A stretch of DNA of 64,000 nt from a virus, in IMG/VR virus record IMGVR_UViG_3300035099_000181, positions 1 through 64,000 of that record. One strand, written 5' to 3'. Under the pieces are notes generated by a model. The model saw only the letters and a list, made by a program, of their open reading frames with translations. It searched no databases and was not told where the DNA came from. Positions within the stretch are counted from its first letter, which is position 1. Each line of letters opens with the position of its first letter. Made by a program: the position numbers and the translations under genes. Below are positions 1 to 64,000 of this stretch, one piece after another.

Positions 1-132
1 GGAATTCCTTTCCGAGTACGGCTTTCTGGGAAAAATTTGCTATCGGAATTCCTTTCCGAGTACGGCTTTCTGGGAAAAATTTGCTATCGGAATTCCTTTC
101 CGAGTACGGCTTTCTGGGAAAAATTTGGTACT
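1..132. repeat. Three tandem 44-bp repeats upstream of the terminase
   Basis: Units start at 1, 45 and 89. The first two are identical; the third differs only in its last few bases (GGTACT instead of GCTATC). Each begins with the palindrome GGAATTCC and ends with AAAAATTTG. A degenerate fourth copy follows at about 133-190, where GGAATCCC and AAAAATTTGG recur. Because the window opens inside the array, more copies may lie upstream. Tandem repeats next to terminase genes are often cos/pac or terminase-binding sites; that role is inferred. Confidence 0.85.
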
Positions 133-545
133 GGAATCCCTCTGTCAAATCAGAAAAATTTGGTTGGGTCATTCCTTTGAGGTTTCCATACAATGCTAGA
201 ATTGCTATTTTCAGTTTTAGATAAAAATTATGGCAGGAGTTCTTTTAGAGACTTCTCGTATGATATCGGAGTTTCTTTCTCCTGACTGATTCTTGGGAAT
301 GCTTATGGAAAAGTTTGATTGTCCTGTCGGCCTTTCTCCCTTTTGTGCTCTATGTCTGCAATGCTGCTGGAGGCCTATATATGGGATAGCATCAGGCAAG
401 CAATGCCTGCGGATGTGCGGGTTTTTCTATTCTTACTATTTACCTCCCTGCTTTCTTAGCGTACCGTTAGGTTGGCAGCGAGACGAATGGGATGCTTTTC
501 CGTGAAGTTAGTCTCAATTTTAGGAAGATCTGACGGAGAATTGAA
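133..545. other. Leader region with no supported gene
   Basis: This stretch holds the degenerate tail of the 44-bp repeat array and then sequence rich in short T runs. The open frames on both strands lack ribosome binding sites and have unlikely cysteine-rich or low-complexity products. It is the natural place for a packaging signal or leader, but no motif proves this. Confidence 0.5.
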
Positions 546-770
546 ATGTTCCGCAATTCGCCACTGGAGATGCCCCAGGTCATGCCGGGCACGAGGTTAC
601 GCAGGATAAGAGCATCGGGCGTAAGCATATCGTTGGAAGACGGCGAGATTGTGCTCAGGTATAGGGGCAAGACTGAGAAGGAGGTAGATCAATTATGGGA
701 GAGCGAGATCCGGTGGCACAAGCCAGAATTAGTAATCGACCTGATCAAGGAAAGGCTGGGGGCCAGATGA
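546..770 (+). CDS. Small TubC-docking-like protein, 74 aa
   Basis: The start ATG has a GGAG box 8 nt upstream. The product reads as a short beta-hairpin/helix unit: residues 21-42 have the pattern RASGVSISLEDGEIVLRYRG, followed by a helix containing HKPELVIDLIKERL. This resembles the N-terminal TubC-type docking fold (alternating L..l...Gv.l...g.l.yrg, then h..el...l) often seen in small phage proteins. It sits directly before the terminase large subunit where a small terminase subunit would be expected, but it is too short and lacks a visible helix-turn-helix, so I do not call it TerS. Confidence 0.6.
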   Translation: MFRNSPLEMPQVMPGTRLRRIRASGVSISLEDGEIVLRYRGKTEKEVDQLWESEIRWHKPELVIDLIKERLGAR

Positions 771-774
771 GCAA

Positions 775-834
775 GGCGCGTCTTCATATATATAATGATA
801 TGGGCGCGTCTTCATATATATATATAATGATATG
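775..834 (+). promoter_or_regulatory. Tandem TATAAT-bearing repeat before terL
   Basis: A unit starting GGCGCGTCTTCATATATA and ending AATGATATG occurs twice head to tail (775-802 and 803-834). The second copy is 4 bp longer because of one or two extra TA steps. Each copy contains a TATAAT (791-796 and 823-828). No good -35 box is visible. The second copy runs into the terL ribosome binding site (GGAGGG). It could be a doubled promoter or an AT-rich bend; the TA-step length difference suggests slippage. Confidence 0.5.
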
Positions 835-845
835 GAGGGAGCGGG

Positions 846-2582
846 ATGAGGCTTAATTTGCTATCCACCGAGGAGCTGGTTCACAACATCATCCGGTTCA
901 ACTCGGAGGGCAGAGCATTCCAGGCTGTAGCTGCCAATCGAGACACATTTGCGCGGGTATGTGAGGAAGTCCTGCGCCGGGATGATAAAGCATCTTATTA
1001 TGAGTGGGTGCTTGAATCATTCTTGCGAGAGGGTATTCGGCATGAGGATGTACTGCATTTCTATATTCGGGCGTTTTTAGGCTACGTGATCCCGCGCGGG
1101 GGCTCGCGGTTCTGCCGCAACCATGTAGCGCCATTCACGTTCGTCGCTGACATGTTCTTCGAGAAAGTGCGGAGTGCTATCGCATTTGCCAACAGGACGG
1201 GGGGCAAGACGATTGACATGGCTATTCTGAATCATCTGGATATGGCATTCAAGCCTGGGTGCGAGATAGCCTCTGCGGGGGCCAGCAGGGATCAGGCGGG
1301 CAGGATGTACAAGTACTTCCTCGGTTTCCACAACTCTAACGACTTCCTGCAGGACTTGCTCCTCAAGGAGCCCACCAGGAGTCTGACCTTGTATAGAAAC
1401 CAAAGTTCCTTAGAGATCATAACAGGCTCATTTAAGGGCCTGAACTCCAGCCATCCTAATAAGCTGCGCGTTGATGAGGTGGAGTTGATGGACTGGTCGG
1501 TGCTTCAGCAGGGGATCAGCATGTCCATGACTTCGCAGTCCGTGGCCACTGGCCGGGAGATAATGTCTCAGATGGCATTTTCTTCTACAAGGAAGACAGA
1601 CTCTGGAACTATGCAGCGTCTTTTAGACCTTGCAGCGAAGGACAGGCGCAAGCAAGGCGGGCTGGTCATCTACGAGTGGTGCATCCTGGATATCATCCAG
1701 AAGTGTACACGCCTATGCGCAAGCGACAAAGTGTTCGGGGACTGTCCGATAGTTGAGGTATGCAAGGGCAGGGCACATAATGGGAGTGGGTTCTACCGTA
1801 TAGATGACTTCATAGACAAAGTGATAACCCTGGACAGGGATGTGCTAGAAGCGGAATGGTTCAACCTGAGGCCTTCGCGTCAGATCTATGTATATGGCGG
1901 GTACTGGGACAGGGAAAAGCATTTCCTTCCCCCAATTGACCTGAAGGGCAAGGATATCGTGCATGCAGGGGGGATAGACTTCGGGAGCAGTCCTGGGCAT
2001 CCGTTTGTATTCAAGGTCTTCATGTGTGACGTAAGCAAGTTTCGCAAGGCTGTAGAGGAGGCAGGGACGGACGATCTGGTTCGAGAGAAGATCACATTCC
2101 ATCTCGTCTACGAGTACAGGTCGGGCTCTGCTACATTGGAAGAGCACGTTTCCAAGATCAAGGGTTCGCAGTACTGGAGGGTGGACATGCCAATATGGGC
2201 TGATCCGTCGGCAAAGCAGGAAAGGATGGACTTGGAGATGACTTACGGCTTGCCCACATTGTCTGCTGTGAACGCGGTGGAGGCAGGGATAAGCACTGTC
2301 CGCTCGCACCTGCAGTTTATCGCTGGGCAGGCACATTACTTCATCCACGAGGGGTACCTAGACTGTGATGATGAGGAACTTGAGAGCACGGACGTGGAAT
2401 TCGGGCGATACAAGTACAAGCGGCTTGCGGATGGGCGCGTGAACAGGAAGGAACCTGAGAAGGCACACGACCATGGCATGGATGTTGATAGGTATGTGCT
2501 AGAGAGTGCCTACCCGTACTTTCGAGAGCTGTTCACGCCTGAATTTGAGGACATAGAGCAAGGAGGTTATTGGTTTGGCTAA
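846..2582 (+). CDS. terL: Terminase large subunit
   Basis: This is the ATP-driven DNA packaging motor and headful/cos nuclease. The N-terminal ATPase shows a Walker A-like FANRTGGKT at about residues 114-122 and Walker [11 protein letters not shown] at about 208-217. The C-terminal RNase H-like nuclease shows its first Asp in GGIDFGSS near residue 377 and a second acidic site in ADPSAKQE near residue 451. The length of 578 aa is normal. The start has GGAGGG upstream. It overlaps the next gene by 8 nt and leads the head operon. No separate small subunit was identified, so the partner may lie before the window. Confidence 0.93.
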
Positions 2583-3192
2583 GCGCAAGCCGATGTCCTA
2601 TGAGATCCAGGACCAGGTTAAGGACGGCATACGGCGCTATTCGGCACTGGTGTCTTCTGGGGCTGACGGTAGCTGTGTGGCCGAATGCCGCAATGCGATT
2701 TATTCCCTGATGTCGGACTTTATGATGATCTGGGTCACGACGATACTTGCCCGGTGGAAGAGGTTCGAGTCATACCAGGAGCGCCTTTCCGCGAGTTGGG
2801 ATGCATTCTGCTTCTGTCTGGATCGCTATCGGAATTACGACATTCCCGTGCCCAAGCATTTTTACGATTATTCCAGGTATTTTCTGCTTTCGCATTACGC
2901 CAAGAAGGACCATGTGTTCTTACCGATAGAGGACTTGCAGAACACGCTGGCTCTCTCCGAGTTGGCCGAGACCGCGCCTTTCGAGAACCTACTGTCCTTA
3001 TACCAGTTCCGGGAGGCTATGCCAGAACTTTACAAGATAGTCTGGGACGACGCCTTGCTGTCCTTGTGCTCCCGCAATGATAGACAGGTAACGGCTCGGC
3101 CAGGCCTGAACACGAATGCCTATTTTCATGTCAAGAAGGGATTCAAGGCTGTCATTTGCTCCGTCCTGGGCGTGAGTGGTGTCACGCGCTAA
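2575..3192 (+). CDS. Unknown protein between terminase and portal, 205 aa
   Basis: The TTG start overlaps the end of terL and has AAGGAGG 8-9 nt upstream, which fixes it. The product is mostly helical, rich in Tyr, Phe and Leu (for example [19 protein letters not shown] at about residues 82-100), with no transmembrane segment or catalytic motif that I recognise. It is co-translated with the terminase. Proteins of this size between terL and portal are sometimes sigma-like or DNA-binding, but I see no motif that supports either role here. Confidence 0.75.
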
Positions 3193-3228
3193 AAGTTAGC
3201 ATTCCTGGCCCTACCTTTTATATTTTGA
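3189..3228 (+). promoter_or_regulatory. Putative phage late promoter, copy 1
   Basis: CTAAAAGTTA (3189-3198) and TTTTATATTTTGA (3216-3228) are separated by exactly 17 nt. The same two boxes with the same spacing recur at 7297-7336. The motif sits in the short gap before the portal gene; its first bases overlap the stop of the preceding gene. The 17-nt spacing and the TATATTTT box suggest a promoter read by host polymerase plus a phage factor, or by a variant sigma factor. Confidence 0.6.
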
Positions 3229-3253
3229 GATCTTTAACCATGGAGATGATGGT

Positions 3254-4783
3254 ATGGACAACAGCAAAATAAGAAAGTCTTCTACTCTGAGGCAGTCTCG
3301 CGAGGCTCTTGAGCTTCGCCGGAATGAGTATGAGACTAAACAGTATGAGGTGGCCACAAGGGAGCTAGGCCTCGTCCTTGAGGCTAGGAATATCGTGGTT
3401 GACGAGGATTTGGAGCGAGGCTGGATGCTCGTAGGTCAGGCAGGGGAGCGGCCAACCGAGACTGAGCACGAGACTGTGCAGGCTTCTGCATACAAACTGT
3501 ACCATGAGAACTTGTTTGCCCGCAGTATTGTACGCAACCTCGCCAAGTTCGTCCTGGGCAAGGGTCCGACTATCATTCCTGATGATGCCAATCCGGAAGT
3601 CAAGAAGACCTGGCAAGAGTTTCGCAAGCTCAACAAGATGAACCAGCGGGAGAAGGAGATAGTATCCCGCACGTTCCGGGATGGCGAGGTGTTCCTGCGC
3701 AAGTTCGTTGACGAAACGGACGGCACGGTCAAGATCCGCTTCATACGGGCCTCCCTCATATCTGATCCCTCCGGAGGGATGGATGACGGGAAGTCTTTTG
3801 GTATAGAGACTGACCCGGATGACATCGAGACGCCTGTCGTGTACTACAAGCAGAAGGTGGACAGGAAAGGACAGTCCCTTGGCAGGGGTGAGTTCGAGGC
3901 CATCCCCGCCGATGAGATCATTCACATAAAAGTGTTCTGCGACGCAGACCAGAAGCGAGGGGTCACGATCTACCGCGTGTGCGCCAAGAGGCTGAAGCAA
4001 TATGAGGAGTGGCTGCTGGACAGGATTGTTCTGAACAAGATCCGCACTGCAATAACCCTCGTCAAGAAGGTTGATGCGCCTGCCGGGACCGTGAAAAGCA
4101 TCCGGGAGGAAGGACTATCCACAAGGATGCCTGAATCTTACAAGAGACAGAAGATGCTGGAGCGAGGGACGGTCATCACGGCGAGTAAGGGGATTAGTTA
4201 TGAGATGCTATCCCCCAACATCAACGCTTCTGACGTGGCCGAGGATGGGCGCTCCATGCTCTTATCAATCGCTACGGGCGTTGGGTTTCCCGAGATGTTA
4301 CTGACTTCCTCCTACGAGAATGCAAACTTTGCATCCACGATGGTTGCGCAGAATCCCTGGGTCCGCGAGGTTGAGGACTGGCAGGACTTCTTTACGTCAT
4401 TCTACCAGGAGCTTTTTGAACTGGTGATCCAGACTAAGATCGATGCCGGGATGCTCCCTAGCGACACGGAAACCACCTGCGCGGTAGAGTTCCCACCAAT
4501 GATAGCAGCGAACCTGAAGGAAATGGCCGAGGCATACGAAATTCAGCAGAAGTACCGTATAATGAGTAAGAGGACATGGCGGGCCAAGATGGGCTTGGAC
4601 AATGATCAGGAGAAACTCTACATCGAGGAGGAGGATGCGGAGGAGGGCAACATTCCAAGCAAACTGGGGGTTCCGCCTGTGCCGGGGCCTGTCCCTGGGC
4701 AGATTCCGCAGCAGGGCGCAGGATTCAACATGCCAAAGGCCCCGGTGAATCAGTACGGGAGTATGCCAGAAGAAGATGAATAG
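3254..4783 (+). CDS. Portal protein
   Basis: The product forms the dodecameric DNA gate at the head vertex and binds terminase and connector proteins. The 509-aa length, position after terL, and portal-like features support the call: an N-terminal helical part, the region around residues 85-115 (LYHENLFARSIVRNLAKFVL), the conserved-type RTFRDGEVFLRKF near 137-149 and a C-terminal helical crown ending in a Pro/Gly-rich acidic tail. The ATG is preceded by GGAGATGAT. It overlaps the topoisomerase gene by 8 nt. A late-promoter-like motif lies just upstream. Confidence 0.88.
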   Translation: MDNSKIRKSSTLRQSREALELRRNEYETKQYEVATRELGLVLEARNIVVDEDLERGWMLVGQAGERPTETEHETVQASAYKLYHENLFARSIVRNLAKFVLGKGPTIIPDDANPEVKKTWQEFRKLNKMNQREKEIVSRTFRDGEVFLRKFVDETDGTVKIRFIRASLISDPSGGMDDGKSFGIETDPDDIETPVVYYKQKVDRKGQSLGRGEFEAIPADEIIHIKVFCDADQKRGVTIYRVCAKRLKQYEEWLLDRIVLNKIRTAITLVKKVDAPAGTVKSIREEGLSTRMPESYKRQKMLERGTVITASKGISYEMLSPNINASDVAEDGRSMLLSIATGVGFPEMLLTSSYENANFASTMVAQNPWVREVEDWQDFFTSFYQELFELVIQTKIDAGMLPSDTETTCAVEFPPMIAANLKEMAEAYEIQQKYRIMSKRTWRAKMGLDNDQEKLYIEEEDAEEGNIPSKLGVPPVPGPVPGQIPQQGAGFNMPKAPVNQYGSMPEEDE

Positions 4784-5690
4784 GAAAGAAGTTTATGAGG
4801 CCGTTGAGGAATTCACGAGCGAATGTTCGCCTTTTTCCGCTTATATTCAGGAGAAAGTCCCCGGTACGGGCTTGAAAGGCGGGCATTGGATAACAACACA
4901 TACCGGTCGCCATGTTTATATTGGAGACAGGGGGGCAAACAAGGGCCGAGTGCTAGCCGGACCTTCTGAACTTATCGGCCAGAGGGTGGGAAAGAAGACA
5001 GTTGGTGCTGCTGATATTCTCAAGGCTGAGGCCGAGCGCACTAAGCTGTCCGCAAAGGTCAAGTTTGACAGGGTTGATGAACTTGAGAAGAAGTTCAATG
5101 CTATCACTGGGGAAAATGCGAGAAACCAGAAGTCAAAGGATATAAAAATAGCTGAACATGCGGACTGTGCCTCTTTGGTGATGCATACGGCAATAAGGCC
5201 AGGCTATGATGTTGACACTCACGCTAAGGTCAAGGCCTATGGTGCTACTACATTAGAGGGAAGGCACGTTAACGTTGATTCCAAGGGCGATGTGTCCCTG
5301 AAATTCGTGGGCAAGAAGGGAGTCAATCAGGACATTCCGATAACAGATTCAAAAGTCGCTTCTATGCTGAAGGCGAAGGCCAAGCAAGCTGGGGAGACAG
5401 GGCGATTGTTCTCCAGAGTATCTGGTGAATCGCTCCTGGCCTATATCAAGAAGTTCGACGGCGGAGGATTCAAGACGAAGGACCTGCGGACTTATGTCGG
5501 GACCAATACGGCAAAGGATACGATAGCGGGAATGGCAATTCCAAAAAACGCTACGCAGTACAAGGCTGCTGTTCGACAAGTGGCTGAAGTTGTATCTAAG
5601 AAGCTAGGCAATACCCCGACGATAGCGTTGCAATCCTACATCAATCCAAAAGTCTTTATAAAATGGAGGAAGAGCGCAAATGTCGAATAA
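4776..5690 (+). CDS. DNA topoisomerase IB
   Basis: Type IB topoisomerases relax supercoils through a 3'-phosphotyrosine. The poxvirus/bacterial-type catalytic core is visible: Arg141 in TAIRPGYD, the family block YGATTLEGRHV (155-165), Lys180 or Lys181 in FVGKKG, Arg238 in KDLRTYVGT and the nucleophile Tyr288 in LGNTPTIALQSYINP. Asn replaces His in LGNT, as is common in bacterial members. The first 60 residues carry a GGHWITTHTGRHVYIGD segment like those found at ends of phage head proteins. At 304 aa it is compact. Its place between the portal and the Mu F-like gene is unusual, since phage topoisomerases normally sit with replication genes. Confidence 0.88.
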   Translation: MNRKEVYEAVEEFTSECSPFSAYIQEKVPGTGLKGGHWITTHTGRHVYIGDRGANKGRVLAGPSELIGQRVGKKTVGAADILKAEAERTKLSAKVKFDRVDELEKKFNAITGENARNQKSKDIKIAEHADCASLVMHTAIRPGYDVDTHAKVKAYGATTLEGRHVNVDSKGDVSLKFVGKKGVNQDIPITDSKVASMLKAKAKQAGETGRLFSRVSGESLLAYIKKFDGGGFKTKDLRTYVGTNTAKDTIAGMAIPKNATQYKAAVRQVAEVVSKKLGNTPTIALQSYINPKVFIKWRKSANVE

Positions 5691-5853
5691 GATGACATTG
5701 GATGAATGGGAAGAATACTTGAACAGCCCGCCCATAGATTGGCGGAAGTATGCAGACCTTGACCCGGACCCTGACGATGAGGAACTGGATAAGACGCCTC
5801 CTGATGTGGTAGAACTTTTGGGGTTCGACCCTAAAGAATTCTCGAAAGCGTAG
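5680..5853 (+). CDS. Small acidic protein, 57 aa
   Basis: The ATG overlaps the end of the topoisomerase gene by 11 nt and is preceded by GGAGGA at 8 nt. The product starts MSNKMTLDEWEEYLNSPP and is strongly acidic with a DPDPDDEEL run in the middle. No known domain is seen. The good ribosome binding site, overlap and acidic composition make it a likely real gene of the head operon; its function is unknown. Confidence 0.65.
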   Translation: MSNKMTLDEWEEYLNSPPIDWRKYADLDPDPDDEELDKTPPDVVELLGFDPKEFSKA

Positions 5854-5877
5854 TATAATATATAGAGGATATTCAGG

Positions 5878-5964
5878 TTGGACATAGTGGATGCTGTGAA
5901 TAGGTTTGTATTCGAATGTTTCGGGGAATTCCTGTCGGGTCCTGAGATCCTTGAGAAAGGATAG
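5878..5964 (+). CDS. Possible 28-aa peptide gene
   Basis: A TTG-started frame (MDIVDAVNRFVFECFGEF...) fills the gap between two supported genes exactly, ending 2 nt before the next ATG. A GAGG lies about 8-10 nt upstream. It is too short to judge from composition. The alternative is that the gap is a non-coding spacer; a TATAAT at 5854-5859 lies just before it. Confidence 0.3.
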   Translation: MDIVDAVNRFVFECFGEFLSGPEILEKG

Positions 5965-5966
5965 AC

Positions 5967-6185
5967 ATGGAAGAAAAACAGGAAGCCATAAGGCGAGCTG
6001 TCTCAAACATGGTAGATCCGGAGGACTTCTTCGGGGAGTTTCAATGCGATAGTTGCAAGCATTACAAGAGCAGGAATTCCTGCTCCGCATTCGAGCACAT
6101 ACCTATGGATATTATCGTCAACAGGTTTATTCACGCTAAGAAATATCCCGGTCAGGATAATGATGTCGTCTACGAGGCAGAGTAG
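5967..6185 (+). CDS. Small Cys-motif head-operon protein, 72 aa
   Basis: The product has a compact cysteine cluster CDSCKHYKSRNSCSAF at about residues 27-42, followed by EHIPMDIIVNRFIHAKKYPG. This CxxC...C pattern ahead of a Mu F-like gene is seen in many environmental siphophages and suggests a small metal-binding protein. AAAGGA precedes the ATG. The stop codon directly abuts the next ATG, so it is probably translationally coupled to the minor head gene. Confidence 0.75.
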   Translation: MEEKQEAIRRAVSNMVDPEDFFGEFQCDSCKHYKSRNSCSAFEHIPMDIIVNRFIHAKKYPGQDNDVVYEAE

Positions 6186-7271
6186 ATGCCTCCCAAATCC
6201 GCATCTGAATCCTTCCGTGACCTCCTCCTGAAGCATAGCCATTACCTCTACAAAGTTGAGAATGGCACAATCCAGCAGATGCTTGCTCCATATCTGCGAG
6301 CCAAGGACGAGATCTACAGCAAGATCGTGTCCCTTGAGGGGAAGATAGCGGGGAAGGATGTGCCCTGGGCTTTGCAAAGGCTCCGAGCGCAGATGGCCGA
6401 GATAGACGCTGTGCTGCAAGTCGCCGCCGCTGAGGCTACAGGCATACTTGGAAGTGTCATGCTTAACGTGGCCAATCATGATGCCGCAATGATCCAGGAT
6501 TCCTTGAGCAAGACCTTCGGCACGATTGGCGTCAACGTCACTTCCATCCCGTTCTGGCAAGTAGATACGATCCTGAACAGCCCGCTGCGCGGCGAGTCCA
6601 TAGGAGAAAAGATCTTGTGGGGCAACTCCCAGGCCGTAAAGTTGATGCTCGGCGAATTAACACAGAGCATAATGCAGGGCGAGGACATAGTTAGGGCTGC
6701 CAGGAGACTCATTGATCCTGTAAGAAAGGGACTTGAGGGTGCGGCTGCCGATGTGATCAAGCGCAGAGCCATGATGATAGCCCGCTCCGAGATACTCTAT
6801 GTCAGCAACCAAGTCGCCAGACAGATTTTCTTCAACAATCGGGATATCCTCAAGGGAGCGCAGTATGTGGCAACTCTTGATAATAGGACTTGCCTGATAT
6901 GTGGAGCTCAGGACGGCAAGATCTTCCCGTTCTTGCCCAATGGGGATCACAAGGGGCCGGTTCTGCCTATCCATCCCCAGTGCAGATGTATCTACTCGCC
7001 CGTCACGAAGTCTTGGGAAGAGCTTGGGGACAAGTCTCTGAATCCCAATATAGCCCCTGAAAATAGGAAGAATTACTTCGCGGGCAAGCCCTTGGAGGCT
7101 CCTATCACATATGAGGAATGGCTGAAAGGTCTTGACGACAAGGAAGTCGTAGATATTCTTGGCAAAAAGCGTTATGCCTTATGGAAATCCGGCAAGATCA
7201 AGTTGTCCCAGATGGCTACGAGCACAGATGTTCTTACCGTTGACGAACTCACCAAAAAAGCACAATCCTGA
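6186..7271 (+). CDS. Mu F-like minor head / head morphogenesis protein
   Basis: The C-terminal half carries the Mu gpF signature: the ARSEILYVSNQVARQIFF helix near residues 198-215, then CLICGAQDGK near 236 and the closing HPQCRC near 262, four residues spaced as in the family. The protein binds the portal/capsid vertex and is needed for head assembly. At 361 aa it is of normal size. There is no strong ribosome binding site; it starts immediately after the stop of the preceding small gene, which implies coupling. Confidence 0.9.
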   Translation: MPPKSASESFRDLLLKHSHYLYKVENGTIQQMLAPYLRAKDEIYSKIVSLEGKIAGKDVPWALQRLRAQMAEIDAVLQVAAAEATGILGSVMLNVANHDAAMIQDSLSKTFGTIGVNVTSIPFWQVDTILNSPLRGESIGEKILWGNSQAVKLMLGELTQSIMQGEDIVRAARRLIDPVRKGLEGAAADVIKRRAMMIARSEILYVSNQVARQIFFNNRDILKGAQYVATLDNRTCLICGAQDGKIFPFLPNGDHKGPVLPIHPQCRCIYSPVTKSWEELGDKSLNPNIAPENRKNYFAGKPLEAPITYEEWLKGLDDKEVVDILGKKRYALWKSGKIKLSQMATSTDVLTVDELTKKAQS

Positions 7272-7296
7272 TCCTCTTTCTTTTATCATTGCTCTC

Positions 7297-7336
7297 CTAA
7301 AAGTTATGTCCTGAAAGACCTCCTTTTATATTTTGA
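7297..7336 (+). promoter_or_regulatory. Putative phage late promoter, copy 2
   Basis: CTAAAAGTTA (7297-7306) is followed after exactly 17 nt by TTTTATATTTTGA (7324-7336). Both boxes and the spacing match copy 1 at 3189-3228, while the 17-nt spacers differ. It lies in the only sizeable gap between the minor head and protease genes, 41 nt before the ATG at 7378. Confidence 0.65.
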
Positions 7337-7377
7337 AAGGCTCGATGCAACCTGAGAATATAAAAGGAGAATCAGAA

Positions 7378-8010
7378 ATGCCTTATCCTAATTTTCATAC
7401 CTGCAGAATCGCTGACCCAAGCGAGTTTGATCCTAAGACCTATGGGCAAGATACCCGCAAGCATGACGGCAAGGAATATTCTGTCTTGTATGCTGCTAAG
7501 AAGGACGGCGGGTCTTCTGCAGAGCAAGCCTACCGATATCCCAAGGACGTATGGACCGCTGCTTCAGCTTCTGCACATTGCAAGACGCATGGCGGATCGT
7601 TTGAGGCTGCGTCTGGCAAGCCTTCCGGGAAGGAATCCATTTTCGAGTTTGACGACTATTATGAGGGCGTGAGCACCAAGTCTTGGGCTTCTGTTGATAA
7701 GTCTTCCTTGCCCAAGTCCGCATTCTTGTGGATCGAGGGAGATGGCAAGACGAAGGATCAATGGCACCTGCCTTATAAGGATGAAGAAGGGAACATTAAT
7801 CTCGGTGCTTTGCGAGCGATATCAGCAGCGATAGCCGGGGCGAGGACGGGCACGCCTATGGATGTCCCTTCCGAAGTGAAAACAAAGCTGGATGCCCTGC
7901 TGAAGAAGTACAACATCGGCCAGGAAAGTGTGCGGGAATCCTATGTCAATGAGTATGACGCAGAGATAGCGGTTCTAGGATTTGTAGATGAGTGCTTCCA
8001 GAGCTTCTAA
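7378..8010 (+). CDS. Capsid-maturation-associated protein, 210 aa
   Basis: I place the start at 7378 because AAAGGAG lies 8 nt before it; an upstream TTG in frame has no such site. The N-terminus MPYPNFHTCRIADPSEFDPK and the block AYRYPKDVWTAASASAHCKTH (about 49-69) match a domain often found alone or fused to the N-terminus of phage prohead proteases. A second block, SAFLWIEGDGKTKDQWHLPY (about 122-141), precedes a helical tail. Its place just before the protease/scaffold gene supports a role in prohead assembly, though no catalytic residues are evident. Confidence 0.75.
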   Translation: MPYPNFHTCRIADPSEFDPKTYGQDTRKHDGKEYSVLYAAKKDGGSSAEQAYRYPKDVWTAASASAHCKTHGGSFEAASGKPSGKESIFEFDDYYEGVSTKSWASVDKSSLPKSAFLWIEGDGKTKDQWHLPYKDEEGNINLGALRAISAAIAGARTGTPMDVPSEVKTKLDALLKKYNIGQESVRESYVNEYDAEIAVLGFVDECFQSF

Positions 8011-8023
8011 TGAGGATTGGAAA

Positions 8024-9454
8024 ATGAGGTATGCAATGAGATTGGTCAAATCAGCGGATTTGAGAGAGGACTTTTCGGACTTTTTTGACGGCGTGACAGA
8101 GGCTTCTATAGACAAGGACAACCGGACCGTCAAAGGCGTATGTGTGTTTGGCAGGCGTGAGTCTGCCAACAAGCGCATTTACCAAGATCGAGCTATAGAG
8201 TCTATCTGTAGGCTTGCCGATGGCACGAAGTGTTACCTGAATCACCCTACAAAGACTGAGCTGAGGGAACGTGAGGGCGTGCGCGACTTGCGAGACTGGG
8301 CTGGAGTCTATGTCAATCCACGTAAGCAGGGGGACAAGGTATTCGCTGACCTGGTTGTGCGAGAGCAGTACTTCCCGCTTGTGCAAGACATAGCTGTTAT
8401 GAAGCCTGCTAATGTTGGCAATTCCATCAATGCTCGTGTGAAGACAGCTAGTGACGAGAAGGGAATGGAGAACGTCGCGGATGTGGAGTCTTTGAAATCC
8501 ATTGATTTAGTTGCCTCGGCAGCTACTACAACTTCTCTCTTTGAGGCTGCATTGGAGCAGAATTCCAAGGAGGAAAAGGATGGGTTGGTACAGTACTTTG
8601 CCGAGTGGCTTCTCCTGCAGCAAGGCTTTCAGGTCACAGAGAGCCTGCTTAAGGACAAGATAGCTAATGACAAGATCCAGCGCGAGATCAGTGACCTGAG
8701 TTGGACCGCGCAGGACATGATAACCGGCATCTTGCAGGATACGGAGAAGGGCCTGACTTGGGAGCAGAAGAAGTCCAAGATCATGGCTGTATTCGACGAA
8801 CTGGCAGAGGAGGTAAAGAAGAGGGTGCCGAAGGCGGGGACAGACGCGGGCACTGGAGTCGGAAGCTCTCCCCAGTCTGAGGCAAGCAAGGAGGCGGAAA
8901 AAGGAGGTGACGAGGGAGCAATGGAAATCACAGTTGAGATGTTGAGGAAAGACCATTCTGAGATCGTGGAGGCGCTCCTCGCGGAGCAGAAGGAAAGCGC
9001 GAGCAGGGAAAAGGCTGCGTTTGAAGCCAAGATCCAGGAGCGGGACGGCAAGGTCATGGAATTGACCGAGTCCGTAAGACAGAAGGATGAGGAGATCAAA
9101 GGGCTTAAGACCAGGCTCGACGAGAAGGAGGTAGCTGAAAGGCTGGCCGAAAAGGAGATGATGATCCTTGAGGCGACGAAGGGGCTGCCTAAAGAGGTCA
9201 TGACCGAGATCTTCCTTGAGGATCTGCGGGCCGTCCAGGAGAAAAAGGGTGATGGAGATGCGGTCATTACGATCAAGGAGCAGATCGAGCAGCGCGTCGA
9301 GGACCGCAAGAAGATCCTGTCCTTGAGCAAGGGAAAGATCAAGGGCTCGGGGGACCAGTTCGTTGAGGACTTGGGGAGAACCAAGAAGGCGTTCTCCGGT
9401 ACTCAGGAGGTATCTGAGGCTGTGGAGGACTTTATTTCGATGGTGAAAAGTTAG
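8024..9454 (+). CDS. Prohead protease-scaffold fusion
   Basis: The N-terminal 200 residues look like a T4 gp21/S80-type serine protease: His74 in YLNHPTK, Ser134 in VGNSINAR and Asp161 in SIDLVASAATTT. After a GTDAGTGVGSSP linker near 280-290, residues 300-400 form a charged coiled coil typical of scaffold, and the tail ends in VEDFISMVKS. Such fusions drive prohead assembly and then digest the scaffold. I chose ATG 8024 because GAGG lies 8 nt upstream; an in-frame ATG at 7988 overlaps the previous gene without such a site. An internal AAAGGAGGTGA at 8898-8908, just before ATG 8921, could start a separate scaffold protein. Confidence 0.85.
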   Translation: MRYAMRLVKSADLREDFSDFFDGVTEASIDKDNRTVKGVCVFGRRESANKRIYQDRAIESICRLADGTKCYLNHPTKTELREREGVRDLRDWAGVYVNPRKQGDKVFADLVVREQYFPLVQDIAVMKPANVGNSINARVKTASDEKGMENVADVESLKSIDLVASAATTTSLFEAALEQNSKEEKDGLVQYFAEWLLLQQGFQVTESLLKDKIANDKIQREISDLSWTAQDMITGILQDTEKGLTWEQKKSKIMAVFDELAEEVKKRVPKAGTDAGTGVGSSPQSEASKEAEKGGDEGAMEITVEMLRKDHSEIVEALLAEQKESASREKAAFEAKIQERDGKVMELTESVRQKDEEIKGLKTRLDEKEVAERLAEKEMMILEATKGLPKEVMTEIFLEDLRAVQEKKGDGDAVITIKEQIEQRVEDRKKILSLSKGKIKGSGDQFVEDLGRTKKAFSGTQEVSEAVEDFISMVKS

Positions 9455-9479
9455 ACAAGAAAGGAGGTGAGAAGAGAGA

Positions 9480-9998
9480 TTGACTGCGTATAACAGATAT
9501 TTGAAGGGCAATGCAGAGGAAGGGTTAGTCGCGATCCATGGAAACATCGTTGTGGAGGCCGGAGACCTGATGTTTCTGAACACTACGGCAGGAATCGTCT
9601 ATGGTGTGGCTGCCGACAATTATGGCTATCCGTTTACGAGCTTAACCTGCACGACTGCTGCTACGGCTAGGGAGTATGCTCTTATCAGCAACTTCTTGGG
9701 GGTAGCAATGGAAAGTTCGCCGTCTGGCGTTACCGAGAACATCACGGTGACCAAGAGTGGCGTATTTCGCTTCCCCTTGGTACACAAGGCTGGGGTCACG
9801 GTCGGGGCTTTGGTCAGTGCGGTAAGTTCCGCTGCGACAACGAGTACGTCAGGGGTTAGTGATCAGCATGTCGCTATTGTGGGCGATGCCCAGGCTACTA
9901 CTGCGTATCTTGGGTATGTGACCAAGACCCAAAGTGGGGCGAGCTATGTGGACTTCCAGATCCGGACTGCGTTCGGGCCTGCCGGAGTAGCGACTTAG
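9480..9998 (+). CDS. Head decoration/stabilisation-like protein A, 172 aa
   Basis: The TTG start has AAAGGAGGTGAG upstream. The product is beta-rich, with GNIVVEAGDLMFLNTT near residues 21-36 and the closing FQIRTAFGPAG. The EAGDLMFL...Y.. and G-rich strands recall DUF2190-type capsid decoration proteins placed just before major capsid genes. It is clearly paralogous to the next gene: both share GDLMFL, LGYV/LGYF and RTAFGP. The role is inferred from position and fold type. Confidence 0.7.
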   Translation: MTAYNRYLKGNAEEGLVAIHGNIVVEAGDLMFLNTTAGIVYGVAADNYGYPFTSLTCTTAATAREYALISNFLGVAMESSPSGVTENITVTKSGVFRFPLVHKAGVTVGALVSAVSSAATTSTSGVSDQHVAIVGDAQATTAYLGYVTKTQSGASYVDFQIRTAFGPAGVAT

Positions 9999-10001
9999 TG
10001 A

Positions 10002-10517
10002 ATGAACGTCAACAGGTGGATAGAAGGAAATCCAGAAGTCATCCTCGTGACTGCCGATTCAGGGGTCACGGTGGAGCTTGGGGATCTAATGTTCCTAGAC
10101 AGTTCGGATGGGCTGCGGAACAACGGGGCTTCGACAGCGACAAATTTCACCTATCCGATATCGTATTTGCGAGGATCGGGATCCTCGCTGGAACTGAACA
10201 AGGCCTTGGCAAAGGCTTACTTCTTGGGCATAGCGATGTCGGACAAGGACGGAATCTCGGATGGCGCGGATTCTAACGTATCCGTCGGGACTGGTGGGAA
10301 GTACCGCCTCAGCCTCAAGCCCGGGCACAATGTCCGAGCGAACTACATGTTTGGGGCGAGCGGGACGACCACAGGATCTGATTTGTACAATCAGTACGTG
10401 ATGTACACGACCGAGGTCTCCAAGGCACTCGGTTACTTCGCGGAGCACAAGGACTCCGCTCTGACGGCAGAAGCCGTGATCAGGACTGCATTCGGGCCTG
10501 ATAAAAAAATCTCCTAA
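10002..10517 (+). CDS. Head decoration/stabilisation-like protein B, 171 aa
   Basis: This is a diverged tandem paralogue of the preceding gene. It shares TVELGDLMFLDSSDG, a central LGIAMSDKDG strand and the C-terminal AVIRTAFGPDKK. The ATG lies 4 nt after the previous stop and has no clear ribosome binding site, which suggests coupled translation. Two decoration-like paralogues directly ahead of the capsid gene may make alternative or mixed surface trimers on the head. Confidence 0.7.
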   Translation: MNVNRWIEGNPEVILVTADSGVTVELGDLMFLDSSDGLRNNGASTATNFTYPISYLRGSGSSLELNKALAKAYFLGIAMSDKDGISDGADSNVSVGTGGKYRLSLKPGHNVRANYMFGASGTTTGSDLYNQYVMYTTEVSKALGYFAEHKDSALTAEAVIRTAFGPDKKIS

Positions 10518-10535
10518 TGGAGGTGAAAGGAAAGG

Positions 10536-11609
10536 ATGTTTCGGAATAAGACAGGTGAGGCCCTGAAAAACCTCATCGAGGCAAGGGGAGAGGATGGCGC
10601 GTGCCAGGTACTCCGCGAGAGCTTCAAGTCCAAGAGGCTGCGGCCCGAGGACATGAGCTTGAAGGAGATATGGGAGGCTTGTGAGCCGGGAAGGATGGTA
10701 AATGAAGCAATAACCAGCTCTATGTTTCCTAAATTGACTGGCGAACTTATCAACGCGAAGGTCATTAGTGCATACGAAGCCATCCCGGACATTGGCGGAA
10801 TGCTTACTACGACAGTGGCGAGTCGTATGCAGATCGAACGTTTTGCGGGGTTGACTTCTGCGGAGGCTCCGGAAGAGGTGGCAGAAGGGGGCGAGTACAA
10901 GGACTCGACCAGGTCCGAGAAATATGTCGATATTCCAAACAAGAAATATGGGCGGAGAATCGATATCACAGAGGAGACCATCTTTTTTGACAAGACTGGA
11001 CAAATCCTCATGCGAGCTAATGATATAGGCGAAGAGGCTGCTCAGTACAAACAGGAGATAATTCTTGCTGGCGTTCAGGATTTGAATGGTGATGTATGGA
11101 GGCCTTCTGGCACTCCTACAGCATTTTATTCTGCGACTAACGGGAACTTGATCACAGCCAATCCGTTCTGCGAGTCAGGGCTTGAGGAAGTGATGAAGAA
11201 AGCTCAGCTCATGAAGAACGACTCCCTCGGGGCTGGGACAGGCGGATATGTGTTCATAGACTTGAACAATGTCTATGTTCTGGTGCCTATTCTTCTGCAG
11301 AAGGAAGCCTGGGAGCTGGCCAACAGCGTAAAGACTCCTGAGAGCGCGGAGAATGCCGAGAACTACTTCAAGGGAAGGTTTACGCCGATTAGTTCTCCAT
11401 TCGTTTCTGCGCAGAGTGACAGCACCTGGTACTGGGGCAACTTTGCCAAGGACTTTGTGTGGCTTGAGGTCTGGCCTTTGCAGACGATCACGAAGCCGCC
11501 TGGCGGGGATGACGAATTCAAGAGGGATGTCAAGTCAAGTACCAAGGTTCGGTTCTATGGTGGCGTTGGCGCACTTGACGTAAAGCATTGCTTCAAGAAT
11601 ACTGCATAA
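10536..11609 (+). CDS. Major capsid protein, HK97 fold
   Basis: The product is 357 aa, starts MFRNKTGEALKNLIEARGED and has GGAGGTGAAAGG upstream. The region near residues 64-110 (KVISAYEAIPDIGGMLTTT) and the block KKYGRRIDITEETIFFDKTG (about 136-155) fit the E-loop and spine helix area of HK97-fold capsids. The C-terminal half has the beta-rich P and A domain pattern, including VRFYGGVGALDVKHC. Position after protease/scaffold and decoration genes makes this the best capsid candidate. There is no N-terminal delta domain, consistent with a separate scaffold. Confidence 0.85.
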   Translation: MFRNKTGEALKNLIEARGEDGACQVLRESFKSKRLRPEDMSLKEIWEACEPGRMVNEAITSSMFPKLTGELINAKVISAYEAIPDIGGMLTTTVASRMQIERFAGLTSAEAPEEVAEGGEYKDSTRSEKYVDIPNKKYGRRIDITEETIFFDKTGQILMRANDIGEEAAQYKQEIILAGVQDLNGDVWRPSGTPTAFYSATNGNLITANPFCESGLEEVMKKAQLMKNDSLGAGTGGYVFIDLNNVYVLVPILLQKEAWELANSVKTPESAENAENYFKGRFTPISSPFVSAQSDSTWYWGNFAKDFVWLEVWPLQTITKPPGGDDEFKRDVKSSTKVRFYGGVGALDVKHCFKNTA

Positions 11610-11697
11610 AAGCGGCAATAACAAGTAGTTATGCTATCTACTCAAAAAGCAAGGCGGTTGGCTATAGTTTCACCCGCCGAAAGAAGGAGGAACTAAG

Positions 11698-12108
11698 ATG
11701 GCAAGATCAGGAATTGGCAGAGGAACCCGGATGGGCCATGGAATCCTGTCCGGGACAACGCTGGCTGTATCCCCTTCCGGTGTTACGATAGATGCTGGGG
11801 GGATACAGATTGGCTCTTACTACTTCATACGGCACGCGGGCACAAACACCAAGATGGTATCTGGCATCGCGGACGCTGCTAATAACAAGAGTCCGGGAGG
11901 GGCGTCGCTCGCTATAACGACTGGGCTAACGGGCGTATCTGATATATGGCTTTCGATCAAGTACACCGGGACTGCGACGAGCACGGTGTCGAGGGCCACA
12001 TGGACTGGCACAACATCGGTGTGCAACATAAATACTTTCGACGCTGCCGGTGGTCCGGCCACGCCACACCAAGGGACTTCAATCGCCTGGACCGCCTTCG
12101 GCTGGTAG
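11698..12108 (+). CDS. Small structural protein, paralogue 1, 136 aa
   Basis: The start MARSGIGRGTRMGHGILSGT follows AAGGAGG. The rest is small-residue and beta-rich (SGVTIDAGG, ITTGLTGVSDIWLS), ending SIAWTAFGW. The next gene is a tandem paralogue with the same opening GIGRGTRxGHGxLSGTTLAV. Position right after the capsid gene suggests a head fibre or head-tail surface protein. No family was recognised. The 88 bp before it contain the possible hairpin GGCGG/CCGCC (about 11651-11676). Confidence 0.65.
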   Translation: MARSGIGRGTRMGHGILSGTTLAVSPSGVTIDAGGIQIGSYYFIRHAGTNTKMVSGIADAANNKSPGGASLAITTGLTGVSDIWLSIKYTGTATSTVSRATWTGTTSVCNINTFDAAGGPATPHQGTSIAWTAFGW

Positions 12109-12123
12109 GTAGGGAGGTAGGAT

Positions 12124-12570
12124 ATGGCGAGATATGGGATTGGGAGAGGGACCAGGGAAGGGCATGGGGTGCTGTCGGGGACTACTCTCGCGGTGGTCCC
12201 CTCTGGCGTCACGATAGATGCTAGGGGAATAACCGAGACTTCGCAGGTGTCGTACCCTGTGGCATATTCAGCCAAGACCCGGACAATCGTCCAAGGCAAG
12301 GCTGACTACTCAACTGCCAATGCTGGGGCAGTTGCTGGAAATAGCATCGTCTTGACCGTGACGCCTGGATTGACTACCGTGGAATACTTCTGGCCTTATA
12401 TCTACTCGGTGGGCACCAAGGGCGGAGCTCCTGCGGCGTCATCGTCTCTTGCGGTGTGGGCTCCGTTGAGCTCTGGCTCTGGCGTGACGATCTACACCTA
12501 TAACGCTGCTGGCGCTCCCGCGACATGCGAATGCGGTGTCACGGTGGCCTGGCTAGCTGTGGGGACATAG
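12124..12570 (+). CDS. Small structural protein, paralogue 2, 148 aa
   Basis: This is a tandem copy of the preceding gene, starting MARYGIGRGTREGHGVLSGT and ending VAWLAVGT. The first 35 residues are strongly conserved between the pair, whereas the middle diverges. The ATG follows GGTAGGGAGGTAGG. The pattern of a conserved N-terminus with a variable body is typical of capsid- or tail-attached proteins whose exposed part varies. The function is inferred only from position. Confidence 0.65.
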   Translation: MARYGIGRGTREGHGVLSGTTLAVVPSGVTIDARGITETSQVSYPVAYSAKTRTIVQGKADYSTANAGAVAGNSIVLTVTPGLTTVEYFWPYIYSVGTKGGAPAASSSLAVWAPLSSGSGVTIYTYNAAGAPATCECGVTVAWLAVGT

Positions 12571-12584
12571 CGGAGGTGAGAAGC

Positions 12585-12938
12585 ATGAAGATATTTCCGA
12601 ACGTAATCACCTCCGCCACTTCAGGCGGCTGGAACTGGTCTGATGCCTTGGATATCACGAGGCATGCGGACCTGGGCTACTTCAACCTGGAGTGGAACAT
12701 AACTTCTGGCGGGGCTGTTACTTTCGCCTGGTCTGGCTGTACAAGTTCTACGGGCACGTTCACGATGTCCACGACTTACATTAAGACTTCCGGCACGAGC
12801 ATTTCCGGGCCTGCTGGGGATGGGCGTGACTTCGCTGGATTCGGGCCGTCAATTTTTCCCTGGATTAGGATAGGTGCATACGCGACAGGCATAGGGCCAT
12901 GCACAGCAGCATTATCTTGCAGTATGATTGTGGGGTAA
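12585..12938 (+). CDS. Small structural protein, 117 aa
   Basis: I place the start at 12585 because GGAGGTGAG lies directly upstream; a longer in-frame ORF reaches into the previous gene without support. The product starts MKIFPNVITSATSGGWNWSD and has beta-sandwich-like strands (FNLEWNITSGGAVTFAWSG). It resembles short phage proteins that report statistics-like WSD..DI patterns in the capsid neighbourhood, but I cannot name a family. It ends 2 nt before the next ATG. Confidence 0.6.
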   Translation: MKIFPNVITSATSGGWNWSDALDITRHADLGYFNLEWNITSGGAVTFAWSGCTSSTGTFTMSTTYIKTSGTSISGPAGDGRDFAGFGPSIFPWIRIGAYATGIGPCTAALSCSMIVG

Positions 12939-12940
12939 AG

Positions 12941-14266
12941 ATGAAAAAAGTATTATCTTCAAGAGTTCTTCTATTTCTTCTATTTCTCCTGTTTCTTCCT
13001 ATTATGGCTTTTGCCCAACCAGGCTGGGATACTATTCTCAATAGACCCAATACTTTCACCAAGCCCCAGGTATTCAGTCAGGGGGCCAGCTTTTTGGCAT
13101 ATGTCGGCATCGGGACGACGAGTCCGCAGAGAACTATGCATGTTGTTGGTGTTCAACGATGGGAACGTCAGGGGCAAAATATAGAATTTAATCCAAATTG
13201 GAGTCTACTCAACACTGATGCTGCTTGTTCAGTTTTAGAAGATAAAAATTTGCGTTTTATCTTGAGGGATGCAACTATTGGTTATGTGCCACTGTTTTTA
13301 GGAACTGGTGGCAATGTTGGAGTAGGTGGGACGGCGGCAAATACTTCGCCTGTAATTTATGCAGGAGCAACTGGCAACGTCGGCATCAGGACGACGGCGC
13401 CTGCCTCTGCTTTGGATGTAAGTGGCACGGTATCGGTTGGAACAGTTACAGCAATAGCGAATCCGATGAGACTTACGATGGCTGACAACGGTACTGGAAT
13501 AACAATAAAAGCAAATGCGATTCAGGCAAGCGTGACGACAGCAGACACATACGTTGATTTCCGCTCGACCACAGGATCTGAGGGGTCCATTGCCGGCACT
13601 GAAGTCGCAGGGGTTATTGCCTACAATACTTTCACGGGAAGTCATTATACCTGCCTCATTGATGCTGACAAGGATAGGGTGCAAGTTGGCGATCTTCTGG
13701 AGGCTGTTGATGAGCCTATCACGGTTCTCGACTGGCCCAAGCGAGAGAAAGATGCGGCGCACTTCGAGAATGTAGAGCAACCGGTTTACGATGAGAATGG
13801 AAAGCCAGTGATGGTGGAGAAGCGAAACGAGAAGGGCGAGGTTATATTTGAAGCAGAGCAAGCGCCTTCTGGGCCAAATCCTGCGCCAGTAATGGTTCAG
13901 AAACGAGAGACTGTGCAGAAACTTGTTGCGGCGACCTACTACGAGGCCAGTACCAAGCCACAACTTTTCAAGAGTCGCATCTGCCGGACTAAGGGCAGTA
14001 AGGCGGCCATAGGCGTCTGGGGAGGCAGGGACAAAGAAGGCAGAGATATGGTTCTTGCGATAGGCACAGGAGTTGTCAAGGTGGTGAACACTGGCGTAAA
14101 TCTTGAAATTGGAGATCTTCTGATATCCTCAGCGAGGGCTGGCTGCGTTGAGGTTCAAGATGATGATATTGTGCGCAACAAGACAGTTGCCAAGATAACG
14201 CAGAACGTCAAATGGGAAGCTGGCGAGACCGTCAAGTGGGTAAAATGCATCTACCTTGGTGGCTAA
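12941..14266 (+). CDS. Secreted fibre-like protein with signal peptide, 441 aa
   Basis: From ATG 12941 the product opens with a clear Sec signal: MKKVLSSR, a hydrophobic run of Leu/Phe and a likely signal peptidase site at AFA-QP near residue 25. The body contains VGIGTTSPQRTMHV and VGIRTTAPASALDVSGTV, repeats typical of trimeric fibre and adhesin-like proteins, then a charged linker (about 255-320) and a beta-rich tail with LEIGDLLISSA. No S74 chaperone domain is present. Signal peptides are not expected on virion proteins, so it is probably exported to the cell envelope during infection or lysogeny. ATG 12899 is possible but has no signal-like start. Confidence 0.75.
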   Translation: MKKVLSSRVLLFLLFLLFLPIMAFAQPGWDTILNRPNTFTKPQVFSQGASFLAYVGIGTTSPQRTMHVVGVQRWERQGQNIEFNPNWSLLNTDAACSVLEDKNLRFILRDATIGYVPLFLGTGGNVGVGGTAANTSPVIYAGATGNVGIRTTAPASALDVSGTVSVGTVTAIANPMRLTMADNGTGITIKANAIQASVTTADTYVDFRSTTGSEGSIAGTEVAGVIAYNTFTGSHYTCLIDADKDRVQVGDLLEAVDEPITVLDWPKREKDAAHFENVEQPVYDENGKPVMVEKRNEKGEVIFEAEQAPSGPNPAPVMVQKRETVQKLVAATYYEASTKPQLFKSRICRTKGSKAAIGVWGGRDKEGRDMVLAIGTGVVKVVNTGVNLEIGDLLISSARAGCVEVQDDDIVRNKTVAKITQNVKWEAGETVKWVKCIYLGG

Positions 14267-14544
14267 TACTATTTCTACTTCTTGCTGGCTGTGCAACTCC
14301 TCTGGCTCAAGAGCACATAGTGACATTGCCCCAGGTCACGATTCATCTCGAAGGCGAGGGCAGCGGGCCAATGCTTCACGCTCCAAACGCGGCGATGGCA
14401 AGTACGGATGGGCAGAAGCAGATTTGGATTCACGGAAGTATTTACAAGAGTCTCATCATGGTAGACGATCCATGTGCTTTAGGCCATGAAATCTGGCACC
14501 TCATGCACTGGACAGACTCGAAAATAGGAGATCCTGATAAATAA
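14245..14544 (+). CDS. Lipoprotein with HExxH motif, 99 aa
   Basis: The gene overlaps the end of the secreted protein gene by 22 nt. From ATG 14245 the product begins MHLPWWLILFLLLAGCATP, a lipoprotein signal with lipobox LAGC (Cys about residue 16). Near the C-terminus is ALGHEIWHLMH, an exact HExxH zinc-protease motif. At 99 aa it is too short for a standard metalloprotease and shows no separate third ligand beyond nearby His and Asp. It could be a small envelope-anchored protease or an outer membrane spanin-like lipoprotein with a chance motif. Confidence 0.65.
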   Translation: MHLPWWLILFLLLAGCATPLAQEHIVTLPQVTIHLEGEGSGPMLHAPNAAMASTDGQKQIWIHGSIYKSLIMVDDPCALGHEIWHLMHWTDSKIGDPDK

Positions 14545-14561
14545 GACAGAAGGAGGACGGA

Positions 14562-14651
14562 ATGACAGCGATTCGCAAAGCACTCTGGTTTGCTCTTGTG
14601 TTGCTGTCTCTCATCGGTCTTGCCGAGATTATGCTTTATGTGCCCTGGTGA
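14562..14651 (+). CDS. 29-aa single-span membrane peptide
   Basis: AGGAGG lies 5-6 nt before the ATG. The product MTAIRKALWFALVLLSLIGL and nine further residues is one short transmembrane helix with a basic N-terminus, ending in YVPW. It sits between the lipoprotein and a coiled-coil membrane protein. Short membrane peptides in this arrangement often belong to lysis or envelope functions. The strong ribosome site argues that it is real. Confidence 0.6.
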   Translation: MTAIRKALWFALVLLSLIGLAEIMLYVPW

Positions 14652-14670
14652 GGCAGAAAAGGGTCTGATA

Positions 14671-14880
14671 ATGAATCAGAAAACGTTAATGTGGCTTGTT
14701 GGCCTTTTGTTGACCATTTTAACGCTTATGACGGCGTGGCATCAATCGACTTTCGCAAATTTGCACAAAGAATACGTTTCGCTGGAATCTTATCGTTGTG
14801 ATCAGTTGCGAATCGAGAAGAAGCTGGATGATATTTTGAAATACCTGATAAACAAAAGCGGAAAAGATGCCGGGCCATAA
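14671..14880 (+). CDS. Small membrane protein with coiled coil, 69 aa
   Basis: The ATG at 14671 follows AAAAGGG. Residues 7-24 form one transmembrane helix (MWLVGLLLTILTLMTAW), and residues 35-60 form a charged helix (YRCDQLRIEKKLDDILKYL). This one-span plus coiled-coil layout matches XhlA/hemolysin-type or i-spanin-like phage proteins. Just after it, 14881-15054 holds another open frame encoding IKSLHQQLTKLAAAIDKEQL without an obvious start codon, possibly a shifted continuation. Confidence 0.6.
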   Translation: MNQKTLMWLVGLLLTILTLMTAWHQSTFANLHKEYVSLESYRCDQLRIEKKLDDILKYLINKSGKDAGP

Positions 14881-15054
14881 AATCGCTGCACCAGCAACTG
14901 ACAAAGCTAGCTGCGGCGATTGATAAAGAGCAACTCACATTGAGAGCATGACGCATGGACCTAAAAAATAACGACCTGCTACTGATACTTGTGATAGCGT
15001 AGCGCAGATATTCATGCTCTATTGAGTCAGACATTCTTCTAGAGGAGGTTTTGG

Positions 15055-17208
15055 TTGGATTGGGTGCTGCTTTTCTTTATAGCAACTTTGCTTATTGCTC
15101 CGGTGGTGTTCGCTCCTATGCGTTTTCTCGACGGTTACATTCTGCCTCAAATAGGGATCGCCTCGTTCGGGATCTCCTTGGCTCTTGTGTTTCTTGTTTG
15201 GCAGGGACTGTTCCCGCTTAATCTTTCCTGCATTCTCGCTCTAGGATTCTTCTCCTATCTAATGATAGCAAACTCATGGAGCACAGTTCCCCACAACTCG
15301 CTGAGGGATGTGCCCCTAATCTTCGCTTCCGTATTCTCTTTTATAATTGCCTCTTGCATAGGTTCCACTTTTGGCAATGTAGGACTCGTCGGGATAGCCC
15401 TGGCGGTGTTCTGTGTGTCGATGTTCACGTGCCTGTATGGGATAGGGCAGAGATTCCGGTTCGACCCTCTATTCCATGAGCGTCTTAAGTCAAGGAAAGA
15501 TGCCTACGCGGACAAGCCTAAAGAGAAAATCCCGGAATGCTTCCAAAATGAGAATTTCGTAGACAGCCGGGCGATATCGACGCTCGGGAACACGAACTAC
15601 GCGGCGGGGTTCTTCTTAAGCACCATACCATTCCTATTCTTCTTATCATTTGAGGTTTCTCCTTGGTTCCTGCTGTCTTTTCTTGTAGTGGTAGGGGCGA
15701 TGGTGGCTACGCACACGAGAGCAGGACTGCTGTCGATATTTACGATAGCTTTTGTCGGATTAGTCTTGGCGTCGGAGAGAGGATACTTGTTCGATATACT
15801 ATTTTGGGCATTTGGGGATATGCCCATCCTGTCAGTCATCTTGCTGAGCGTCATAATTATTGCTGGCGGGATCTTTTTGCTCAAGAAGGCTAGGAAGGGG
15901 AAGTGGCTCAGTTCATTGTCAAATCCTGATGATCCGATAAATACAACTCTTGACATAGAGCATACTCACCAGGACCATTGGGTGGCCCATTTCCGGTATC
16001 GCTTGCGTTATATCCGGGCTGCATGGTACCTCATCAAAAGGAAACCTCTACAAGGTTACGGGTTGAGGACATACAGAAAGGAAGTCTACTACGCTCAGGC
16101 GATGCTGGACATGCAAACCAAGGGCGAATTCCTTGGCTACGGGTACCAGACGCCCCAGCCGCGAGAGGTCCATAACGATCTGATAGAGAACTTTGTGGAA
16201 GGCGGCTTCCCAGGGGGCTTGCTTTTCCTCGCTGTTGTGGGGACTGTGCTTTACTCGTGTGCGGGCGCATTGAATTCTGGCATCCCGATGATGCGGTATC
16301 TTGCTATGGCCGGGATGGTCGCAGGGATAGTCGGGTTCCTGGTGGATGCCTGCTTCTTCTTCCCGCTGCGGCTTGGGCCTTCTGCTATGATGTTTTGGAC
16401 AAGCCTGGCGCTAGCTCAGTCTTATATCGCGCCTTCTTCTGTTGTGTCGTTTGGGCAGGGCTGGATGCTCCCCGCATTTGTCCTGGCCTGTCTTGCGGCA
16501 ATGAATTGGGAAGGGGTGATAAAGCCAAACTTAGGGAATTGGTACTTTACCAAGGCGAACTTCTCGCAATATTCGTATAACAAGGAGAAGTACTTAAATA
16601 AGGCCATGGATATGTGTCCGAAGGAAACGATCTTCCGGACTCATATGCTTATAGGATACATGGACTCACTGCCGAATGAGTCTGATCAGCAGGCGGAGGC
16701 CATGCGGCAGCATTATGATGGTATGACGCCGGGGTGGGCGATGGCGTACAACTCGGCAATGGCGGCGATAGCTAACCAGAGGTGGGAGGATGCGGGGAGA
16801 TTTCTTAGAGACTCACTCGTGTTCTATCCCGCATTTCAGCCAGCGAGGGATCTGATGGCCAAGATATGGGCCAAGATTCCCTTGCCAAGAGAAAGGATCA
16901 AGATGAAAAAAATGACGGATGAGGGCCTGACTGCGATAAGGGCGCATCAGCAGAGGGCGGACGGCATGCAGAAGGAGATCCAGAGAGAGCTGATCAACGT
17001 GCAGCTTTCAATCGAGAATATCATTCTCAATGAGAAACTGAGGCTGAACATCCCGATTGACTGGCCATTTGATGTACAGACAGGCGTGTTCCTATCGCCA
17101 CGAGAGGTGCAGGGTGACATGAAGGTCATCGAGATGCCTTCCGCGAGGACTCCGGTGATCCAGCCTAAGCAGATACAGCAAAACGGAGAGCAAGAGAAAG
17201 CAGCATAG
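15055..17208 (+). CDS. O-antigen ligase/polymerase-like membrane protein (Wzy_C) with TPR-like tail
   Basis: The 717-aa product starts with TTG after AGAGGAGG. It has about ten to twelve transmembrane helices in residues 1-480. Family signatures of the Wzy/WaaL/PglL superfamily are clear: STLGNTNYAAGFF (175-187), ATHTRAGLLS (218-227), a large periplasmic-type loop with GYGLRTYRKE (334-343), and HNDLIENFVEGGFPGGLLFL (373-392), where Arg and His are the usual key residues. Residues 520-620 form TPR-like helices and the last 100 are a soluble charged tail. It may join or transfer undecaprenyl-linked glycan in the inner membrane. It lies inside the virion operon between envelope genes and head-tail connectors, which is highly unusual. 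Confidence 0.82.
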   Translation: MDWVLLFFIATLLIAPVVFAPMRFLDGYILPQIGIASFGISLALVFLVWQGLFPLNLSCILALGFFSYLMIANSWSTVPHNSLRDVPLIFASVFSFIIASCIGSTFGNVGLVGIALAVFCVSMFTCLYGIGQRFRFDPLFHERLKSRKDAYADKPKEKIPECFQNENFVDSRAISTLGNTNYAAGFFLSTIPFLFFLSFEVSPWFLLSFLVVVGAMVATHTRAGLLSIFTIAFVGLVLASERGYLFDILFWAFGDMPILSVILLSVIIIAGGIFLLKKARKGKWLSSLSNPDDPINTTLDIEHTHQDHWVAHFRYRLRYIRAAWYLIKRKPLQGYGLRTYRKEVYYAQAMLDMQTKGEFLGYGYQTPQPREVHNDLIENFVEGGFPGGLLFLAVVGTVLYSCAGALNSGIPMMRYLAMAGMVAGIVGFLVDACFFFPLRLGPSAMMFWTSLALAQSYIAPSSVVSFGQGWMLPAFVLACLAAMNWEGVIKPNLGNWYFTKANFSQYSYNKEKYLNKAMDMCPKETIFRTHMLIGYMDSLPNESDQQAEAMRQHYDGMTPGWAMAYNSAMAAIANQRWEDAGRFLRDSLVFYPAFQPARDLMAKIWAKIPLPRERIKMKKMTDEGLTAIRAHQQRADGMQKEIQRELINVQLSIENIILNEKLRLNIPIDWPFDVQTGVFLSPREVQGDMKVIEMPSARTPVIQPKQIQQNGEQEKAA

Positions 17209-17221
17209 AAAGGAGAGTTCC

Positions 17222-17452
17222 ATGATTATTGATGATTTGTTGAAGCAGGATAGGTTCAGCAGGGAGCTTCAGAAGGCGACGGCGCGGATAATCACTCAGA
17301 AGGATACGTTGGCTGTGACGACGGCGCATGCCTTGCTTGCTGTCATTGACGAGCTAAGACAGACAAATTCTTTGCTCAAGGAACTTGTCACGCAAGGATC
17401 TTTCGAGGGCAAGGTGGAGAGACCTGAACCGAAGAAGGTCAGGAGCGCGTAA
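17222..17452 (+). CDS. Helical protein before connector genes, 76 aa
   Basis: AAAGGAGAG lies before the ATG. The product MIIDDLLKQDRFSRELQKAT continues as two amphipathic helices with ALLAVIDELRQTNSLLKELV, then a charged tail. No family recognised. The gene ends 1 nt before the connector gene, so it is translated with the head-tail joining genes and may be a small assembly factor. Confidence 0.65.
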   Translation: MIIDDLLKQDRFSRELQKATARIITQKDTLAVTTAHALLAVIDELRQTNSLLKELVTQGSFEGKVERPEPKKVRSA

Positions 17453-17453
17453 G

Positions 17454-17852
17454 ATGGCATACACTCATGATCCGGCTTCCGACGAGGGCCTTGTCAGAAC
17501 CCTGATCTTTGATAAGACTTCCGCGACTACTCCTGTCCAAGGAACAGATTACCAATTTGAGGACGAGGAGATAACGGCTGTCATTAGCCAGAACAGCAGC
17601 GACTTATGGAACGCAGCGTCAGACCTGTGCCGGGCCTTGTCGGCCAAGTACGCTGCTGAGGCTATAAGCCTGGGCCTCGGCAAAGGGGATATTTCGCTGG
17701 ACTTGCGGGAGAAGTCGAGAATGTATTCCCAGCTTTCCCAGCAGTACCAGGCTAAGGCAACCACAGGAGGGACTGCAGAATACACAGATTCCTTCAACTA
17801 TGAGATCTCGGGAGCGGGGATTGACATTAGCGAGTATGTGGGGTCTGACTGA
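17454..17852 (+). CDS. Head-tail connector (adaptor) protein, 132 aa
   Basis: The start MAYTHDPASDEGLVRTLIFD, the central TPVQGTDYQFEDEEITAVIS and the helix DLWNAASDLCRALSAKYAAE (about 57-76) fit the gp6/gp15-type adaptor family that forms the ring below the portal. The helix typically binds portal. The gene overlaps the next by one base and is followed by stopper and tail-completion genes, the usual order. Confidence 0.75.
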   Translation: MAYTHDPASDEGLVRTLIFDKTSATTPVQGTDYQFEDEEITAVISQNSSDLWNAASDLCRALSAKYAAEAISLGLGKGDISLDLREKSRMYSQLSQQYQAKATTGGTAEYTDSFNYEISGAGIDISEYVGSD

Positions 17853-18256
17853 TGACGATACTTTCATCCTCCCTGATATCTTCCCTTAAGTCCACGATAG
17901 GAAGCGTGGTAAAAGACGCCTCGTTGACTACCAGGATTACATACAAGATGACTGGGGCAACCGTCTCGACTTGGGATCCTACGACTGGCGTGATCCCAGA
18001 CATGTACACTACGTCAGAAGTAAGCGCCTTCAAGGGAACTTATTCTTTGGACGAGGTGAACAAATCAAGGGGGTTGATCGAATATGGGGATGTGAAGTTC
18101 GTCTTGATGGCGTCGGACGTGACAGGGATACTATCCGTGGACGACATGGTAGTCGCGTCTGCTACCTCGTACCAGTCCGCGACGACGTACCAGGTGAAGT
18201 CTATTAGCCGTGATCCGCTGTCATTTTGCTACTTCATTCAGGGGAGGTCCGTCTGA
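17852..18256 (+). CDS. Head closure (stopper) protein, 134 aa
   Basis: The product is beta-rich with TRITYKMTGATVSTWDPTTG near residues 28-47, then FKGTYSLDEVNKSRGLIEYG and a tail with YQVKSISRDPLSFCYFIQGR. The order and pattern (an SH3-like barrel with T..ITY...G and V..D.......) suit gp16/FII-type stoppers that close the portal channel after packaging. It is joined by one-base overlaps to the genes on both sides. Confidence 0.7.
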   Translation: MTILSSSLISSLKSTIGSVVKDASLTTRITYKMTGATVSTWDPTTGVIPDMYTTSEVSAFKGTYSLDEVNKSRGLIEYGDVKFVLMASDVTGILSVDDMVVASATSYQSATTYQVKSISRDPLSFCYFIQGRSV

Positions 18257-18720
18257 TGCAGGTCAAGGTGGAACTAGAGACTGCCGCGTTCAACAGGGGC
18301 ATGACGAAGTTCATGGCAAAGACTAACTTGTCTGCCGACATTGTACTCAGGAAGTATGCTATGGATCTGCTTTCTCTTATTCTGCGCGCACCGCCTAACA
18401 GCAAGCATCCTGTGGATACTGGCCGGGCAAGGGCTGGATGGTATGCTTCTGCTATGGGAACGGGAACGAGATGGACTGATGCTGGGAAGGATTCGGCGGC
18501 AATCGCATTGGGTAAGTCTGAAGGCTCATATGCGGAACACTTCGGTTGGCTGGACAAGTGGATCGAGATGACAAACGGAGTGGATTACATCGTGTACCTA
18601 GAGTACGGGCACTCACAGCAGGCTCCTGCCGGGATGGTGCGTGTGAGTATGAGGCAGATGAGAGGATTACTGCCGGAGAAACTGTCGAAGCAGTGGATAA
18701 AGGATTGGAACAGCATATAG
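18256..18720 (+). CDS. Tail completion / HK97 gp10-like protein, 154 aa
   Basis: The start at 18256 overlaps the preceding stop as TGATG. The HK97 gp10-like pattern is visible: an N-terminal helix, then HPVDTGRARAGWYASA (about 56-71), and later DYIVYLEYGHSQQAPAGMVR (about 113-132), where VDTG.aR..W and Y...lE.G.s.qap are hallmarks. The protein links the stopper ring to the tail terminator. Confidence 0.85.
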   Translation: MQVKVELETAAFNRGMTKFMAKTNLSADIVLRKYAMDLLSLILRAPPNSKHPVDTGRARAGWYASAMGTGTRWTDAGKDSAAIALGKSEGSYAEHFGWLDKWIEMTNGVDYIVYLEYGHSQQAPAGMVRVSMRQMRGLLPEKLSKQWIKDWNSI

Positions 18721-18728
18721 GAGAGAAA

Positions 18729-19028
18729 ATGGACGATAGGATTGATGTTTACATTACATTCACGGAGCAGACGGCCTATGGCGAATTTAGGGACGCCATT
18801 AATTTATCTCTGGCTGAATACAAAGCGATAAGCAAGGATGCACTAGATGCGCTGAAAAGGGAGCGCATGGCCGCTTTTGTGGCGCACATGCAGATGCCGC
18901 CTGCTCCGAAGACTCTTGATCCTGTCAACGAGTTTGCGCAGTATGTTTCCGGATTGAAACGCACACCAGAACTCATAGAGAAAATAGCCAAGATCAAGGC
19001 CGATCTGGAGGCGCAGTTTGGCAACTAA
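18729..19028 (+). CDS. Small unknown tail-region protein, 99 aa
   Basis: ATAGGAGAGAAA precedes the ATG at 18729. The product MDDRIDVYITFTEQTAYGEF is followed by two helices with LSLAEYKAISKDALDALKRE and a charged tail. No family recognised. It overlaps the next gene by 11 nt. Similar short proteins follow gp10-like genes in other siphophages, where their role is unknown. Confidence 0.65.
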   Translation: MDDRIDVYITFTEQTAYGEFRDAINLSLAEYKAISKDALDALKRERMAAFVAHMQMPPAPKTLDPVNEFAQYVSGLKRTPELIEKIAKIKADLEAQFGN

Positions 19029-20049
19029 AACCGTTGTACCTGCCGGAGGCAACTACGGGACCGCGGGAACGTGGAGCCCGTCCGGAGTGCCTAATGCCGG
19101 TGACGACGTTGTGATGGACGCCACCAGCGGCAACTTGACGATGAATGTCAATACAAATGTGCTCAGGTCATGGGACATGACCGGTTATACAGGGACCCTC
19201 TCGAGTGACAGCCATATTCGGCTCGCTCCCGCATCGGGTACCGTCGCGTGCAAATTCGCTGGAACTGTGACATGGACTGGTGGTCTATATCTGGGCCCGG
19301 AAGCTGGCGCTACTATCAACCTTGATCCTGGCGGTAAGACATTGGGCAGCATTTATTTCGAGAGCACTTGCGCTGGAATCATAGAGTTGTTGGGTGCCCT
19401 GATATGTGGCTACATCAATATGGACACGGGAGCCACTGGCACTTTCGATATAAACGCCTATACCGTGTCATGCACTCAACTTAGTCTTGGTTCAGACTCT
19501 GGTGGGACAGTTGATCTAACAAATGCCACAATCAGCGTGGCGGGCCCGGTAAGTTTTGACGGATCAAATCAGAATGTAATATTGGCAGGCAGTACTGTCA
19601 ACATGGTAGGAGACGGATATGGTCTGTGGGCACAGGGATATATTTTTAACGTAGTAAATTTCCTTGCCAACACAACGATCTCATGCTCCAGCACTTTTGC
19701 AACGTTTGCTATTGATAAAAGTGGAGCGCCCACTTTGACCATCGCTAGCGGCACGACCCAGACCATTACGGGCACATTCGATGCTAAGGGCGATGCAGGG
19801 CATACGATAACGTTCGTGTCAGATTCTCCCGGAAACTTCTACATCTTTTCAAAAGCAGGTGGAGTTGTTGACTGTGATTATCTCTCATTGACCGACTCTC
19901 ATGCTAGTGGAGGCGCGTCTTGGTACGCAGGTTCGCATTCAACGAATGTAAGCGGAAATGACGGCTGGATATGGCTAGACGCACCTGTTTATTCATCTTT
20001 TATTAGTCCCATATCTTGGGCATATCAGCAGAGAAGGAGGGCATTGTAA
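19018..20049 (+). CDS. Beta-helical structural protein, 343 aa
   Basis: The TTG start overlaps the preceding gene. The opening AGGNYGTAGTWSPSGVPNAG resembles a G8/jelly-roll-type phage surface start. The body is a run of short beta strands with Gly, Thr and Asn turns (TNATISVAGPVSFDGSNQNV), suggesting a right-handed beta helix or stacked sandwich. It is likely a fibre or surface protein attached near the neck. No catalytic motif is seen. Confidence 0.65.
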   Translation: MATKTVVPAGGNYGTAGTWSPSGVPNAGDDVVMDATSGNLTMNVNTNVLRSWDMTGYTGTLSSDSHIRLAPASGTVACKFAGTVTWTGGLYLGPEAGATINLDPGGKTLGSIYFESTCAGIIELLGALICGYINMDTGATGTFDINAYTVSCTQLSLGSDSGGTVDLTNATISVAGPVSFDGSNQNVILAGSTVNMVGDGYGLWAQGYIFNVVNFLANTTISCSSTFATFAIDKSGAPTLTIASGTTQTITGTFDAKGDAGHTITFVSDSPGNFYIFSKAGGVVDCDYLSLTDSHASGGASWYAGSHSTNVSGNDGWIWLDAPVYSSFISPISWAYQQRRRAL

Positions 20050-22776
20050 ATGGACTATCTCAGGCAATCAACAGCCGCAACTATAACGATAGGCCAGTTC
20101 GTCAATGCTACATCTGGCAGCACTCCCCTTCTGTCTGTCGTCCTTGCTGGAACCTCTGCTGGCCTGCTCAAGAGCAACTCCCAGACATCCGTATCCTTGG
20201 GCGGAAGGAACTGGCAGCACATTGATGCCGGATTCTACCAGATGGGCCTTCTGTCTACAGATGTGGACGTCACCGGGCCTCTCTTTGTGTTCCTTTCCGG
20301 GGCTACGGCTGGGTCGAACAGCTTCCTTGGCGTCTGGAAGGAATTTCATGTCGTTAGCGCGAATTATTATGACTCAATCCATGGCGATGTCCTGCAACAA
20401 GTCAATTCCACGCAGTTTGGAGGGACCACCATAAGTAGTACAGGCGGTGTGACTGTCATTGACAAGACCGGATTCGGCATCTCATCAATATCATCGGCTG
20501 CTACACTTGCAACGGGAGTTACGGTTACAAGAAATTCTGACAAAGGGGGAACTACGGTATCCTCTCTAACAGACAAGTCAGGAATAACAGTAGGCTGGAT
20601 AGCATCTGGGGCTACTCTTACTGACAAGTCAGGAATAACAGTAGGCTGGATCTATTCAAGTGCTACACTTGCAACGGGAGTTACGGTTACAAGAAATTCT
20701 GACAAAGGGGGAACTACGGTATCCTCTCTAACAGACAAGTCAGGCATTACTGTAGGCTGGATAGCATCTGGGGCTACTCTTACTGACAAGTCAGGAATAA
20801 CAGTGGGCTGGATCTATTCAAGTGCTACACTTGCGACGGGAGTCATCGTCAGTACTCTCCAGGACAAATCAGGAATAACGGTAGGTTTGATTCCTTCGAC
20901 TGTTACTCTTCCTACTTCTGTGACTGTTGGAAGCATCGTATCTAGTGCTACACTTGCAGCAGGAGTGACAGTAGGAACGAATCAGGACAAGACTGGATAT
21001 TATCTTGCTCCTGACCAGTCCTCTGTTACCCTTGGTTGGCTGCTGTCCGGCGTCACCGTGACGAGGAACATGGACAAGTCAGGAACTACCATAAGTTCCA
21101 ATCTTGACAAGACAGATTATTATCTTGCACCGGACCAGTCTTCAGTCTCTATTGGATATGTACTCAGCGAGGTAACGAGTACAGTCGGATCTATTTCCTC
21201 TGGAGTCACGGTTTCTCGTATCGAATCTGGAGTTACTTTAGCAACAAGTGTTACAGCCTCTATAGGGACTGTTGTTGTTTCTCGTATAGATTCAGGAGCT
21301 ACACTTGCTACAGGAGTGACAGTGGGGACTAGCTTAGACAAGACTGGCTATAGCCTTGCTTCTGATCAATCCTCCGTTACTGTTGGAACTGTCGCGTCTG
21401 GCGTGACGGTCGCAAGAATAGAATCAGGGGCTACATTGGCCACAGGGGTCACTACATCAATTGCTTCTGTTACTGTGGCTCAGATAAATTCAGATGTTAC
21501 CTTGGCCACCGGCGTCACGACGGCAACTAACCTTGATAAGATCGGATATTATCTTGCTTTAGACCAATCTTCCGCAACGATTGGTTATGTCCTGAACAAT
21601 GTAACAACGACTGTAGGAACGATAACCTCTGGAGTAACTGTATCCCGTATTGAATCTTCTGTAACCCTTGCGACGAGCGTAACAGCCTCAATCGGGCAAG
21701 TAGTGGTGTCTCGGATTGATTCAGGAGCGACTTTAGCTACAGGCGTCACGGTAGGTACTAATTTGGACAAGACTGGATACTACCTTGCTTTGGATCAGTC
21801 ATCCGTCACTGTTGGATATGTGCTTAATGATGTGTCCACTACTATATCCTCTGGCGTGACGGTCACGAGGATAGATTCAGGGGCCACGCTCGCTACAGGA
21901 GTAACGGTAGGATCAAATCTTGACAAGACTGGATACTACTTGTTCCCTGACCAAAGTTCGGTCTCATTCGGATGGCTCCTATCTGGAGCCACAGTGACAA
22001 GAAACTTGGACAAGGGCGGAACTACCGTGTCTTCTGTCCTTGACAAGACAGGATACAGCCTCGCCTCAAATCAATCGGCTGTGTCCATCGGCGTTGTTGT
22101 TTCGGGCGTTACAGTAGGAAGGATTGATTCTGGCGCTACTTTAGCCACTAATGTCACAGCTTCCATAGGGACAGTCACAGTGTCAAGGATTGATTCTGGT
22201 GCTACTTTGGCGACAGGTGTGACTGTAGGAACAAATCTTGACAAGGGCGGAACTACTGTCTCTTCCGTGCTTGACAAAACTGGCTATAGTTTAAGCGCGG
22301 ATCAGTCCTCCGTTAGCGTCGGTTATGTTCTCAATAGCGTTACAAGCACTGTTGGAGCAATATCTTCAGGGGTCACGGTCTCCCGCATAGAGTCTGCTGT
22401 AACATTGGCAACTGGTGTGACAGTCGGGACCAATGCGGATAAGACTGGTTACAGCCTCGCCTATGACCAATCATCCGTAAGCGTAGGATATGTGCTAAGC
22501 GAAGTCACGGCATCAGGGGGTTTGGCGGATTGGACTCCAGCGGAAAAGGCACAGATTAGGGAAGCTCTTGGAATAACAGGAACTACAGAGGCCACTGCGG
22601 ATGGTCAACTCCAGTTTGTCTATCATATAGAAGGCGGGCGGTGGAAGATAGACACCACGACGAATGAGATGGTCTTCTACAAGGCAAACAACGTATCTGA
22701 GATAGCACGGTTTTCCTTGCTCGACAAGAATGGATTTGCCTCATACCTCAATCCATACGAGAGGACAAGGTCGTGA
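20050..22776 (+). CDS. Long repeat fibre protein, 908 aa
   Basis: Residues about 140-830 are built of degenerate repeats containing SGVTVSRIDSGATLATGV and DKTGYYLAPDQSSV, with Val/Thr/Ser-rich beta strands of regular length. The first part holds two nearly identical 162-bp DNA repeats (20500-20661 and 20662-20823), so the array grows or shrinks by recombination. The first 120 residues are a conserved-looking head (ATITIGQFVNATSGSTPLLS), and the C-terminus (ADWTPAEKAQIREALGITGT) occurs on other phage fibre-like proteins. It is probably a side or neck fibre; the direct connection to tail terminator genes is positional only. Confidence 0.75.
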   Translation: MDYLRQSTAATITIGQFVNATSGSTPLLSVVLAGTSAGLLKSNSQTSVSLGGRNWQHIDAGFYQMGLLSTDVDVTGPLFVFLSGATAGSNSFLGVWKEFHVVSANYYDSIHGDVLQQVNSTQFGGTTISSTGGVTVIDKTGFGISSISSAATLATGVTVTRNSDKGGTTVSSLTDKSGITVGWIASGATLTDKSGITVGWIYSSATLATGVTVTRNSDKGGTTVSSLTDKSGITVGWIASGATLTDKSGITVGWIYSSATLATGVIVSTLQDKSGITVGLIPSTVTLPTSVTVGSIVSSATLAAGVTVGTNQDKTGYYLAPDQSSVTLGWLLSGVTVTRNMDKSGTTISSNLDKTDYYLAPDQSSVSIGYVLSEVTSTVGSISSGVTVSRIESGVTLATSVTASIGTVVVSRIDSGATLATGVTVGTSLDKTGYSLASDQSSVTVGTVASGVTVARIESGATLATGVTTSIASVTVAQINSDVTLATGVTTATNLDKIGYYLALDQSSATIGYVLNNVTTTVGTITSGVTVSRIESSVTLATSVTASIGQVVVSRIDSGATLATGVTVGTNLDKTGYYLALDQSSVTVGYVLNDVSTTISSGVTVTRIDSGATLATGVTVGSNLDKTGYYLFPDQSSVSFGWLLSGATVTRNLDKGGTTVSSVLDKTGYSLASNQSAVSIGVVVSGVTVGRIDSGATLATNVTASIGTVTVSRIDSGATLATGVTVGTNLDKGGTTVSSVLDKTGYSLSADQSSVSVGYVLNSVTSTVGAISSGVTVSRIESAVTLATGVTVGTNADKTGYSLAYDQSSVSVGYVLSEVTASGGLADWTPAEKAQIREALGITGTTEATADGQLQFVYHIEGGRWKIDTTTNEMVFYKANNVSEIARFSLLDKNGFASYLNPYERTRS
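20500..20823 (+). repeat. 162-bp tandem repeat within the fibre gene
   Basis: Two head-to-tail copies of 162 bp (54 codons) differ by only a few bases. Each begins GCTACACTTGCAACGGG and contains two ACTGACAAGTCAGG-type sub-blocks. A third partial copy follows from 20824. The repeat keeps the reading frame, which would let the fibre change length by recombination. Confidence 0.85.
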
Positions 22777-23309
22777 TAGCTATTACAAGAGGGTTTGGCT
22801 CTCCGTTTATTCTCGCTGAGGCAGGGCAACTTGTCGATAGTACTTTGTCCGTCAATCTCAAGAGATCCCTGGACAAGTGGGTTTACGACAATATCAAAAA
22901 CACAGAGGGAATACCGACCGACTTCGAGGGACTACCCTTCGACAATTCCGGCGTATCGGAATGGATAACACCAAGGATCACTTCGCAGAACAGAACATTC
23001 TACAGGCAAGGTTCTGCGACAGAGTATGGGCAGGTGGATAGCGTATCCTTCCGGGTGGAGGCCTACGCCAAAAAGTCGGGCGTGACGGTATCGGATAGGC
23101 ACTATGCGATGCGGGATATCGTGGCCAACTACTTCCGGATTGGGCAGGACATCCCTCTTGTTGACTATGCTGGGGATGGCGTTTCGACAATATGCTGGCT
23201 CCGGGTCAGGGAATCCATTGAGGATGCTCCTCTGCCGGAGACTCAGGAGGAAAATAAGTATGGTATGGAATGGAAGATGGACTTCACGGAGCTGACTGCC
23301 AAGCCATGA
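22773..23309 (+). CDS. Tail terminator-like protein A, 178 aa
   Basis: The GTG start overlaps the fibre stop by four bases. Key blocks are LKRSLDKWVYDNIKNTEGIP (about 30-49), FEGLPFDNSGVSEWITPRI and a C-terminal EDAPLPETQEENKYGMEWKM. The size and place after the gp10-like protein suit a tail terminator (gpU-like), which ends tail tube growth and joins the head. It is paralogous to the next gene. Confidence 0.7.
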   Translation: MIAITRGFGSPFILAEAGQLVDSTLSVNLKRSLDKWVYDNIKNTEGIPTDFEGLPFDNSGVSEWITPRITSQNRTFYRQGSATEYGQVDSVSFRVEAYAKKSGVTVSDRHYAMRDIVANYFRIGQDIPLVDYAGDGVSTICWLRVRESIEDAPLPETQEENKYGMEWKMDFTELTAKP

Positions 23310-23737
23310 TAGATCATATCATCAACTTGAAGAGAGGCTTGGACAAGTACGTCAAGGATAATTTGACGGACGTAGAGGGAATTCCCACATCGTTTGAGGG
23401 CCTGCCGTTTGATAACTTGGAAGTCTCGGAGTGGATACAGCCGAGAATCATGGGCCTATTCGATCTGGCTATGAGGAATTCCGACGGTCAGGCGAGTTTT
23501 CTCTACCAAGTGGATGTCGTGGTTAAAAAGTCAGGGGCAACATCCTCGGACAGGGTATGGCAGTTAAAGGACAAGGTAAAGGCGTATTTCCTTATCGGGA
23601 AGGACATCTTCTATGCAGTGAGCGGGACTACCTTATGCCGAGCAAGGGTAAGGGAGCTTGTCAATGACCTGCCTCTCCCTGAATCGGAGACACATAGGCA
23701 CATCTTGGCATGGGATATGGACTTAGAGGAGGTGTAG
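23306..23737 (+). CDS. Tail terminator-like protein B, 143 aa
   Basis: This is a tandem paralogue of the preceding gene with the same landmarks: LKRGLDKYVKDNLTDVEGIP, FEGLPFDNLEVSEWIQPRI and NDLPLPESETHRHILAWDMD. The ATG overlaps the previous stop as ATGA. Both copies keep the core, so both may be used, for instance as two different rings. It lacks the first 28 residues of copy A. Confidence 0.7.
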   Translation: MIDHIINLKRGLDKYVKDNLTDVEGIPTSFEGLPFDNLEVSEWIQPRIMGLFDLAMRNSDGQASFLYQVDVVVKKSGATSSDRVWQLKDKVKAYFLIGKDIFYAVSGTTLCRARVRELVNDLPLPESETHRHILAWDMDLEEV

Positions 23738-23739
23738 AC

Positions 23740-23901
23740 GTGGAAGAAGTCATCAGAGAAGTTCTCAGGAATCATGGACTATCAACGAATAGGGTCAACG
23801 AGATTACTGTGGACCTTATCTCAGTGCTCAAAAGGGAACTTAAAACAGGGGCAAAAGACATAACCGAGCCTCTAAACGAATACAAGGAGGTGAAAGAATA
23901 A
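23740..23901 (+). CDS. Short helical tail-region protein, 53 aa
   Basis: I chose GTG 23740 because GAGGAGG lies 7-8 nt upstream. The product MEEVIREVLRNHGLSTNRVN continues as a second amphipathic helix. Its stop abuts the next ATG, and its last codons form the ribosome binding site of the tube gene. Function unknown. Confidence 0.6.
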   Translation: MEEVIREVLRNHGLSTNRVNEITVDLISVLKRELKTGAKDITEPLNEYKEVKE

Positions 23902-24513
23902 ATGAATTTCCAGGGGAAGGATGGGGAGCTTAGGGTTTATTCCTACGGATACAAATATGGGGCAGACCTTTCGAGAACGACTTACTATCTTGAGATCCTG
24001 TTCTGCGACATGAACTTCACAGCGCCAACAGCAAGGCCGAGGACAGACGAGACTCTCGTGATGGACCGGGGCAAGTTCGATGGCAACGCACATTATGTCC
24101 AGAGTGACGACGAACCACGCTATGCTCCATTAGACATGTCCTTCAGTTGCCGTCTTGGGGACACAATCAACACGCGGATACTGCACGAATGGCTATCCGG
24201 GGTCACGAGTATCACTAACACCGTGGGTGGGACTTCGCAGATTTATAGTTGGGCCGGATATGCTGAGACCGCGATAGACGGAAATATCATTCCGTCATTC
24301 GAGTCTAGGACCTACGGCAAGCCTGTCTACCGCGTGGAAGTGCTATGGGACGGGACGAATGACTATGGGCTACGGTATGACGCGGTATGGTTCAAGCCTG
24401 GACAGAGCACCATAACGGAAAGCAAGGACGGATTGACGTTGAATGCCAAGGCCATGGTTTATGGAGATGTGACGAGAATACTTTCTTTTTATACGGGAAC
24501 GGCCTTCTATTAG
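23902..24513 (+). CDS. Tail tube-like protein A, 203 aa
   Basis: The start MNFQGKDGELRVYSYG follows AAGGAGGTGAAAGAATA. Blocks FCDMNFTAPTARPRTDETLV (about 34-53) and YVQSDDEPRYAPLDMSFSCR (about 64-83) and the C-terminal WFKPGQSTITESKDGLTLNA are shared with the next gene. Size, position ahead of the tail chaperone and tape measure, and a beta-rich two-sheet pattern fit a major tail tube subunit. Which of the two copies makes the bulk of the tube cannot be told from sequence. Confidence 0.7.
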   Translation: MNFQGKDGELRVYSYGYKYGADLSRTTYYLEILFCDMNFTAPTARPRTDETLVMDRGKFDGNAHYVQSDDEPRYAPLDMSFSCRLGDTINTRILHEWLSGVTSITNTVGGTSQIYSWAGYAETAIDGNIIPSFESRTYGKPVYRVEVLWDGTNDYGLRYDAVWFKPGQSTITESKDGLTLNAKAMVYGDVTRILSFYTGTAFY

Positions 24514-24545
24514 GCCGAAAAGAATACAAGGAGGTGAAAGGATAA

Positions 24546-25139
24546 ATGAATTTCCAGGGGAAGGATGGGAAACTTAGGATTCAATGTGGGACGACAAAGT
24601 ATGCAGAAATTCTGTTCACGGACATGAACTTCACAGCGCCAACAGCAAGGCCCAGGACAGACGAGACCCTGATCATGAACAGGGGGAGGTTCGACAGTGA
24701 CGCTCACTATGTGCAAAGTGATGACGAGCCACGGTATGCTCCATTAGACATGTCCTTCAGTTGCCGCTTGGCGGATACGATCAACTCGCGCGGAATAGCG
24801 CAGTTGTTCTCGGGTGTGTCAAACCTCAATACAGGAGGTGCGGCGTCAGGGACTACCAGGCTGTACACCATGAAGGGGACCACTTCTATCGACGGCAACA
24901 CATTGCCAGAGTTCAACGAGAACTCTGGTGGCGTAACAGCCAAATTGGCATATCATGTCGAAGTCTTGTGGGATGGGGTACAGGATTTTGGGATGAAGTA
25001 CAACGAGGTATGGTTCAAGCCTGGGCAGAGCACCATAACGGAAAGCAAGGACGGATTAACTCTGAATGTGAAAGGCCTGATCTACGGAGAGGTTACGAGA
25101 ATATGGTCATTCACGGCAGGACTCACCCAAATACTTTAA
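24546..25139 (+). CDS. Tail tube-like protein B, 197 aa
   Basis: This is a close tandem paralogue of the preceding gene, with both conserved blocks almost identical and the middle (residues 80-135) different. Even the leader AAGGAGGTGAAAGGATAA before the ATG is duplicated, so the copying unit included the ribosome site. The near-identity of the ends suggests recent duplication or gene conversion. The two tubes may be mixed, or one may be the tail terminator-proximal variant. Confidence 0.7.
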   Translation: MNFQGKDGKLRIQCGTTKYAEILFTDMNFTAPTARPRTDETLIMNRGRFDSDAHYVQSDDEPRYAPLDMSFSCRLADTINSRGIAQLFSGVSNLNTGGAASGTTRLYTMKGTTSIDGNTLPEFNENSGGVTAKLAYHVEVLWDGVQDFGMKYNEVWFKPGQSTITESKDGLTLNVKGLIYGEVTRIWSFTAGLTQIL

Positions 25140-25152
25140 CACAGAGGGATTT

Positions 25153-25698
25153 ATGAAGACGCTTAGAATAGACGAATTTAGGGAGAATGAGAGATCATTC
25201 AGCAGCACAGGAATAAGCAAAGTCAAAATGACGCAAGATGGGGAGGTCGTATGCCTTGAGATTCCGATACAATCTACCGGGATTTCCGAATTAATCGAGA
25301 CATTCCAGGCAAACGCTCCCCGTCCTCCGGCAATCAATATCTTGGTGAAGCCGGACGACCCTATCGGGAAGGAGATGAAACTGTCTAAGAGCCAATGGAT
25401 GAAGATCCCAGACCTTACCGATGCGGCGTACCTGAAGGCGAAGGACGAACACAACAACAATCTTGGCATGGCTATCCTCAGCCGTGGGCTGGCTGTAGAT
25501 ATAAAGGACGCTTCTGGGAATGTAGTCAAGGATGTTGATGCTAAGGTTGCCATATTGAAGAAGACGAAAATGTCCTCTGATCAATTCGCCCAGATCATAG
25601 GGGACATTACTTCTCTTACACAATGGTCTGATGAGGAGAGGAACCGTTTTTTCGGTCCGCAATGGGCCTTGGAGGAAAGCCAGACTTCGAGCGAATGA
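25153..25698 (+). CDS. Tail assembly chaperone, short form (gpG-like)
   Basis: The 181-aa product lies between tube and tape measure genes, as lambda gpG does. It starts MKTLRIDEFRENERSFSSTG and has a mostly helical second half. These chaperones coat the tape measure during tail assembly. The reading frame contains the canonical slippery heptamer T TTT TTC at 25647-25653 (codons Phe-Phe, about residues 166-167), 45 nt before its own stop, so the short form is the unshifted product. Confidence 0.8.
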   Translation: MKTLRIDEFRENERSFSSTGISKVKMTQDGEVVCLEIPIQSTGISELIETFQANAPRPPAINILVKPDDPIGKEMKLSKSQWMKIPDLTDAAYLKAKDEHNNNLGMAILSRGLAVDIKDASGNVVKDVDAKVAILKKTKMSSDQFAQIIGDITSLTQWSDEERNRFFGPQWALEESQTSSE

Positions 25699-25901
25699 CT
25701 CCCCTAGAGAGGGAGATGCGTATATGCGCGGAGTACCTCAAGTGCCCTCACCTAGAATTCATGTCCTTGCCAGCCTCGGAGAAGGAAAAATGGCTGTTAT
25801 ACGAGGAGATGCAGAGGAGCAGGGATGACTACTTTTACAGGAAGCAAGAAGCGAAGATAGCCGAGCAGACTGACAAGATGCAGAAGAACAGGGGAATATA
25901 G
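25153..25901 (+). CDS. Tail assembly chaperone, -1 frameshift fusion (gpGT-like), 249 aa
   Basis: A -1 shift at T TTT TTC (25647-25653) joins residues 1-167 of the short form to 82 residues read from 25653 to 25901. The second frame is open from the shift to its stop. It encodes RSAMGLGGKPDFERMTPLER and a charged helical tail with ICAEYLKCPHLEFMSLPASE. Order, short overlap, and direct abutment to the tape measure gene match the lambda G/GT system. A separate start at ATG 25662 or 25695 is possible, but the perfect heptamer in the correct frame favours frameshifting. Confidence 0.8.
25647..25653 (+). promoter_or_regulatory. Programmed -1 ribosomal frameshift site
   Basis: The heptamer TTTTTTC fits X XXY YYZ in the frame of the chaperone gene: T is the last base of an Arg codon, followed by TTT and TTC. 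Slippage by -1 enters the downstream frame without meeting a stop. This is the standard site type for tail chaperone frameshifting in siphophages. Confidence 0.8.
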
Positions 25902-28658
25902 ATGCTTGAAGAGCTGGTAGTAAAGGTTGGGGCCAACACAAATCAGTTTACCTACGCGATGGATCAGATCGTCAGGTCCTCCTCTACTGCTGCAAGCCAG
26001 CTCGTTTCTCATTGGACTTCCGCCTCCGCGAAGATTGCTGCAGCAATAGGCGGATATGGTCTGATGCGTCTGTCCAAGGATTTTCTCCAAGTCGGGATAG
26101 CGGCTGAGACAATGACTAAAAGCCTGTCCGCATCGACAGGCGGCATGAATGAGGCATCTGATTCCATCCAGTTTCTTAGGCAGCAGTCCGAAAGGCTCGG
26201 AACAGTATTCCAAGATCAAATAAGTGGATTTCAGCGCCTTTCCGCTGCAGGCATTCCTCTGAAGTACACTTCCGATGAGATAAAGATGATATGGCTTGGC
26301 TTGGCTGAGGCTGGTACTGCAATGCAAATGACCGGAGAGCAAATGCAGCATACAATGGTTGCCATAGAGCAGACCATGAGTAAGGGCAAGGTCTCCACCG
26401 AGGAATTGAGGCAGCAACTCTCCGAGTCACTCCCAGGCGCGTTTGCCCATGCTGCAGCGGCCATGCAGATGACGGTTCAGGACTTTAGCAAAGCCCTTGC
26501 CAAAGGATCAATAGATTCCAAGGCATTCGTACTCGTGTTCACTGACTATCTGCGCAAAACATTCGCGGAAGGGCTGTCAGAAAGCCTTGATACCACATCA
26601 AGGCAGCTCAATCGGCTGAAGAATACTTGGTATGACCTTCAGACCGCTGTCATGGGCGGGGCCACCATGTCCGAAATAGCAAAGGCATTGAAGGAGCTGA
26701 ACAAGGAATTACGAGATTGGCTAAACAGCAATAGAGAACTCATACAGCAAAAGGTGCCAGAATGGATCAATACGGTGAAGGAAAGGGCGAAAGATGTCTT
26801 TGACTTCATAATGGCAAACAAGGACTTGTCAGAGTTTGGCTTGATAGGCTACCTGATGTTTGGCAAGCAAGGCTTTCTCATAGGTTCCCTGATGGGGACC
26901 GCGATGGGTCTGTTGAAGAAGGCAGAAGGTCCTGAAAGTACTGCGGGATGGAATATCACTAATTTAGCCACGATAGAAGGAGATATAAAGTTTCATAAGG
27001 AACGAATAGAAGAATATACATCAGCGATAGAGGAGTTAAATGCTCAAGGACTCAAAGGAAGGGAATCTTTCTCTTGGTTACACGGAAGCACTTGGGGAGA
27101 ATTGCTGGACATCCAGCAAGCCTTACTTGCTCAGAAAGAGCTGCAAAAGCTAAAGATGGAAGGCTCTGTTGAATTCGACAGGCTGGCGAAGAAATGGGCC
27201 AGGCCCACTCAATATGCCGGCACGGTAATTCACCAAGAAGGTGCTCCCCCTCTTTTAACTGAGGAAGAAGTACAGGCGAATATAGCAAAAGCCTTAGAGG
27301 GAGGCGACCAAAAAGCGGAAAAGGCCGCGCGGCTACGAGCGTCGAGGATAATGGCCCTGAATGTTCGGACCGCCAAGGAGGAGAACAGGCTTACATTTGA
27401 AGGGAAGCGGGAGCAGGCGGAACTTGAATACCAGCTGGCTAGACAAAATGCTATTAAGGATGGGATCCTCAATTCAGAAACCATCAAGGCCATTGAGGGA
27501 GAACGTATCGCCTCATTGAACAGGATAGCGGCAGAAGAGAAGAAGCACAGCCTGAAGATTCAGCAGATGCGGGTTGCCTCACAGTTGGGACTGCTGCCTT
27601 CCGGCCTTCCTTTCACAGCACGAATGCAGGCGGAGGCCGAAGTCGAGAACATAAAAGCTAAAATGGCAGAGGAACTCAAGCCTTATGGAACCGAGAATAC
27701 TCCTCAGGCGATACAGGCGAGGGCAAATGCTGCTATGGTCCTAGCCAACACGCAGATAGCGGGGGACCAGATGGCTCTAAAATCGAAGCAGGCCTGGGCG
27801 CAGGAGACGCAAGATATAGAGAACCAACACCAAAGTTACATGATTGAGAATGCTATGGTCGGCGTGGACCAGATGAGAGCAAGAGCCCATCTGGAAGTGG
27901 AAATCATGCAGCAGAAATATGAACAGTTTGCGGAAATAACTGAAAGCCAGGAAAAGGCTATACGAGACGCAAAACTGGATATAACAGCGGAAGGGGCGGC
28001 ACAGATTGCCGGCTTGGAGGAGAGGCTAGCTCAGGTAAGGAAAAATGCCGCGACCGAAATAGCAGCACATACAATCAAAACCGAACGCGAAATAACTCAG
28101 ATAAAACTTGGAAACCTGTCTGAAATGCTTGGCAATACTGCGGCAGTATTTCAGCAGATATCCCAAGTGGGCGGTAAACATAATGAAACTATGTTTACTA
28201 TGTATAAAGCATTTGCCATTGCTCAGGCTATGATTTCGGCTCATCTTGCTGCTCTTCGAGCCTTAGAATCAAGTTCTCCACCTTTTAGCTATATTATGGC
28301 TGGTATGTCCTATGCCATGGCCATGGTCCAGGTCGCGGCTATCATGTCTGCAAAGCCTCCTTCAATGGACACTGGGGGCATAACAACAACGCCTGGCTTG
28401 TACTACGCAGGCGTGCCGGAGGCCCATATTCCGCTATCCGCCGCGCAGGGCAAGAACATTCCGGTATCTATAGGAAGAGGAAGCAGCAACATCACAATCG
28501 TACAGATGTCAAATCCCGTGTTCCAGGATCAGGAGACGCAGAGGGCGGTCTTCTTCCAGATAGCAGAAATGGTAGCGCGGAAAGTCGCTCCTGGGGCAGT
28601 AGAGGACAATTACTATGCAGACGGAAGCATGCGACGAATCATAAGGAGTAGTCCATGA
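25902..28658 (+). CDS. Tape measure protein, 918 aa
   Basis: The N-terminus MLEELVVKVGANTNQFTYAM and the helical region up to residue 240 (TGGMNEASDSIQFLRQQSER, ISGFQRLSAAGIPLKYTSDE, EELRQQLSESLPGAFAHAAA) match the tape-measure N-terminal domain. Long coiled coils fill residues 300-750, a hydrophobic stretch lies near 795-815, and the Gly-rich tail ends with SMDTGGITTTPGLYYAG. The length would predict a tail of roughly 140 nm at about 1.5 angstrom per residue, a family rule of thumb. It follows the chaperone directly, as expected. Confidence 0.92.
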   Translation: MLEELVVKVGANTNQFTYAMDQIVRSSSTAASQLVSHWTSASAKIAAAIGGYGLMRLSKDFLQVGIAAETMTKSLSASTGGMNEASDSIQFLRQQSERLGTVFQDQISGFQRLSAAGIPLKYTSDEIKMIWLGLAEAGTAMQMTGEQMQHTMVAIEQTMSKGKVSTEELRQQLSESLPGAFAHAAAAMQMTVQDFSKALAKGSIDSKAFVLVFTDYLRKTFAEGLSESLDTTSRQLNRLKNTWYDLQTAVMGGATMSEIAKALKELNKELRDWLNSNRELIQQKVPEWINTVKERAKDVFDFIMANKDLSEFGLIGYLMFGKQGFLIGSLMGTAMGLLKKAEGPESTAGWNITNLATIEGDIKFHKERIEEYTSAIEELNAQGLKGRESFSWLHGSTWGELLDIQQALLAQKELQKLKMEGSVEFDRLAKKWARPTQYAGTVIHQEGAPPLLTEEEVQANIAKALEGGDQKAEKAARLRASRIMALNVRTAKEENRLTFEGKREQAELEYQLARQNAIKDGILNSETIKAIEGERIASLNRIAAEEKKHSLKIQQMRVASQLGLLPSGLPFTARMQAEAEVENIKAKMAEELKPYGTENTPQAIQARANAAMVLANTQIAGDQMALKSKQAWAQETQDIENQHQSYMIENAMVGVDQMRARAHLEVEIMQQKYEQFAEITESQEKAIRDAKLDITAEGAAQIAGLEERLAQVRKNAATEIAAHTIKTEREITQIKLGNLSEMLGNTAAVFQQISQVGGKHNETMFTMYKAFAIAQAMISAHLAALRALESSSPPFSYIMAGMSYAMAMVQVAAIMSAKPPSMDTGGITTTPGLYYAGVPEAHIPLSAAQGKNIPVSIGRGSSNITIVQMSNPVFQDQETQRAVFFQIAEMVARKVAPGAVEDNYYADGSMRRIIRSSP

Positions 28659-29041
28659 GCACAGGTAGAGACTTCGAGACCGTGACAGCGACCTGGGTCT
28701 ATCCTGTAGATGGGGAGGAGTACAACGTCATCACTACCCAGGCCGAGAACATGTATAAGGAATATTACTTGCTTTCCGCCACTCCGCAGAGACAATACAG
28801 ACTCACATGCAAGGACGTTTCCGACACCACATTCGCTCTGATTGTCGCCCACTGGCGCAGCGTGTCGGGGACGTACTATCCCTTCTGGTGGACTACGGTC
28901 CCGAATTATATTGATGGGGGATACGGATCGGGAGTCTCGCTTTGGGGCCGGTGGGTAGGCAAGCCAAAATGGGAGCCCAAGTCGCGCTCCTGGGACGTTG
29001 AGATGGTATTCGAGCAGGACCCCTCGCGAGAAGTGGTGTAG
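28655..29041 (+). CDS. Minor tail protein (gpM-like position), 128 aa
   Basis: The gene overlaps the tape measure stop by four bases. The product has beta strands with aromatic clusters, for example YYLLSATPQRQYRLTCKDV and TYYPFWWTTVPNYIDGGYG. Its position right after the tape measure and before the Fe-S-type tip protein matches lambda gpM or other distal-tail rings. No enzyme motif is present. Confidence 0.65.
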   Translation: MSTGRDFETVTATWVYPVDGEEYNVITTQAENMYKEYYLLSATPQRQYRLTCKDVSDTTFALIVAHWRSVSGTYYPFWWTTVPNYIDGGYGSGVSLWGRWVGKPKWEPKSRSWDVEMVFEQDPSREVV

Positions 29042-29044
29042 AGT

Positions 29045-31375
29045 ATGCCTAAAGACTTCCCAAGTGCGGTATCAGCACAGATCGTGGCGCAGAACAAGCG
29101 CCCTGCTCTTTTGTATGAGCTCGGCATAGCCGGGACCACGCTCTACTACACTGATTCTAAGGAAAGCCTGGTATTCGCTGGGCGCACCTACACACATAAG
29201 GCTATTGCTATTTCTCAGGTTGAGCAATCCGCAGAAGGCCAGATCAACGGAATAACCGTCCAGTTCGACAATACCACACGAGACATGGCTGCTTATGCTA
29301 TCTTGGACACCTTCGAGAACAAACCTTTGGTAGTCAAGCGGATTTACCTTGACGCTATGAGCGGAAGTACTTTGTATAATGAGTACTTCCGGGGCGAGAT
29401 GGAGACCCCGTCTTCTATCGACCAGAGCTGGCTCAAGGTCAAGGCGAACTCAGGCCAGCCTCTTTACAAGAGAGCAATGATTCGTCAGTATCAGAAATCT
29501 TGCAACAACCTGTTTGGCGATGAGAACTGCAACGCCGGATGGTATTCTGATTTGAACTCTATAGCAAATCTTATAGGCTATTGGCCTTTAGATGCCTTAG
29601 ACGGCGGGGTTGCCTTAGACCGGAGCGGATACGGAAACAACGGGACTCCTGAAGGGGGGACTGACGCAGGCGACATCTATCCTGGCGTGCAGGGCAATTG
29701 CTTCGTATTCAATGGGAGGACTAGCACCGCCTCCGACAGGATTGATTGCGGGAACGCTTCTCCTCTCATAAACATTGGCTACGGGAGCTTCACGATATCC
29801 TACTGGTGCAGGCTGAAATATGTTAGTTCTGCTGCTTCAGGGACCACAGGATGCCCAGTCTCCAAATTCGTCTCCCCGGACCTGATAAACTGCCGGTTCG
29901 CCTCGAATGCCCCGAGCTTCATAATAGTCAAGGGGGCTGTTAGCAAGAGTGGCACCTTCACAGATCTCGCCCTGCAGACCAATGACTTCGCATGGCATCA
30001 TTATGTCTTCGTGGTAGACCGAAGTGATACCCTAAACGGGGGCAGCGAGAAGGTCTACTGCTACAAGGATGGCGTATTGAGCGCGACCACCATAGACCTG
30101 ACAGGGCTTGCTTACAACGCCACGAATACGGGGAATGTAAGCATAGGGGGCACGGGATCTGGCTATCTCGGGATACAGGGATACGTCGATGACGTGAGGA
30201 TCTACAACAGGGCACTGACTCCTGGAGAAGTGCTTAAGATCTACAACTACATAGGCAGGAGCATTGTGCCTGGGCTGGTGGGGTATTGGTCAGCTAACGA
30301 GGCGACAGGAACTACCGCATATGACCTAAGCGGAAATGCTAATAACATAACGCTGATAGGCGGTGTGACGAGGGCATCTGGTAAGTTTGGAACAGGAAGC
30401 TTGCATTTTGACGGGAGCGCAAGATACGGCAGCGCAGGGGCAGGAGCTACGCTCAATACGACCACACAGCTTTCCGTGGCCTTTTGGACCAGAATGGACC
30501 ACGCGAATTCTGCCATCCCTACTGACAGCGAGTACTTCCTCGCCAAGGCAAGCGGGAATGCGCAGGTACCAGCAAACTTTTCCTACCGAGTCAACATCAT
30601 GGGCAGGGGGAACAAGAATCTTGACTACATATCCTTCGCCTTGTCCACTGGCGGTGTCTCTCTTGGTACTTCCTCAGCCGCTTCCTTAGTGATGAGCTCT
30701 TTTGCTTTGAACACGTGGTATCATCTGGCGGCGACCTGGAATGGTGTCACGATGCAAATCTACCGCGATGGGCAGGAAGTGAGCACAGTGAGTAGGGGAT
30801 TTGCCTCTACTGTCAATTCCCTTCCCGCTGCTCCATTGTACGTGGGAGTGTCTCAACCTGGAGTTAACGGCATGTACCTGGATGGGGACATAGATGACCT
30901 CAGATTGTGGAGTAGGGGGCTGACCCCTACTGAGGTACTGACTGTCTATAACATAGGCTCTCCTGGCCTTTACTCTCATCAGGGAATTGCTTCTGGACAT
31001 ACTCCTCCTATGACTACTTGTGGCAAGGTGAGGACAGGCAGCACGAACTACTTTACGGACCCAAGCATGTCAGCGCAGGTTGGACCCAATTCCGATGACT
31101 ATTGGAACTTCGGGACCGTTAGGATAGGCAAGTCGGGAACGACCTACACGCGGGTGGTTGATGACTATGTGTCAGGCACGTCAAGAGTGTCATGGACTTT
31201 AGGCCTCCCCGTGACACTAGACAGCACTTACAGATACGAGATTCAGAAGGGGTGCCCAAGAACCATGGAGGCTTGCTCGGGGACATATTCTTATGGGCCA
31301 TACAAGAACAACTCATTAAACTTCGGAGGGTTCGTCCATATAGGCCGCAGCAGAGACAAATTAACAACGATATAG
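29045..31375 (+). CDS. Tail tip protein (gpL/DUF2163-BR0599-like) with two LamG domains
   Basis: Residues 1-165 match the DUF2163/gpL N-terminus (VAQNKRPALLYELGI, YTHKAIAISQVEQSAEGQIN) and end at the first Cys pair, KSCNNLFGDENCNAG. Residues about 175-400 and 405-640 are two LamG/concanavalin-like domains (LIGYWPLDALDGGVALDRSG, LVGYWSANEATGTTAYDLSG, both ending VDDVRIYNRALTPGEV or IDDLRLWSRGLTPTEV). The second Cys part follows at the C-terminus (GCPRTMEACSGTYSYGPYKN, then NFGGFVHIGRSRD). Thus two sugar-binding-like domains are inserted between the two Cys pairs that in gpL bind an Fe-S cluster. It likely sits at the tail tip hub and may bind surface glycans. Confidence 0.82.
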   Translation: MPKDFPSAVSAQIVAQNKRPALLYELGIAGTTLYYTDSKESLVFAGRTYTHKAIAISQVEQSAEGQINGITVQFDNTTRDMAAYAILDTFENKPLVVKRIYLDAMSGSTLYNEYFRGEMETPSSIDQSWLKVKANSGQPLYKRAMIRQYQKSCNNLFGDENCNAGWYSDLNSIANLIGYWPLDALDGGVALDRSGYGNNGTPEGGTDAGDIYPGVQGNCFVFNGRTSTASDRIDCGNASPLINIGYGSFTISYWCRLKYVSSAASGTTGCPVSKFVSPDLINCRFASNAPSFIIVKGAVSKSGTFTDLALQTNDFAWHHYVFVVDRSDTLNGGSEKVYCYKDGVLSATTIDLTGLAYNATNTGNVSIGGTGSGYLGIQGYVDDVRIYNRALTPGEVLKIYNYIGRSIVPGLVGYWSANEATGTTAYDLSGNANNITLIGGVTRASGKFGTGSLHFDGSARYGSAGAGATLNTTTQLSVAFWTRMDHANSAIPTDSEYFLAKASGNAQVPANFSYRVNIMGRGNKNLDYISFALSTGGVSLGTSSAASLVMSSFALNTWYHLAATWNGVTMQIYRDGQEVSTVSRGFASTVNSLPAAPLYVGVSQPGVNGMYLDGDIDDLRLWSRGLTPTEVLTVYNIGSPGLYSHQGIASGHTPPMTTCGKVRTGSTNYFTDPSMSAQVGPNSDDYWNFGTVRIGKSGTTYTRVVDDYVSGTSRVSWTLGLPVTLDSTYRYEIQKGCPRTMEACSGTYSYGPYKNNSLNFGGFVHIGRSRDKLTTI

Positions 31376-31382
31376 GAGACTT

Positions 31383-31787
31383 ATGGAAATAGTAAAGGCT
31401 GAGATAGAGGACATTCCGCAGATCCTTACCTTGCCTGACGAGGAATTCAAGCATATCGTCTCTTCAGGTGAAAAAGGGGAATGGGTGCAATGGCTCATAA
31501 ATCAGGCAACAATAACCAAGAAAATGCACGTATGGCTCGGGTATGAGGCTGAAAAACTTATCGGGTATGCGGTTGCTATGGATAATGTGATGCCTCCCTT
31601 ATCGGTCAATGCCTTCATTCTTGTGTACTGCTGGCCTATTGACTGCATTGAAGATTTTCTGGGGACTATTGAGACTTTCGTATACAGGAATGGAGGAAGG
31701 AATCTATTCGCTATTACAGGAAAGATAGACCTGTTCAAAGAGCTTGATTTCAAGCCATTTGGAATAATAATGAGGAGAGAAATTTGA
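31383..31787 (+). CDS. GNAT-like protein 1, 134 aa
   Basis: AGGAG precedes the ATG. The opening MEIVKAEIEDIPQILTLPDE and the strand-loop WLGYEAEKLIGYAVAMDN resemble the N-terminal half of GNAT acyltransferases, and the last strand FKELDFKPFGIIMRREI resembles their C-terminus. The acetyl-CoA pyrophosphate loop (Q/RxxGxG/A) is not evident, so activity is doubtful. It overlaps the next, better GNAT candidate by four bases. GNAT-fold genes in the tail-tip region are known in some phages but their role is unclear. Confidence 0.6.
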   Translation: MEIVKAEIEDIPQILTLPDEEFKHIVSSGEKGEWVQWLINQATITKKMHVWLGYEAEKLIGYAVAMDNVMPPLSVNAFILVYCWPIDCIEDFLGTIETFVYRNGGRNLFAITGKIDLFKELDFKPFGIIMRREI

Positions 31788-32242
31788 TTACAATCCGACG
31801 CCTCACTTTAGAAGATGATATCATGAATCTGTCTTCCTTGAGCGATGACGGGGCAGCGATAAACAAGGCATTTGAAGGATGTTCTCTCGACAGATGGTAC
31901 AGGTGGATATCGAGGAGAGGACAAGAAGACAGGTTTCTTATCCTTGCCTTCTATGATTCTGACAGAGTGCTCGGATATGAGATTATGCAGGATGTCTCTT
32001 TTTATCCAATATCGAGGACCGCCAGGATTTTGTATGCTTTTCTGGAACCGGATTTCAGAAAAAGCACTGAGGTAGAAACTAAAGTCAAGGCATTTAGAAT
32101 GATGATGGAATGGGCAAAGGAACGAGGAGTCAGATCAATAAACATTGCTCCATTCAGCAGAAGTGCCGCTAATTCTGCAGCTCTATTTGGATTCAAAGAG
32201 ATGGGAACTATCCCAATGACTATGAGAGTACAAAATGACTGA
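31784..32242 (+). CDS. GNAT-like N-acyltransferase 2, 152 aa
   Basis: The TTG start has GAGGAGAG upstream. MITIRRLTLEDDIMNLSSLS is a typical GNAT start, and residues 60-120 include strand 4 (ARILYAFLEPDFR) and a helix (ETKVKAFRMMMEWAKERGVR) then NSAALFGFKEMGTIPMTMRV, the usual final A..LY.k.GF..... pattern. The glycine loop is weak (FRKSTEVE). It overlaps the large tip gene by eight bases. It might modify a tail protein, or be a structural GNAT fold. Confidence 0.65.
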   Translation: MITIRRLTLEDDIMNLSSLSDDGAAINKAFEGCSLDRWYRWISRRGQEDRFLILAFYDSDRVLGYEIMQDVSFYPISRTARILYAFLEPDFRKSTEVETKVKAFRMMMEWAKERGVRSINIAPFSRSAANSAALFGFKEMGTIPMTMRVQND

Positions 32243-35200
32243 TGTTCTTGAAGAAGGAGCAGAATATATTGCTGGCGCTTTAGTTGGCGTCGCTTCAATA
32301 GTTTTTCTTGGTCCTCTTGCGGTCCCTACCTTGGCTCCTTTCTTCGGGGGATTTATGGCTGCAGAAACCGCAGTAGGGCTTTCTATAGGTGCAGGATTTG
32401 CTGCTGCTGGTGGTCTTGCATATATGGCAGCAACTACAGTAGGAGCTTTAACTTCTATTCCTGAACTACCCAAGGTAGGTCAGGCAAGTCCAACATACGG
32501 GAAAGACTTCCTCTATGTCACCATTGCTGAGGGCATCCCGATAGGACGCGCGTATGGCCTTCTTCGGCTCGCCGGGAATGTTATCAGGACCAACGAGGCA
32601 ACAGATGCAGACTTGCGCATGATAGTCGCCCATTGCATGGGGGAGGCTAGCGCTCCTCTCGCATATGATGTTAACGAGGTTCTGTGGGACGGGCTTGGGA
32701 TCTCGGGAACTACAACTTACACTTTCCATTCAGGCACCACTTCTCAATTTGCGGATACAAGATTCCCTTCTGTCAGCGGCGTCTCCTCCCCATATCATGG
32801 TCTTGCATACACAGCATTTACCCTCCCGAAGGACACGAACCAGGTAGGCAATTCGCCCAATGTCACCGTCACGGGACATTGGCAAAAATGCACGCCCATA
32901 GGAGGGCCGAAGGGAGCTGGGGCCAAGATATGGTCTAACAATCCTGCTGTCGTGATGTACGACTGGTACGTCAATGTGGAGGGGTTCTCAGTCGAAGAGA
33001 TGGATAACGACAAGTTTCGAGAGCTTGAGACGTACTGTGACGACACACTTTCTGGAAATGCTGTTCCGATAATGCCCCCACTCAGTACAAATACAGTCAA
33101 AGCAACATCGGAATACTGGCCTGCAGGATTGAATCGGCATATGTTCTCTTTCGACAATCGCAGGTCTCTGACCGGAGACAGCTCCAACAGGCAGTGGTTC
33201 TCAGCCGCGGGCAGCACGACTAACCAGCGAATCAACGTTGACATGGGCCAGGCTTATGTCATCAACAAGGTCGTGATCGAGAATGCCCACACTTCTGGTG
33301 TCAATCTTACTTACGGAGTCCAGAACTTCTCCATCCAGGGAAGCAACGAACCCGCTGACTTCGCGGATGCCTCATGGGCCTCGACGGGCAACTGGGTAGA
33401 CGTGGCTGTAGGGAAGACAGCACAGCAGCATGTAGCCGCTGACACGGAAGACCCGCAGGAGTTCTCATTTAGCAACACCATCGCTTATCGTTACATCTCA
33501 TTCAAGTTCGCCAACAACTGGGGATCAGCTATTTCCATGGCCGTGCGAAGGATCACCATTTACGGGTATATGCCTAAGCGGTACACGTTTGACTATATCT
33601 TCGACTCCAAGATCACAGCAAATGACGCTAAGAAGATTATATGGCGCTCGTTTAACGGATGCTGCATACGGAGCCAGGGCAAAATCCGGCCAGTGTGGGA
33701 GTCGGCGAAGAATGTGTCTCATAACTTCACACTCGCTAACATAGTCAAGGGCAGCTTCTCCTGGTGGCGTCCGAAAGCGCCTAACATCATCAGGATCAAC
33801 TATATAGAGTCATACAACAAATGGCAGAAGGACTGCGTGGAGCTGAGGCGTGACGATGATATATCCCAGAACGGCGAGATCCTGTACGAGGAGGAGGCTT
33901 GGTATATAGCAAACGGGTCCATGGCTCGGAGGAGATGCCAGTTTGTGCATGACAAGGGAGCGATGACTGACGCCTGCTGCCGGCTTGGCGGGTTCAGTGA
34001 CTCTTCTCATTTAGAGATATATGACCGCGTGACCGTAACGCATCCGTTGCCTGGATGGACTGCAAAGGATTTCATTGTCAGGTCCAAGCAGGAGGATACT
34101 TTGGGACGTTGCGTGTTCGAGCTTGAGGCTTACTATGAAGGAATCTATCTCGGTGAGGAAGCAGAGCCTCAGAAGGGGTACATGTCATACTTGCCTAATC
34201 CTTTCGAATGCACTGAGCACGTCTCTTCCTTGGCTGCTTCTGCTACTTATTATTGGAATTCTGACGGACAGTATATTCCAAGAGTTCTGGTGACATATAC
34301 GCCTCCTGATGCCCTTGATTACAGCCGTTCTGCTATCTACGTCGGAACGGATGGGGTAAACTATTCTTTCTATGGATATGATGGGTCAAATGGCAGCGGA
34401 TTCTATGTCGTCGGTCCTGTGGCTGGATTCCAGGCAGGGGATACGTTATATGTGAAGGCAGTGGCAATAAACTCAAAAGGGATTGAGGCTGGGTTGAGTC
34501 TCTCCCCTTCCACCAATGTAGCAATTATGCTGCCTGTTATCCAGACTGCCTTAGATGATGCTCCCGTGTCAGGAGGCAGACTCTTCCTACCAAAGGGCAG
34601 TTATACATTAACATCAAGCGTAAGTGTGCCTGACAAGCCAATCAATTTTGTGGGAGCCGGTAGAAGTCTGACACAGATAACTTGTCCATCTGGAAGTACA
34701 GGATTTATATTCTATAATAAAACTAAGACTTTCAAAATGTCCTCTATGAAGATAATAGGAGGAGCTGATGCCGCATCCCCGTCTCCTTCGCCTGCTCTGA
34801 TACATTGCTACGGAGATGTCAATAATTCTATGAGTCTTTTCATGGAAGATATTCATTTTAATCCTCGCGATCCAAATCAATATGGAGCAACTGGACAGAT
34901 TGGAATAAGAATACATGATGGCAGTGCTGGTGTAATTAAAGCTTCTGCTTGTATGTTTGAAGGAGGAGCTGACGCAATTAGAGGAGGAACTTACGAGGAT
35001 GGTCAAACTGATTGGACGGGAACTTATGCTTTTGAAAATAATAAATTTATTGGCCAGATGCAAAGAGCAATTTTGTTATGGGGGGGAGGAGATTTAACCA
35101 TCTCTGGAAATGTGATTCAAGATTTTCGCTGGACAGGAATCACGATAGCGGCCAGTCCAAACAATTGCAACATTTCTAATAATATCATAGTAGGCGGAAA

Positions 35201-35690
35201 TGATGCCTTTTCCGGATCGACGGATATGTATGGAATGTTTTTAGCTGGAAATTACCTAAATGTAATAGGAAACAGCATCACGATGGCAGATACAAGATCG
35301 TCGGCAACTCATACAGGAATCTTTGCTGTGGCGGTCAACACATGTAAGATGGATGGAAATATCATAAAAATCTCATCTAACAATAAATACAAGTCCTATG
35401 GAATTTATGATTTTTCCTCTACTAGATGTTCTATACAAGGGAATGCTATAGCTATAGCTAATTCAAATGCTACGAGAGATCACTATGGTATCTTTTGTTG
35501 GGGTACAAGAGGAATCGTTTCAGGTAATTGGATAAATATGACGAATACTGGAGCCAATGATTATGGAATCTATCTTCCAGTTGGCGGCGATTATTATCAA
35601 GGTTATGACAATACTGTAGATAATGTAATTGCAACACAAGGACTTAGAGATCTTGGTTCTAGTAATAATGTCACTGTGAAGGAAGTCTGA
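32235..35690 (+). CDS. Large tail tip/fibre protein (gpJ-like) with discoidin and beta-helix domains, 1151 aa
   Basis: Residues 10-75 are hydrophobic and Ala/Gly-rich (gpI/K-like membrane-interacting start). Residues 90-280 and 460-650 resemble gpJ hub segments (YGKDFLYVTIAEGIPIGRAY; later RRDDDISQNGEILYEEEAWY). Residues about 300-440 form an F5/8-type C (discoidin) domain (RRSLTGDSSNRQWFSAAGST to MAVRRITIYGYMPKR). A fibronectin-like stretch leads into a C-terminal right-handed beta helix (LQTALD-type start IQTALDDAPVSGGRLFLPKG, then SGNVIQDFRWTGITIAASPN). The DNA becomes clearly AT-richer from about 34.5 kb, marking an exchanged receptor-binding part. Confidence 0.8.
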   Translation: MTDVLEEGAEYIAGALVGVASIVFLGPLAVPTLAPFFGGFMAAETAVGLSIGAGFAAAGGLAYMAATTVGALTSIPELPKVGQASPTYGKDFLYVTIAEGIPIGRAYGLLRLAGNVIRTNEATDADLRMIVAHCMGEASAPLAYDVNEVLWDGLGISGTTTYTFHSGTTSQFADTRFPSVSGVSSPYHGLAYTAFTLPKDTNQVGNSPNVTVTGHWQKCTPIGGPKGAGAKIWSNNPAVVMYDWYVNVEGFSVEEMDNDKFRELETYCDDTLSGNAVPIMPPLSTNTVKATSEYWPAGLNRHMFSFDNRRSLTGDSSNRQWFSAAGSTTNQRINVDMGQAYVINKVVIENAHTSGVNLTYGVQNFSIQGSNEPADFADASWASTGNWVDVAVGKTAQQHVAADTEDPQEFSFSNTIAYRYISFKFANNWGSAISMAVRRITIYGYMPKRYTFDYIFDSKITANDAKKIIWRSFNGCCIRSQGKIRPVWESAKNVSHNFTLANIVKGSFSWWRPKAPNIIRINYIESYNKWQKDCVELRRDDDISQNGEILYEEEAWYIANGSMARRRCQFVHDKGAMTDACCRLGGFSDSSHLEIYDRVTVTHPLPGWTAKDFIVRSKQEDTLGRCVFELEAYYEGIYLGEEAEPQKGYMSYLPNPFECTEHVSSLAASATYYWNSDGQYIPRVLVTYTPPDALDYSRSAIYVGTDGVNYSFYGYDGSNGSGFYVVGPVAGFQAGDTLYVKAVAINSKGIEAGLSLSPSTNVAIMLPVIQTALDDAPVSGGRLFLPKGSYTLTSSVSVPDKPINFVGAGRSLTQITCPSGSTGFIFYNKTKTFKMSSMKIIGGADAASPSPSPALIHCYGDVNNSMSLFMEDIHFNPRDPNQYGATGQIGIRIHDGSAGVIKASACMFEGGADAIRGGTYEDGQTDWTGTYAFENNKFIGQMQRAILLWGGGDLTISGNVIQDFRWTGITIAASPNNCNISNNIIVGGNDAFSGSTDMYGMFLAGNYLNVIGNSITMADTRSSATHTGIFAVAVNTCKMDGNIIKISSNNKYKSYGIYDFSSTRCSIQGNAIAIANSNATRDHYGIFCWGTRGIVSGNWINMTNTGANDYGIYLPVGGDYYQGYDNTVDNVIATQGLRDLGSSNNVTVKEV

Positions 35691-36121
35691 TGAATTGTGC
35701 TTTGTCTAGAAAAGACAATAATAGTATTAGTAATTTTTTGATTGATTGTATCAGGAAAGACAACAATCTTATTGGATCAAACATGAAACTACTAACTTCC
35801 AAGAAGTTGGAGGACTTCTGGATCTTGACGTGGACGAATGACATAGCCAATCCGATATTTGATGATTTTGGAATTTTATTGGGGTACGATAAGAAAGTCT
35901 CCGACCTGATTCCGCTTCCTGCGCCTTCCACAGCCACAAGGACTTCTCACATGGACTACGAGGCTGCCGTCAGAGTCAGAGAGCAACTATCTAGTCTAAC
36001 TTATGCACAGCTGGAATCTTACGTGAAGTCAAACGTAACCGACCTGCAATCCGTTAAGGACTATCTCGTGAAACTGTCCAAGGTCGTCCTGGCTATTATC
36101 AAAATGCAAGACAAGGAGTAA
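35690..36121 (+). CDS. Unknown protein after tail tip, 143 aa
   Basis: The ATG overlaps the tip stop as TGATG. The first third is AT-rich and continues the base composition of the tip gene's end; the rest returns to the usual one. The product has a helical C-terminus (YEAAVRVREQLSSLTYAQLE, SVKDYLVKLSKVVLAIIKMQ). No family recognised; it could be a fibre assembly protein or fibre attachment. Confidence 0.6.
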   Translation: MNCALSRKDNNSISNFLIDCIRKDNNLIGSNMKLLTSKKLEDFWILTWTNDIANPIFDDFGILLGYDKKVSDLIPLPAPSTATRTSHMDYEAAVRVREQLSSLTYAQLESYVKSNVTDLQSVKDYLVKLSKVVLAIIKMQDKE

Positions 36122-36124
36122 AAG

Positions 36125-36715
36125 ATGGGATGGCAAGATGTCGTAGGAAAGATAGCAGGAGTTGCTCCTATGCTCGGAGCAATTCTTGGTGGCCCTCTTG
36201 GAGGAGCTGCGGGAACCCTGGTCAAGACTGTCGCAAGTCTTCTTGGTTGTGAAGCAACTCCTGAAGCGATAGATGCGACTATTTCAGCTAATCCGGAAGC
36301 ATTACTGAAGCTCAGGGAATTTGAGGGTAATAATCGAATAGAGTTGGAAAAGATTGTCTTAGAGCATGCTAAGCTTGATGTCGAAAAGCAGCGCCTCGAA
36401 GTGCAGCAGGACATGGCAGCTCTATCAGAAGTCAACCAGACAATAAGAATAGAAGCCGCGAGTGAGCACTGGGCTCAGTGGGCATGGCGTCCTTACTGGG
36501 GATTTATTTCTGGAACCACTTTTTTCGTTGTCTGTTCCTTCGTTTGCTACCTCTGCTACGAGGCGATAGTAGAGAAAGACCCTACGGCAGTAGGTATGAT
36601 CCCGGTCATTATAGGAGCATTCACAACTCTTTTTGCGGTTCCTGGGGCTATCCTCGGCATAACAGCCTGGGGCCGGAATCAACTCAAGGAGGCTCAGGTA
36701 AAGAAAATCATATAG
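36125..36715 (+). CDS. Holin-like membrane protein (3-TM), 196 aa
   Basis: The N-terminal part has a Gly/Ala-rich hydrophobic segment (GVAPMLGAILGGPLGGAAGTL, about 12-31), the middle is a coiled coil (LREFEGNNRIELEKIVLEHA), and the C-terminus has two transmembrane helices around WAWRPYWGFISGTTFFVVCS (about 118-140) and GMIPVIIGAFTTLFAVPGAI (about 157-176). This matches the gene-transfer-agent-type 3-TM holin family with its WRP motif. No endolysin lies beside it. Confidence 0.75.
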   Translation: MGWQDVVGKIAGVAPMLGAILGGPLGGAAGTLVKTVASLLGCEATPEAIDATISANPEALLKLREFEGNNRIELEKIVLEHAKLDVEKQRLEVQQDMAALSEVNQTIRIEAASEHWAQWAWRPYWGFISGTTFFVVCSFVCYLCYEAIVEKDPTAVGMIPVIIGAFTTLFAVPGAILGITAWGRNQLKEAQVKKII

Positions 36716-36719
36716 ACAG

Positions 36720-36747
36720 TTTACTTTTCGTAAAATCACGCTATAAT
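36720..36747 (+). promoter_or_regulatory. Sigma70-like promoter giving a near-leaderless transcript
   Basis: TTTACT (36720-36725), a 16-bp spacer and a perfect TATAAT (36742-36747) precede an ATG at 36754. Transcription would start within a base or two of that ATG, so the mRNA may be leaderless. No ribosome binding site lies before the ATG, which agrees with this. Confidence 0.55.
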
Positions 36748-36753
36748 ATAAGC

Positions 36754-37068
36754 ATGAACTACGCTTATCTCAGATCGAGAATGATTCCTATCTTCTCGGA
36801 AGGGCCTTTGCCGGAGGGTAGGTGGCTTCCTATCTCCGCGGTGGCAGCCAAGGTCGGGAAATCGAATCAGACCGTCCGGCTCTGGTACCTCTCCGGGAAA
36901 ATTCGGGGGCTGAAACCGAAAAAGGGGGCCCTACTCGCCAGTCTGGATGACGCAGAAAAGGTTCTCTGCGACCAGGCCAAGAATGTCCAATATCCTCAAG
37001 ACGTTACGCGAAAAATGGCGTTTCTCAAAGAAATTCCCCGAAAATCAAAGAAACGCAAGCCTTTGTAA
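36754..37068 (+). CDS. MerR/excisionase-like helix-turn-helix protein, 104 aa
   Basis: The block LPISAVAAKVGKSNQTVRLW (residues 27-46), followed by YLSGKIRGLKPKKGALLASLDDAEK, is a typical winged helix-turn-helix that reads DNA, with the wing carrying KPKKG. The basic tail ends KSKKRKPL. It has its own TATAAT promoter and marks the switch from the late structural operon to the accessory region, so it may regulate that region. Confidence 0.75.
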   Translation: MNYAYLRSRMIPIFSEGPLPEGRWLPISAVAAKVGKSNQTVRLWYLSGKIRGLKPKKGALLASLDDAEKVLCDQAKNVQYPQDVTRKMAFLKEIPRKSKKRKPL

Positions 37069-37542
37069 ATAGTGAGTTTGATTAGCAATTTAGTGTAAGC
37101 CTCTTAAGCGAGGAAACAGGATCGGATCAAGAGCGATATAAGGGCTAAACCGAGAGTCTCTTAAAAACGATTCTACGCTGTCTAAGAGGTGTTCCAAAGA
37201 GCCTCTCGAGGCTTACCCATCCTCCTTATATATATAGGACTGACCCGTAAAAAAGTTTCAGTCCGCCAAAAATTTCTTTTCCAATCATTTCGGCTAGTTA
37301 CGCGAAAATCAACGAAAATCCAAGAGAATCTATCAAAACGAGAGCCTTTCACACGGATCAAGGCTCTAATCTCCCCTAATCGGCTCCAATCCCACCGTAC
37401 CGGATTTTACTTTTCCTAAAAAGGAGCGTATTTTTCTATTTAATGATGGTGAGGGTCTTTGAGATGGATGGTGAGGGTTTTTGAGATGGCTTGACGGAGT
37501 TGGGGCGACAGAAAGCCCCGACGATCTTAAAGGAGGCAGGAG
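37069..37542. other. Non-coding region with hairpins and duplicated leader (copy 1)
   Basis: No gene is supported here. It contains a short hairpin at 37207-37214 (CTCTCGAG) within the palindrome GCCTCTCGAGGC, and from 37237 the first copy of a duplicated leader. That leader shows GGACTGA...TCAGTCC, then AGAGCCTT...AAGGCTCT (8-bp stem) near 37341-37367, a doubled GATGGTGAGGGT motif, and GGGGC/GCCCC just before AAAGGAGG of the small gene at 37543. It could produce a structured leader RNA. Confidence 0.6.
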
Positions 37543-37677
37543 ATGGACGATCTTTTAGAGAAAATCAGGGAAGCGGCTGTCCGCGCTATTGCGGCGATGG
37601 ACACGGCTTTATTAGAAGACGCGGTAGAGAACTGGGAGGTTGCTCTCCCAGAAATTGAGATGTTAATTTTTTCTTGA
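37543..37677 (+). CDS. 44-aa small protein, tandem copy 1
   Basis: AAAGGAGG lies 7 nt before the ATG. The product MDDLLEKIREAAVRAIAAMD continues with LLEDAVENWEVALPEIEMLIFS. A near-identical gene lies 446 bp downstream, and the upstream leader is duplicated too. The amino acid changes between copies are conservative, suggesting both are, or were recently, translated. It is a short amphipathic helix plus acidic tail; function unknown. Confidence 0.7.
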   Translation: MDDLLEKIREAAVRAIAAMDTALLEDAVENWEVALPEIEMLIFS

Positions 37678-37988
37678 CCAGCTTCCTCGACGGACTCTGT
37701 TCTGTCCGCCGAGGAGAGGATGACTGGGACTGACCCATGAAAAAAGTTTCAGTCCGCCAAAAATTTCTTTTCCAATCATTTCGGCTAGTTACGCGAGAAT
37801 CGACAAAAATCCAAGGGAATCTATCAAAACGAGAGCCTTTCACGTGAATCAAGGCTCTAATCTCTCCTAATCGGCTCTAATACCACCGTACCGGATTTTA
37901 CTTTTCCTAAAAAGGGGCGTATTTTTCTATTTAATGATGGTGAGGGTTTTTGAGATCTTGACACTGATAATCTTAAAGGAGATAGGAG
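37678..37988. other. Duplicated leader copy 2 and spacer
   Basis: No gene is supported. At 37689-37718 is an imperfect hairpin (CCTCGACGGAC/GTCCGCCGAGG). From 37727 the leader of copy 1 is repeated almost base for base, including the AAGGCTCT stem with a changed loop, but 44 bp near its end are missing. It ends in AAAGGAGATAGGAG before the next small gene. Confidence 0.65.
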
Positions 37989-38123
37989 ATGGACATTTTA
38001 GAGAAAATCAGGGAAGCGGCTGTCCGCGCTATTGCGGCGATGGACGCCACGATAGTGGAGGATGCGGTAGAGAATTGGGAGGTTAACCTCCCAGAGATTG
38101 AATTTTTTCTTGTGACTGACTGA
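37989..38123 (+). CDS. 44-aa small protein, tandem copy 2
   Basis: This is a paralogue of the gene at 37543, starting MDILEKIREAAVRAIAAMDA and ending EIEFFLVTD. A GGAGATAGGAG leader precedes it. The reading frame beyond its TGA stays open for about 60 codons, through a hairpin element repeated at 38957. The stop context is GAC TGA CCC, the same as in the gene ending at 38962. Confidence 0.7.
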   Translation: MDILEKIREAAVRAIAAMDATIVEDAVENWEVNLPEIEFFLVTD

Positions 38124-38182
38124 CCCGGCGACGGGGCATCGACCTTCTCGCCGATGCCCTGCAACGGGGCCAGTTTCAACCC
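38115..38182. repeat. Hairpin element, copy A
   Basis: ACTGACCC, then the stem GGGCATCG (38134-38141), loop ACCTTCTCGC (38142-38151), stem CGATGCCC (38152-38159), and CAACGGGGCCAGTTTCAACC. The same element occurs at 38957-39022 with the loop exactly reverse-complemented. The outer ACTGACCC and GGGGCCAGT can extend the stem. Confidence 0.85.
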
Positions 38183-38327
38183 GAGGGAGTATTCCACCGA
38201 GGTGGCCAGGGCGCAACTCCCTGGCGGGCGGCTGGCCAAAGGGACGCTCTTACCCCGAGAGCATGTGAGGAGGGTGCGACTCCCTCCTGGGGGGAGCGTC
38301 CCAATTTAGAAAAGAAGGAGAGGGGAA

Positions 38328-38534
38328 ATGAACGACGACGCGAAGATCGGGCACATTCTTGTCCGTGATATTTGCCGGAACGGCGGGCTTTTCCGCTGCC
38401 GCATTGTCAAAGTGACCGCCAAGACTCTGATCCTCGAGAACGACGTGAAAGTGCGTCGTTCCGATGGCTACGAACTCGGGTCCCGCAGCAATCGCGGGTC
38501 CTGGGAGGGCGCTCGCTATTGGAGAGTGCCCTGA
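38328..38534 (+). CDS. Small basic protein, 68 aa
   Basis: AGAAGGAGAGGGG precedes the ATG. The product MNDDAKIGHILVRDICRNGG is followed by FRCRIVKVTAKTLILENDVK and a basic tail, suggesting a small SH3/OB-like barrel. The leader carries the hairpin CTCCC/GGGGAG and the repeated GAGCGTCCCAA string. No family recognised. Confidence 0.65.
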   Translation: MNDDAKIGHILVRDICRNGGLFRCRIVKVTAKTLILENDVKVRRSDGYELGSRSNRGSWEGARYWRVP

Positions 38535-38605
38535 TTAGAGGGGATTGCATAAGGCCAGGCACGGGGCCTGGCCAGAAACGCCTGCAAGGGCAAGGGAGGG
38601 GAGCC

Positions 38606-38791
38606 ATGACGGCGGCGGACCTGAAGAAAGAAATCGCCCGGTTGGACGCGATAAACGCGCCCGACCGAGCATACCGGTCGTTGTTCAGCTCAATGACGCG
38701 CCTCAGCCTGCGCCGCGGGCAAACATGGCGCGGGCGGGCCCTGGCCTGGTTGGCCAGGGAAACGGCCCTACGGGGGCAAGGAGAGGAATGA
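38606..38791 (+). CDS. Small helical protein, 61 aa
   Basis: I place the start at 38606 after GGGAGGGGAG. The product MTAADLKKEIARLDAINAPD is one helix followed by an Arg-rich segment (MTRLSLRRGQTWRGRALAWL). The stop TGA is immediately followed by the ATG of the next gene. High GC and short overlapped genes mark this as an accessory cassette. Confidence 0.6.
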   Translation: MTAADLKKEIARLDAINAPDRAYRSLFSSMTRLSLRRGQTWRGRALAWLARETALRGQGEE

Positions 38792-38962
38792 ATGAAAATT
38801 TGTCAAAATTCTCAGGGCCAGGCCGAGGGCGGGTGTCGTGCGTTTTGCGACGCCTGCTGCAAGCCAGCAGACGCGGCAGGCTGCGAGGCCTGCGCATGGA
38901 CCGGTATCCAACAATACCGGTGCTCCGAGTGTGAACTCATTAGAGTTCAGCTCGGAGACTGA
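38792..38962 (+). CDS. Cys-rich metal-binding-like protein, 56 aa
   Basis: AAGGAGAGG precedes the ATG. The product has eleven candidate positions rich in Cys: C4, C15, C19, C22, C23, C31, C34, C44 and C47, with CxxC pairs CEAC and CSEC. It looks like a small zinc ribbon or knuckle. It ends QLGD-TGA in the GACTGACCC of hairpin copy B. Beyond the stop the frame stays open for another 34 codons. Confidence 0.65.
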   Translation: MKICQNSQGQAEGGCRAFCDACCKPADAAGCEACAWTGIQQYRCSECELIRVQLGD

Positions 38963-39022
38963 CCCAGCGACGGGGCATCGGCGAGAAGGTCGATGCCCTG
39001 CAACGGGGCCAGTTTCAACCCG
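38957..39022. repeat. Hairpin element, copy B (loop inverted)
   Basis: The stem GGGCATCG (38973-38980) and CGATGCCC (38991-38998) are identical to copy A, but the loop GCGAGAAGGT (38981-38990) is the exact reverse complement of copy A's ACCTTCTCGC. Flanks ACTGACCC and CAACGGGGCCAGTTTCAACC are conserved and not inverted. Confidence 0.9.
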
Positions 39023-39050
39023 GAAGAGTGTCACTCCCTCCTGGGGGGAG

Positions 39051-39094
39051 CGTCCCAAAAATTCTAACGCCCCTACGGGGACAAGGAGGAAAGA
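39051..39094 (+). promoter_or_regulatory. Repeated leader with hairpin before RBS, copy 1
   Basis: A 26-bp string from CGTCCCAAAAATTC to CCCCTAC (39051-39076) is identical to 40202-40227. It ends in a CCCC-TAC-GGGG hairpin just before AAGGAGG. A similar CCCTACGGGGG lies before the gene at 38792. The hairpin so close to the ribosome site could tune translation. Confidence 0.6.
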
Positions 39095-39442
39095 ATGAGA
39101 ATTCGAGTTTGGAGAACAAGTGAGTGTTTTGGCGAGGTGTGTCCTCAGTGCGGGGGCCCGCTGCCGGAGACAGAAGTTTGGACCGCCAGAACAGCGACTT
39201 TTTTTTGCTGCGCTGCCTGCGCGCTCGCAGGCACAGGTTATGCAGATCTCTCCGCCGCGATTGAGGCGCTTGACGCTCGCGGGGAGGAGATAGAGGCCCT
39301 CCTGGCGATTTTGAGCCAGGAGGGGTTCGGCGGTCGAGAGGACATCGCGACGACGGACACCGCCTGCCAGCTCCTCGCAGAGGAGCGGCTGGTGTGGCTA
39401 CGGGACACGCGAATCGCCGACGAGCGATCCGCCGGACGGTAA
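39095..39442 (+). CDS. Zinc-ribbon-like small protein, 115 aa
   Basis: Residues 11-43 carry CFGEVCPQCGGPLPE and TFFCCAACALAG, a two-CxxC zinc ribbon like those of small FYVE/MYM-type or protein-interaction modules. The second half is a charged helix (DARGEEIEALLAILSQEGFG). A strong ribosome site (AAGGAGGAAAG) precedes the ATG. A rho-independent terminator follows directly, so this ends a transcript. Confidence 0.65.
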   Translation: MRIRVWRTSECFGEVCPQCGGPLPETEVWTARTATFFCCAACALAGTGYADLSAAIEALDARGEEIEALLAILSQEGFGGREDIATTDTACQLLAEERLVWLRDTRIADERSAGR

Positions 39443-39446
39443 ATTT

Positions 39447-39487
39447 GAGGCTGCCTGGGGAATTTTCCCTGGGTGGCCTTTTTTATT
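39447..39487 (+). terminator. Rho-independent terminator
   Basis: GAGGCTGCCTGGGGAA pairs, with wobble pairs, to TTCCCTGGGTGGCC around a short TT loop, and is followed by TTTTTTATTT. It lies 5 bp after the stop of the zinc-ribbon gene and is the clearest intrinsic terminator in the window. Confidence 0.75.
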
Positions 39488-39510
39488 TCAATGCCTGAGG
39501 GAGGAGTGAG

Positions 39511-40218
39511 ATGGATCGGGAAGAACTTGAGAGAATAGTAAGAGAGGCGCGACAAATCGGGCATACGCCCGATCTAAATGGCGCCGACCTGTGCGGCATC
39601 AACCTGCGCGGCATCGACTTGAGCGATGCTAACTTAAACGGCGCCGATTTCTACGGCGCCAATTTAAATGGCACTGATTTAACCAACGCCGACCTGTGCG
39701 GCGCCGACCTCAATGGAGTCGATTTGCGGGAAGCCGACCTGGTAGGTGCCAGGTTGGTCGATGCCGATTTGCGGGAGGCCAATTTGATAGGCGCCGACTT
39801 AAGCGCCGCTGATTTGCACTGGGGCAAATTAAGCGGCAGCTGTCTGCGCGAGGCCGATTTCCACGGCGCCTGTTTAAATGGCGCCGATTTGAGCGGCGCT
39901 AACTTGATGGGCGCCAATTTAACAGATGCCAATTTAACAGATGCCAATTTAACAGGCGCCGACTTGAGCGGCGCCATAACGGATCAGCATATCTGGTCCG
40001 TAGACGGGATTGGCTCCGCCAGGCGGCGGACAACGTATTGGCTTGAGGCAGACCGTATATACTGCGGCTGCCAAACTTATACTCTGGCCGAATTCAGGGC
40101 CAGAGTTGGTCAGGAATACCCTGACCTATCAAGTATTTATCGTCGTCAGTACGAGGCGGCCGTGGCGTATTTCGAGACGCTGGCCACAATCGCGAGGGGA
40201 ACGTCCCAAAAATTCTAA
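39511..40218 (+). CDS. Pentapeptide-repeat protein, 235 aa
   Basis: Residues about 20-155 are roughly 27 pentapeptide repeats of the A(D/N)LxG type, such as LNGADLCGINLRGIDLSDAN, which fold into a right-handed quadrilateral beta helix. Residues 165-235 are a separate C-terminal domain (TTYWLEADRIYCGCQTYTLA) seen after pentapeptide repeats in other phage proteins. Qnr/MfpA proteins of this fold mimic DNA and bind gyrase; that role here is only a possibility, since many such proteins have other functions. GGGAGGAG precedes the ATG. Confidence 0.85.
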   Translation: MDREELERIVREARQIGHTPDLNGADLCGINLRGIDLSDANLNGADFYGANLNGTDLTNADLCGADLNGVDLREADLVGARLVDADLREANLIGADLSAADLHWGKLSGSCLREADFHGACLNGADLSGANLMGANLTDANLTDANLTGADLSGAITDQHIWSVDGIGSARRRTTYWLEADRIYCGCQTYTLAEFRARVGQEYPDLSSIYRRQYEAAVAYFETLATIARGTSQKF

Positions 40219-40249
40219 CGCCCCTACTGGGGCAGGGGAGGAGCAGAAA
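40202..40249 (+). promoter_or_regulatory. Repeated leader with hairpin before RBS, copy 2
   Basis: The 26 bp at 40202-40227 equal 39051-39076. Here the hairpin is GCCCC-TACT-GGGGC, followed by AGGGGAGGAG. The 5' part codes for the last residues of the pentapeptide protein (TSQKF) and its stop, so the leader overlaps the upstream gene. Confidence 0.6.
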
Positions 40250-40570
40250 ATGAAGATTAAAATTCAAACCAGGAAAGAGATATCATCTTCCGGCGTGGAA
40301 GGACGCCGAATCATGGGGGTGTCGGCACTCAGGAGGAAAGAGTTGCCGACACTTTATCTCAACCAGAAACCCTCGGCGTACCTCTGGGAGGACCCGGGGT
40401 ACCTTCAGGTCGACAGGGACTGGATTTGTGTAGATGATTTCTTGGAAGAAGCCCGCTTCCAAGAAATCGTAGAATTTCTTCGCGCTTGCGGCGAGCGGCT
40501 GCACCAGATCAATCGTGAGCTGAAAGCAAAGCGAGCGGTCTGGACCGGGGATGAAACATTTGTGATCTGA
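40250..40570 (+). CDS. Unknown accessory protein, 106 aa
   Basis: The ATG follows GGGGAGGAG. The product starts MKIKIQTRKEISSSGVEGRR and ends with a helical part FQEIVEFLRACGERLHQINR. The middle YLWEDPGYLQVDRDWICVDD is acidic and aromatic. No family recognised. Just after it, 40604-40636 encodes only MSKKPAKGNS after a perfect AAAGGAGGTGAG, either a leader peptide or a chance site. Confidence 0.6.
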   Translation: MKIKIQTRKEISSSGVEGRRIMGVSALRRKELPTLYLNQKPSAYLWEDPGYLQVDRDWICVDDFLEEARFQEIVEFLRACGERLHQINRELKAKRAVWTGDETFVI

Positions 40571-40603
40571 TGCCCGATGGGCAGAAGGAAAGGAGGTGAG
40601 ACA

Positions 40604-40636
40604 ATGAGCAAAAAGCCCGCGAAGGGCAATTCTTGA
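40604..40636 (+). CDS. Possible 10-aa leader peptide
   Basis: ATG with AAAGGAGGTGAG at ideal spacing opens MSKKPAKGNS and a stop. It lies in the leader of the SNF2 gene, followed by a GGCAGGA/TCCTGCC hairpin. The strong site for such a short frame suggests a regulatory peptide, but this cannot be proved. Confidence 0.3.
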   Translation: MSKKPAKGNS

Positions 40637-40647
40637 ATTCACCGTAG

Positions 40648-40668
40648 GGCAGGACCGAGAATCCTGCC
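40648..40668. repeat. Dispersed GGCAGGA hairpin, copy a
   Basis: GGCAGGA (40648-40654), loop CCGAGAA, TCCTGCC (40662-40668), preceded by GTAG. One of five related hairpins between early genes (others near 44499, 45121, 46586 and 48474). No T run follows. Confidence 0.65.
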
Positions 40669-40705
40669 ACTCGGCGAACCCAAGAAAAAAGGAAGATCAA
40701 TCGTT

Positions 40706-43288
40706 ATGAAGCTAATAAAGAAGGGGGACAAGTTTGTTGCCGTGTCCACCTACGCTGAAAAAGACATCCCAAAAGGGGCGGGGTTCCGCTGGGATCCCGC
40801 TAATAGATTTTGGTGGACGAGCGACCTGGCCAAGGCTAACAGCCTAGCCCAGTTCGCCGACGACAATGTGAGAGCCGAGCTGGAGGCTGCCAAGCGGGAG
40901 CGCAAGGCTTCCATTGAAGCATCCAGAGCGAAGGATGCTGGCATCCAAATTCCCGCACCAGATGGTCTCGCGTATTTACCATTCCAGAAGGCCGGAGTCG
41001 CGTATGCTATCGAACACCAAACGACTCTCATGGCCGACGAGATGGGGCTTGGAAAGACCATCCAGGCTATCGGAGTCATAAATTCCCTGCCTGAGATCAG
41101 ATCCGTCCTGGTCATCTGCCCTGCCTCCCTAAAAATCAATTGGAAAAGGGAGTTGGACAAATGGCTCATTAGACAGCTTTGCGTCGAGATCGCCAACATC
41201 GGGAGCTTCCCGTCTTCAGATATCGTGGTGATTAACTACGATATTTTGGCCAAGCACGCCTCAGCAATTCACGCCCGGAAGTGGGATCTTCTTGTAATAG
41301 ATGAGGCTCATTATTGTTTTCCGGAAAATACAAAAGTTAGTACGTCAGAAGGCGAGATTTCTATATCTCAAATAGTCAACAATAGGATAGACGTGTTAGT
41401 TAAGTCTTATAATTTATCTAATAGTGCAATAGAATGGAAACGAATAACGCACTTTCACAAGCACCCTCAATATGGGGAACTTGTGAAAATTGTTCACGAG
41501 AAAGGAGAATTGATTTGCACAAAAGATCATCAGCTTTGGACTGGGGCTCAATATGAGGAAGCCTCGAAGAGTTGTGGAAAGAATTTGCAAATATTGCAAG
41601 AAACCTTTTCTCCAAATACCTACAGAGTATTCAATACGGACTGCTCCCATAAAATCACTGATCCCAAATCTTCCGTCATGCCACAAGATAGATCTTGCAA
41701 TCCCAGAACGAAAGTTAGCAATAGAAATAGACGGGCGATTGCATTCAGTTGCCCGAATGGAGAAATTGGATCAAAAGAAGACGGAAGTCTTAAAAGTTCT
41801 CGGGTGGTCCGTGTTGAGGTTCTCAAACGAGGAGGTTCTGAACAATCTGAAATTAGTGGTGGAGAAAATTATGTTTACTGCTTAAGCATCCAAGATAACG
41901 AAAACTTTTTTGCGGATGGGGTATTAGTATCCAACTGCAAAAATCCCAAGGCCCAAAGAACGCAAAATATCTTGGGCAAGTGGGATCGGGACCCAGCCAA
42001 GGCCATTCCAGCTATCCAAGCCAAACGGAAGCTGTTCCTGTCCGGGACATTCATCACAAATGGCCGTCCTATCGAGCTTTGGCCCGTCATCCGCTCGATC
42101 CAGGCAGACGGGCTGAAGATGTCATGGGAGCAATACGTTACACGGTATTGCAATGCCCGCCGGAATCGCTACGGATGGGATGTAAGCGGAGCGAGCAATC
42201 TAGAGGAATTGCAGGAGAAGCTCCGAGCCTCCGTAATGGTCAGACGCTTGAAAAAAGATGTCCTGACTGAACTTCCACCCAAGCGGCGGCAAGTGATAGA
42301 GCTGCCAGTTAACGGCGTGACTTCAGTTATTCTGGAGCAAAAGGCTTGGGCCGCGCAGGAGGGCAACCTTCTGAGACTCAAAGCCGCTGTCGAGCTGGCG
42401 AAGGCGTCAGAAGACGAGGGCGAGTATGAAGCGGCCGTCAAAGCACTCCGGGGAGGCACAGGAGCTGCGTTTACGGAGATGTCCGTCCTGCGTCACAAGA
42501 CGGCACTCGCGAAAGTTCCCATGGTCATCGAGCACATCCAGGAAGCCCTTGAGGCATCCGGCAAAGTGGTCCTGTTTTGCCATCACAAAGATGTCGCGGC
42601 CAAGGTCGCGGCGGAGTTCGACGGGACTTGCGTGACAGTGACCGGTGACGACAAGATCGCCGAGCGGCAGGCCTGCGTCGACAAGTTCCAAGCGGACCCC
42701 AAGGTCCAGCTATTTGTTGGGACGATAGGCGCGGCTGGCCTAGGCATAACTCTGACGGCCTCTGCCCATGTTGTATTTGCAGAATTGGACTGGGTGCCCG
42801 GCAACGTGACCCAGGCCGAGGACAGGCTTCACAGGATCGGGCAAGCAGGGAGCATCTTGGTACAGCACCTAGTTCTGGAGGGCAGTCTTGACGCGACAAT
42901 GGCCAAGACCCTGATTGCTAAGCAAGACAATATCGACCGGGCATTGGACAGAGAGTTTGCGGAGCAAGAGAAGTCCGAGCCTGTGCTGCCTATCGCCACC
43001 TCCGATCTTCCCTCGCGCAAGACCGTGGAGCGGGAGGCGAAGGACATGTCCGAGAAGCAGATCAGCGCTATTCACAAAGCACTCGGTTTGCTGGCTGGGC
43101 GGTGCGACGGGGCGAGGAAGAAGGACGAGATGGGATTTGACCGGCTTGACACACTGATAGGGCGCAATCTGGCCTACGCCGACAAGTTGACAGCGAAGCA
43201 GGCCGCGCTCGGGAGGCGAATCCTACTCAAGTATCACAAACAGCTTCCTGAGGAGGTAGCAACTGCTTGCAAAAATCCAACAATATGA
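40706..43288 (+). CDS. SNF2-family helicase (SMARCAL1/HARP-like) with intein
   Basis: An ATP-dependent DNA translocase or annealing helicase. The N-terminal KFVAVSTYAEKDIPKGAGFR region is HARP-like. Motif I is DEMGLGKT (about 111-118) and motif II DEAHY (199-203). The C-terminal lobe has GTIGAAGLGITLTAS and EDRLHRIGQ. An intein of 207 residues (204-410; 41315-41935) interrupts motif II right after DEAHY. It starts with Cys (CFPENTKVS), has block B GELICTKDHQLWT and ends YVYCLSIQDNENFFADGVLV then SN, with Cys as the first extein residue (CKNPKAQR). The penultimate residue is Ser instead of the usual His. Without the intein the helicase is 653 aa. Confidence 0.9.
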   Translation: MKLIKKGDKFVAVSTYAEKDIPKGAGFRWDPANRFWWTSDLAKANSLAQFADDNVRAELEAAKRERKASIEASRAKDAGIQIPAPDGLAYLPFQKAGVAYAIEHQTTLMADEMGLGKTIQAIGVINSLPEIRSVLVICPASLKINWKRELDKWLIRQLCVEIANIGSFPSSDIVVINYDILAKHASAIHARKWDLLVIDEAHYCFPENTKVSTSEGEISISQIVNNRIDVLVKSYNLSNSAIEWKRITHFHKHPQYGELVKIVHEKGELICTKDHQLWTGAQYEEASKSCGKNLQILQETFSPNTYRVFNTDCSHKITDPKSSVMPQDRSCNPRTKVSNRNRRAIAFSCPNGEIGSKEDGSLKSSRVVRVEVLKRGGSEQSEISGGENYVYCLSIQDNENFFADGVLVSNCKNPKAQRTQNILGKWDRDPAKAIPAIQAKRKLFLSGTFITNGRPIELWPVIRSIQADGLKMSWEQYVTRYCNARRNRYGWDVSGASNLEELQEKLRASVMVRRLKKDVLTELPPKRRQVIELPVNGVTSVILEQKAWAAQEGNLLRLKAAVELAKASEDEGEYEAAVKALRGGTGAAFTEMSVLRHKTALAKVPMVIEHIQEALEASGKVVLFCHHKDVAAKVAAEFDGTCVTVTGDDKIAERQACVDKFQADPKVQLFVGTIGAAGLGITLTASAHVVFAELDWVPGNVTQAEDRLHRIGQAGSILVQHLVLEGSLDATMAKTLIAKQDNIDRALDREFAEQEKSEPVLPIATSDLPSRKTVEREAKDMSEKQISAIHKALGLLAGRCDGARKKDEMGFDRLDTLIGRNLAYADKLTAKQAALGRRILLKYHKQLPEEVATACKNPTI
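41315..41935 (+). mobile_element. Intein in SNF2 motif II
   Basis: The insertion is AT-richer than its host gene. Splicing blocks A, B, F and G are all present in one frame, joined by about 110 open codons of Ser/Asn/Arg-rich sequence that looks like out-of-frame translation. That middle part contains, one base shifted, a full homing-endonuclease ORF (41553-41885). Removal restores DEAHYCKNPKAQR, a normal SNF2 motif II. Confidence 0.88.
41553..41885 (+). CDS. Homing endonuclease-like (EDxHD/Vsr-type) in an alternative frame of the intein, 110 aa
   Basis: In the +1 frame relative to the intein, the ORF encodes a zinc-finger-like ICKYCKKPF (about 11-19), then CHKIDLAIPERKLAIEIDGR LH, with the D...EIDG..H pattern of the Vsr-like EDxHD homing endonucleases (I-Bth0305I type), followed by EVLKVLGWSVLRFSNEEVL. 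The frame opens after a TGA near 41511; the first ATG is 41553, with only a weak GGGG site. It ends overlapping intein block F. Such enzymes normally sit in frame inside an intein. Either it is translated on its own or two compensating frameshifts occurred. Confidence 0.75.
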   Translation: MRKPRRVVERICKYCKKPFLQIPTEYSIRTAPIKSLIPNLPSCHKIDLAIPERKLAIEIDGRLHSVARMEKLDQKKTEVLKVLGWSVLRFSNEEVLNNLKLVVEKIMFTA

Positions 43289-43358
43289 ATGTTGGGCAAG
43301 GAGTTTATATCGTTCATCTGACCCTCACGAATGTATAAAAGTATGGGGAAAATTAACT

Positions 43359-43973
43359 ATGAATACTTTGTTTCAAGAAAAACCGCAAGTAGTAAAATCT
43401 ATACAAAATAGTGATAGAGATGTTTTGGCAGCAATAAGACAATTATATCTAAACAACAAAAACTTTGATTTAGACCCTTGTTATTCTGTTGGCAAGTTTT
43501 ATGAGGATTTAGAAAGACCATTCCATAAATTAGATAAAATCCCGCAAGATGATGAAGTTATTCAAAATGATATTATGAATGGGCTACCATATTCGGCAAA
43601 TACAATGGAAAGTATTGTATTTGACCCACCTTTTATGTTTAGACCACACGGGCAAGCAAAAAATAACATAATGGCCAAGAGATTTATGATGTTTGATAGT
43701 TGGGCGGAACTTGAAAGTATGTACAAAAAATCTCTTGAGCAATTTTATATTGTTCTAAAAAAGGGTGGAATAGTTGCATTCAAATGCCAAGATTATACTG
43801 ATAGCAGGACTACGCTTACTCATTGTTTTGTTCATAATTGGGCATTAGAACGGGGATTTAGAGTAGAGGATTTGTTTATTGTGGCTTTTAAGGGTGGCAG
43901 AATTTGGAATAGCAAGCTCACACAAAAACACGCAAGAAAATACCATTCTTACTGGTTAGTGTTGAAAAAATAA
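43359..43973 (+). CDS. DNA methyltransferase (N4/N6-type), 204 aa
   Basis: The catalytic motif IV appears as VFDPPFMF (about 87-94), with a preceding ENDIMNGLPYSANTMESIVF-type strand and a later GGIVAFKCQDYTDS (about 137-150), as in phage N4-cytosine/N6-adenine methylases. A separate SAM-binding FxGxG motif is not clear; the N-terminal DLDPCYS may serve. The gene is much AT-richer than all neighbours, suggesting recent transfer. It may protect phage DNA from restriction. Confidence 0.8.
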   Translation: MNTLFQEKPQVVKSIQNSDRDVLAAIRQLYLNNKNFDLDPCYSVGKFYEDLERPFHKLDKIPQDDEVIQNDIMNGLPYSANTMESIVFDPPFMFRPHGQAKNNIMAKRFMMFDSWAELESMYKKSLEQFYIVLKKGGIVAFKCQDYTDSRTTLTHCFVHNWALERGFRVEDLFIVAFKGGRIWNSKLTQKHARKYHSYWLVLKK

Positions 43974-44042
43974 AGGCAATTAATTCATTATCTCGCAGTT
44001 CCAGTGCAATCACAGGCATGACTGGCCGAAAGGAGAAGGGAA

Positions 44043-44348
44043 ATGAAAGCGAAGATCTACGTTTGTGGCAAGACGTCGGCGACTCTCACGACGGAGTCGC
44101 CAAGTTCCCATTACGGAATCCCAGTCCTGCGCCTAGAAGGGTCTAAGGTTTTGGACCCTCTTCCTGATCTTGGCCCTGCAGACAGGATGCCTTCTGGCCT
44201 GACCGCCGCCGACCTGGTGGTAGCCTGCGCGATGGGAGAGTTGTATGCGGGGTTCGGGGGCAGGATCGTCCCGATGTCTCGCAGAACTAAAGCAGCGGCG
44301 AGGGCCTTCCTGGCGCAGTGGCCGAAGGGCCCTCAGTTCGGAGGTTAG
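44043..44348 (+). CDS. Small unknown early protein, 101 aa
   Basis: AAAGGAGAAGGG precedes the ATG. The product starts MKAKIYVCGKTSATLTTESP, has a hydrophobic helix GLTAADLVVACAMGELYAGF and a basic tail (MSRRTKAAARAFLAQ). No family recognised. It begins a run of short early genes. Confidence 0.65.
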   Translation: MKAKIYVCGKTSATLTTESPSSHYGIPVLRLEGSKVLDPLPDLGPADRMPSGLTAADLVVACAMGELYAGFGGRIVPMSRRTKAAARAFLAQWPKGPQFGG

Positions 44349-44567
44349 TCTTTTGGATAGGGGCAGAGCTGAGAGAACTCCAAGAAGGTCCAGGGCATTC
44401 GAGGGATAGACGAAGACCTGCGAGTGAATCGTGGACTTTGGCACCTCATGTCCGAAATGGCCAAACTGAAGGGCGCAATTGCATAATGCCTTACGGTAGG
44501 GCAGGAAACCAAGGAAGTCCTGCCCGTCCTCGAAGTCATTGGCAAGAAGATCAAAGAAAGAAGATAA
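44349..44567 (+). pseudogene. Apparently broken small gene
   Basis: Protein-like text is spread over two frames. The frame of 44318 reads LVFWIGAELRELQEG. The next frame (from 44373) reads QGIRGIDEDLRVNRGLWHLM SEMAKLKGAIA, meets TAA (44484-44486), then continues TVGQETKEVLPVLEVIGKKI before its final TAA at 44565. One frameshift and one stop would restore a helical coiled-coil protein. No good start is present. A GGGCAGGA/TCCTGCCC hairpin overlaps the second part. Confidence 0.4.
44499..44525. repeat. Dispersed GGGCAGGA hairpin, copy b
   Basis: GGGCAGGA (44499-44506) and TCCTGCCC (44518-44525) form a perfect 8-bp stem; GTA precedes and G follows. It shares AAGTCCTGCCCG with the copy at 45121. 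Confidence 0.75.
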
Positions 44568-44568
44568 C

Positions 44569-44778
44569 ATGACATACGAAAAGTCATTGATAGACCTGTC
44601 CGACAAGGGCAGGAAAGAAGGCAAGAAGCTGAGGTATGAGGTAGGCGTCTTCTGGGCGCAGAACCAAGACGAGCCAGAGATAGTGGCGAAGTTTAGGTGC
44701 TACGGTGACGCCTTCGCGTTCGCGACAAAATTACAAGTGGCGCCTGTCTACAAATACCAGGTCGTCATAAGGAGCTAA
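44569..44778 (+). CDS. Small unknown early protein, 69 aa
   Basis: I place the start at 44569, after AGAAAGAAGATAAC. The product MTYEKSLIDLSDKGRKEGKK has beta strands RYEVGVFWAQNQDEPEIVAK and YKYQVVIRS. It resembles a small alpha/beta domain. No family recognised; its start lies 2 nt after the broken gene's end. Confidence 0.6.
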   Translation: MTYEKSLIDLSDKGRKEGKKLRYEVGVFWAQNQDEPEIVAKFRCYGDAFAFATKLQVAPVYKYQVVIRS

Positions 44779-44817
44779 GATGTCCACAATCTGGTGATAA
44801 GATTAAGGAGGAAAGAG

Positions 44818-44874
44818 ATGAAAAACGTAGAGATAGAATTGAAAGGAGACAAAACACAAGTGCTAGGAATGTGA
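44818..44874 (+). pseudogene. Truncated copy of the next gene, 18 aa
   Basis: After AAGGAGGAAAG the frame reads MKNVEIELKGDKTQVLGM and stops. The next gene begins MKNVEAQVKGDKLVITVDLK, so this is its N-terminus in a shortened duplicate. It could be a remnant or a small regulatory peptide. Confidence 0.5.
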
Positions 44875-44928
44875 TCTCTGCCGGTAGTGATTTCGCTATC
44901 TCTAATTGAGAGCTAAAAGGAGGAGAGC

Positions 44929-45105
44929 ATGAAAAACGTTGAGGCACAGGTAAAGGGAGACAAGTTGGTCATCACGGTGGACTTGAAGATCGACCTGGGG
45001 CCGTCCAAATCGGGCAAGACCCAGATGATCGCCACAAGCGAGGGCAACATCCGAATTCCAGGCCGCGACGAGTTCGTAGGCCTGAACGTCTACCGACAGA
45101 AGTAG
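44929..45105 (+). CDS. Small phage protein, 58 aa
   Basis: AAAAGGAGGAGAG precedes the ATG. The product starts MKNVEAQVKGDKLVITVDLK and continues LGPSKSGKTQMIATSEGNIR, a pattern common in short early phage proteins of unknown function. Residues 28-33 (SKSGKT) resemble a P-loop by chance; the protein is too small for an ATPase. Confidence 0.7.
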   Translation: MKNVEAQVKGDKLVITVDLKIDLGPSKSGKTQMIATSEGNIRIPGRDEFVGLNVYRQK

Positions 45106-45120
45106 GGCTGAGGATGAGGG

Positions 45121-45155
45121 TAGGGCCTGGGGAGTCCTGCCCGATTCTTGAACCC
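45121..45155. repeat. Dispersed hairpin, copy c
   Basis: TAGGGC...GCCC (45121-45142) with an outer TAGGG/CCCTA pairing (45121-45125 with 45153-45157). It shares GCCCGATTCTTG and CCTACAA with the copy at 48474, so the repeated unit is longer than the hairpin. Confidence 0.6.
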
Positions 45156-45176
45156 TACAACAGGAAAGGAGGAGAC

Positions 45177-45404
45177 ATGAAGGGAAAGGAAGAGTTTGGA
45201 ATAAAGCAGTTTGTGGCCGTAGTGCAAGCCTCTTCCGGCAGCAAATTCATGGTTTTTACGACAGGGAGCCCGAAGCACTACATGTTCTCTGTGCTCGACA
45301 ACAATGGATGCCAAGGAGACCTGATGTGGAGCGTGGCAAAGGCGGACTTGCGGGATGATATACGCAGAATGCTGGCGCATGGATACGGGAACTGCGTCCT
45401 GTGA
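45177..45404 (+). CDS. Small unknown early protein, 75 aa
   Basis: The start at 45177 follows AAAGGAGGAGAC; a longer frame from 45114 would run through hairpin copy c. The product MKGKEEFGIKQFVAVVQASS has beta strands FMVFTTGSPKHYMFSVLD and a helical end DDIRRMLAHGYGNCVL. No family recognised. Confidence 0.65.
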   Translation: MKGKEEFGIKQFVAVVQASSGSKFMVFTTGSPKHYMFSVLDNNGCQGDLMWSVAKADLRDDIRRMLAHGYGNCVL

Positions 45405-45415
45405 AAGGAGGAGGC

Positions 45416-45554
45416 ATGAAGAAGAGCGACGGGCTGACCTAAAGAAGCGCCTGAAAAAGAACGGATGCGAAAGATGTATTTACATTTACGGAAGGCCATT
45501 GCGGAACTTCTAAAGCCGCACAACGTCAAGCGGCAAAGGAGCAAGTTCTTCTAG
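45416..45554 (+). pseudogene. Short gene apparently split by a frameshift
   Basis: AAAGGAGGAGGC precedes ATG 45416, which reads MKKSDGLT and stops. One base shifted, the frame reads PKEAPEKERMRKMYLHLRKA and IAELLKPHNVKRQRSKFF to 45554, a convincing basic helical protein. ATG 45465 could start the second part alone (29 aa). A +1 shift at CTG A CCT would join them. Confidence 0.4.
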
Positions 45555-45574
45555 CTTTTGAGAAGGAGGAAGAG

Positions 45575-46576
45575 ATGGAAAAAATTATCAGACGAGAGTT
45601 CAACGCTAAGTGCACATCAATTGTGCTACACGCCGGAGAGTATATTCGGGGACGTGTAGCGCACTCCTCAAGGACAGGATTGTCGGGCATAATAGAGCAC
45701 AAAGTTCGCCCGACTGACCTGCTTGTATCAGGCTTTCGATCAGACTCCCTGCCCTGTGATTTACCTGAGACATTCTTCGTTTTCAAAGGACATGGGAGCA
45801 ATCCCACTGATCCTATTTTATTCCATAGAGAAGCGGAAAACATTTATTCCGCAACCTTGTTGGACATTCAATCTGAATGCCCAGCACCAGAAAAACCCGT
45901 GCCTGCACCATGGTGGGCACAGGTAGCAGATGTTTTTGTGCCGGAGTGTGCATATCAGTTAGACGTAGCCTGGGCACTCTGGCGTGCTCAAACTCCTCCG
46001 TGTGGTGGTCCTTGTAGGCACGGCGTCATAGTTGACGCCATCAAGGTGTTTTCGGAGCTGGACGCGAATGATGCGCATGTTCGGCTGCCGTTCTTCCTAT
46101 CTTCAGAATCCTCAGATTGGGCACTTGCGCCGCCTAAAGAGGGGGCGACAAAGGATCTAGGACTCATCATTTCACGGTACGGACACTTTGCACGAATCTC
46201 TTGTTGGTCCCTGGTAGCAAAAAACTTTTATGCTCGCCTTGCAACCGGGGAGCGAGCGGAAGATTTGTATAGCTCCGTGGTCTCTTACCAGGGCATTTTA
46301 CTGGATAAGAACTACGGAACGCCTTTTGTCATTGGGTGCAAAAAGTTCACACCCAAGGAGGAAGGCATTTGGTTCGAGTGCGGCGGCAAAATGATGTGTG
46401 CTCCGTGGGGCGAGTGGATCGTCCTACCTGAGAGACTCGTCAACGAGGCGATTCCGTATTATCGGAGAATTAACGAGGGAGGTTTTACCGTCCCTCCCTT
46501 AAGCCTTCGCATAGAAGAGCGCGAAAGGAGGGGAGAAGCTAGCGAATGGTACGGACTCGCTACGCTGAATGCATAA
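45575..46576 (+). CDS. Unknown protein, 333 aa
   Basis: GAAGGAGGAAGAG precedes the ATG. The product starts MEKIIRREFNAKCTSIVLHA and has blocks AYQLDVAWALWRAQTPPCGG, WFECGGKMMCAPWGEWIVLP and RINEGGFTVPPLSLRIEERE. The second half includes a YQGILLDKNYGTPFVIGCKK strand pair and Trp/Cys-rich patches. The WF.CGG.MM.APWGEWIV.PE block resembles phage proteins of unknown function that gate nucleotide or host processes; I cannot name it. A perfect hairpin follows it. Confidence 0.7.
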   Translation: MEKIIRREFNAKCTSIVLHAGEYIRGRVAHSSRTGLSGIIEHKVRPTDLLVSGFRSDSLPCDLPETFFVFKGHGSNPTDPILFHREAENIYSATLLDIQSECPAPEKPVPAPWWAQVADVFVPECAYQLDVAWALWRAQTPPCGGPCRHGVIVDAIKVFSELDANDAHVRLPFFLSSESSDWALAPPKEGATKDLGLIISRYGHFARISCWSLVAKNFYARLATGERAEDLYSSVVSYQGILLDKNYGTPFVIGCKKFTPKEEGIWFECGGKMMCAPWGEWIVLPERLVNEAIPYYRRINEGGFTVPPLSLRIEERERRGEASEWYGLATLNA

Positions 46577-46585
46577 CATTTCATC

Positions 46586-46609
46586 GCCTGCCCTAGCAAT
46601 AGGGCAGGC
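46586..46609. repeat. Perfect hairpin GCCTGCCCTA/TAGGGCAGGC, copy d
   Basis: A 10-bp perfect stem with a GCAA tetraloop (a GNRA loop) lies between two genes. Related to the GGGCAGGA hairpins elsewhere in the early region. No T run follows, so it is an RNA processing or stability element instead of a terminator. Confidence 0.8.
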
Positions 46610-46628
46610 ATAAGGGAGAGAATATCGC

Positions 46629-46946
46629 ATGAACATAGTAAATTGGGAAAGACATTTTGAGGCCAGTTTCCGGGTTTGGAACGAGAAGAATTGGCTATCT
46701 CTGGATCAGGTCCAGATCGCCTACAGGGGAGTGTCACCAGAGATGGCCTGCATCAGGAAGGACAGCTATGAGAAGTTATCCTTTGACGCAAAAGAGGCCG
46801 CCCAATTTGTCCTGTCACAGGATATCCTAACCCCACGCCGGGGGAAGCCGTCGCGGTGTGGCTACAGACAGGCATTGGCTCGTAGACTAAACGGGTCATG
46901 GCCAAGAGTCGCGGAAGAGCTGAAAACCTGGTGCCGGGGACTATGA
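46629..46946 (+). CDS. Unknown early protein, 105 aa
   Basis: AAGGGAGAG lies before the ATG at moderate distance. The product starts MNIVNWERHFEASFRVWNEK and ends with RRLNGSWPRVAEELKTWCRG. It looks helical with a basic middle (TPRRGKPSRCGYRQALARRL). It overlaps the primase start as ATGA. It may be a small DNA-binding partner of the primase. Confidence 0.6.
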   Translation: MNIVNWERHFEASFRVWNEKNWLSLDQVQIAYRGVSPEMACIRKDSYEKLSFDAKEAAQFVLSQDILTPRRGKPSRCGYRQALARRLNGSWPRVAEELKTWCRGL

Positions 46947-47848
46947 ACATTCTTGGCATCTTGAACGACTACCGCGTGCCATTCGATTTGCGCAAGGACT
47001 GGGCCAACATGCCTTGTCCATCCTGCCAGGATCACGCGGCACACCTTGGAATAAACGTTGTGACGGGGCAGGCAAACTGCTGGCGATGTGGAGGCAAGTC
47101 CCTGATCCCAACTCTCGCCAAGATCTTGCGGGTTGACCGGGCCAGAATCATCAAGATCCTCGGACCCTATAGGGAGGGTAGGGCCCGGAAGAGATCGTTG
47201 GTTTTAGAGACGAAAAAGGGGGTCTACAGGGCCTTCCTGCCCCAAGGCTGCCGACCTCTGAGGGAAGTTCCAGGAGCTGTCCGGTATCTCGAGGGTAGGG
47301 GGTTTAAGATCAGCGAGCTAGAGTCCACCTGGGGCGTATTGGCCACAGGCCCAGGATCCATCACCAGAAAAGGAGACAAAGTCCTAGACCTGAGCTATCG
47401 CATCGTTGCTCCAGTCACGCTCGGCGGCAAGATCATCTCGTACCAATGCCGGGACTGGACAGGGAAGGCTCGGCAGAAGTACCTGAACTGTCTGCCCGAA
47501 TTGGAATCCATTCCACTAAAAAGCACACTATATGGCCTTGATCAGGCAGAGGGAATGGACTCAGCAACGCTCGTGGAGGGCGTGACAGATGCCTGGGCAA
47601 TAGGCCCAGGCGCGGTGGCCTGCTTCGGAATAAAGCATAGGCCGGAGCAAATCCGGGAGCTGGCGTGGAGATTCCAGCGGATTGACGTGATGTTCGATGC
47701 GGAGGCAGGACCAGCCAAGATCCAGGCGAGGAAGATAGAGGCGGAACTGAGGCAGCTCGGAGCCGAAGTGAACATTGTCCGGCTCCCGAAAGGCAAAGAC
47801 CCTGCCGATATAGGCAGGGAAAGATTAAGGAAGGAGAAAGATTTATGA
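46943..47848 (+). CDS. DnaG-like DNA primase, 301 aa
   Basis: I place the start at 46943, coupled by ATGA to the preceding stop; an upstream ATG (46898) is in frame but adds only a basic stretch. A zinc-binding domain is clear: C25, C28, C46, C49 in CPSC...CWRC. The Toprim core has LVEGVTDAW (about 210), DVMFDAEAG (about 249) and KGKDPADIG (about 285). It makes RNA primers. At 301 aa it lacks the C-terminal helicase-binding domain of bacterial DnaG, so it is a minimal phage primase acting with the separate DnaB-like helicase. Confidence 0.85.
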   Translation: MNILGILNDYRVPFDLRKDWANMPCPSCQDHAAHLGINVVTGQANCWRCGGKSLIPTLAKILRVDRARIIKILGPYREGRARKRSLVLETKKGVYRAFLPQGCRPLREVPGAVRYLEGRGFKISELESTWGVLATGPGSITRKGDKVLDLSYRIVAPVTLGGKIISYQCRDWTGKARQKYLNCLPELESIPLKSTLYGLDQAEGMDSATLVEGVTDAWAIGPGAVACFGIKHRPEQIRELAWRFQRIDVMFDAEAGPAKIQARKIEAELRQLGAEVNIVRLPKGKDPADIGRERLRKEKDL

Positions 47849-48399
47849 ATTCTCAAGAAGCAGCGAAGAAGATGTTGGAAGTCGCAGGACTTCTAGGCAT
47901 GATGGATACGAAGCGCTACGGGGACCCTGAGAAATGGTTCCGTGCGCTCCTAACAGGCCCTGAATACTCCATTTTCGTGCAGGAAAGTGACGGCAAGTTC
48001 ATATTCAGCTCAGAATATCCCAAGGATTTAAAAGGAATAGGCCAATCTTGGGGCGATGACCGGATTCAGATTTCGGTCAGCACCGAACGACCTGCCGAGG
48101 CGATAGCCAAAGAGGTGCGGAGACGGTTCTTGCCCAAGTTCCTTGAGCGCCTCGCCGTCGTGAAAGAACGAGTGCGCAAGAGCGACGAGGGACATCAACT
48201 ACAGGAGGAGACATATGAACGCCTCCTTGACATAGCAGGACTCTACTCGCAGAGAAACGACCACTTCGAGATCTATTTCAAGGATCTTTCCCTGTCCGTG
48301 GAGCAGGGAGGGATGGTATATATTAACCGTGGGACTACATCTTCTGCCGTCGCCGAGAAGCTGGTCAAGTTGCTTGCTGAGGACGAGGAAAGCAGATGA
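47845..48399 (+). CDS. Unknown protein downstream of primase, 184 aa
   Basis: The ATG overlaps the primase stop by four bases. The product starts MNSQEAAKKMLEVAGLLGMM, has strands EYSIFVQESDGKFIFSSEYP and a coiled-coil helix LERLAVVKERVRKSDEGHQL. No family recognised. Overlap with primase suggests a replication-related role. Confidence 0.6.
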   Translation: MNSQEAAKKMLEVAGLLGMMDTKRYGDPEKWFRALLTGPEYSIFVQESDGKFIFSSEYPKDLKGIGQSWGDDRIQISVSTERPAEAIAKEVRRRFLPKFLERLAVVKERVRKSDEGHQLQEETYERLLDIAGLYSQRNDHFEIYFKDLSLSVEQGGMVYINRGTTSSAVAEKLVKLLAEDEESR

Positions 48400-48473
48400 T
48401 CAAGGCCACAGGCACGGTAGACAGTTACCAGGTAGATGGCCTTCCTACCGGGCAAAGCAAAGCTGAAGACATA

Positions 48474-48510
48474 GGCAGAGCGAAGGTTCTGCCCGATTCT
48501 TGTCCTACAA
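48474..48510. repeat. Dispersed hairpin, copy e
   Basis: GGCAGA (48474-48479) and TTCTGCC (48487-48493) form a stem, followed by CGATTCTTG and CCTACAA as in the copy at 45121. It lies 10 bp before the promoter at 48520. Confidence 0.55.
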
Positions 48511-48519
48511 AAATAATCC

Positions 48520-48546
48520 TTGACTTTTCCGATTTTCTGTTATAAT
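48520..48546 (+). promoter_or_regulatory. Sigma70-like promoter for the replication operon
   Basis: TTGACT (48520-48525), 15 bp, TATAAT (48541-48546). It would start a transcript near 48553 that begins with the large hairpin at 48617-48700 before reaching the initiator gene at 48803. Confidence 0.6.
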
Positions 48547-48616
48547 AAGATAGACAGTCGGAAGGGACTGGGGGAAAGGCCAATCCCCGTAGGGTTCCGG
48601 ATGACATTCCTTCTTG

Positions 48617-48700
48617 ATGTAGAAGCGGGCGTCAGCAAGCGGAGTCGTGCCCGCAAGCGTGCTCGGTGCCTCTATCACCTGGCGACGCCCGCTTCTACAT
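48617..48700 (+). ncRNA. Large hairpin with 17-bp perfect inverted repeat
   Basis: ATGTAGAAGCGGGCGTC (48617-48633) is perfectly complementary to GACGCCCGCTTCTACAT (48684-48700), with a 50-nt loop containing a smaller GC-rich stem. It lies between the promoter and the initiator gene, whose ATG is 103 nt further on. Between 48400 and 48802 no gene is supported. It may be a leader RNA, a processed small RNA, or a protein-binding cruciform. Confidence 0.65.
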
Positions 48701-48802
48701 TTCCAAAACGCCAATAGAGGAGGTGCACTTTGCACGATACCAAGTTTCCCAAACTCGCAAGATGCAGCATCTTCAATAACTGTTCCCGAAAGGAGAAGAG
48801 CC

Positions 48803-50125
48803 ATGAAGCAAGAGAGATCTAACCAAGACCAGCCCCAAAGAAGACTTCCCAAGAATCTACCCGATATTGTCAACTGCTCAATGGGCAAGCATTTCACCCA
48901 GGTCCCAAATGACCTCATCAGAGACGAGAGTATATCCATAAAAGCAAGAGGAATTCTGGTGCTCATACTAAGCAACAGAGAAGGATGGACTACATACCAG
49001 AGCCAGATGCAGAAAATCTGTCGTCTCGGACCCCTTGCTTTAAGATCCGGAATGAAGGAACTTGAGAAGGCGGGATACCTTGCCCGAATGGTCTACCGAG
49101 ACAAACAAACAAAAGAAATACTTGGGTCCTTCTTAGCATGCGCAGATACGCCTTTCCAATTCCAGATCGGGGAGTGCCAAGAAGACTTGATGAGCCAAGG
49201 ATTTGTTATTGGATTGCACCCGAAGAGCCAAGCCAGGCTTGGTTGTGACCTAAAGATTGGTTACCAATCTTTAGGTAACCAATCTATTGGTGATCAGCCC
49301 CTAAGAATACTAACTAATAAGAATATTAATATAGAAAGAAGACTCTCTCTTAAAGAGAGAGACTCTTTCGAGTCTCATGGAAAATCTCTTCCAGAACAAC
49401 CTTCTCAATCTTTTCCAAATTTGGAAGAGCCTTCCGGGATTGATTCATCCCCTCCGCTTCGAGAGGCGAAGCCTCTCTCGCTCCGTGATCAAGAAATCCC
49501 TCCTCAGAATGAGGACTCTTTCCCTCTCCGAGACTCTTCCACTTCTGGCACTCAACCCGAGGCTTCTAAGGAGGTTCCTCAGGAAGAGTCGCCAAAGGCG
49601 AAAGATCCTGTCAAGGTAGCTGGCAAGCATCTCATGGCGAACGGGGGTCAGGGATTTTACGCCTTGCTCAAGATGATCCTGGACAGGCCTATCAAGCAAG
49701 AGTTCTGGAAGCATGCCGTCCCGCTCGGAAAAATGGTGATCAACGATAAAATATCTGAGGATAGAATATTTGGCGTTATTGCCTGGCTGTTCGAGCATCA
49801 TGGCCAAGAGTTCGTACCGACCGTGTTTAGCGGGTCGGATCTTCGGAATAAGTTCGCTCGGATAGAGCATCAGATGAAATCTCAGGTCAAAAGGAACCTT
49901 CCCCACTCTAAGGATGCCAAGGTAACGTATGAGGAGAAAATGAGTTATGTCAAGGATGAAGTCTTGTATGAGAACGGAAGAACATATGGGCCCGAAGATT
50001 ATCCAGACGGAAAAATCGCCAGAGATGGATTCGGAAGGGCTATCAGACCTGATTTACTTTGCGGGGAAAGCCTTCGTCCGACAGGCCGGGGAGTCAATAA
50101 TGGCCAGGTCCGGAATACCAGTTAG
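48803..50125 (+). CDS. Replication initiator-like protein with winged helix, 440 aa
   Basis: AAAGGAGAAGAG precedes ATG 48803; a longer in-frame ORF runs through the hairpin and is not used. Residues 30-100 match the N-terminal winged helix of phage initiators: FTQVPNDLIRDESISIKARG ILVLILSNREGW, then LALRSGMKELEKAGYL. The middle (about 150-270) is a Pro/Ser/Glu-rich linker. The C-terminal part (GQGFYALLKMILDRPIKQEF) is DnaD-like. Inverted repeats and an AT-rich stretch lie inside the gene, as in lambda O. It would open the origin and recruit the DnaC-like loader encoded next. Confidence 0.75.
   Translation: MKQERSNQDQPQRRLPKNLPDIVNCSMGKHFTQVPNDLIRDESISIKARGILVLILSNREGWTTYQSQMQKICRLGPLALRSGMKELEKAGYLARMVYRDKQTKEILGSFLACADTPFQFQIGECQEDLMSQGFVIGLHPKSQARLGCDLKIGYQSLGNQSIGDQPLRILTNKNINIERRLSLKERDSFESHGKSLPEQPSQSFPNLEEPSGIDSSPPLREAKPLSLRDQEIPPQNEDSFPLRDSSTSGTQPEASKEVPQEESPKAKDPVKVAGKHLMANGGQGFYALLKMILDRPIKQEFWKHAVPLGKMVINDKISEDRIFGVIAWLFEHHGQEFVPTVFSGSDLRNKFARIEHQMKSQVKRNLPHSKDAKVTYEEKMSYVKDEVLYENGRTYGPEDYPDGKIARDGFGRAIRPDLLCGESLRPTGRGVNNGQVRNTS
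49250..49480. other. Putative replication origin inside the initiator gene
   Basis: The palindrome GATTGGTTACCAATC (49255-49269) is followed by GGTAACCAATC and ATTGGTGATC, giving a 12-bp inverted repeat AGATTGGTTACC/GGTAACCAATCT (49254-49285). An AT-rich stretch (about 49305-49335) follows, then three stable hairpins: CTCTCTCTT/AAGAGAGAG, GAGACTC/GAGTCTC and GAGAGGC/GCCTCTC. Iterons, AT-rich melting region and hairpins within the linker part of an initiator gene match the lambda O arrangement. Confidence 0.6.
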
Positions 50126-50618
50126 ATACAGGGATGCGACATTATCTGACTTTCCAGGTTTTAGTTATGTTCCTGGTCAATCGTATTACTTGTGTGGGGC
50201 TCCTGGAGCAGGCAAGACACATTTGATGTGTGCTCTAGTTCGGGAATTGGCACCCTGGAAGAGATGTTTACGCATTCCGATGATAGAGATGCTAAACAAC
50301 GTCAGAGATTCATATGATCAGAAGTCTCCTGAGCGGGATGATTACGACGATGATGATCCTTCTGGAAATATTGTTAACAGAATGTGCAATATGCACATTC
50401 TTGCTTTAGATGATATCGGACGGGAGAAGTCTACTGAATGGACTCAGGAGATGTTTTATCTGATTGTAAATCGACGTTATGAGGATATGGCCATTACACA
50501 TTTCGCTAGTAACTTCTCTCTTGGTGAGCTGGCGGATGTGGTTGATGCCAGGATTGCGCGAAGGATTGGAGAGATGTGCCGTGTGGTCAATCTGAACAAG
50601 AGAGTTTCTGATGGCTGA
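50100..50618 (+). CDS. DnaC/IstB-like helicase loader ATPase, 172 aa
   Basis: I place the start at 50100 because GGGGAG lies 7 nt upstream. Walker A is GAPGAGKT (33-40) and Walker B ILALDDIG (about 101-108), with a sensor 1-like ITHFASNFSL (about 139-148) and Arg-finger region ARIARRIGEMC. The protein loads the replicative helicase at the origin. It overlaps the initiator by 26 nt and the helicase by 8 nt, so the three are made together. Confidence 0.88.
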   Translation: MARSGIPVRYRDATLSDFPGFSYVPGQSYYLCGAPGAGKTHLMCALVRELAPWKRCLRIPMIEMLNNVRDSYDQKSPERDDYDDDDPSGNIVNRMCNMHILALDDIGREKSTEWTQEMFYLIVNRRYEDMAITHFASNFSLGELADVVDARIARRIGEMCRVVNLNKRVSDG

Positions 50619-52140
50619 TCCCGATATTGTTAGAACATTGATGGCGGCCACGGTCATGGATACTAAGTTTTTGAAAGGATTGCGTAAGGTCTGGCGCGAT
50701 GACCTATCCGGAGACACATGGGGATGGTTGGGAAACGAGTGCTTTAGGCATCTCAAGGAGCATGGGAAGGCCCCAGGCAGGGACATACAGCTTGCATGGG
50801 CCACTATTCCAGACCCGGTCCTCAAGCGGGACATGGAACGGTTCCTGGCAAAGCTGTCCAATGAATGGGATGATTGGGAAGCCAACAATGCATACAGTGT
50901 GGAAGCCTTGCTGAAGGAGGCCGAGAAGTACTTCGCCCAGCAGCTTTATCTGATCAAGGCTGCCGAGCTGGAGGCTGCTGCTGAGGCAGGGGACATTGAG
51001 GCTGCCGACGAGATAGTTAGTGAGATGAAGCCGCCGAAGTTGTCTATGGCTGTGTCCATTGTGCTGTCCGAGAATCCCAACATCATAAGGGAAGCTTTTG
51101 AGCATAAGGTACAATCTCTCGTTGGCCTTGGTGGGGCGTTTCAAGAGCTTGTCGGGGAGCAAGTTGTTAAGGACTCATTCGTGGCTTTTCTTGGCAAAGA
51201 GAAGGTGGGTAAGTCTTGGATTTTGCAAGCCCTCGCCTTCAGCGCCGCGAAGGCCAGGCAGAATGTCATGTACTGCCAATGTGGAGATCTGAGCCAGCGG
51301 CAGCAAGTATCCCGTTTTTCCATACAGCTTTCTGGGAGGTCTAACAGGTCTAAATATAACAGGACACAGCTTTTGCCTGTCCCTGACTGCTTCCTCAACC
51401 AGACAAACGAATGCAATAGGGAAGAGCGTTTGTGTTCTGTATCCGTTGTAGATGACTTGACTTTCAAGCCGTATCCAAAGTTGGCCGCGTTTGATTCCAA
51501 AAAAGGCTATATCCCGTGCTTCAGGGACTGACCGGATTATAGGTTCTCTTCCTGGTTCGAGGAGGAAAAGCAGTGCCTGGATTTGGGATGGGAAGAGGCT
51601 CAGGAAATTTGGAGAAGGTTTGATTTGGCGATAGGCAACAGGCTTCGTTTGTTCTGGGGAGCGACGAGGACGGTGACGGCGCGGGACGTGGATGCCGAAC
51701 TGGATAGGCTGAAGGACAGCATGGGGTGGATGCCGGGCATTATCGTCATTGACTATGCGGACATACTCGCTCCTGAGTCTGGATCTGGCAGAGACTTCAG
51801 GCACCAGGAAAACGCGCGATGGGAGGCACTCAGGAGGCTGTCGCAGGATTGGGAATGCTGCGTCGTGACGGCCACACAGTCAACGCGGGAGACTTACCGA
51901 AAGCGCCTGATATCGGAAGGTGATGCGAGCGAAGACAAGCGGAAGGCTGCTCATGTCACGGCGATGTTCGGCCTGAACAAGGATGCTCATGACAGGAGGA
52001 GAGGGTGGATGCGGATCAATCCAGTATTCGTTAGGGATGATGACTACGATCCTTTTGATCAGGTTGCGGTCCTTCAGTTACTGCAGCGCGGAATGCCGAA
52101 TTTGGGGAGCTGGTGGTGGATGAAAAAATCAGAGGAATGA
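50611..52140 (+). CDS. DnaB-like replicative helicase interrupted by an in-frame TGA
   Basis: The gene is a single frame of 510 codons except for TGA at codon 307 (51529-51531). Before it lie an N-terminal helical domain and Walker A in FLGKEKVGKSWILQALAFSA (about 194-213). After it lie FEEEKQCLDLGWEEAQEIWR, GRRIFWGATRTV-like strand text, Walker B IIVIDYADI (about 378-386) and TATQSTRETYRK (motif H3 region). Either part alone lacks half the ATP site. The stop context is GAC TGA CCG; C after TGA is a leaky context. Readthrough, a recent mutation (TGG or CGA to TGA) or a sequencing error are possible. Confidence 0.8.
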
Positions 52141-52163
52141 AAAATAGGAATCGAGGTTATAAT
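52140..52163 (+). promoter_or_regulatory. AAAAATAGGAATC-N5-TATAAT promoter motif, copy 1
   Basis: AAAAATAGGAATC (52140-52152), GAGGT, TATAAT (52158-52163). The same 13-nt string, spacing and TATAAT occur at 58313-58336. No -35 TTGACA is seen. It precedes the small gene at 52207 and the dnaE gene. Confidence 0.6.
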
Positions 52164-52206
52164 AGTGGTAGATGAGATTGGGCAACTTAACAAGGAGGAT
52201 GGAGAG

Positions 52207-52398
52207 ATGAAAGAGACAAAGAGACTTGAGGACATGACCTTGGGGCGGATCACAGCAGAATATAACAAGGTCGCAGGAGAGCTGAACCTTGAGGCAAAAC
52301 GATTCAAGGACAAGGCGAGCGCATTGAAGAGGTTGTCAGGCCTGCTGCTTTCTGACGAGTACTTGGAGCTTCATCCAGAGGGGAATCCGGATGTGTAG
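52207..52398 (+). CDS. Small helical protein before dnaE, 63 aa
   Basis: AAGGAGGATGGAGAG precedes ATG 52207. The product MKETKRLEDMTLGRITAEYN is followed by a coiled-coil helix LNLEAKRFKDKASALKRLSG. No family recognised. It starts the transcript from the promoter at 52140. Confidence 0.6.
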   Translation: MKETKRLEDMTLGRITAEYNKVAGELNLEAKRFKDKASALKRLSGLLLSDEYLELHPEGNPDV

Positions 52399-52497
52399 GC
52401 AGAAGGGCTTCGAGGGGATGTATACCAAGATTGAATTTAATTAACAGTTATAGCGATAAGGTTTGGTTTGACTCTAATTTCATTTGAAGAAGTTAAG

Positions 52498-52599
52498 ATG
52501 GCTCCATGCGTAAGGACTCTTTGTGTAGATTTTGATGGAGTCTTGGTCAAGTACGAAAAGCGGAGTATAGATGAACTTTTGTCATCTTCATGTTCATGA
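52498..52599 (+). pseudogene. Truncated HAD-like fragment, 33 aa
   Basis: The frame reads MAPCVRTLCVDFDGVLVKYE, which contains the HAD motif I DxDGxL, then ends after ELLSSSCS inside the start of dnaE. A normal HAD phosphatase is over 150 residues, so this is a remnant cut by the dnaE insertion, or a short coupling peptide. Confidence 0.45.
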
Positions 52600-55500
52600 T
52601 CAGTATTCACAGCTTGATGGATACGGTTCAGCAGAGCAGTATGCTGATGAAGCATCTCGTTTAGAATTCACCCATCTTGCTCTGACTAATCATGGAAATG
52701 TCGATGGGCTGATTAAATTTCAGAAAGCTTGCTTAGGTAAGGATATAGTGCCTATTTTGGGAAGCGAGTTATATGTGGTGCCTGATATTTCTATTAAGGA
52801 GCCAAAGGAAAAACGCTATCATATTACTGTTCTGGTGAAGAACAATGAAGGCTTTTCTAATCTTCTGCGAATGCTCACTAAGGCCAACTTGGAAGGTTTT
52901 TATAAGCGCCCTCGTGTTAGTCCGGACATGCTTTTGAAATATTGTGGTGGCCTGATTTTTATGACCGCTTGCACATCTTCTATAGTCTATATGTCAAAGG
53001 GTAGGGAGCTGGTTAATGAGCTTGGAGATGCTACTGGGGGAAATATCTATCTTGAAATAATGCCTCACGATTATTCTGATCAAAAGAAGTTGAATAGATT
53101 GCTGCTGGTTATGTCCAAGAAGGATGGATTGCCTTTAGTGGCCACTAACGATTGTCATTATCCTTTGTCTAAGCATACAAAAGTTCAGGAAGTTCTTCTG
53201 GCTATTCAGCGTAAGGCGAAATGGATGGATAAAGATAGATGGCGATTCGAGATAGATGGTCTTTATCTTAGGACCGAGAAGGAAATGGAAGAGGCATTTC
53301 TGAGGCAGGGTATAATTCCACAGAGATTGTTTGCGGAGGCTTTGGTTAGAACTTCAGAAATAGCAAGTAAATGTGGTGGATATAAAATAGAAAAACGCTC
53401 TGTCATTCTGCCTAAAGTCTCGGGATACGAGGATAGGGATGAGACAGAACTGATGTGGGAAATAGTTAATAGAGGCCTTAAGGAGCGCCTCCTTGTTCCG
53501 GGAACAATAAGCAGGGATCAGTTGCCTGCTTATCGTTCTCGGATTAAGGAAGAGATGGATCTTATCTGCGAACTTGGCTTTCAAGGATATTTTCTAATAG
53601 TTTGGGAGCTGATAGATTGGTGCAAAAAGAATGATATTATGACTGGACCTGGCCGAGGGTCTTCCGGAGGCTCTCTTGTGGCATATCTTATGCGAATAAC
53701 TGACGTAGATCCTATAAAGTATGGTCTTGTGTTCGCAAGATTTATCTCTCCTGCCAGGATAGATTTGCCAGATATAGATATGGACTTTGAGGACATAAAG
53801 CGAGATAGGATAAGGAAACACCTTGAAGATAATTATGGTAAGTTCAATGTGTCTGGACTTTCTACCTTTGCGAAAATGAAGGGTCGCGGAGCTATACGGG
53901 ATGTAGCAAGAGTTTTTGATGTTCCTATTTTGGATACAGACAAATGCGCTAAGGCAATAGTTGTAAGATCTGGCGGAGATTTTAGATCCTCCTATACGAT
54001 AGAAGATGCCTGCAAGACCTTCGGCGATGCAATAGATTTCAATAAAAAATATCCAGAAGTTGTAAGTATAGCACAGGATTTGGAGGGGACACTAAGGGCT
54101 AGTGGGCAGCACGCAGCAGCTATTTGCATCTCTTCCGAGGATCTGAGAGAGGGCCTTTGGTGTCATCTTTGCAATAGGAAAGGAGTGGTTGTCGCTAATT
54201 GGGAAAAGTCAGATGCCGAATATATAGGGCTGATGAAATTGGATATTCTGGGTCTTACGGCTTTGACTATACTTAATTACACTAAGAAACTTCTTAAGGA
54301 GAGGCGGGGGGTCTCTATAGTGTTTGATGATATACCTCTGGATGACGAGAAGGTTCTTAGCGAGATAGCTGCTGGCAATAATGTTGGTGCTTTTCAGATC
54401 GGTTCTTCGGGTCTGATGAAACTGTGTAGGGAAATGAAGGTGAAGGAATTTAACGACATAGTCCTTGCATCAGCCTTATTCAGACCTGGGACATTGCGCT
54501 CGGGAATGGTAGAGGAATTTATACAGAGAAGGACAGGGGCAGCCCCTGTGAAGTATATTCATCCATTGCTTGAGCCTTTAACTAAAGAGACACTGGGAAT
54601 TATTCTGTATCAAGAACAGGTCATGTGGCTTATGTACGAGCTTGGTGGGTTGGGGTGGAAGACATGTGACACTGTTCGGAAGGTTATCAGTAAGTCACAA
54701 GGTGATGAATTGTTTGGAAGGTTCAAGCAGCTATTTATAGATGGCTGCCAAGAACGGAAGACTCTTTCAGAGAAAGAGGCAGATAAGGTTTGGGATCAGT
54801 TGAGCAGCTTTGGAAGTTATTCATTCAACAAGAGTCATGCTGTAGAATATTCTCTTATAACCTTTTGGATGATGTGGCTTAAGGCGCATTATCCAAAAGA
54901 GTACTTATGTGCAAGTCTGACATTTACAGGAGCAAATGATAAGGCTAGCTATATAGATGAAGCCAGAAGGCTGGGGCTATCAATAGAACTTCCGCGTGTT
55001 GGTATTTCCAAAGCAACTGAGTGGATTTCCTCTATTGCTGATGATGGGAAAATATTTGCCCCATTTTCAGAGATTAAAGGCATAGGAGAGGCTTCCGCTA
55101 GGCAACTGGAAAAAGCCAAATTGGGTTTTAAGAAGGGCTTTTTTAGAAGTAGAGAATTTCAGTTTGGTGAAGGCCGTAGGCCAAACAGCATGATTATGTC
55201 TGTTCTGGAAGAGATTGGTGCCTTGGGTAACAAGGAGCTTACTGATTCAGAACTGGAGAAAGCAAACAAATATTTTGATTTTGATCTATCAAAAGATAAG
55301 ATGGGTAAATACTCCAAATTATTTCAGAGGCTGAAAGAAAGCATGATTCTTAGCTGTGTGAAAGACATAGACTATCAAAAGCCAAGCACAGATGAGCATT
55401 ATTATTTTGGGCAAATGACCGAGGTGAAATTTGGATATAGGCAGGCAGTCTTAAAGGCACAAAAGAGCGGAATGGGCGATATTTCTGGCACAGATAATCT

Positions 55501-56329
55501 TGGCGGGGTGTATGGCAATTTCAAGGACGAAACAGATTTTACTATGCTGATTTTTGGAGGAGAGCTTTATCAAAGAAAAAAGGCAGATGTAGAGCATTGT
55601 GCTGGTGATTGGATTTTAGCTAAAGCTAATCATCCTAAACGGAAGACTGCAATATTGGCTAACGATGCTTGGATAGGAAAAGAACTTTTATCCTGTGATT
55701 TGGAAGGTTGTAACATTGAACTTATTTCTAATAGTCATCCTTGTGTCTTACCAAATATAGATAAATGTTCATTGTGCTCTTTAAGATCAGAATGCAAAAG
55801 ACCTGTTCCAGCCTCTCCCGGTAAATATAATGTCATGCTGATAGGCGAAGCGCCAGGAAAAGAGGAGGATCTTAAAGGGATAGGATTTATAGGCAAGGCA
55901 GGGAGCGAAGTGCTGTGGCCTGAGCTGGCTAAGTACCGTCTTGATAGAGAGATGTTTCATATCACCAATATTGTAAAGTGCTGGCCAAGTAATACAAAAA
56001 CTCCTTCTAAAAAGCACATATTTGAGTGCTCTTCTATTATCAAGGAAGAGATATCCTCCGTTAGGCCAGTTCTCGCCTTGGCCTTCGGGAATACTAATGT
56101 TAAGTTCTTCAAAGGTTTGGATAGTGGGATTATTGGCCTTAACGCCACGACGGAATGGTCTAATGAATATGGAATGTGGATATGCTGGTGCATTCATCCG
56201 GCTGCCGTTCTTTATCAGCAGCCTAACTTAGATCTGTTTTCTGCTGGAATAGAGAATTTTGTTAAGAAGCTGAGTTATATTGCTGGAGATAAGTTGTCCT
56301 TTCCTTTTACAAGAAAGAGAGAAGAATGA
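52571..56329 (+). CDS. dnaE: DNA polymerase III alpha subunit fused to a family-4 uracil-DNA glycosylase, 1252 aa
   Basis: The PHP domain opens with FCHLHVHDQYSQLDGYG (3-19). The polymerase palm shows LPDIDMDFED (about 398-407), the catalytic Asp pair, and later fingers blocks such as YQEQVMWLMYELGG and GSYSFNKSHAVEYSLITFWM. Residues about 1055-1245 form a type-4 UDG: cysteines in DKCSLCSLRSECKRP, VMLIGEAPGKEED, GFIGKAGSE, FHITNIVKCWPSN and a final CIHPAAVLYQQP, a 4Fe-4S-type glycosylase. The alpha part lacks the usual tau-binding tail. The gene is AT-richer than its neighbours. It may excise uracil during synthesis or repair. Confidence 0.85.
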   Translation: MNFCHLHVHDQYSQLDGYGSAEQYADEASRLEFTHLALTNHGNVDGLIKFQKACLGKDIVPILGSELYVVPDISIKEPKEKRYHITVLVKNNEGFSNLLRMLTKANLEGFYKRPRVSPDMLLKYCGGLIFMTACTSSIVYMSKGRELVNELGDATGGNIYLEIMPHDYSDQKKLNRLLLVMSKKDGLPLVATNDCHYPLSKHTKVQEVLLAIQRKAKWMDKDRWRFEIDGLYLRTEKEMEEAFLRQGIIPQRLFAEALVRTSEIASKCGGYKIEKRSVILPKVSGYEDRDETELMWEIVNRGLKERLLVPGTISRDQLPAYRSRIKEEMDLICELGFQGYFLIVWELIDWCKKNDIMTGPGRGSSGGSLVAYLMRITDVDPIKYGLVFARFISPARIDLPDIDMDFEDIKRDRIRKHLEDNYGKFNVSGLSTFAKMKGRGAIRDVARVFDVPILDTDKCAKAIVVRSGGDFRSSYTIEDACKTFGDAIDFNKKYPEVVSIAQDLEGTLRASGQHAAAICISSEDLREGLWCHLCNRKGVVVANWEKSDAEYIGLMKLDILGLTALTILNYTKKLLKERRGVSIVFDDIPLDDEKVLSEIAAGNNVGAFQIGSSGLMKLCREMKVKEFNDIVLASALFRPGTLRSGMVEEFIQRRTGAAPVKYIHPLLEPLTKETLGIILYQEQVMWLMYELGGLGWKTCDTVRKVISKSQGDELFGRFKQLFIDGCQERKTLSEKEADKVWDQLSSFGSYSFNKSHAVEYSLITFWMMWLKAHYPKEYLCASLTFTGANDKASYIDEARRLGLSIELPRVGISKATEWISSIADDGKIFAPFSEIKGIGEASARQLEKAKLGFKKGFFRSREFQFGEGRRPNSMIMSVLEEIGALGNKELTDSELEKANKYFDFDLSKDKMGKYSKLFQRLKESMILSCVKDIDYQKPSTDEHYYFGQMTEVKFGYRQAVLKAQKSGMGDISGTDNLGGVYGNFKDETDFTMLIFGGELYQRKKADVEHCAGDWILAKANHPKRKTAILANDAWIGKELLSCDLEGCNIELISNSHPCVLPNIDKCSLCSLRSECKRPVPASPGKYNVMLIGEAPGKEEDLKGIGFIGKAGSEVLWPELAKYRLDREMFHITNIVKCWPSNTKTPSKKHIFECSSIIKEEISSVRPVLALAFGNTNVKFFKGLDSGIIGLNATTEWSNEYGMWICWCIHPAAVLYQQPNLDLFSAGIENFVKKLSYIAGDKLSFPFTRKREE

Positions 56330-57354
56330 AAGTATCTGAGTTTAAGAGGGCGTTGGAGCTGGTTAAGCCGGGACTCGCGAGCAGTGATAAGCTGATGGAG
56401 CAGGGGACTTCTGTGATCTTCGTTGGGGGCAGGGTCCAGACGTTCAACGACGAGGTTTCCATATCCGCGCCATTGGCCACGGATGTCGAAGGTGCGGTGC
56501 TGGCATCCCCTATTTATGCATTCCTGTCTAAGCTGCCGGCGGATTCCGAGTTGGAAGTGGAGCAGGGTGAAAGCGAACTCAAGTTGTTATGCGGCAGGCA
56601 GAGAGCGGGCGTGCTGATGGAAAAAGATATAAAGCTGCCCCTGGATGAGGAGCTTTCGGAACCTGGATCTTGGCAGCCAATTCCAGGTGATTTCTTGTCG
56701 TCCTTGCGGTCTGTCCTGTTCTCATCGGCAAGATCTGGGACGAATCCTATATTGGCCTGCGTCAACATTGGCGATGGTTTCATTGAAACGTGCGATGAAT
56801 ACAGGATGACGCGGTGCTCCCTCATTGATTCCCCGCTTCCCGAAGATATGTCATCTGGTAGCACGATCAAGATTGTGGCACGGCACTTGGGAAAGTTGGA
56901 GTCATATGAACCTGAGAGGATGGGCTATTCTGGGAACTGGGCGCATTTCGATTGCAAGGATGGTATCAGGTATTGTGTCCGAATAGTGGACGGGGATTAC
57001 CCCGACCTTGGCGGATTTCTTGAACTTGATGGAGTCGAGATAGAGTTCCCGAAGGAGCTGGATGAAGCATTGGACTGGGCTTCCGTAGTTGCTGATGATG
57101 CCGTCCAATTTGCGCAGGAGGTTAAAGTTGAGCTGAGTCGCGGGAAGCTGATCATTCGCGGGGAAGGGCCTGACGGATGGGCCGAGGATACTCTGTGCAT
57201 GAGGTACACTGGTGAGCCTGTCACATTTTCTGCGCATCCATTATTCCTCAAGGAGATGGTCAAGATAGCTCGGAAGGTGATCCTTGGAAGGGAAGCTATT
57301 AAAATAGAGACCGATGGAATGCAGCATGTCGTGGCCCTTGGCAGCAGCGAATAG
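56326..57354 (+). CDS. dnaN: DNA polymerase III sliding clamp (beta-like), 342 aa
   Basis: The gene overlaps dnaE by four bases. Three repeats of the clamp fold are recognisable in outline, with the N-terminal MKVSEFKRALELVKPG, the central PIPGDFLSSLRSVLFSSARS and ILACVNIGDGFIETCDEYRM TR (about 144-165, the usual G...........D..R pattern) and the C-terminal LFLKEMVKIARKVILGREAI. It holds the polymerase on DNA as a ring. At 342 aa it is slightly shorter than bacterial DnaN. Confidence 0.82.
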   Translation: MKVSEFKRALELVKPGLASSDKLMEQGTSVIFVGGRVQTFNDEVSISAPLATDVEGAVLASPIYAFLSKLPADSELEVEQGESELKLLCGRQRAGVLMEKDIKLPLDEELSEPGSWQPIPGDFLSSLRSVLFSSARSGTNPILACVNIGDGFIETCDEYRMTRCSLIDSPLPEDMSSGSTIKIVARHLGKLESYEPERMGYSGNWAHFDCKDGIRYCVRIVDGDYPDLGGFLELDGVEIEFPKELDEALDWASVVADDAVQFAQEVKVELSRGKLIIRGEGPDGWAEDTLCMRYTGEPVTFSAHPLFLKEMVKIARKVILGREAIKIETDGMQHVVALGSSE

Positions 57355-57366
57355 AGGGAGAAAGCA

Positions 57367-58311
57367 ATGCCATTACACACGGATCATAGACCCATGAAGC
57401 TGTCCGATATGATGGGCAATCAATCTGTAATGAGTTCTCTGAAAGCTCATTTGAAAAAAGATAGCCCAAACAGGTCCTTGCTAGTTACGGGGCCTTCGGG
57501 ATGTGGCAAGACTTCAATTGCATATTGCCTGGCGAACGAACTTGGAGCGTATGATAAGAAGCATCCTGACTGGAACTTCAAGATGCTTAATGCCTCAGAC
57601 TTTCGGGGCATAGACACCATCCGTCAAATTCGGGAGGACTCTGCAAGGAGACCTTTGAATAAATCCCCTGCTAGGATTTGGGATCTTGAGGAATCTCACC
57701 GGCTCACGTCCGATGCGCAGGAAGCTATTCTTAAGCTACTGGAGGATCCGCCGAAGGACTGTTGGTTCGTGTTGACCACCACTGAGCCCGGCAAACTCAA
57801 GATGACATTGCGTAGAAGATGCACAGAATTCGAGATGTCACCGCTTTCCGACCGGGAACTGGCCGTACTTTTGTCTAAGGTAATGAAGGAGGAAGGCAAG
57901 TTTGTTCCGAGGGATATCGTTGCGCAGATTTGCCGTGATTCCATGGGATCGCCTGGCATGGCCTTGAACATATTGGATAAGGTCATCGACTTGCCGGAGG
58001 CTGATATGGCTAAGGCGGCGAAGCGGCTGGCGGAACGCTCGTCCAATGTGATAACGCTGTGCCGAGCCATGCTGGCGCTGAAGGGCGGTGGCGGTAAGAG
58101 CGCGTGGAAGGAACTGGCTGGGATACTGAAGGAACTTGAGGAGGACGACGAGGAGACAATACGCAGGCAGGTTTTGGCTTATTTCCGCAAGGTACTTCTT
58201 GACGGCGACGAGGGTGCTTACTTGGTGATGTGCGAGTTTGAGCAGCCTTATTACAATAGTGGGAAGGCAGGCTTGGCGCTGTCGGTGTACCGGGCGCTCT
58301 GTCTGGAATAA
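57367..58311 (+). CDS. Clamp loader AAA+ subunit, 314 aa
   Basis: Walker A GPSGCGKTS (about 38-46), Walker B-like IWDLEESHRLT (about 98-108) and sensor 1 VLTTTEPGKL (about 135-144), with the SRC-type motif TLRRRCTEFEM (about 147-157), identify a DnaX/RFC-type loader. WDLEES replaces the usual DE-box DEAH. The C-terminal helical domain fits the loader collar. GAGGGAGAAAGC precedes the ATG. No other loader subunits are present, so it may form a homo-oligomer or use host delta. Confidence 0.82.
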   Translation: MPLHTDHRPMKLSDMMGNQSVMSSLKAHLKKDSPNRSLLVTGPSGCGKTSIAYCLANELGAYDKKHPDWNFKMLNASDFRGIDTIRQIREDSARRPLNKSPARIWDLEESHRLTSDAQEAILKLLEDPPKDCWFVLTTTEPGKLKMTLRRRCTEFEMSPLSDRELAVLLSKVMKEEGKFVPRDIVAQICRDSMGSPGMALNILDKVIDLPEADMAKAAKRLAERSSNVITLCRAMLALKGGGGKSAWKELAGILKELEEDDEETIRRQVLAYFRKVLLDGDEGAYLVMCEFEQPYYNSGKAGLALSVYRALCLE

Positions 58312-58312
58312 A

Positions 58313-58336
58313 AAAAATAGGAATCCGTGCTATAAT
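58313..58336 (+). promoter_or_regulatory. AAAAATAGGAATC-N5-TATAAT promoter motif, copy 2
   Basis: AAAAATAGGAATC (58313-58325), CGTGC, TATAAT (58331-58336), matching the copy at 52140-52163 in all but the 5-nt spacer. It starts the recombination operon at 58360. Confidence 0.65.
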
Positions 58337-58359
58337 AAATATGAAAGGGAATGACGAGT

Positions 58360-58947
58360 GTGTTTGATAAGGTAGTGAATCAACTAAAGCAAGATGGAGG
58401 AAGCGTGGCAGAACTTGATTACAGCAAGGATGTTTCGATTGATCCGGACCGTCTTGATCTCGAATGGTTGCATCAGGCTGATCTGACGCTCAAGTACGGG
58501 GAGGAGGTCGCGGAGGCCCAGAGCCGTGTGGACTGGGAAAAGGAGTCGGCGGATGTGGAAGAGGCCAATGCCTCGGTCAGGGTGCGGGATTTTTATCTTT
58601 CAGAAGGGCTGAAGTTGCCGACTGTGGATCAGCTTAGGGCTGAGATCTTGCTCGATGGGCAATTCAAGGGGAGGCGCGAGGAATTGCTCCGTGCGAAGCA
58701 CAGTCTTGGGTTGGTCAAGGCCGCATACGAGGCGATTTTGATGCGCAAGCCTGCGTTGGAGAATCTTGTCAGGTTGCTTATCCAGGGCTACATCGCGGGA
58801 CCGAAGGAGCCTTACGATCTATCTGACGGGATAGGCATGAAGCAGGCTTCCATAGAGTCAGGAAAGGAGAAGGCGAGGCAGGTGGCGAGGGAGGCAGGTA
58901 TGGTAGCGCGACGGGCCCTAAAAAAGGAAGGCGGAGAGGTGAGATGA
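58360..58947 (+). CDS. Unknown protein opening the recombination operon, 195 aa
   Basis: I prefer GTG 58360, since AAAGGGA lies 9 nt before it, whereas ATG 58351 would lie directly on that site. The product starts MFDKVVNQLKQDGGSVAELD. It is helical with LKYGEEVAEAQSRVDWEKES and VRLLIQGYIAGPKEPYDLSD. Such proteins next to phage RecA and SSB genes are common but uncharacterised; no catalytic motif is seen. Confidence 0.65.
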   Translation: MFDKVVNQLKQDGGSVAELDYSKDVSIDPDRLDLEWLHQADLTLKYGEEVAEAQSRVDWEKESADVEEANASVRVRDFYLSEGLKLPTVDQLRAEILLDGQFKGRREELLRAKHSLGLVKAAYEAILMRKPALENLVRLLIQGYIAGPKEPYDLSDGIGMKQASIESGKEKARQVAREAGMVARRALKKEGGEVR

Positions 58948-59177
58948 AGATTGGCATAAGCATGGGCAGAACTATCAATACGGGGAATTATGAGAGTGCC
59001 CGTATCGACGTGACAATGGAGCAGGACATAGATGACGACATTCAGTTACGCGAATCGGCTTGGTCGGACTTGAGAACGGAATGCAAAAACAGGCTGGCAG
59101 ATGAAGTTAAAAGGATAGACAGCAATCCAAAATGGCCAATGGAGGAAAAAGATGGCAACACCAGCAAGAGGAAGTAG
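58944..59177 (+). CDS. Small unknown protein, 77 aa
   Basis: ATGA overlap with the preceding gene. The product MKIGISMGRTINTGNYESAR has two beta strands and an acidic segment (EQDIDDDIQLRESAWSDLRT), then a charged tail. The opening resembles small beta-hairpin phage proteins of the recombination region. It overlaps the next gene by 26 nt. Confidence 0.6.
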   Translation: MKIGISMGRTINTGNYESARIDVTMEQDIDDDIQLRESAWSDLRTECKNRLADEVKRIDSNPKWPMEEKDGNTSKRK

Positions 59178-60369
59178 ACAAGACCCTGTGGCGGAACGCA
59201 GGGCGGCGGCGTCGGCAAGAGCAAGGAAGAGGGCTGCTGAGAAGCAGTCTGAGCGGAGGGGCAGGTCTTGTGTTTCCTATAGTGGGAAATTCTTCGAGAA
59301 GAAGGCTGGGGTGAATACACTAATTACTGTCTTGCCTTACGTTGTTAAGGAAAGGCATCACCCGGACAAGATAGAGCCGGGAGAGCTTTGGTACAAGCGC
59401 CCATACCTGAAGCATGGGTGGATAGGGATGGACAAGGATAACGGGCTGGATTTTGTGTGTCCAAAATCGTTCGGGAAGGCATCTTCGTGCATCATATGTG
59501 ACGATGTATCAGCGATGCGCAAAGATTATGAGAGGAACAAGGACTCGATAAAGGCCTTGCGGGCGACCGACCGGGAAATCTATCTTTTTTATCTTCATGA
59601 TGCTGGGGAGGTTCGCCTTTACGAAGACTCCTACGGCGCATTTGGTGACGTTTTGGATGCTCGCTTGCGCAACCCTCGGCAGGGAGACATCTGGGCGGCT
59701 TTCTACCTCCCCAGGGGGGACGGATTTGTTCTGGATGTGAATTGGGAGGAGAAGGATATCGGTCAGAAGAACCCATGGGTTAAGGCTGTAAGTATGGATT
59801 TCTTGGAATGCAAGGAATACCCGGTGCCGGATAAAGTATGGGATATGCAATTTGAGCTGAGTCAGTTTTTGGTGAAGTCGTCGGACAAGGACATCGAGAA
59901 GGCATATCTGGGAAGCGCCGAGGGCGAGGACCAGCCAGAGGAGGAGACCGAGCCGGATCTAGAATCAGAATCGCAGAAAACGTCTTCTGCTGGCTGGATT
60001 GGCAGAACAACGGAAGCCAAAAAGGAGACCGAGGAAGCTGGCCCCGAGCTGATCGAGGACAAGGATGAGCTTTTGGCCTATGCCAAGGACAGGGGGCTGA
60101 AGGATGAGGGCGGGAAGCTGATCTATCGCTATTATGCGCGTAAGGATGTTAGTGAGATCAAGACTGCCGTGCTGAAGGCAGAGGGCAAAGTCATGGGCGG
60201 GAAGGGCAAAGCCAGAAAAACCCCCTCTGGTGAATGTCCGTTCAAGCACAAGTTCGGCTTTGACTTTGGGGAATCGGAGGATTGCTTCGGCGATGGTGGC
60301 TGTCCGGAGGATGTCTATAGTGCTTGCATGAAGGCATATGACGGGATCAAGGGAAGGGAGGATGTTTAG
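59152..60369 (+). CDS. Likely phage single-stranded DNA-binding protein, 405 aa
   Basis: The N-terminus is basic (QDPVAERRAAASARARKRAA). A Cys motif FVCPKSFGKASSCIICDD (about 103-120) and an OB-fold-like section (YVVKERHHPDKIEPGELWYK; IYLFYLHDAGEVRLYEDSYG) resemble gp32-type SSBs of large phages. The middle is an acidic linker (EGEDQPEEETEPDLESES). The C-terminus has a second Cys cluster (CPFKHKFGFDFGESEDCFGD, then GGCPEDVYSAC). It lies directly before the RecA-like gene, its usual partner. I infer SSB function from this layout and motif; homology is not proved. Confidence 0.65.
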   Translation: MATPARGSRQDPVAERRAAASARARKRAAEKQSERRGRSCVSYSGKFFEKKAGVNTLITVLPYVVKERHHPDKIEPGELWYKRPYLKHGWIGMDKDNGLDFVCPKSFGKASSCIICDDVSAMRKDYERNKDSIKALRATDREIYLFYLHDAGEVRLYEDSYGAFGDVLDARLRNPRQGDIWAAFYLPRGDGFVLDVNWEEKDIGQKNPWVKAVSMDFLECKEYPVPDKVWDMQFELSQFLVKSSDKDIEKAYLGSAEGEDQPEEETEPDLESESQKTSSAGWIGRTTEAKKETEEAGPELIEDKDELLAYAKDRGLKDEGGKLIYRYYARKDVSEIKTAVLKAEGKVMGGKGKARKTPSGECPFKHKFGFDFGESEDCFGDGGCPEDVYSACMKAYDGIKGREDV

Positions 60370-61470
60370 ATGAAAAGGGGGCGTACATCTAACGAACTGG
60401 CGGAGCAGGTCCAGGAGCGCCACGAGTCTGGGGAAGGCTTAGTCAGTATGAGGGAGACTCCTCCCCGATTGTATCTGAACACAGGGTGCACGCTCCTAAA
60501 CTTGGCATTGACAGATAGGGCGGACGGGGGCTGGCCTTGCGGGAGGATAGTCAATCCGATAGGGGATAGTGACACATGCAAGACCGTCCTTGGCCTGACC
60601 GCATTGGCGGAGGCTTGCAGGGACAGCAGGTTTGATTCCCATTCATTGGAATACAACGATGTCGAGGCTTCCCTTTCATTCGATTTGGAGAGGATGTTCG
60701 GGAAGTCTTTCTGTGACAGGGTTTGCATACGTTCGCCTCTGGCAGAAGAGGACAAAAGCAAGGCTCCAGAAACTGTTCAGGAGCTGCATTATCAGCTTCT
60801 GGATTATTTGGATGGGGAAGCGCCTTTCGTGACTGTTGTTGACTCGTTGGATGGCTTGTCTTCAAAGGAGGAGCTGGAGAAAACGGAAGAGGAGCGCGAG
60901 GCCTGGAAGAAAAGCAAGGATACGACCGGAACTATGGCTATGTCCAAGCAGAAGTATTTCAAGCGTATGCTTCGGGAGCTGAAGGGAAAGGTAGCGAAGA
61001 CTGATTCCCTTATCATGGTTGTGAGTCAGACAATAGACAATGTTGGCGCGGTGTTTGGGCCGAAGAAATCAAGAGCAGGAGGTAATGCGCTGAAGTTTTT
61101 CTCTTCGCATGAGTTGTGGCTCTCCGTTATGGAAAGTGAGAAGGCGAAGGGCCGGGTCATAGGGCGGAAGATACGGTGCAAGGTCAGTAAAAATCAGATA
61201 ACTGGCAAGAAGCGGGAGATTGCTTTCTGGGCGTTTGACAACTTTGGGATAGACGATATTCGGACTAGCATCGAGTTCTTGCTGGCCGAGAAGGTATGGG
61301 CGAGGGTTGGCGGATGGATAAATGCTGGGGAGTTTGGCAAGTTGCAGGTAGGTGAACTGGTCAGGAAGATAGAGGAGGGTCTTGTCGGGAAGCTGAATGA
61401 GGTTGTTCAGGGTACATGGGATGACATTGAGGCGAGCCTGGAGTTGGGCAGGAAGCCGAGGTATGAATGA
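60370..61470 (+). CDS. RecA/UvsX-like recombinase, 366 aa
   Basis: The P-loop reads GDSDTCKT (about 65-72), with Cys where RecA has Gly; UvsX-like recombinases also depart from Gly here. Walker B is FVTVVDSLDGLSS (about 152-164), and SLIMVVSQTIDNVG (about 213-226) is the motif before the DNA-binding loop, with GGNALKFFSSHELWL (about 238-252). It forms filaments on ssDNA for strand exchange and replication restart. The gene abuts the SSB-like gene. Confidence 0.82.
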   Translation: MKRGRTSNELAEQVQERHESGEGLVSMRETPPRLYLNTGCTLLNLALTDRADGGWPCGRIVNPIGDSDTCKTVLGLTALAEACRDSRFDSHSLEYNDVEASLSFDLERMFGKSFCDRVCIRSPLAEEDKSKAPETVQELHYQLLDYLDGEAPFVTVVDSLDGLSSKEELEKTEEEREAWKKSKDTTGTMAMSKQKYFKRMLRELKGKVAKTDSLIMVVSQTIDNVGAVFGPKKSRAGGNALKFFSSHELWLSVMESEKAKGRVIGRKIRCKVSKNQITGKKREIAFWAFDNFGIDDIRTSIEFLLAEKVWARVGGWINAGEFGKLQVGELVRKIEEGLVGKLNEVVQGTWDDIEASLELGRKPRYE

Positions 61471-61486
61471 TTTGGTAGGAGGGATT

Positions 61487-62035
61487 ATGTCAAGAAAGAA
61501 GATGCACGAGGAGCCGAAAAGGGTTTACGCATGGAGGGACGGTAGTGGGAAGCGGTTTGGGAAGTTTGATGCCCAACCTGCGGGCGAGGAAGTGGAGAAG
61601 CTTCAGAAGTTACATGGGCATGAACTTGAGCCTGCGGACGTTGTGGAGGCGGCAGCAGATGAGAAGAATGTTCTGCATGACTTATTCGAGTGGGACAATC
61701 TGAAGGCCGGACACGAATGGAGGCTGCAGCAGGCGCGTTTCCTTTTGCAGTCCCTCAAGGTGACGATCACTCATTATGATGGGAAGACGATCACGTTGGA
61801 TCGGGCGACGGCGGTGCTTCCCGCCAAGAATGGTTCAGGCGGGAAAAAATATGTCATGATGGAACGGGCGATGCGGGATGCGGACAGCAGGAACTATCTG
61901 CTCCGGGTGGCGTTGCTTGAGGCCATCGCGTTCAGGAACAAGTACAAGGAGCTGTCGGAACTGACGAAGATCTTTGTCGAGATTGACCTGGCATACAAGG
62001 AGCATGCCGGGGAACTGAAGCAGTGCGTCATGTGA
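61487..62035 (+). CDS. Unknown protein downstream of recombinase, 182 aa
   Basis: I place the start at 61487, just after AGGAGGG; an in-frame ATG 61463 overlaps the recombinase end. The product MSRKKMHEEPKRVYAWRDGS has a basic head, a central helix (FEWDNLKAGHEWRLQQARFL), beta strands (VTITHYDGKTITLDRATAVL) and a helical tail. No family recognised. The first NNAGC array starts about 35 bp after its stop. Confidence 0.65.
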   Translation: MSRKKMHEEPKRVYAWRDGSGKRFGKFDAQPAGEEVEKLQKLHGHELEPADVVEAAADEKNVLHDLFEWDNLKAGHEWRLQQARFLLQSLKVTITHYDGKTITLDRATAVLPAKNGSGGKKYVMMERAMRDADSRNYLLRVALLEAIAFRNKYKELSELTKIFVEIDLAYKEHAGELKQCVM

Positions 62036-62069
62036 TTCTGGCATGGCAGAGCGGAGTAGGGATAGGTTG

Positions 62070-62708
62070 AGTAAAGCAAAGCAAGGCAGGCGGAGCGAAG
62101 CAGAGCATAGCAAAGCCAAACAAAGCAAGGCAGGCGAAGCGGAGCACAGCGGAGCAAAGCAGAGCCGAGCAAAGCAAAGCAAGGCAGGCTAAGCGAAGCA
62201 GAGCCCAGCACAGCCCAGCAAAGCCCAGCAGAGCCTAGCAAAGCAAGGCAGGCGGAGCATAGCCTAGCTTAGCCGAGCAGAGCCAAGCACAGCTAAATAA
62301 AGCAATGCAGGCAGAGCTTAGCTTAGCGTAGCCCAGCCAAGCACAGCCAAGCAAAGCAAGGCAGGCTAAGCTTAGCATAGCTTAGCAAAGCTAAGCAAAG
62401 CAAGGCAGGCCAAGCGGAGCCGAGCACAGCATAGCTTAGCAAAGCCAAGCAAAGCAAGGCAGGCCAAGCGGAGCCGAGCACAGCAGAGCTGAGCTGAGCC
62501 AAGCAAAGCAAGGCAGGCAAAGCATAGCGCAGCGCAGCTTAGCAGAGCGTAGCGAAACAAAGCAAAGCAGGCCAAGCGTAGCATAGCAAAGCAAAGCGTA
62601 GCTGAGCCAAGCTGAGCGAAGCAAAGCAAGGCAGGCTAAGCAAAGCGTAGCTCAGCCAAGCGTAGCCTAGCAAAGCTCAGCTAAGCAAAGCAAGCAAAGC
62701 AAGGCAGA
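62070..62708 (+). repeat. NNAGC pentamer array 1
   Basis: About 640 bp consist almost wholly of 5-bp units NNAGC with varying NN. Roughly every 44-64 bp the run closes with AAAGC AAGGC AGGC, where AGGC is a 4-mer. The distances between successive AAGGCAGG cores are 44, 54, 64, 59, 54, 44, 54, 54, 54, 64 and 73 bp, that is 5n-1 (73 has one extra 4-mer), so the pentamer phase slips by one base at each core. There are 12 cores. Long minus-strand frames here (Ala/Leu/Cys-rich) are artefacts of the pentamer. No gene is supported in 62036-62773. Confidence 0.95.
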
Positions 62709-62709
62709 A

Positions 62710-62736
62710 GGCGATTGGCAGTCGCCTATCGCCAAT
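62710..62736. promoter_or_regulatory. Hairpin after array 1
   Basis: GGCGATTGGC... with ATTGGC (62714-62719) pairing to GCCAAT (62731-62736), or alternatively GGCGA to TCGCC. Two exclusive stems are possible, just upstream of the gene at 62774. It could be an attenuator or the array boundary. Confidence 0.45.
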
Positions 62737-62773
62737 GGGTTTCATTTAACAGGAATCAAGAAGGAGAAATGTC

Positions 62774-63493
62774 ATGGCAAGGAAGGCAGTGTCAGAAGCT
62801 AACGTGGCAATTACTATTAGTTCCCCCAAGTTTGACATCTTCAAATGTTCGATAATTGGGAGTTCTCCATTCGTGTCGAATAAGTTTTCCGAGAAGGCAC
62901 GGATTATGATGGAGGAGGCCCAGATGCAGGGGCAGGCAGCCAAGACGACGAGGAAGAGGGAACCGAAGGATTTCGAGTCTCTTTACCTCGGGTCTATGCA
63001 TCTTGCGGATTCCGGTGATTGGTATGGCATTCCGTGCTCGGCCTTTAGGAGCGCCATGATCAAGGCATGTAGCATTGTTGGTGTGCATATGACAAAGGCT
63101 AAGATGTGCGTCTTTGTTGAGCCTGATGGGTTTAGCAGGGAAGGAACGGCGTTGGTCAGGATAACGAAGGGGGAACCTAAGATGTTCAAGGCGGCGGTAA
63201 TATTGGCGTCTGGAGTTCCCGATATTTCCGCGCGTGGAATGTGGATGCCTGGATGGGAAGCGGAGCTGCGGATACGGTACGACTCGGATATCTTCTCTCC
63301 GGAGACCGTGGCTAACCTTCTGATGAGGGCTGGATTGCAGGTGGGAGTTGGTGCCGGTCGCCATGCTTCCGAAAGGTCGTCCGGGCAAGGGTGGGGGGAG
63401 TTCATGTTGAAGACGGATTCTCAGGATATGGGCAGGGAAGAGGGACTTGAGGCAAACCCTGTTCCAAAAAGGAGATTGAGACAGGCAGCATAG
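62774..63493 (+). CDS. Conserved phage protein between the arrays, 239 aa
   Basis: AAGGAGAAA precedes the ATG. The product has MARKAVSEANVAITISSPKF, then IPCSAFRSAMIKACSIVGVH MTKAKMCVFVEPDG (about 86-118), ISARGMWMPGWEAELRIRYD (about 156-175) and LLMRAGLQVGVGAGRHASER (about 188-207) and GWGEF. This GI/PC.AFR.AMI...G and VG.GAGR..S...GWG pattern recurs in environmental phage proteins next to recombination genes; its role is unknown. The glycine-rich RAMP-like strands could bind nucleic acid. Being the only gene between the two arrays, it may act on them. Confidence 0.75.
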   Translation: MARKAVSEANVAITISSPKFDIFKCSIIGSSPFVSNKFSEKARIMMEEAQMQGQAAKTTRKREPKDFESLYLGSMHLADSGDWYGIPCSAFRSAMIKACSIVGVHMTKAKMCVFVEPDGFSREGTALVRITKGEPKMFKAAVILASGVPDISARGMWMPGWEAELRIRYDSDIFSPETVANLLMRAGLQVGVGAGRHASERSSGQGWGEFMLKTDSQDMGREEGLEANPVPKRRLRQAA

Positions 63494-63535
63494 GGACGCG
63501 GCGATGGCATATTCGTTTTGATTAAGGCAGGGTTG

Positions 63536-63557
63536 GCTGAGCACAGTCCGGCTCAGC
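63536..63557. promoter_or_regulatory. Hairpin at the start of array 2
   Basis: GCTGAGC (63536-63542), loop ACAGTCCG, GCTCAGC (63551-63557). It marks the boundary between the gene end and array 2. No T run follows. Confidence 0.5.
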
Positions 63558-63569
63558 TAATCCGAACAA

Positions 63570-64000
63570 AGCAAAGCAGGCCAAGCCCAGCATAGCCCAG
63601 CAAAGCTAAGCCGAGCTAAGCTGAGCCCAGCAAAGCAAGGCAGGCGAAGCAGAGCATAGCATAGCCAAGCAAAGCAAAGCAAAGCCCAGCTAAACAAAGC
63701 AAGGCAGGCGAAGCATAGCGTAGCAAAGCAAAGCAAAGCCCAGCTAAACAAAGCAAGGCAGGCGAAGCGTAGCTCAGCAAAGCATAGTGCAGCACAGCGG
63801 AGCCAAGCATAGTAAAGCAAAGCAAGGCAGGCTAAGCTAAGCATAGCACAGCAGAGCGTAGCAAGGAAAAGCAAGGCAGGCGTAGCTGAGCCCAGCGGAG
63901 CATAGCGGAGCAAAGCGGAGCAGAGCAAGGCAGGCGGAGCAGAGCGGAGCAAAGCGCAGCAGAGCAAAGCCCAGCATAGCGGAGCAGAGCTAAACAAAGC
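63570..64000 (+). repeat. NNAGC pentamer array 2 (runs past the window)
   Basis: The array follows the same rule as array 1. Cores (AAGGCAGG, first one AAAGCAGG) lie at 63573, 63637, 63701, 63755, 63824, 63873 and 63927, with spacings 64, 64, 54, 69, 49 and 54 bp, all 5n-1. Two neighbouring cassettes (about 63670-63770) are nearly identical, showing recent tandem duplication. The window ends inside a cassette (TAAACAAAGC). Confidence 0.95.

Follow-up and report, generated by a model that had tools for sequence, protein, structure and literature searches.

We found that the arrays of NNAGC pentamers in a 64,000-nucleotide stretch of viral DNA (hereafter the window; positions 1 to 64,000 of the 101,070-base IMG/VR record IMGVR_UViG_3300035099_000181) are very probably vrRNA arrays of a tailed-phage VIPR system in an AGC form, which is the best explanation of the feature as a whole; the array itself is real and functional in design. 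According to the accessible part of the 2026 preprint that introduced them (PMC13142463), VIPR systems combine a RAMP protein, Vipr, with vrRNA guides made of pentamers, in each of which two hypervariable bases (NN) precede a fixed GGY 'or a related consensus'; double-stranded DNA is read by the NN bases, one base being skipped between successive pairs. VIPR, described only very recently, is a candidate ancestor of CRISPR and, since it works without a PAM, a small programmable tool for binding DNA; it is widened by the AGC class, which is common in viral metagenomes. The original prediction, made from the letters of the window, knew of no described repeat class with such a rule; as far as the accessible text of the preprint goes, this has been incorrect since April 2026 (PMC13142463). 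Its guess of a stored variable code, on the other hand, agrees with guide RNAs in which the NN bases specify the target.

In array 1 (62074..62708, plus strand), NNAGC pentamers form about 11 cassettes, each with the closing sequence AAAGC AAGGC AGGC, and array 2, which has the same core, runs on the plus strand from 63563 to 64000 and on to 64078 of the record, the window boundary at 64000 cutting through it. Only the former had been noticed at first, as a single array at 62070-62708. The 239-aa vipr gene sits between the two on the same strand, and all matches of both arrays lie on the plus strand. Of the 104 AGC triplets in array 1, 88 are followed by another AGC at a distance of exactly 5 bases, whereas 300 dinucleotide-preserving shuffles yielded 11.7 such pairs on average and 23 at most; the NN positions of this array use all 16 dinucleotides, with an entropy of 3.67 of 4 bits. 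These results bear out the NNAGC array as it was predicted. The triplet proved less rigid than claimed: across both arrays AGC ends 180 of the 214 pentamers and GGC 17 (mostly in cores), and a few end in AAC or AGT; since this is not the strict GGY, the system of the window was filed as a variant of VIPR. Similarly, the proposed closing core holds in general, but two cores of array 1 have AATGC or AAAGC where AAGGC is expected, and the last cassette of this array closes with AAGCAAAGCAAGGCAG. One 69-base cassette of array 2 (63764-63832) has an exact second copy at 64010-64078. A hairpin, GGCGATTGGC-AGTC-GCCTATCGCC, follows array 1 (62710..62733, plus strand); it is weak evidence when taken alone (RNA fold of -16 kcal/mol, z of about -2) and the last vrRNA may have its 3' end or its tail here. 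Open reading frames across the array are of low complexity, and it was rejected as a coding sequence. An Rfam search of the array gave sub-threshold matches only, no DNA similarity to known phages was detected, a word-based literature search for AGC pentamer repeats returned none, and a genome search for the pattern GGCAGGC(NNAGC)3 yielded single matches mostly.

The prediction that the core-to-core distance is always 5n-1 was correct for all 18 steps within the arrays, which equal 4 modulo 5: 44, 54, 64, 59, 54, 44, 54, 54, 54 and 64 bases in array 1, and 64, 64, 54, 69, 49, 54, 74 and 69 bases in array 2. In 80 related loci, successive triplets of an array are 5 bases apart 3074 times, 4 bases apart 139 times and 6 bases apart only twice, and the one-base reset occurs with GGC as well as with AGC triplets. 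Its recurrence across relatives shows the reset to be a conserved array feature. It would mark the boundary of a guide unit, and so provides a sequence mark of where a guide may end.

The gene between the arrays (62774..63493, plus strand) encodes a protein of 239 amino acids belonging to phrog_4652, which, judged by homology and fold, is a Vipr and thus a RAMP-type RNA-binding protein related to the CRISPR RAMPs. A profile built from an alignment of 31 Viprs, from which that of SUSP1 had been excluded, matched PDB entry 36pp, the solved 'SUSP1 Vipr protein', at E=1.5e-43; an 11-sequence model had recovered the SUSP1 Vipr at E=2.8e-10 before its inclusion. The SUSP1 vipr gene (28474-29061) adjoins GGY arrays. 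The best PDB matches found by Foldseek with the AlphaFold model of the window protein (pLDDT 81.8) were RAMP subunits of Csm, Cmr and type VII complexes, albeit at modest similarity (TM mostly 0.35-0.5, best E of 1e-4). A glycine-rich loop, GVGAGR (hereafter the G-loop), is present in the sequence and modelled at low confidence; it includes Ala194 (codon GCC, 63353..63355, plus strand), a position that is acidic in Viprs of the GGY type. Pfam, NCBIfam and PADLOC contained no match for Vipr or for the neighbouring gene described below.

Both the array and the protein have numerous relatives. In IMG/VR, at least 120 stretches contain seven consecutive AGC at period 5; many of them hold long arrays in which nearly all NN occur, and many adjoin a gene with a terminal glycine-rich GxGxxR motif; profile searches identified these genes as relatives of the 239-aa protein. 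When 80 relatives of Vipr were collected by protein alone, without the array motif, a period-5 triplet array was located within 700-900 bases of vipr in 77 of 80, versus 3 of 124 control stretches, and the strand of the array relative to vipr was fixed in nearly all loci. The triplet is GGC in most of these arrays and AGC in a few, and in at least one case, locus L329, both occur within one array. Among relatives with a named host, cyanophage Cy-LDV1 (BK059895) encodes a Vipr 42% identical to that of the window, with GGC arrays near vipr and the same AGGC reset.

These relatives point to a probable determinant of the triplet. In the 80 loci, residue 194 was the standout column by triplet type: Glu occupies it in 52 of 53 GGC types, Ala or Cys in 7 of 7 AGC types. 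Among all Viprs in hand, dereplicated at 85% identity, an acidic residue (Asp or Glu) went with GGY in 51 of 51 systems, a set in which L358, in fact mostly CGC, was counted as not-A; a neutral residue (n=34) went with AGY in 28 systems, with a mixture in 4 and with GGY in 2, that is, with AGY or a mixture in 32 of 34. When only the loci collected through the protein are considered, none of 51 Viprs with an acidic residue but 5 of 7 with a neutral one are accompanied by AGY or mixed arrays (Fisher 4.6e-6, ignoring relatedness). The 27 Viprs chosen by motif are all neutral at this position, and because of that selection they test one direction only. In leave-one-out prediction of the triplet, residue 194 was correct in 96% of cases, compared with 85% for the next column and a base rate of 62%. 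The rule had been written down before a later batch of seven Viprs from other bacterial phyla was fetched; all seven were acidic, so the batch covers the acidic side only, and all six with arrays had GGY (the array of L419 being weak). The best tree implies about 11 triplet switches, and well-supported branches carry only two independent pairs, too few for significance in an independent-contrast test.

Several exceptions define how the rule has to be read. Loci L312 and L313 combine Ala with GGC; in L094, which has Glu, the AGC array is on the other strand; the Vipr of Vibrio phages L408 and L409 is of the Asp type, and their period-5 arrays consist of TGY and lie on the strand opposite to it; and L358, L359 and part of L372, whose Vipr is of the Glu type, have mostly CGC or a mixture of CGC and GGC, so that CGC is possibly a third triplet type. 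The rule is therefore that an acidic residue excludes A and a neutral one permits it. We consider it likely that this one G-loop residue sets the first scaffold base, with Asp or Glu requiring G (GGY) and a neutral residue allowing A (AGY or mixed), that the two types are partly orthogonal and have been switched repeatedly by phages, and that the window, with Ala194 and AGC, is a natural example of the AGC type. Residue 194 may contact the first base of the triplet directly. If true, the single-residue rule would explain guide recognition and make it possible to match orthogonal guides to Viprs of choice. Three points are new relative to the accessible preprint text, namely the residue rule, how widespread the AGC form is, and the conservation of the 5n-1 reset; part of this may be known to the authors of the preprint.

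The window has the tandem pentamers, fixed triplet, hypervariable NN and flanking vipr of a VIPR system; its AAAGC AAGGC AGGC core is constant, and a hairpin is present after array 1 only. As described in the accessible part of the preprint (PMC13142463) and in PDB 36pp, the SUSP1 clade shares with it a homologous Vipr, residence in a phage and hypervariable-NN pentamer arrays in intergenic stretches flanking vipr, and has an accessory gene where the window has a candidate for one. It differs in having GGY and an acidic G-loop residue, where the window has AGC and a neutral one, in its long folded 3' tail, where the units of the window have a short core and a 4-base reset, and in the accessory gene itself. 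Cy-LDV1, in spite of its close Vipr, its arrays near vipr and its AGGC reset, has the GGC triplet with Glu at the G-loop position, in contrast to AGC and Ala in the window. The class 1 CRISPR RAMPs (Csm3, Cmr, type VII Cas7) have the predicted fold in common with Vipr, which by homology would be a guide-coating RAMP subunit as they are; however, those systems have a period of 6, repeats with contiguous spacers and cas genes, whereas the window has a period of 5 and none of these nearby. CRISPR-Cas identity was rejected on these grounds, namely the fixed AGC every five bases, the lack of contiguous spacers and a scan of ten local proteins in which no cas family appeared.

By analogy with the SUSP1 experiments, as far as the preprint text is accessible (PMC13142463), the arrays would be transcribed as RNA from the strand of the vipr gene, and Vipr, as a relative of Cas7 and other RAMPs, would bind the guide RNA. 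One guide unit would be a cassette of about 6 to 13 NNAGC pentamers with the constant core; one Vipr subunit per pentamer may coat the RNA and hold the fixed AGC, and the 4-base AGGC would break the 5-base register and thereby end the guide. Use of AGC would go with the neutral Ala194, an acidic residue demanding G. Each NN would, as in SUSP1, be presented for pairing with double-stranded DNA, so that the target reads NN-x-NN-x with one base skipped, and the bound complex would repress a competing mobile element (PMC13142463).

It is this targeting step that meets the strongest of the alternatives: the AGC arrays might be vrRNAs that follow a target rule other than NN-x, or decoys that titrate rival Viprs. 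The one-base skip indeed gave no target. Four guides of the window, each searched with 16-18 fixed bases and the other NN held back for checking, matched 7, 25, 1 and 6 times in 2.9 million viral contigs, about the number estimated for chance, and the held-back NN positions agreed at about chance level. The best match (L375) agreed at 22 of 24 body positions, where about one such match is expected, and is not in codon phase. In a comparison of 383 guides with all fetched loci, no skip length showed an excess, and the one-base skip performed no better than other skips or reversed order. Nevertheless, the lack of a target above chance in a wide search of only four guides is weak evidence either way, and the clade, period and core are the same as in GGC types; we give another rule or a decoy function a small, though not negligible, probability.

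It is very improbable that the array acts as DNA, in packaging, segregation or as an origin, bound by a protein that reads every half turn. The arrays are intergenic, repeated and close to replication genes, as such an element would be, but their strand is fixed relative to vipr in nearly all loci, their NN is hypervariable, and the protein that goes with them has the RNA-binding fold of a RAMP. Of the original proposal of an array bound by an AGC-reading protein, the reading of the triplet probably stands, with Vipr as the reader and most likely on RNA, and the suggested roles in packaging, segregation or replication are without support. A functionless degenerate microsatellite, produced by AAAGC slippage and point mutation, is the least credible reading: the pentamer period would suit it, and the 69-base duplication together with shared half-cassettes demonstrates that copying happens, but AGC and the core stay constant while the N positions vary over all dinucleotides, five-base pairs far exceed those of the shuffles, arrays adjoin vipr in nearly all loci, and the reset recurs in diverse phages, with the core kept and 270 of 344 core-to-core distances in relatives at 4 modulo 5, whereas plain slippage in relatives had been named as the outcome that would count against the original prediction.

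Upstream of array 1 lies a further gene (61487..62035, plus strand), which encodes 182 amino acids from the ATG at 61487 and is a candidate vap (vipr-accessory) gene. The protein matched phrog_15946, a family of unknown function, at E=1e-13, and its relatives adjoin vipr in 70 of the 80 loci picked by Vipr protein alone, on the same strand in all 70. Its AlphaFold model (pLDDT 82.7) matched no PDB fold, and no relatedness to SUSP1 genes was detectable, nor a match to any of vap1-6. A RecA/UvsX-like gene is also found upstream of array 1, on the plus strand like the array and its neighbours.

Several further features of the genome and its relatives were observed. An unusual fusion is encoded at 52571-56329 of the window, in which DNA polymerase III alpha carries a uracil-DNA glycosylase domain at its C-terminus (PF03167, residues 1085-1218, E=4.5e-20). 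Directly after array 2, at 64082-64396 of the record (L010:4083-4397), lies a 5'-3' exonuclease gene with the N-terminal domain only; no ATG, GTG or TTG start precedes it and PF01367, the C-terminal domain, is absent from the whole record, so that the gene is decayed, split or misassembled. Both record ends (1-141 and 100944-101070) share a 44-base tandem repeat; the genome may accordingly be circular or have terminal repeats. A long run of genes at about 72000-97000 of the record, as seen by eye in the list of open reading frames, resembles surface-sugar biosynthesis (sugar transferases, NeuB-like, aminotransferase-like). Finally, in Gordonia phage MakoManhole (L384), GGY arrays at 1641-1772 and 2885-3235 are interleaved with a recurring segment, GGTTCGACTCC..., which resembles part of a tRNA and is perhaps a vrRNA tail or a processing signal.
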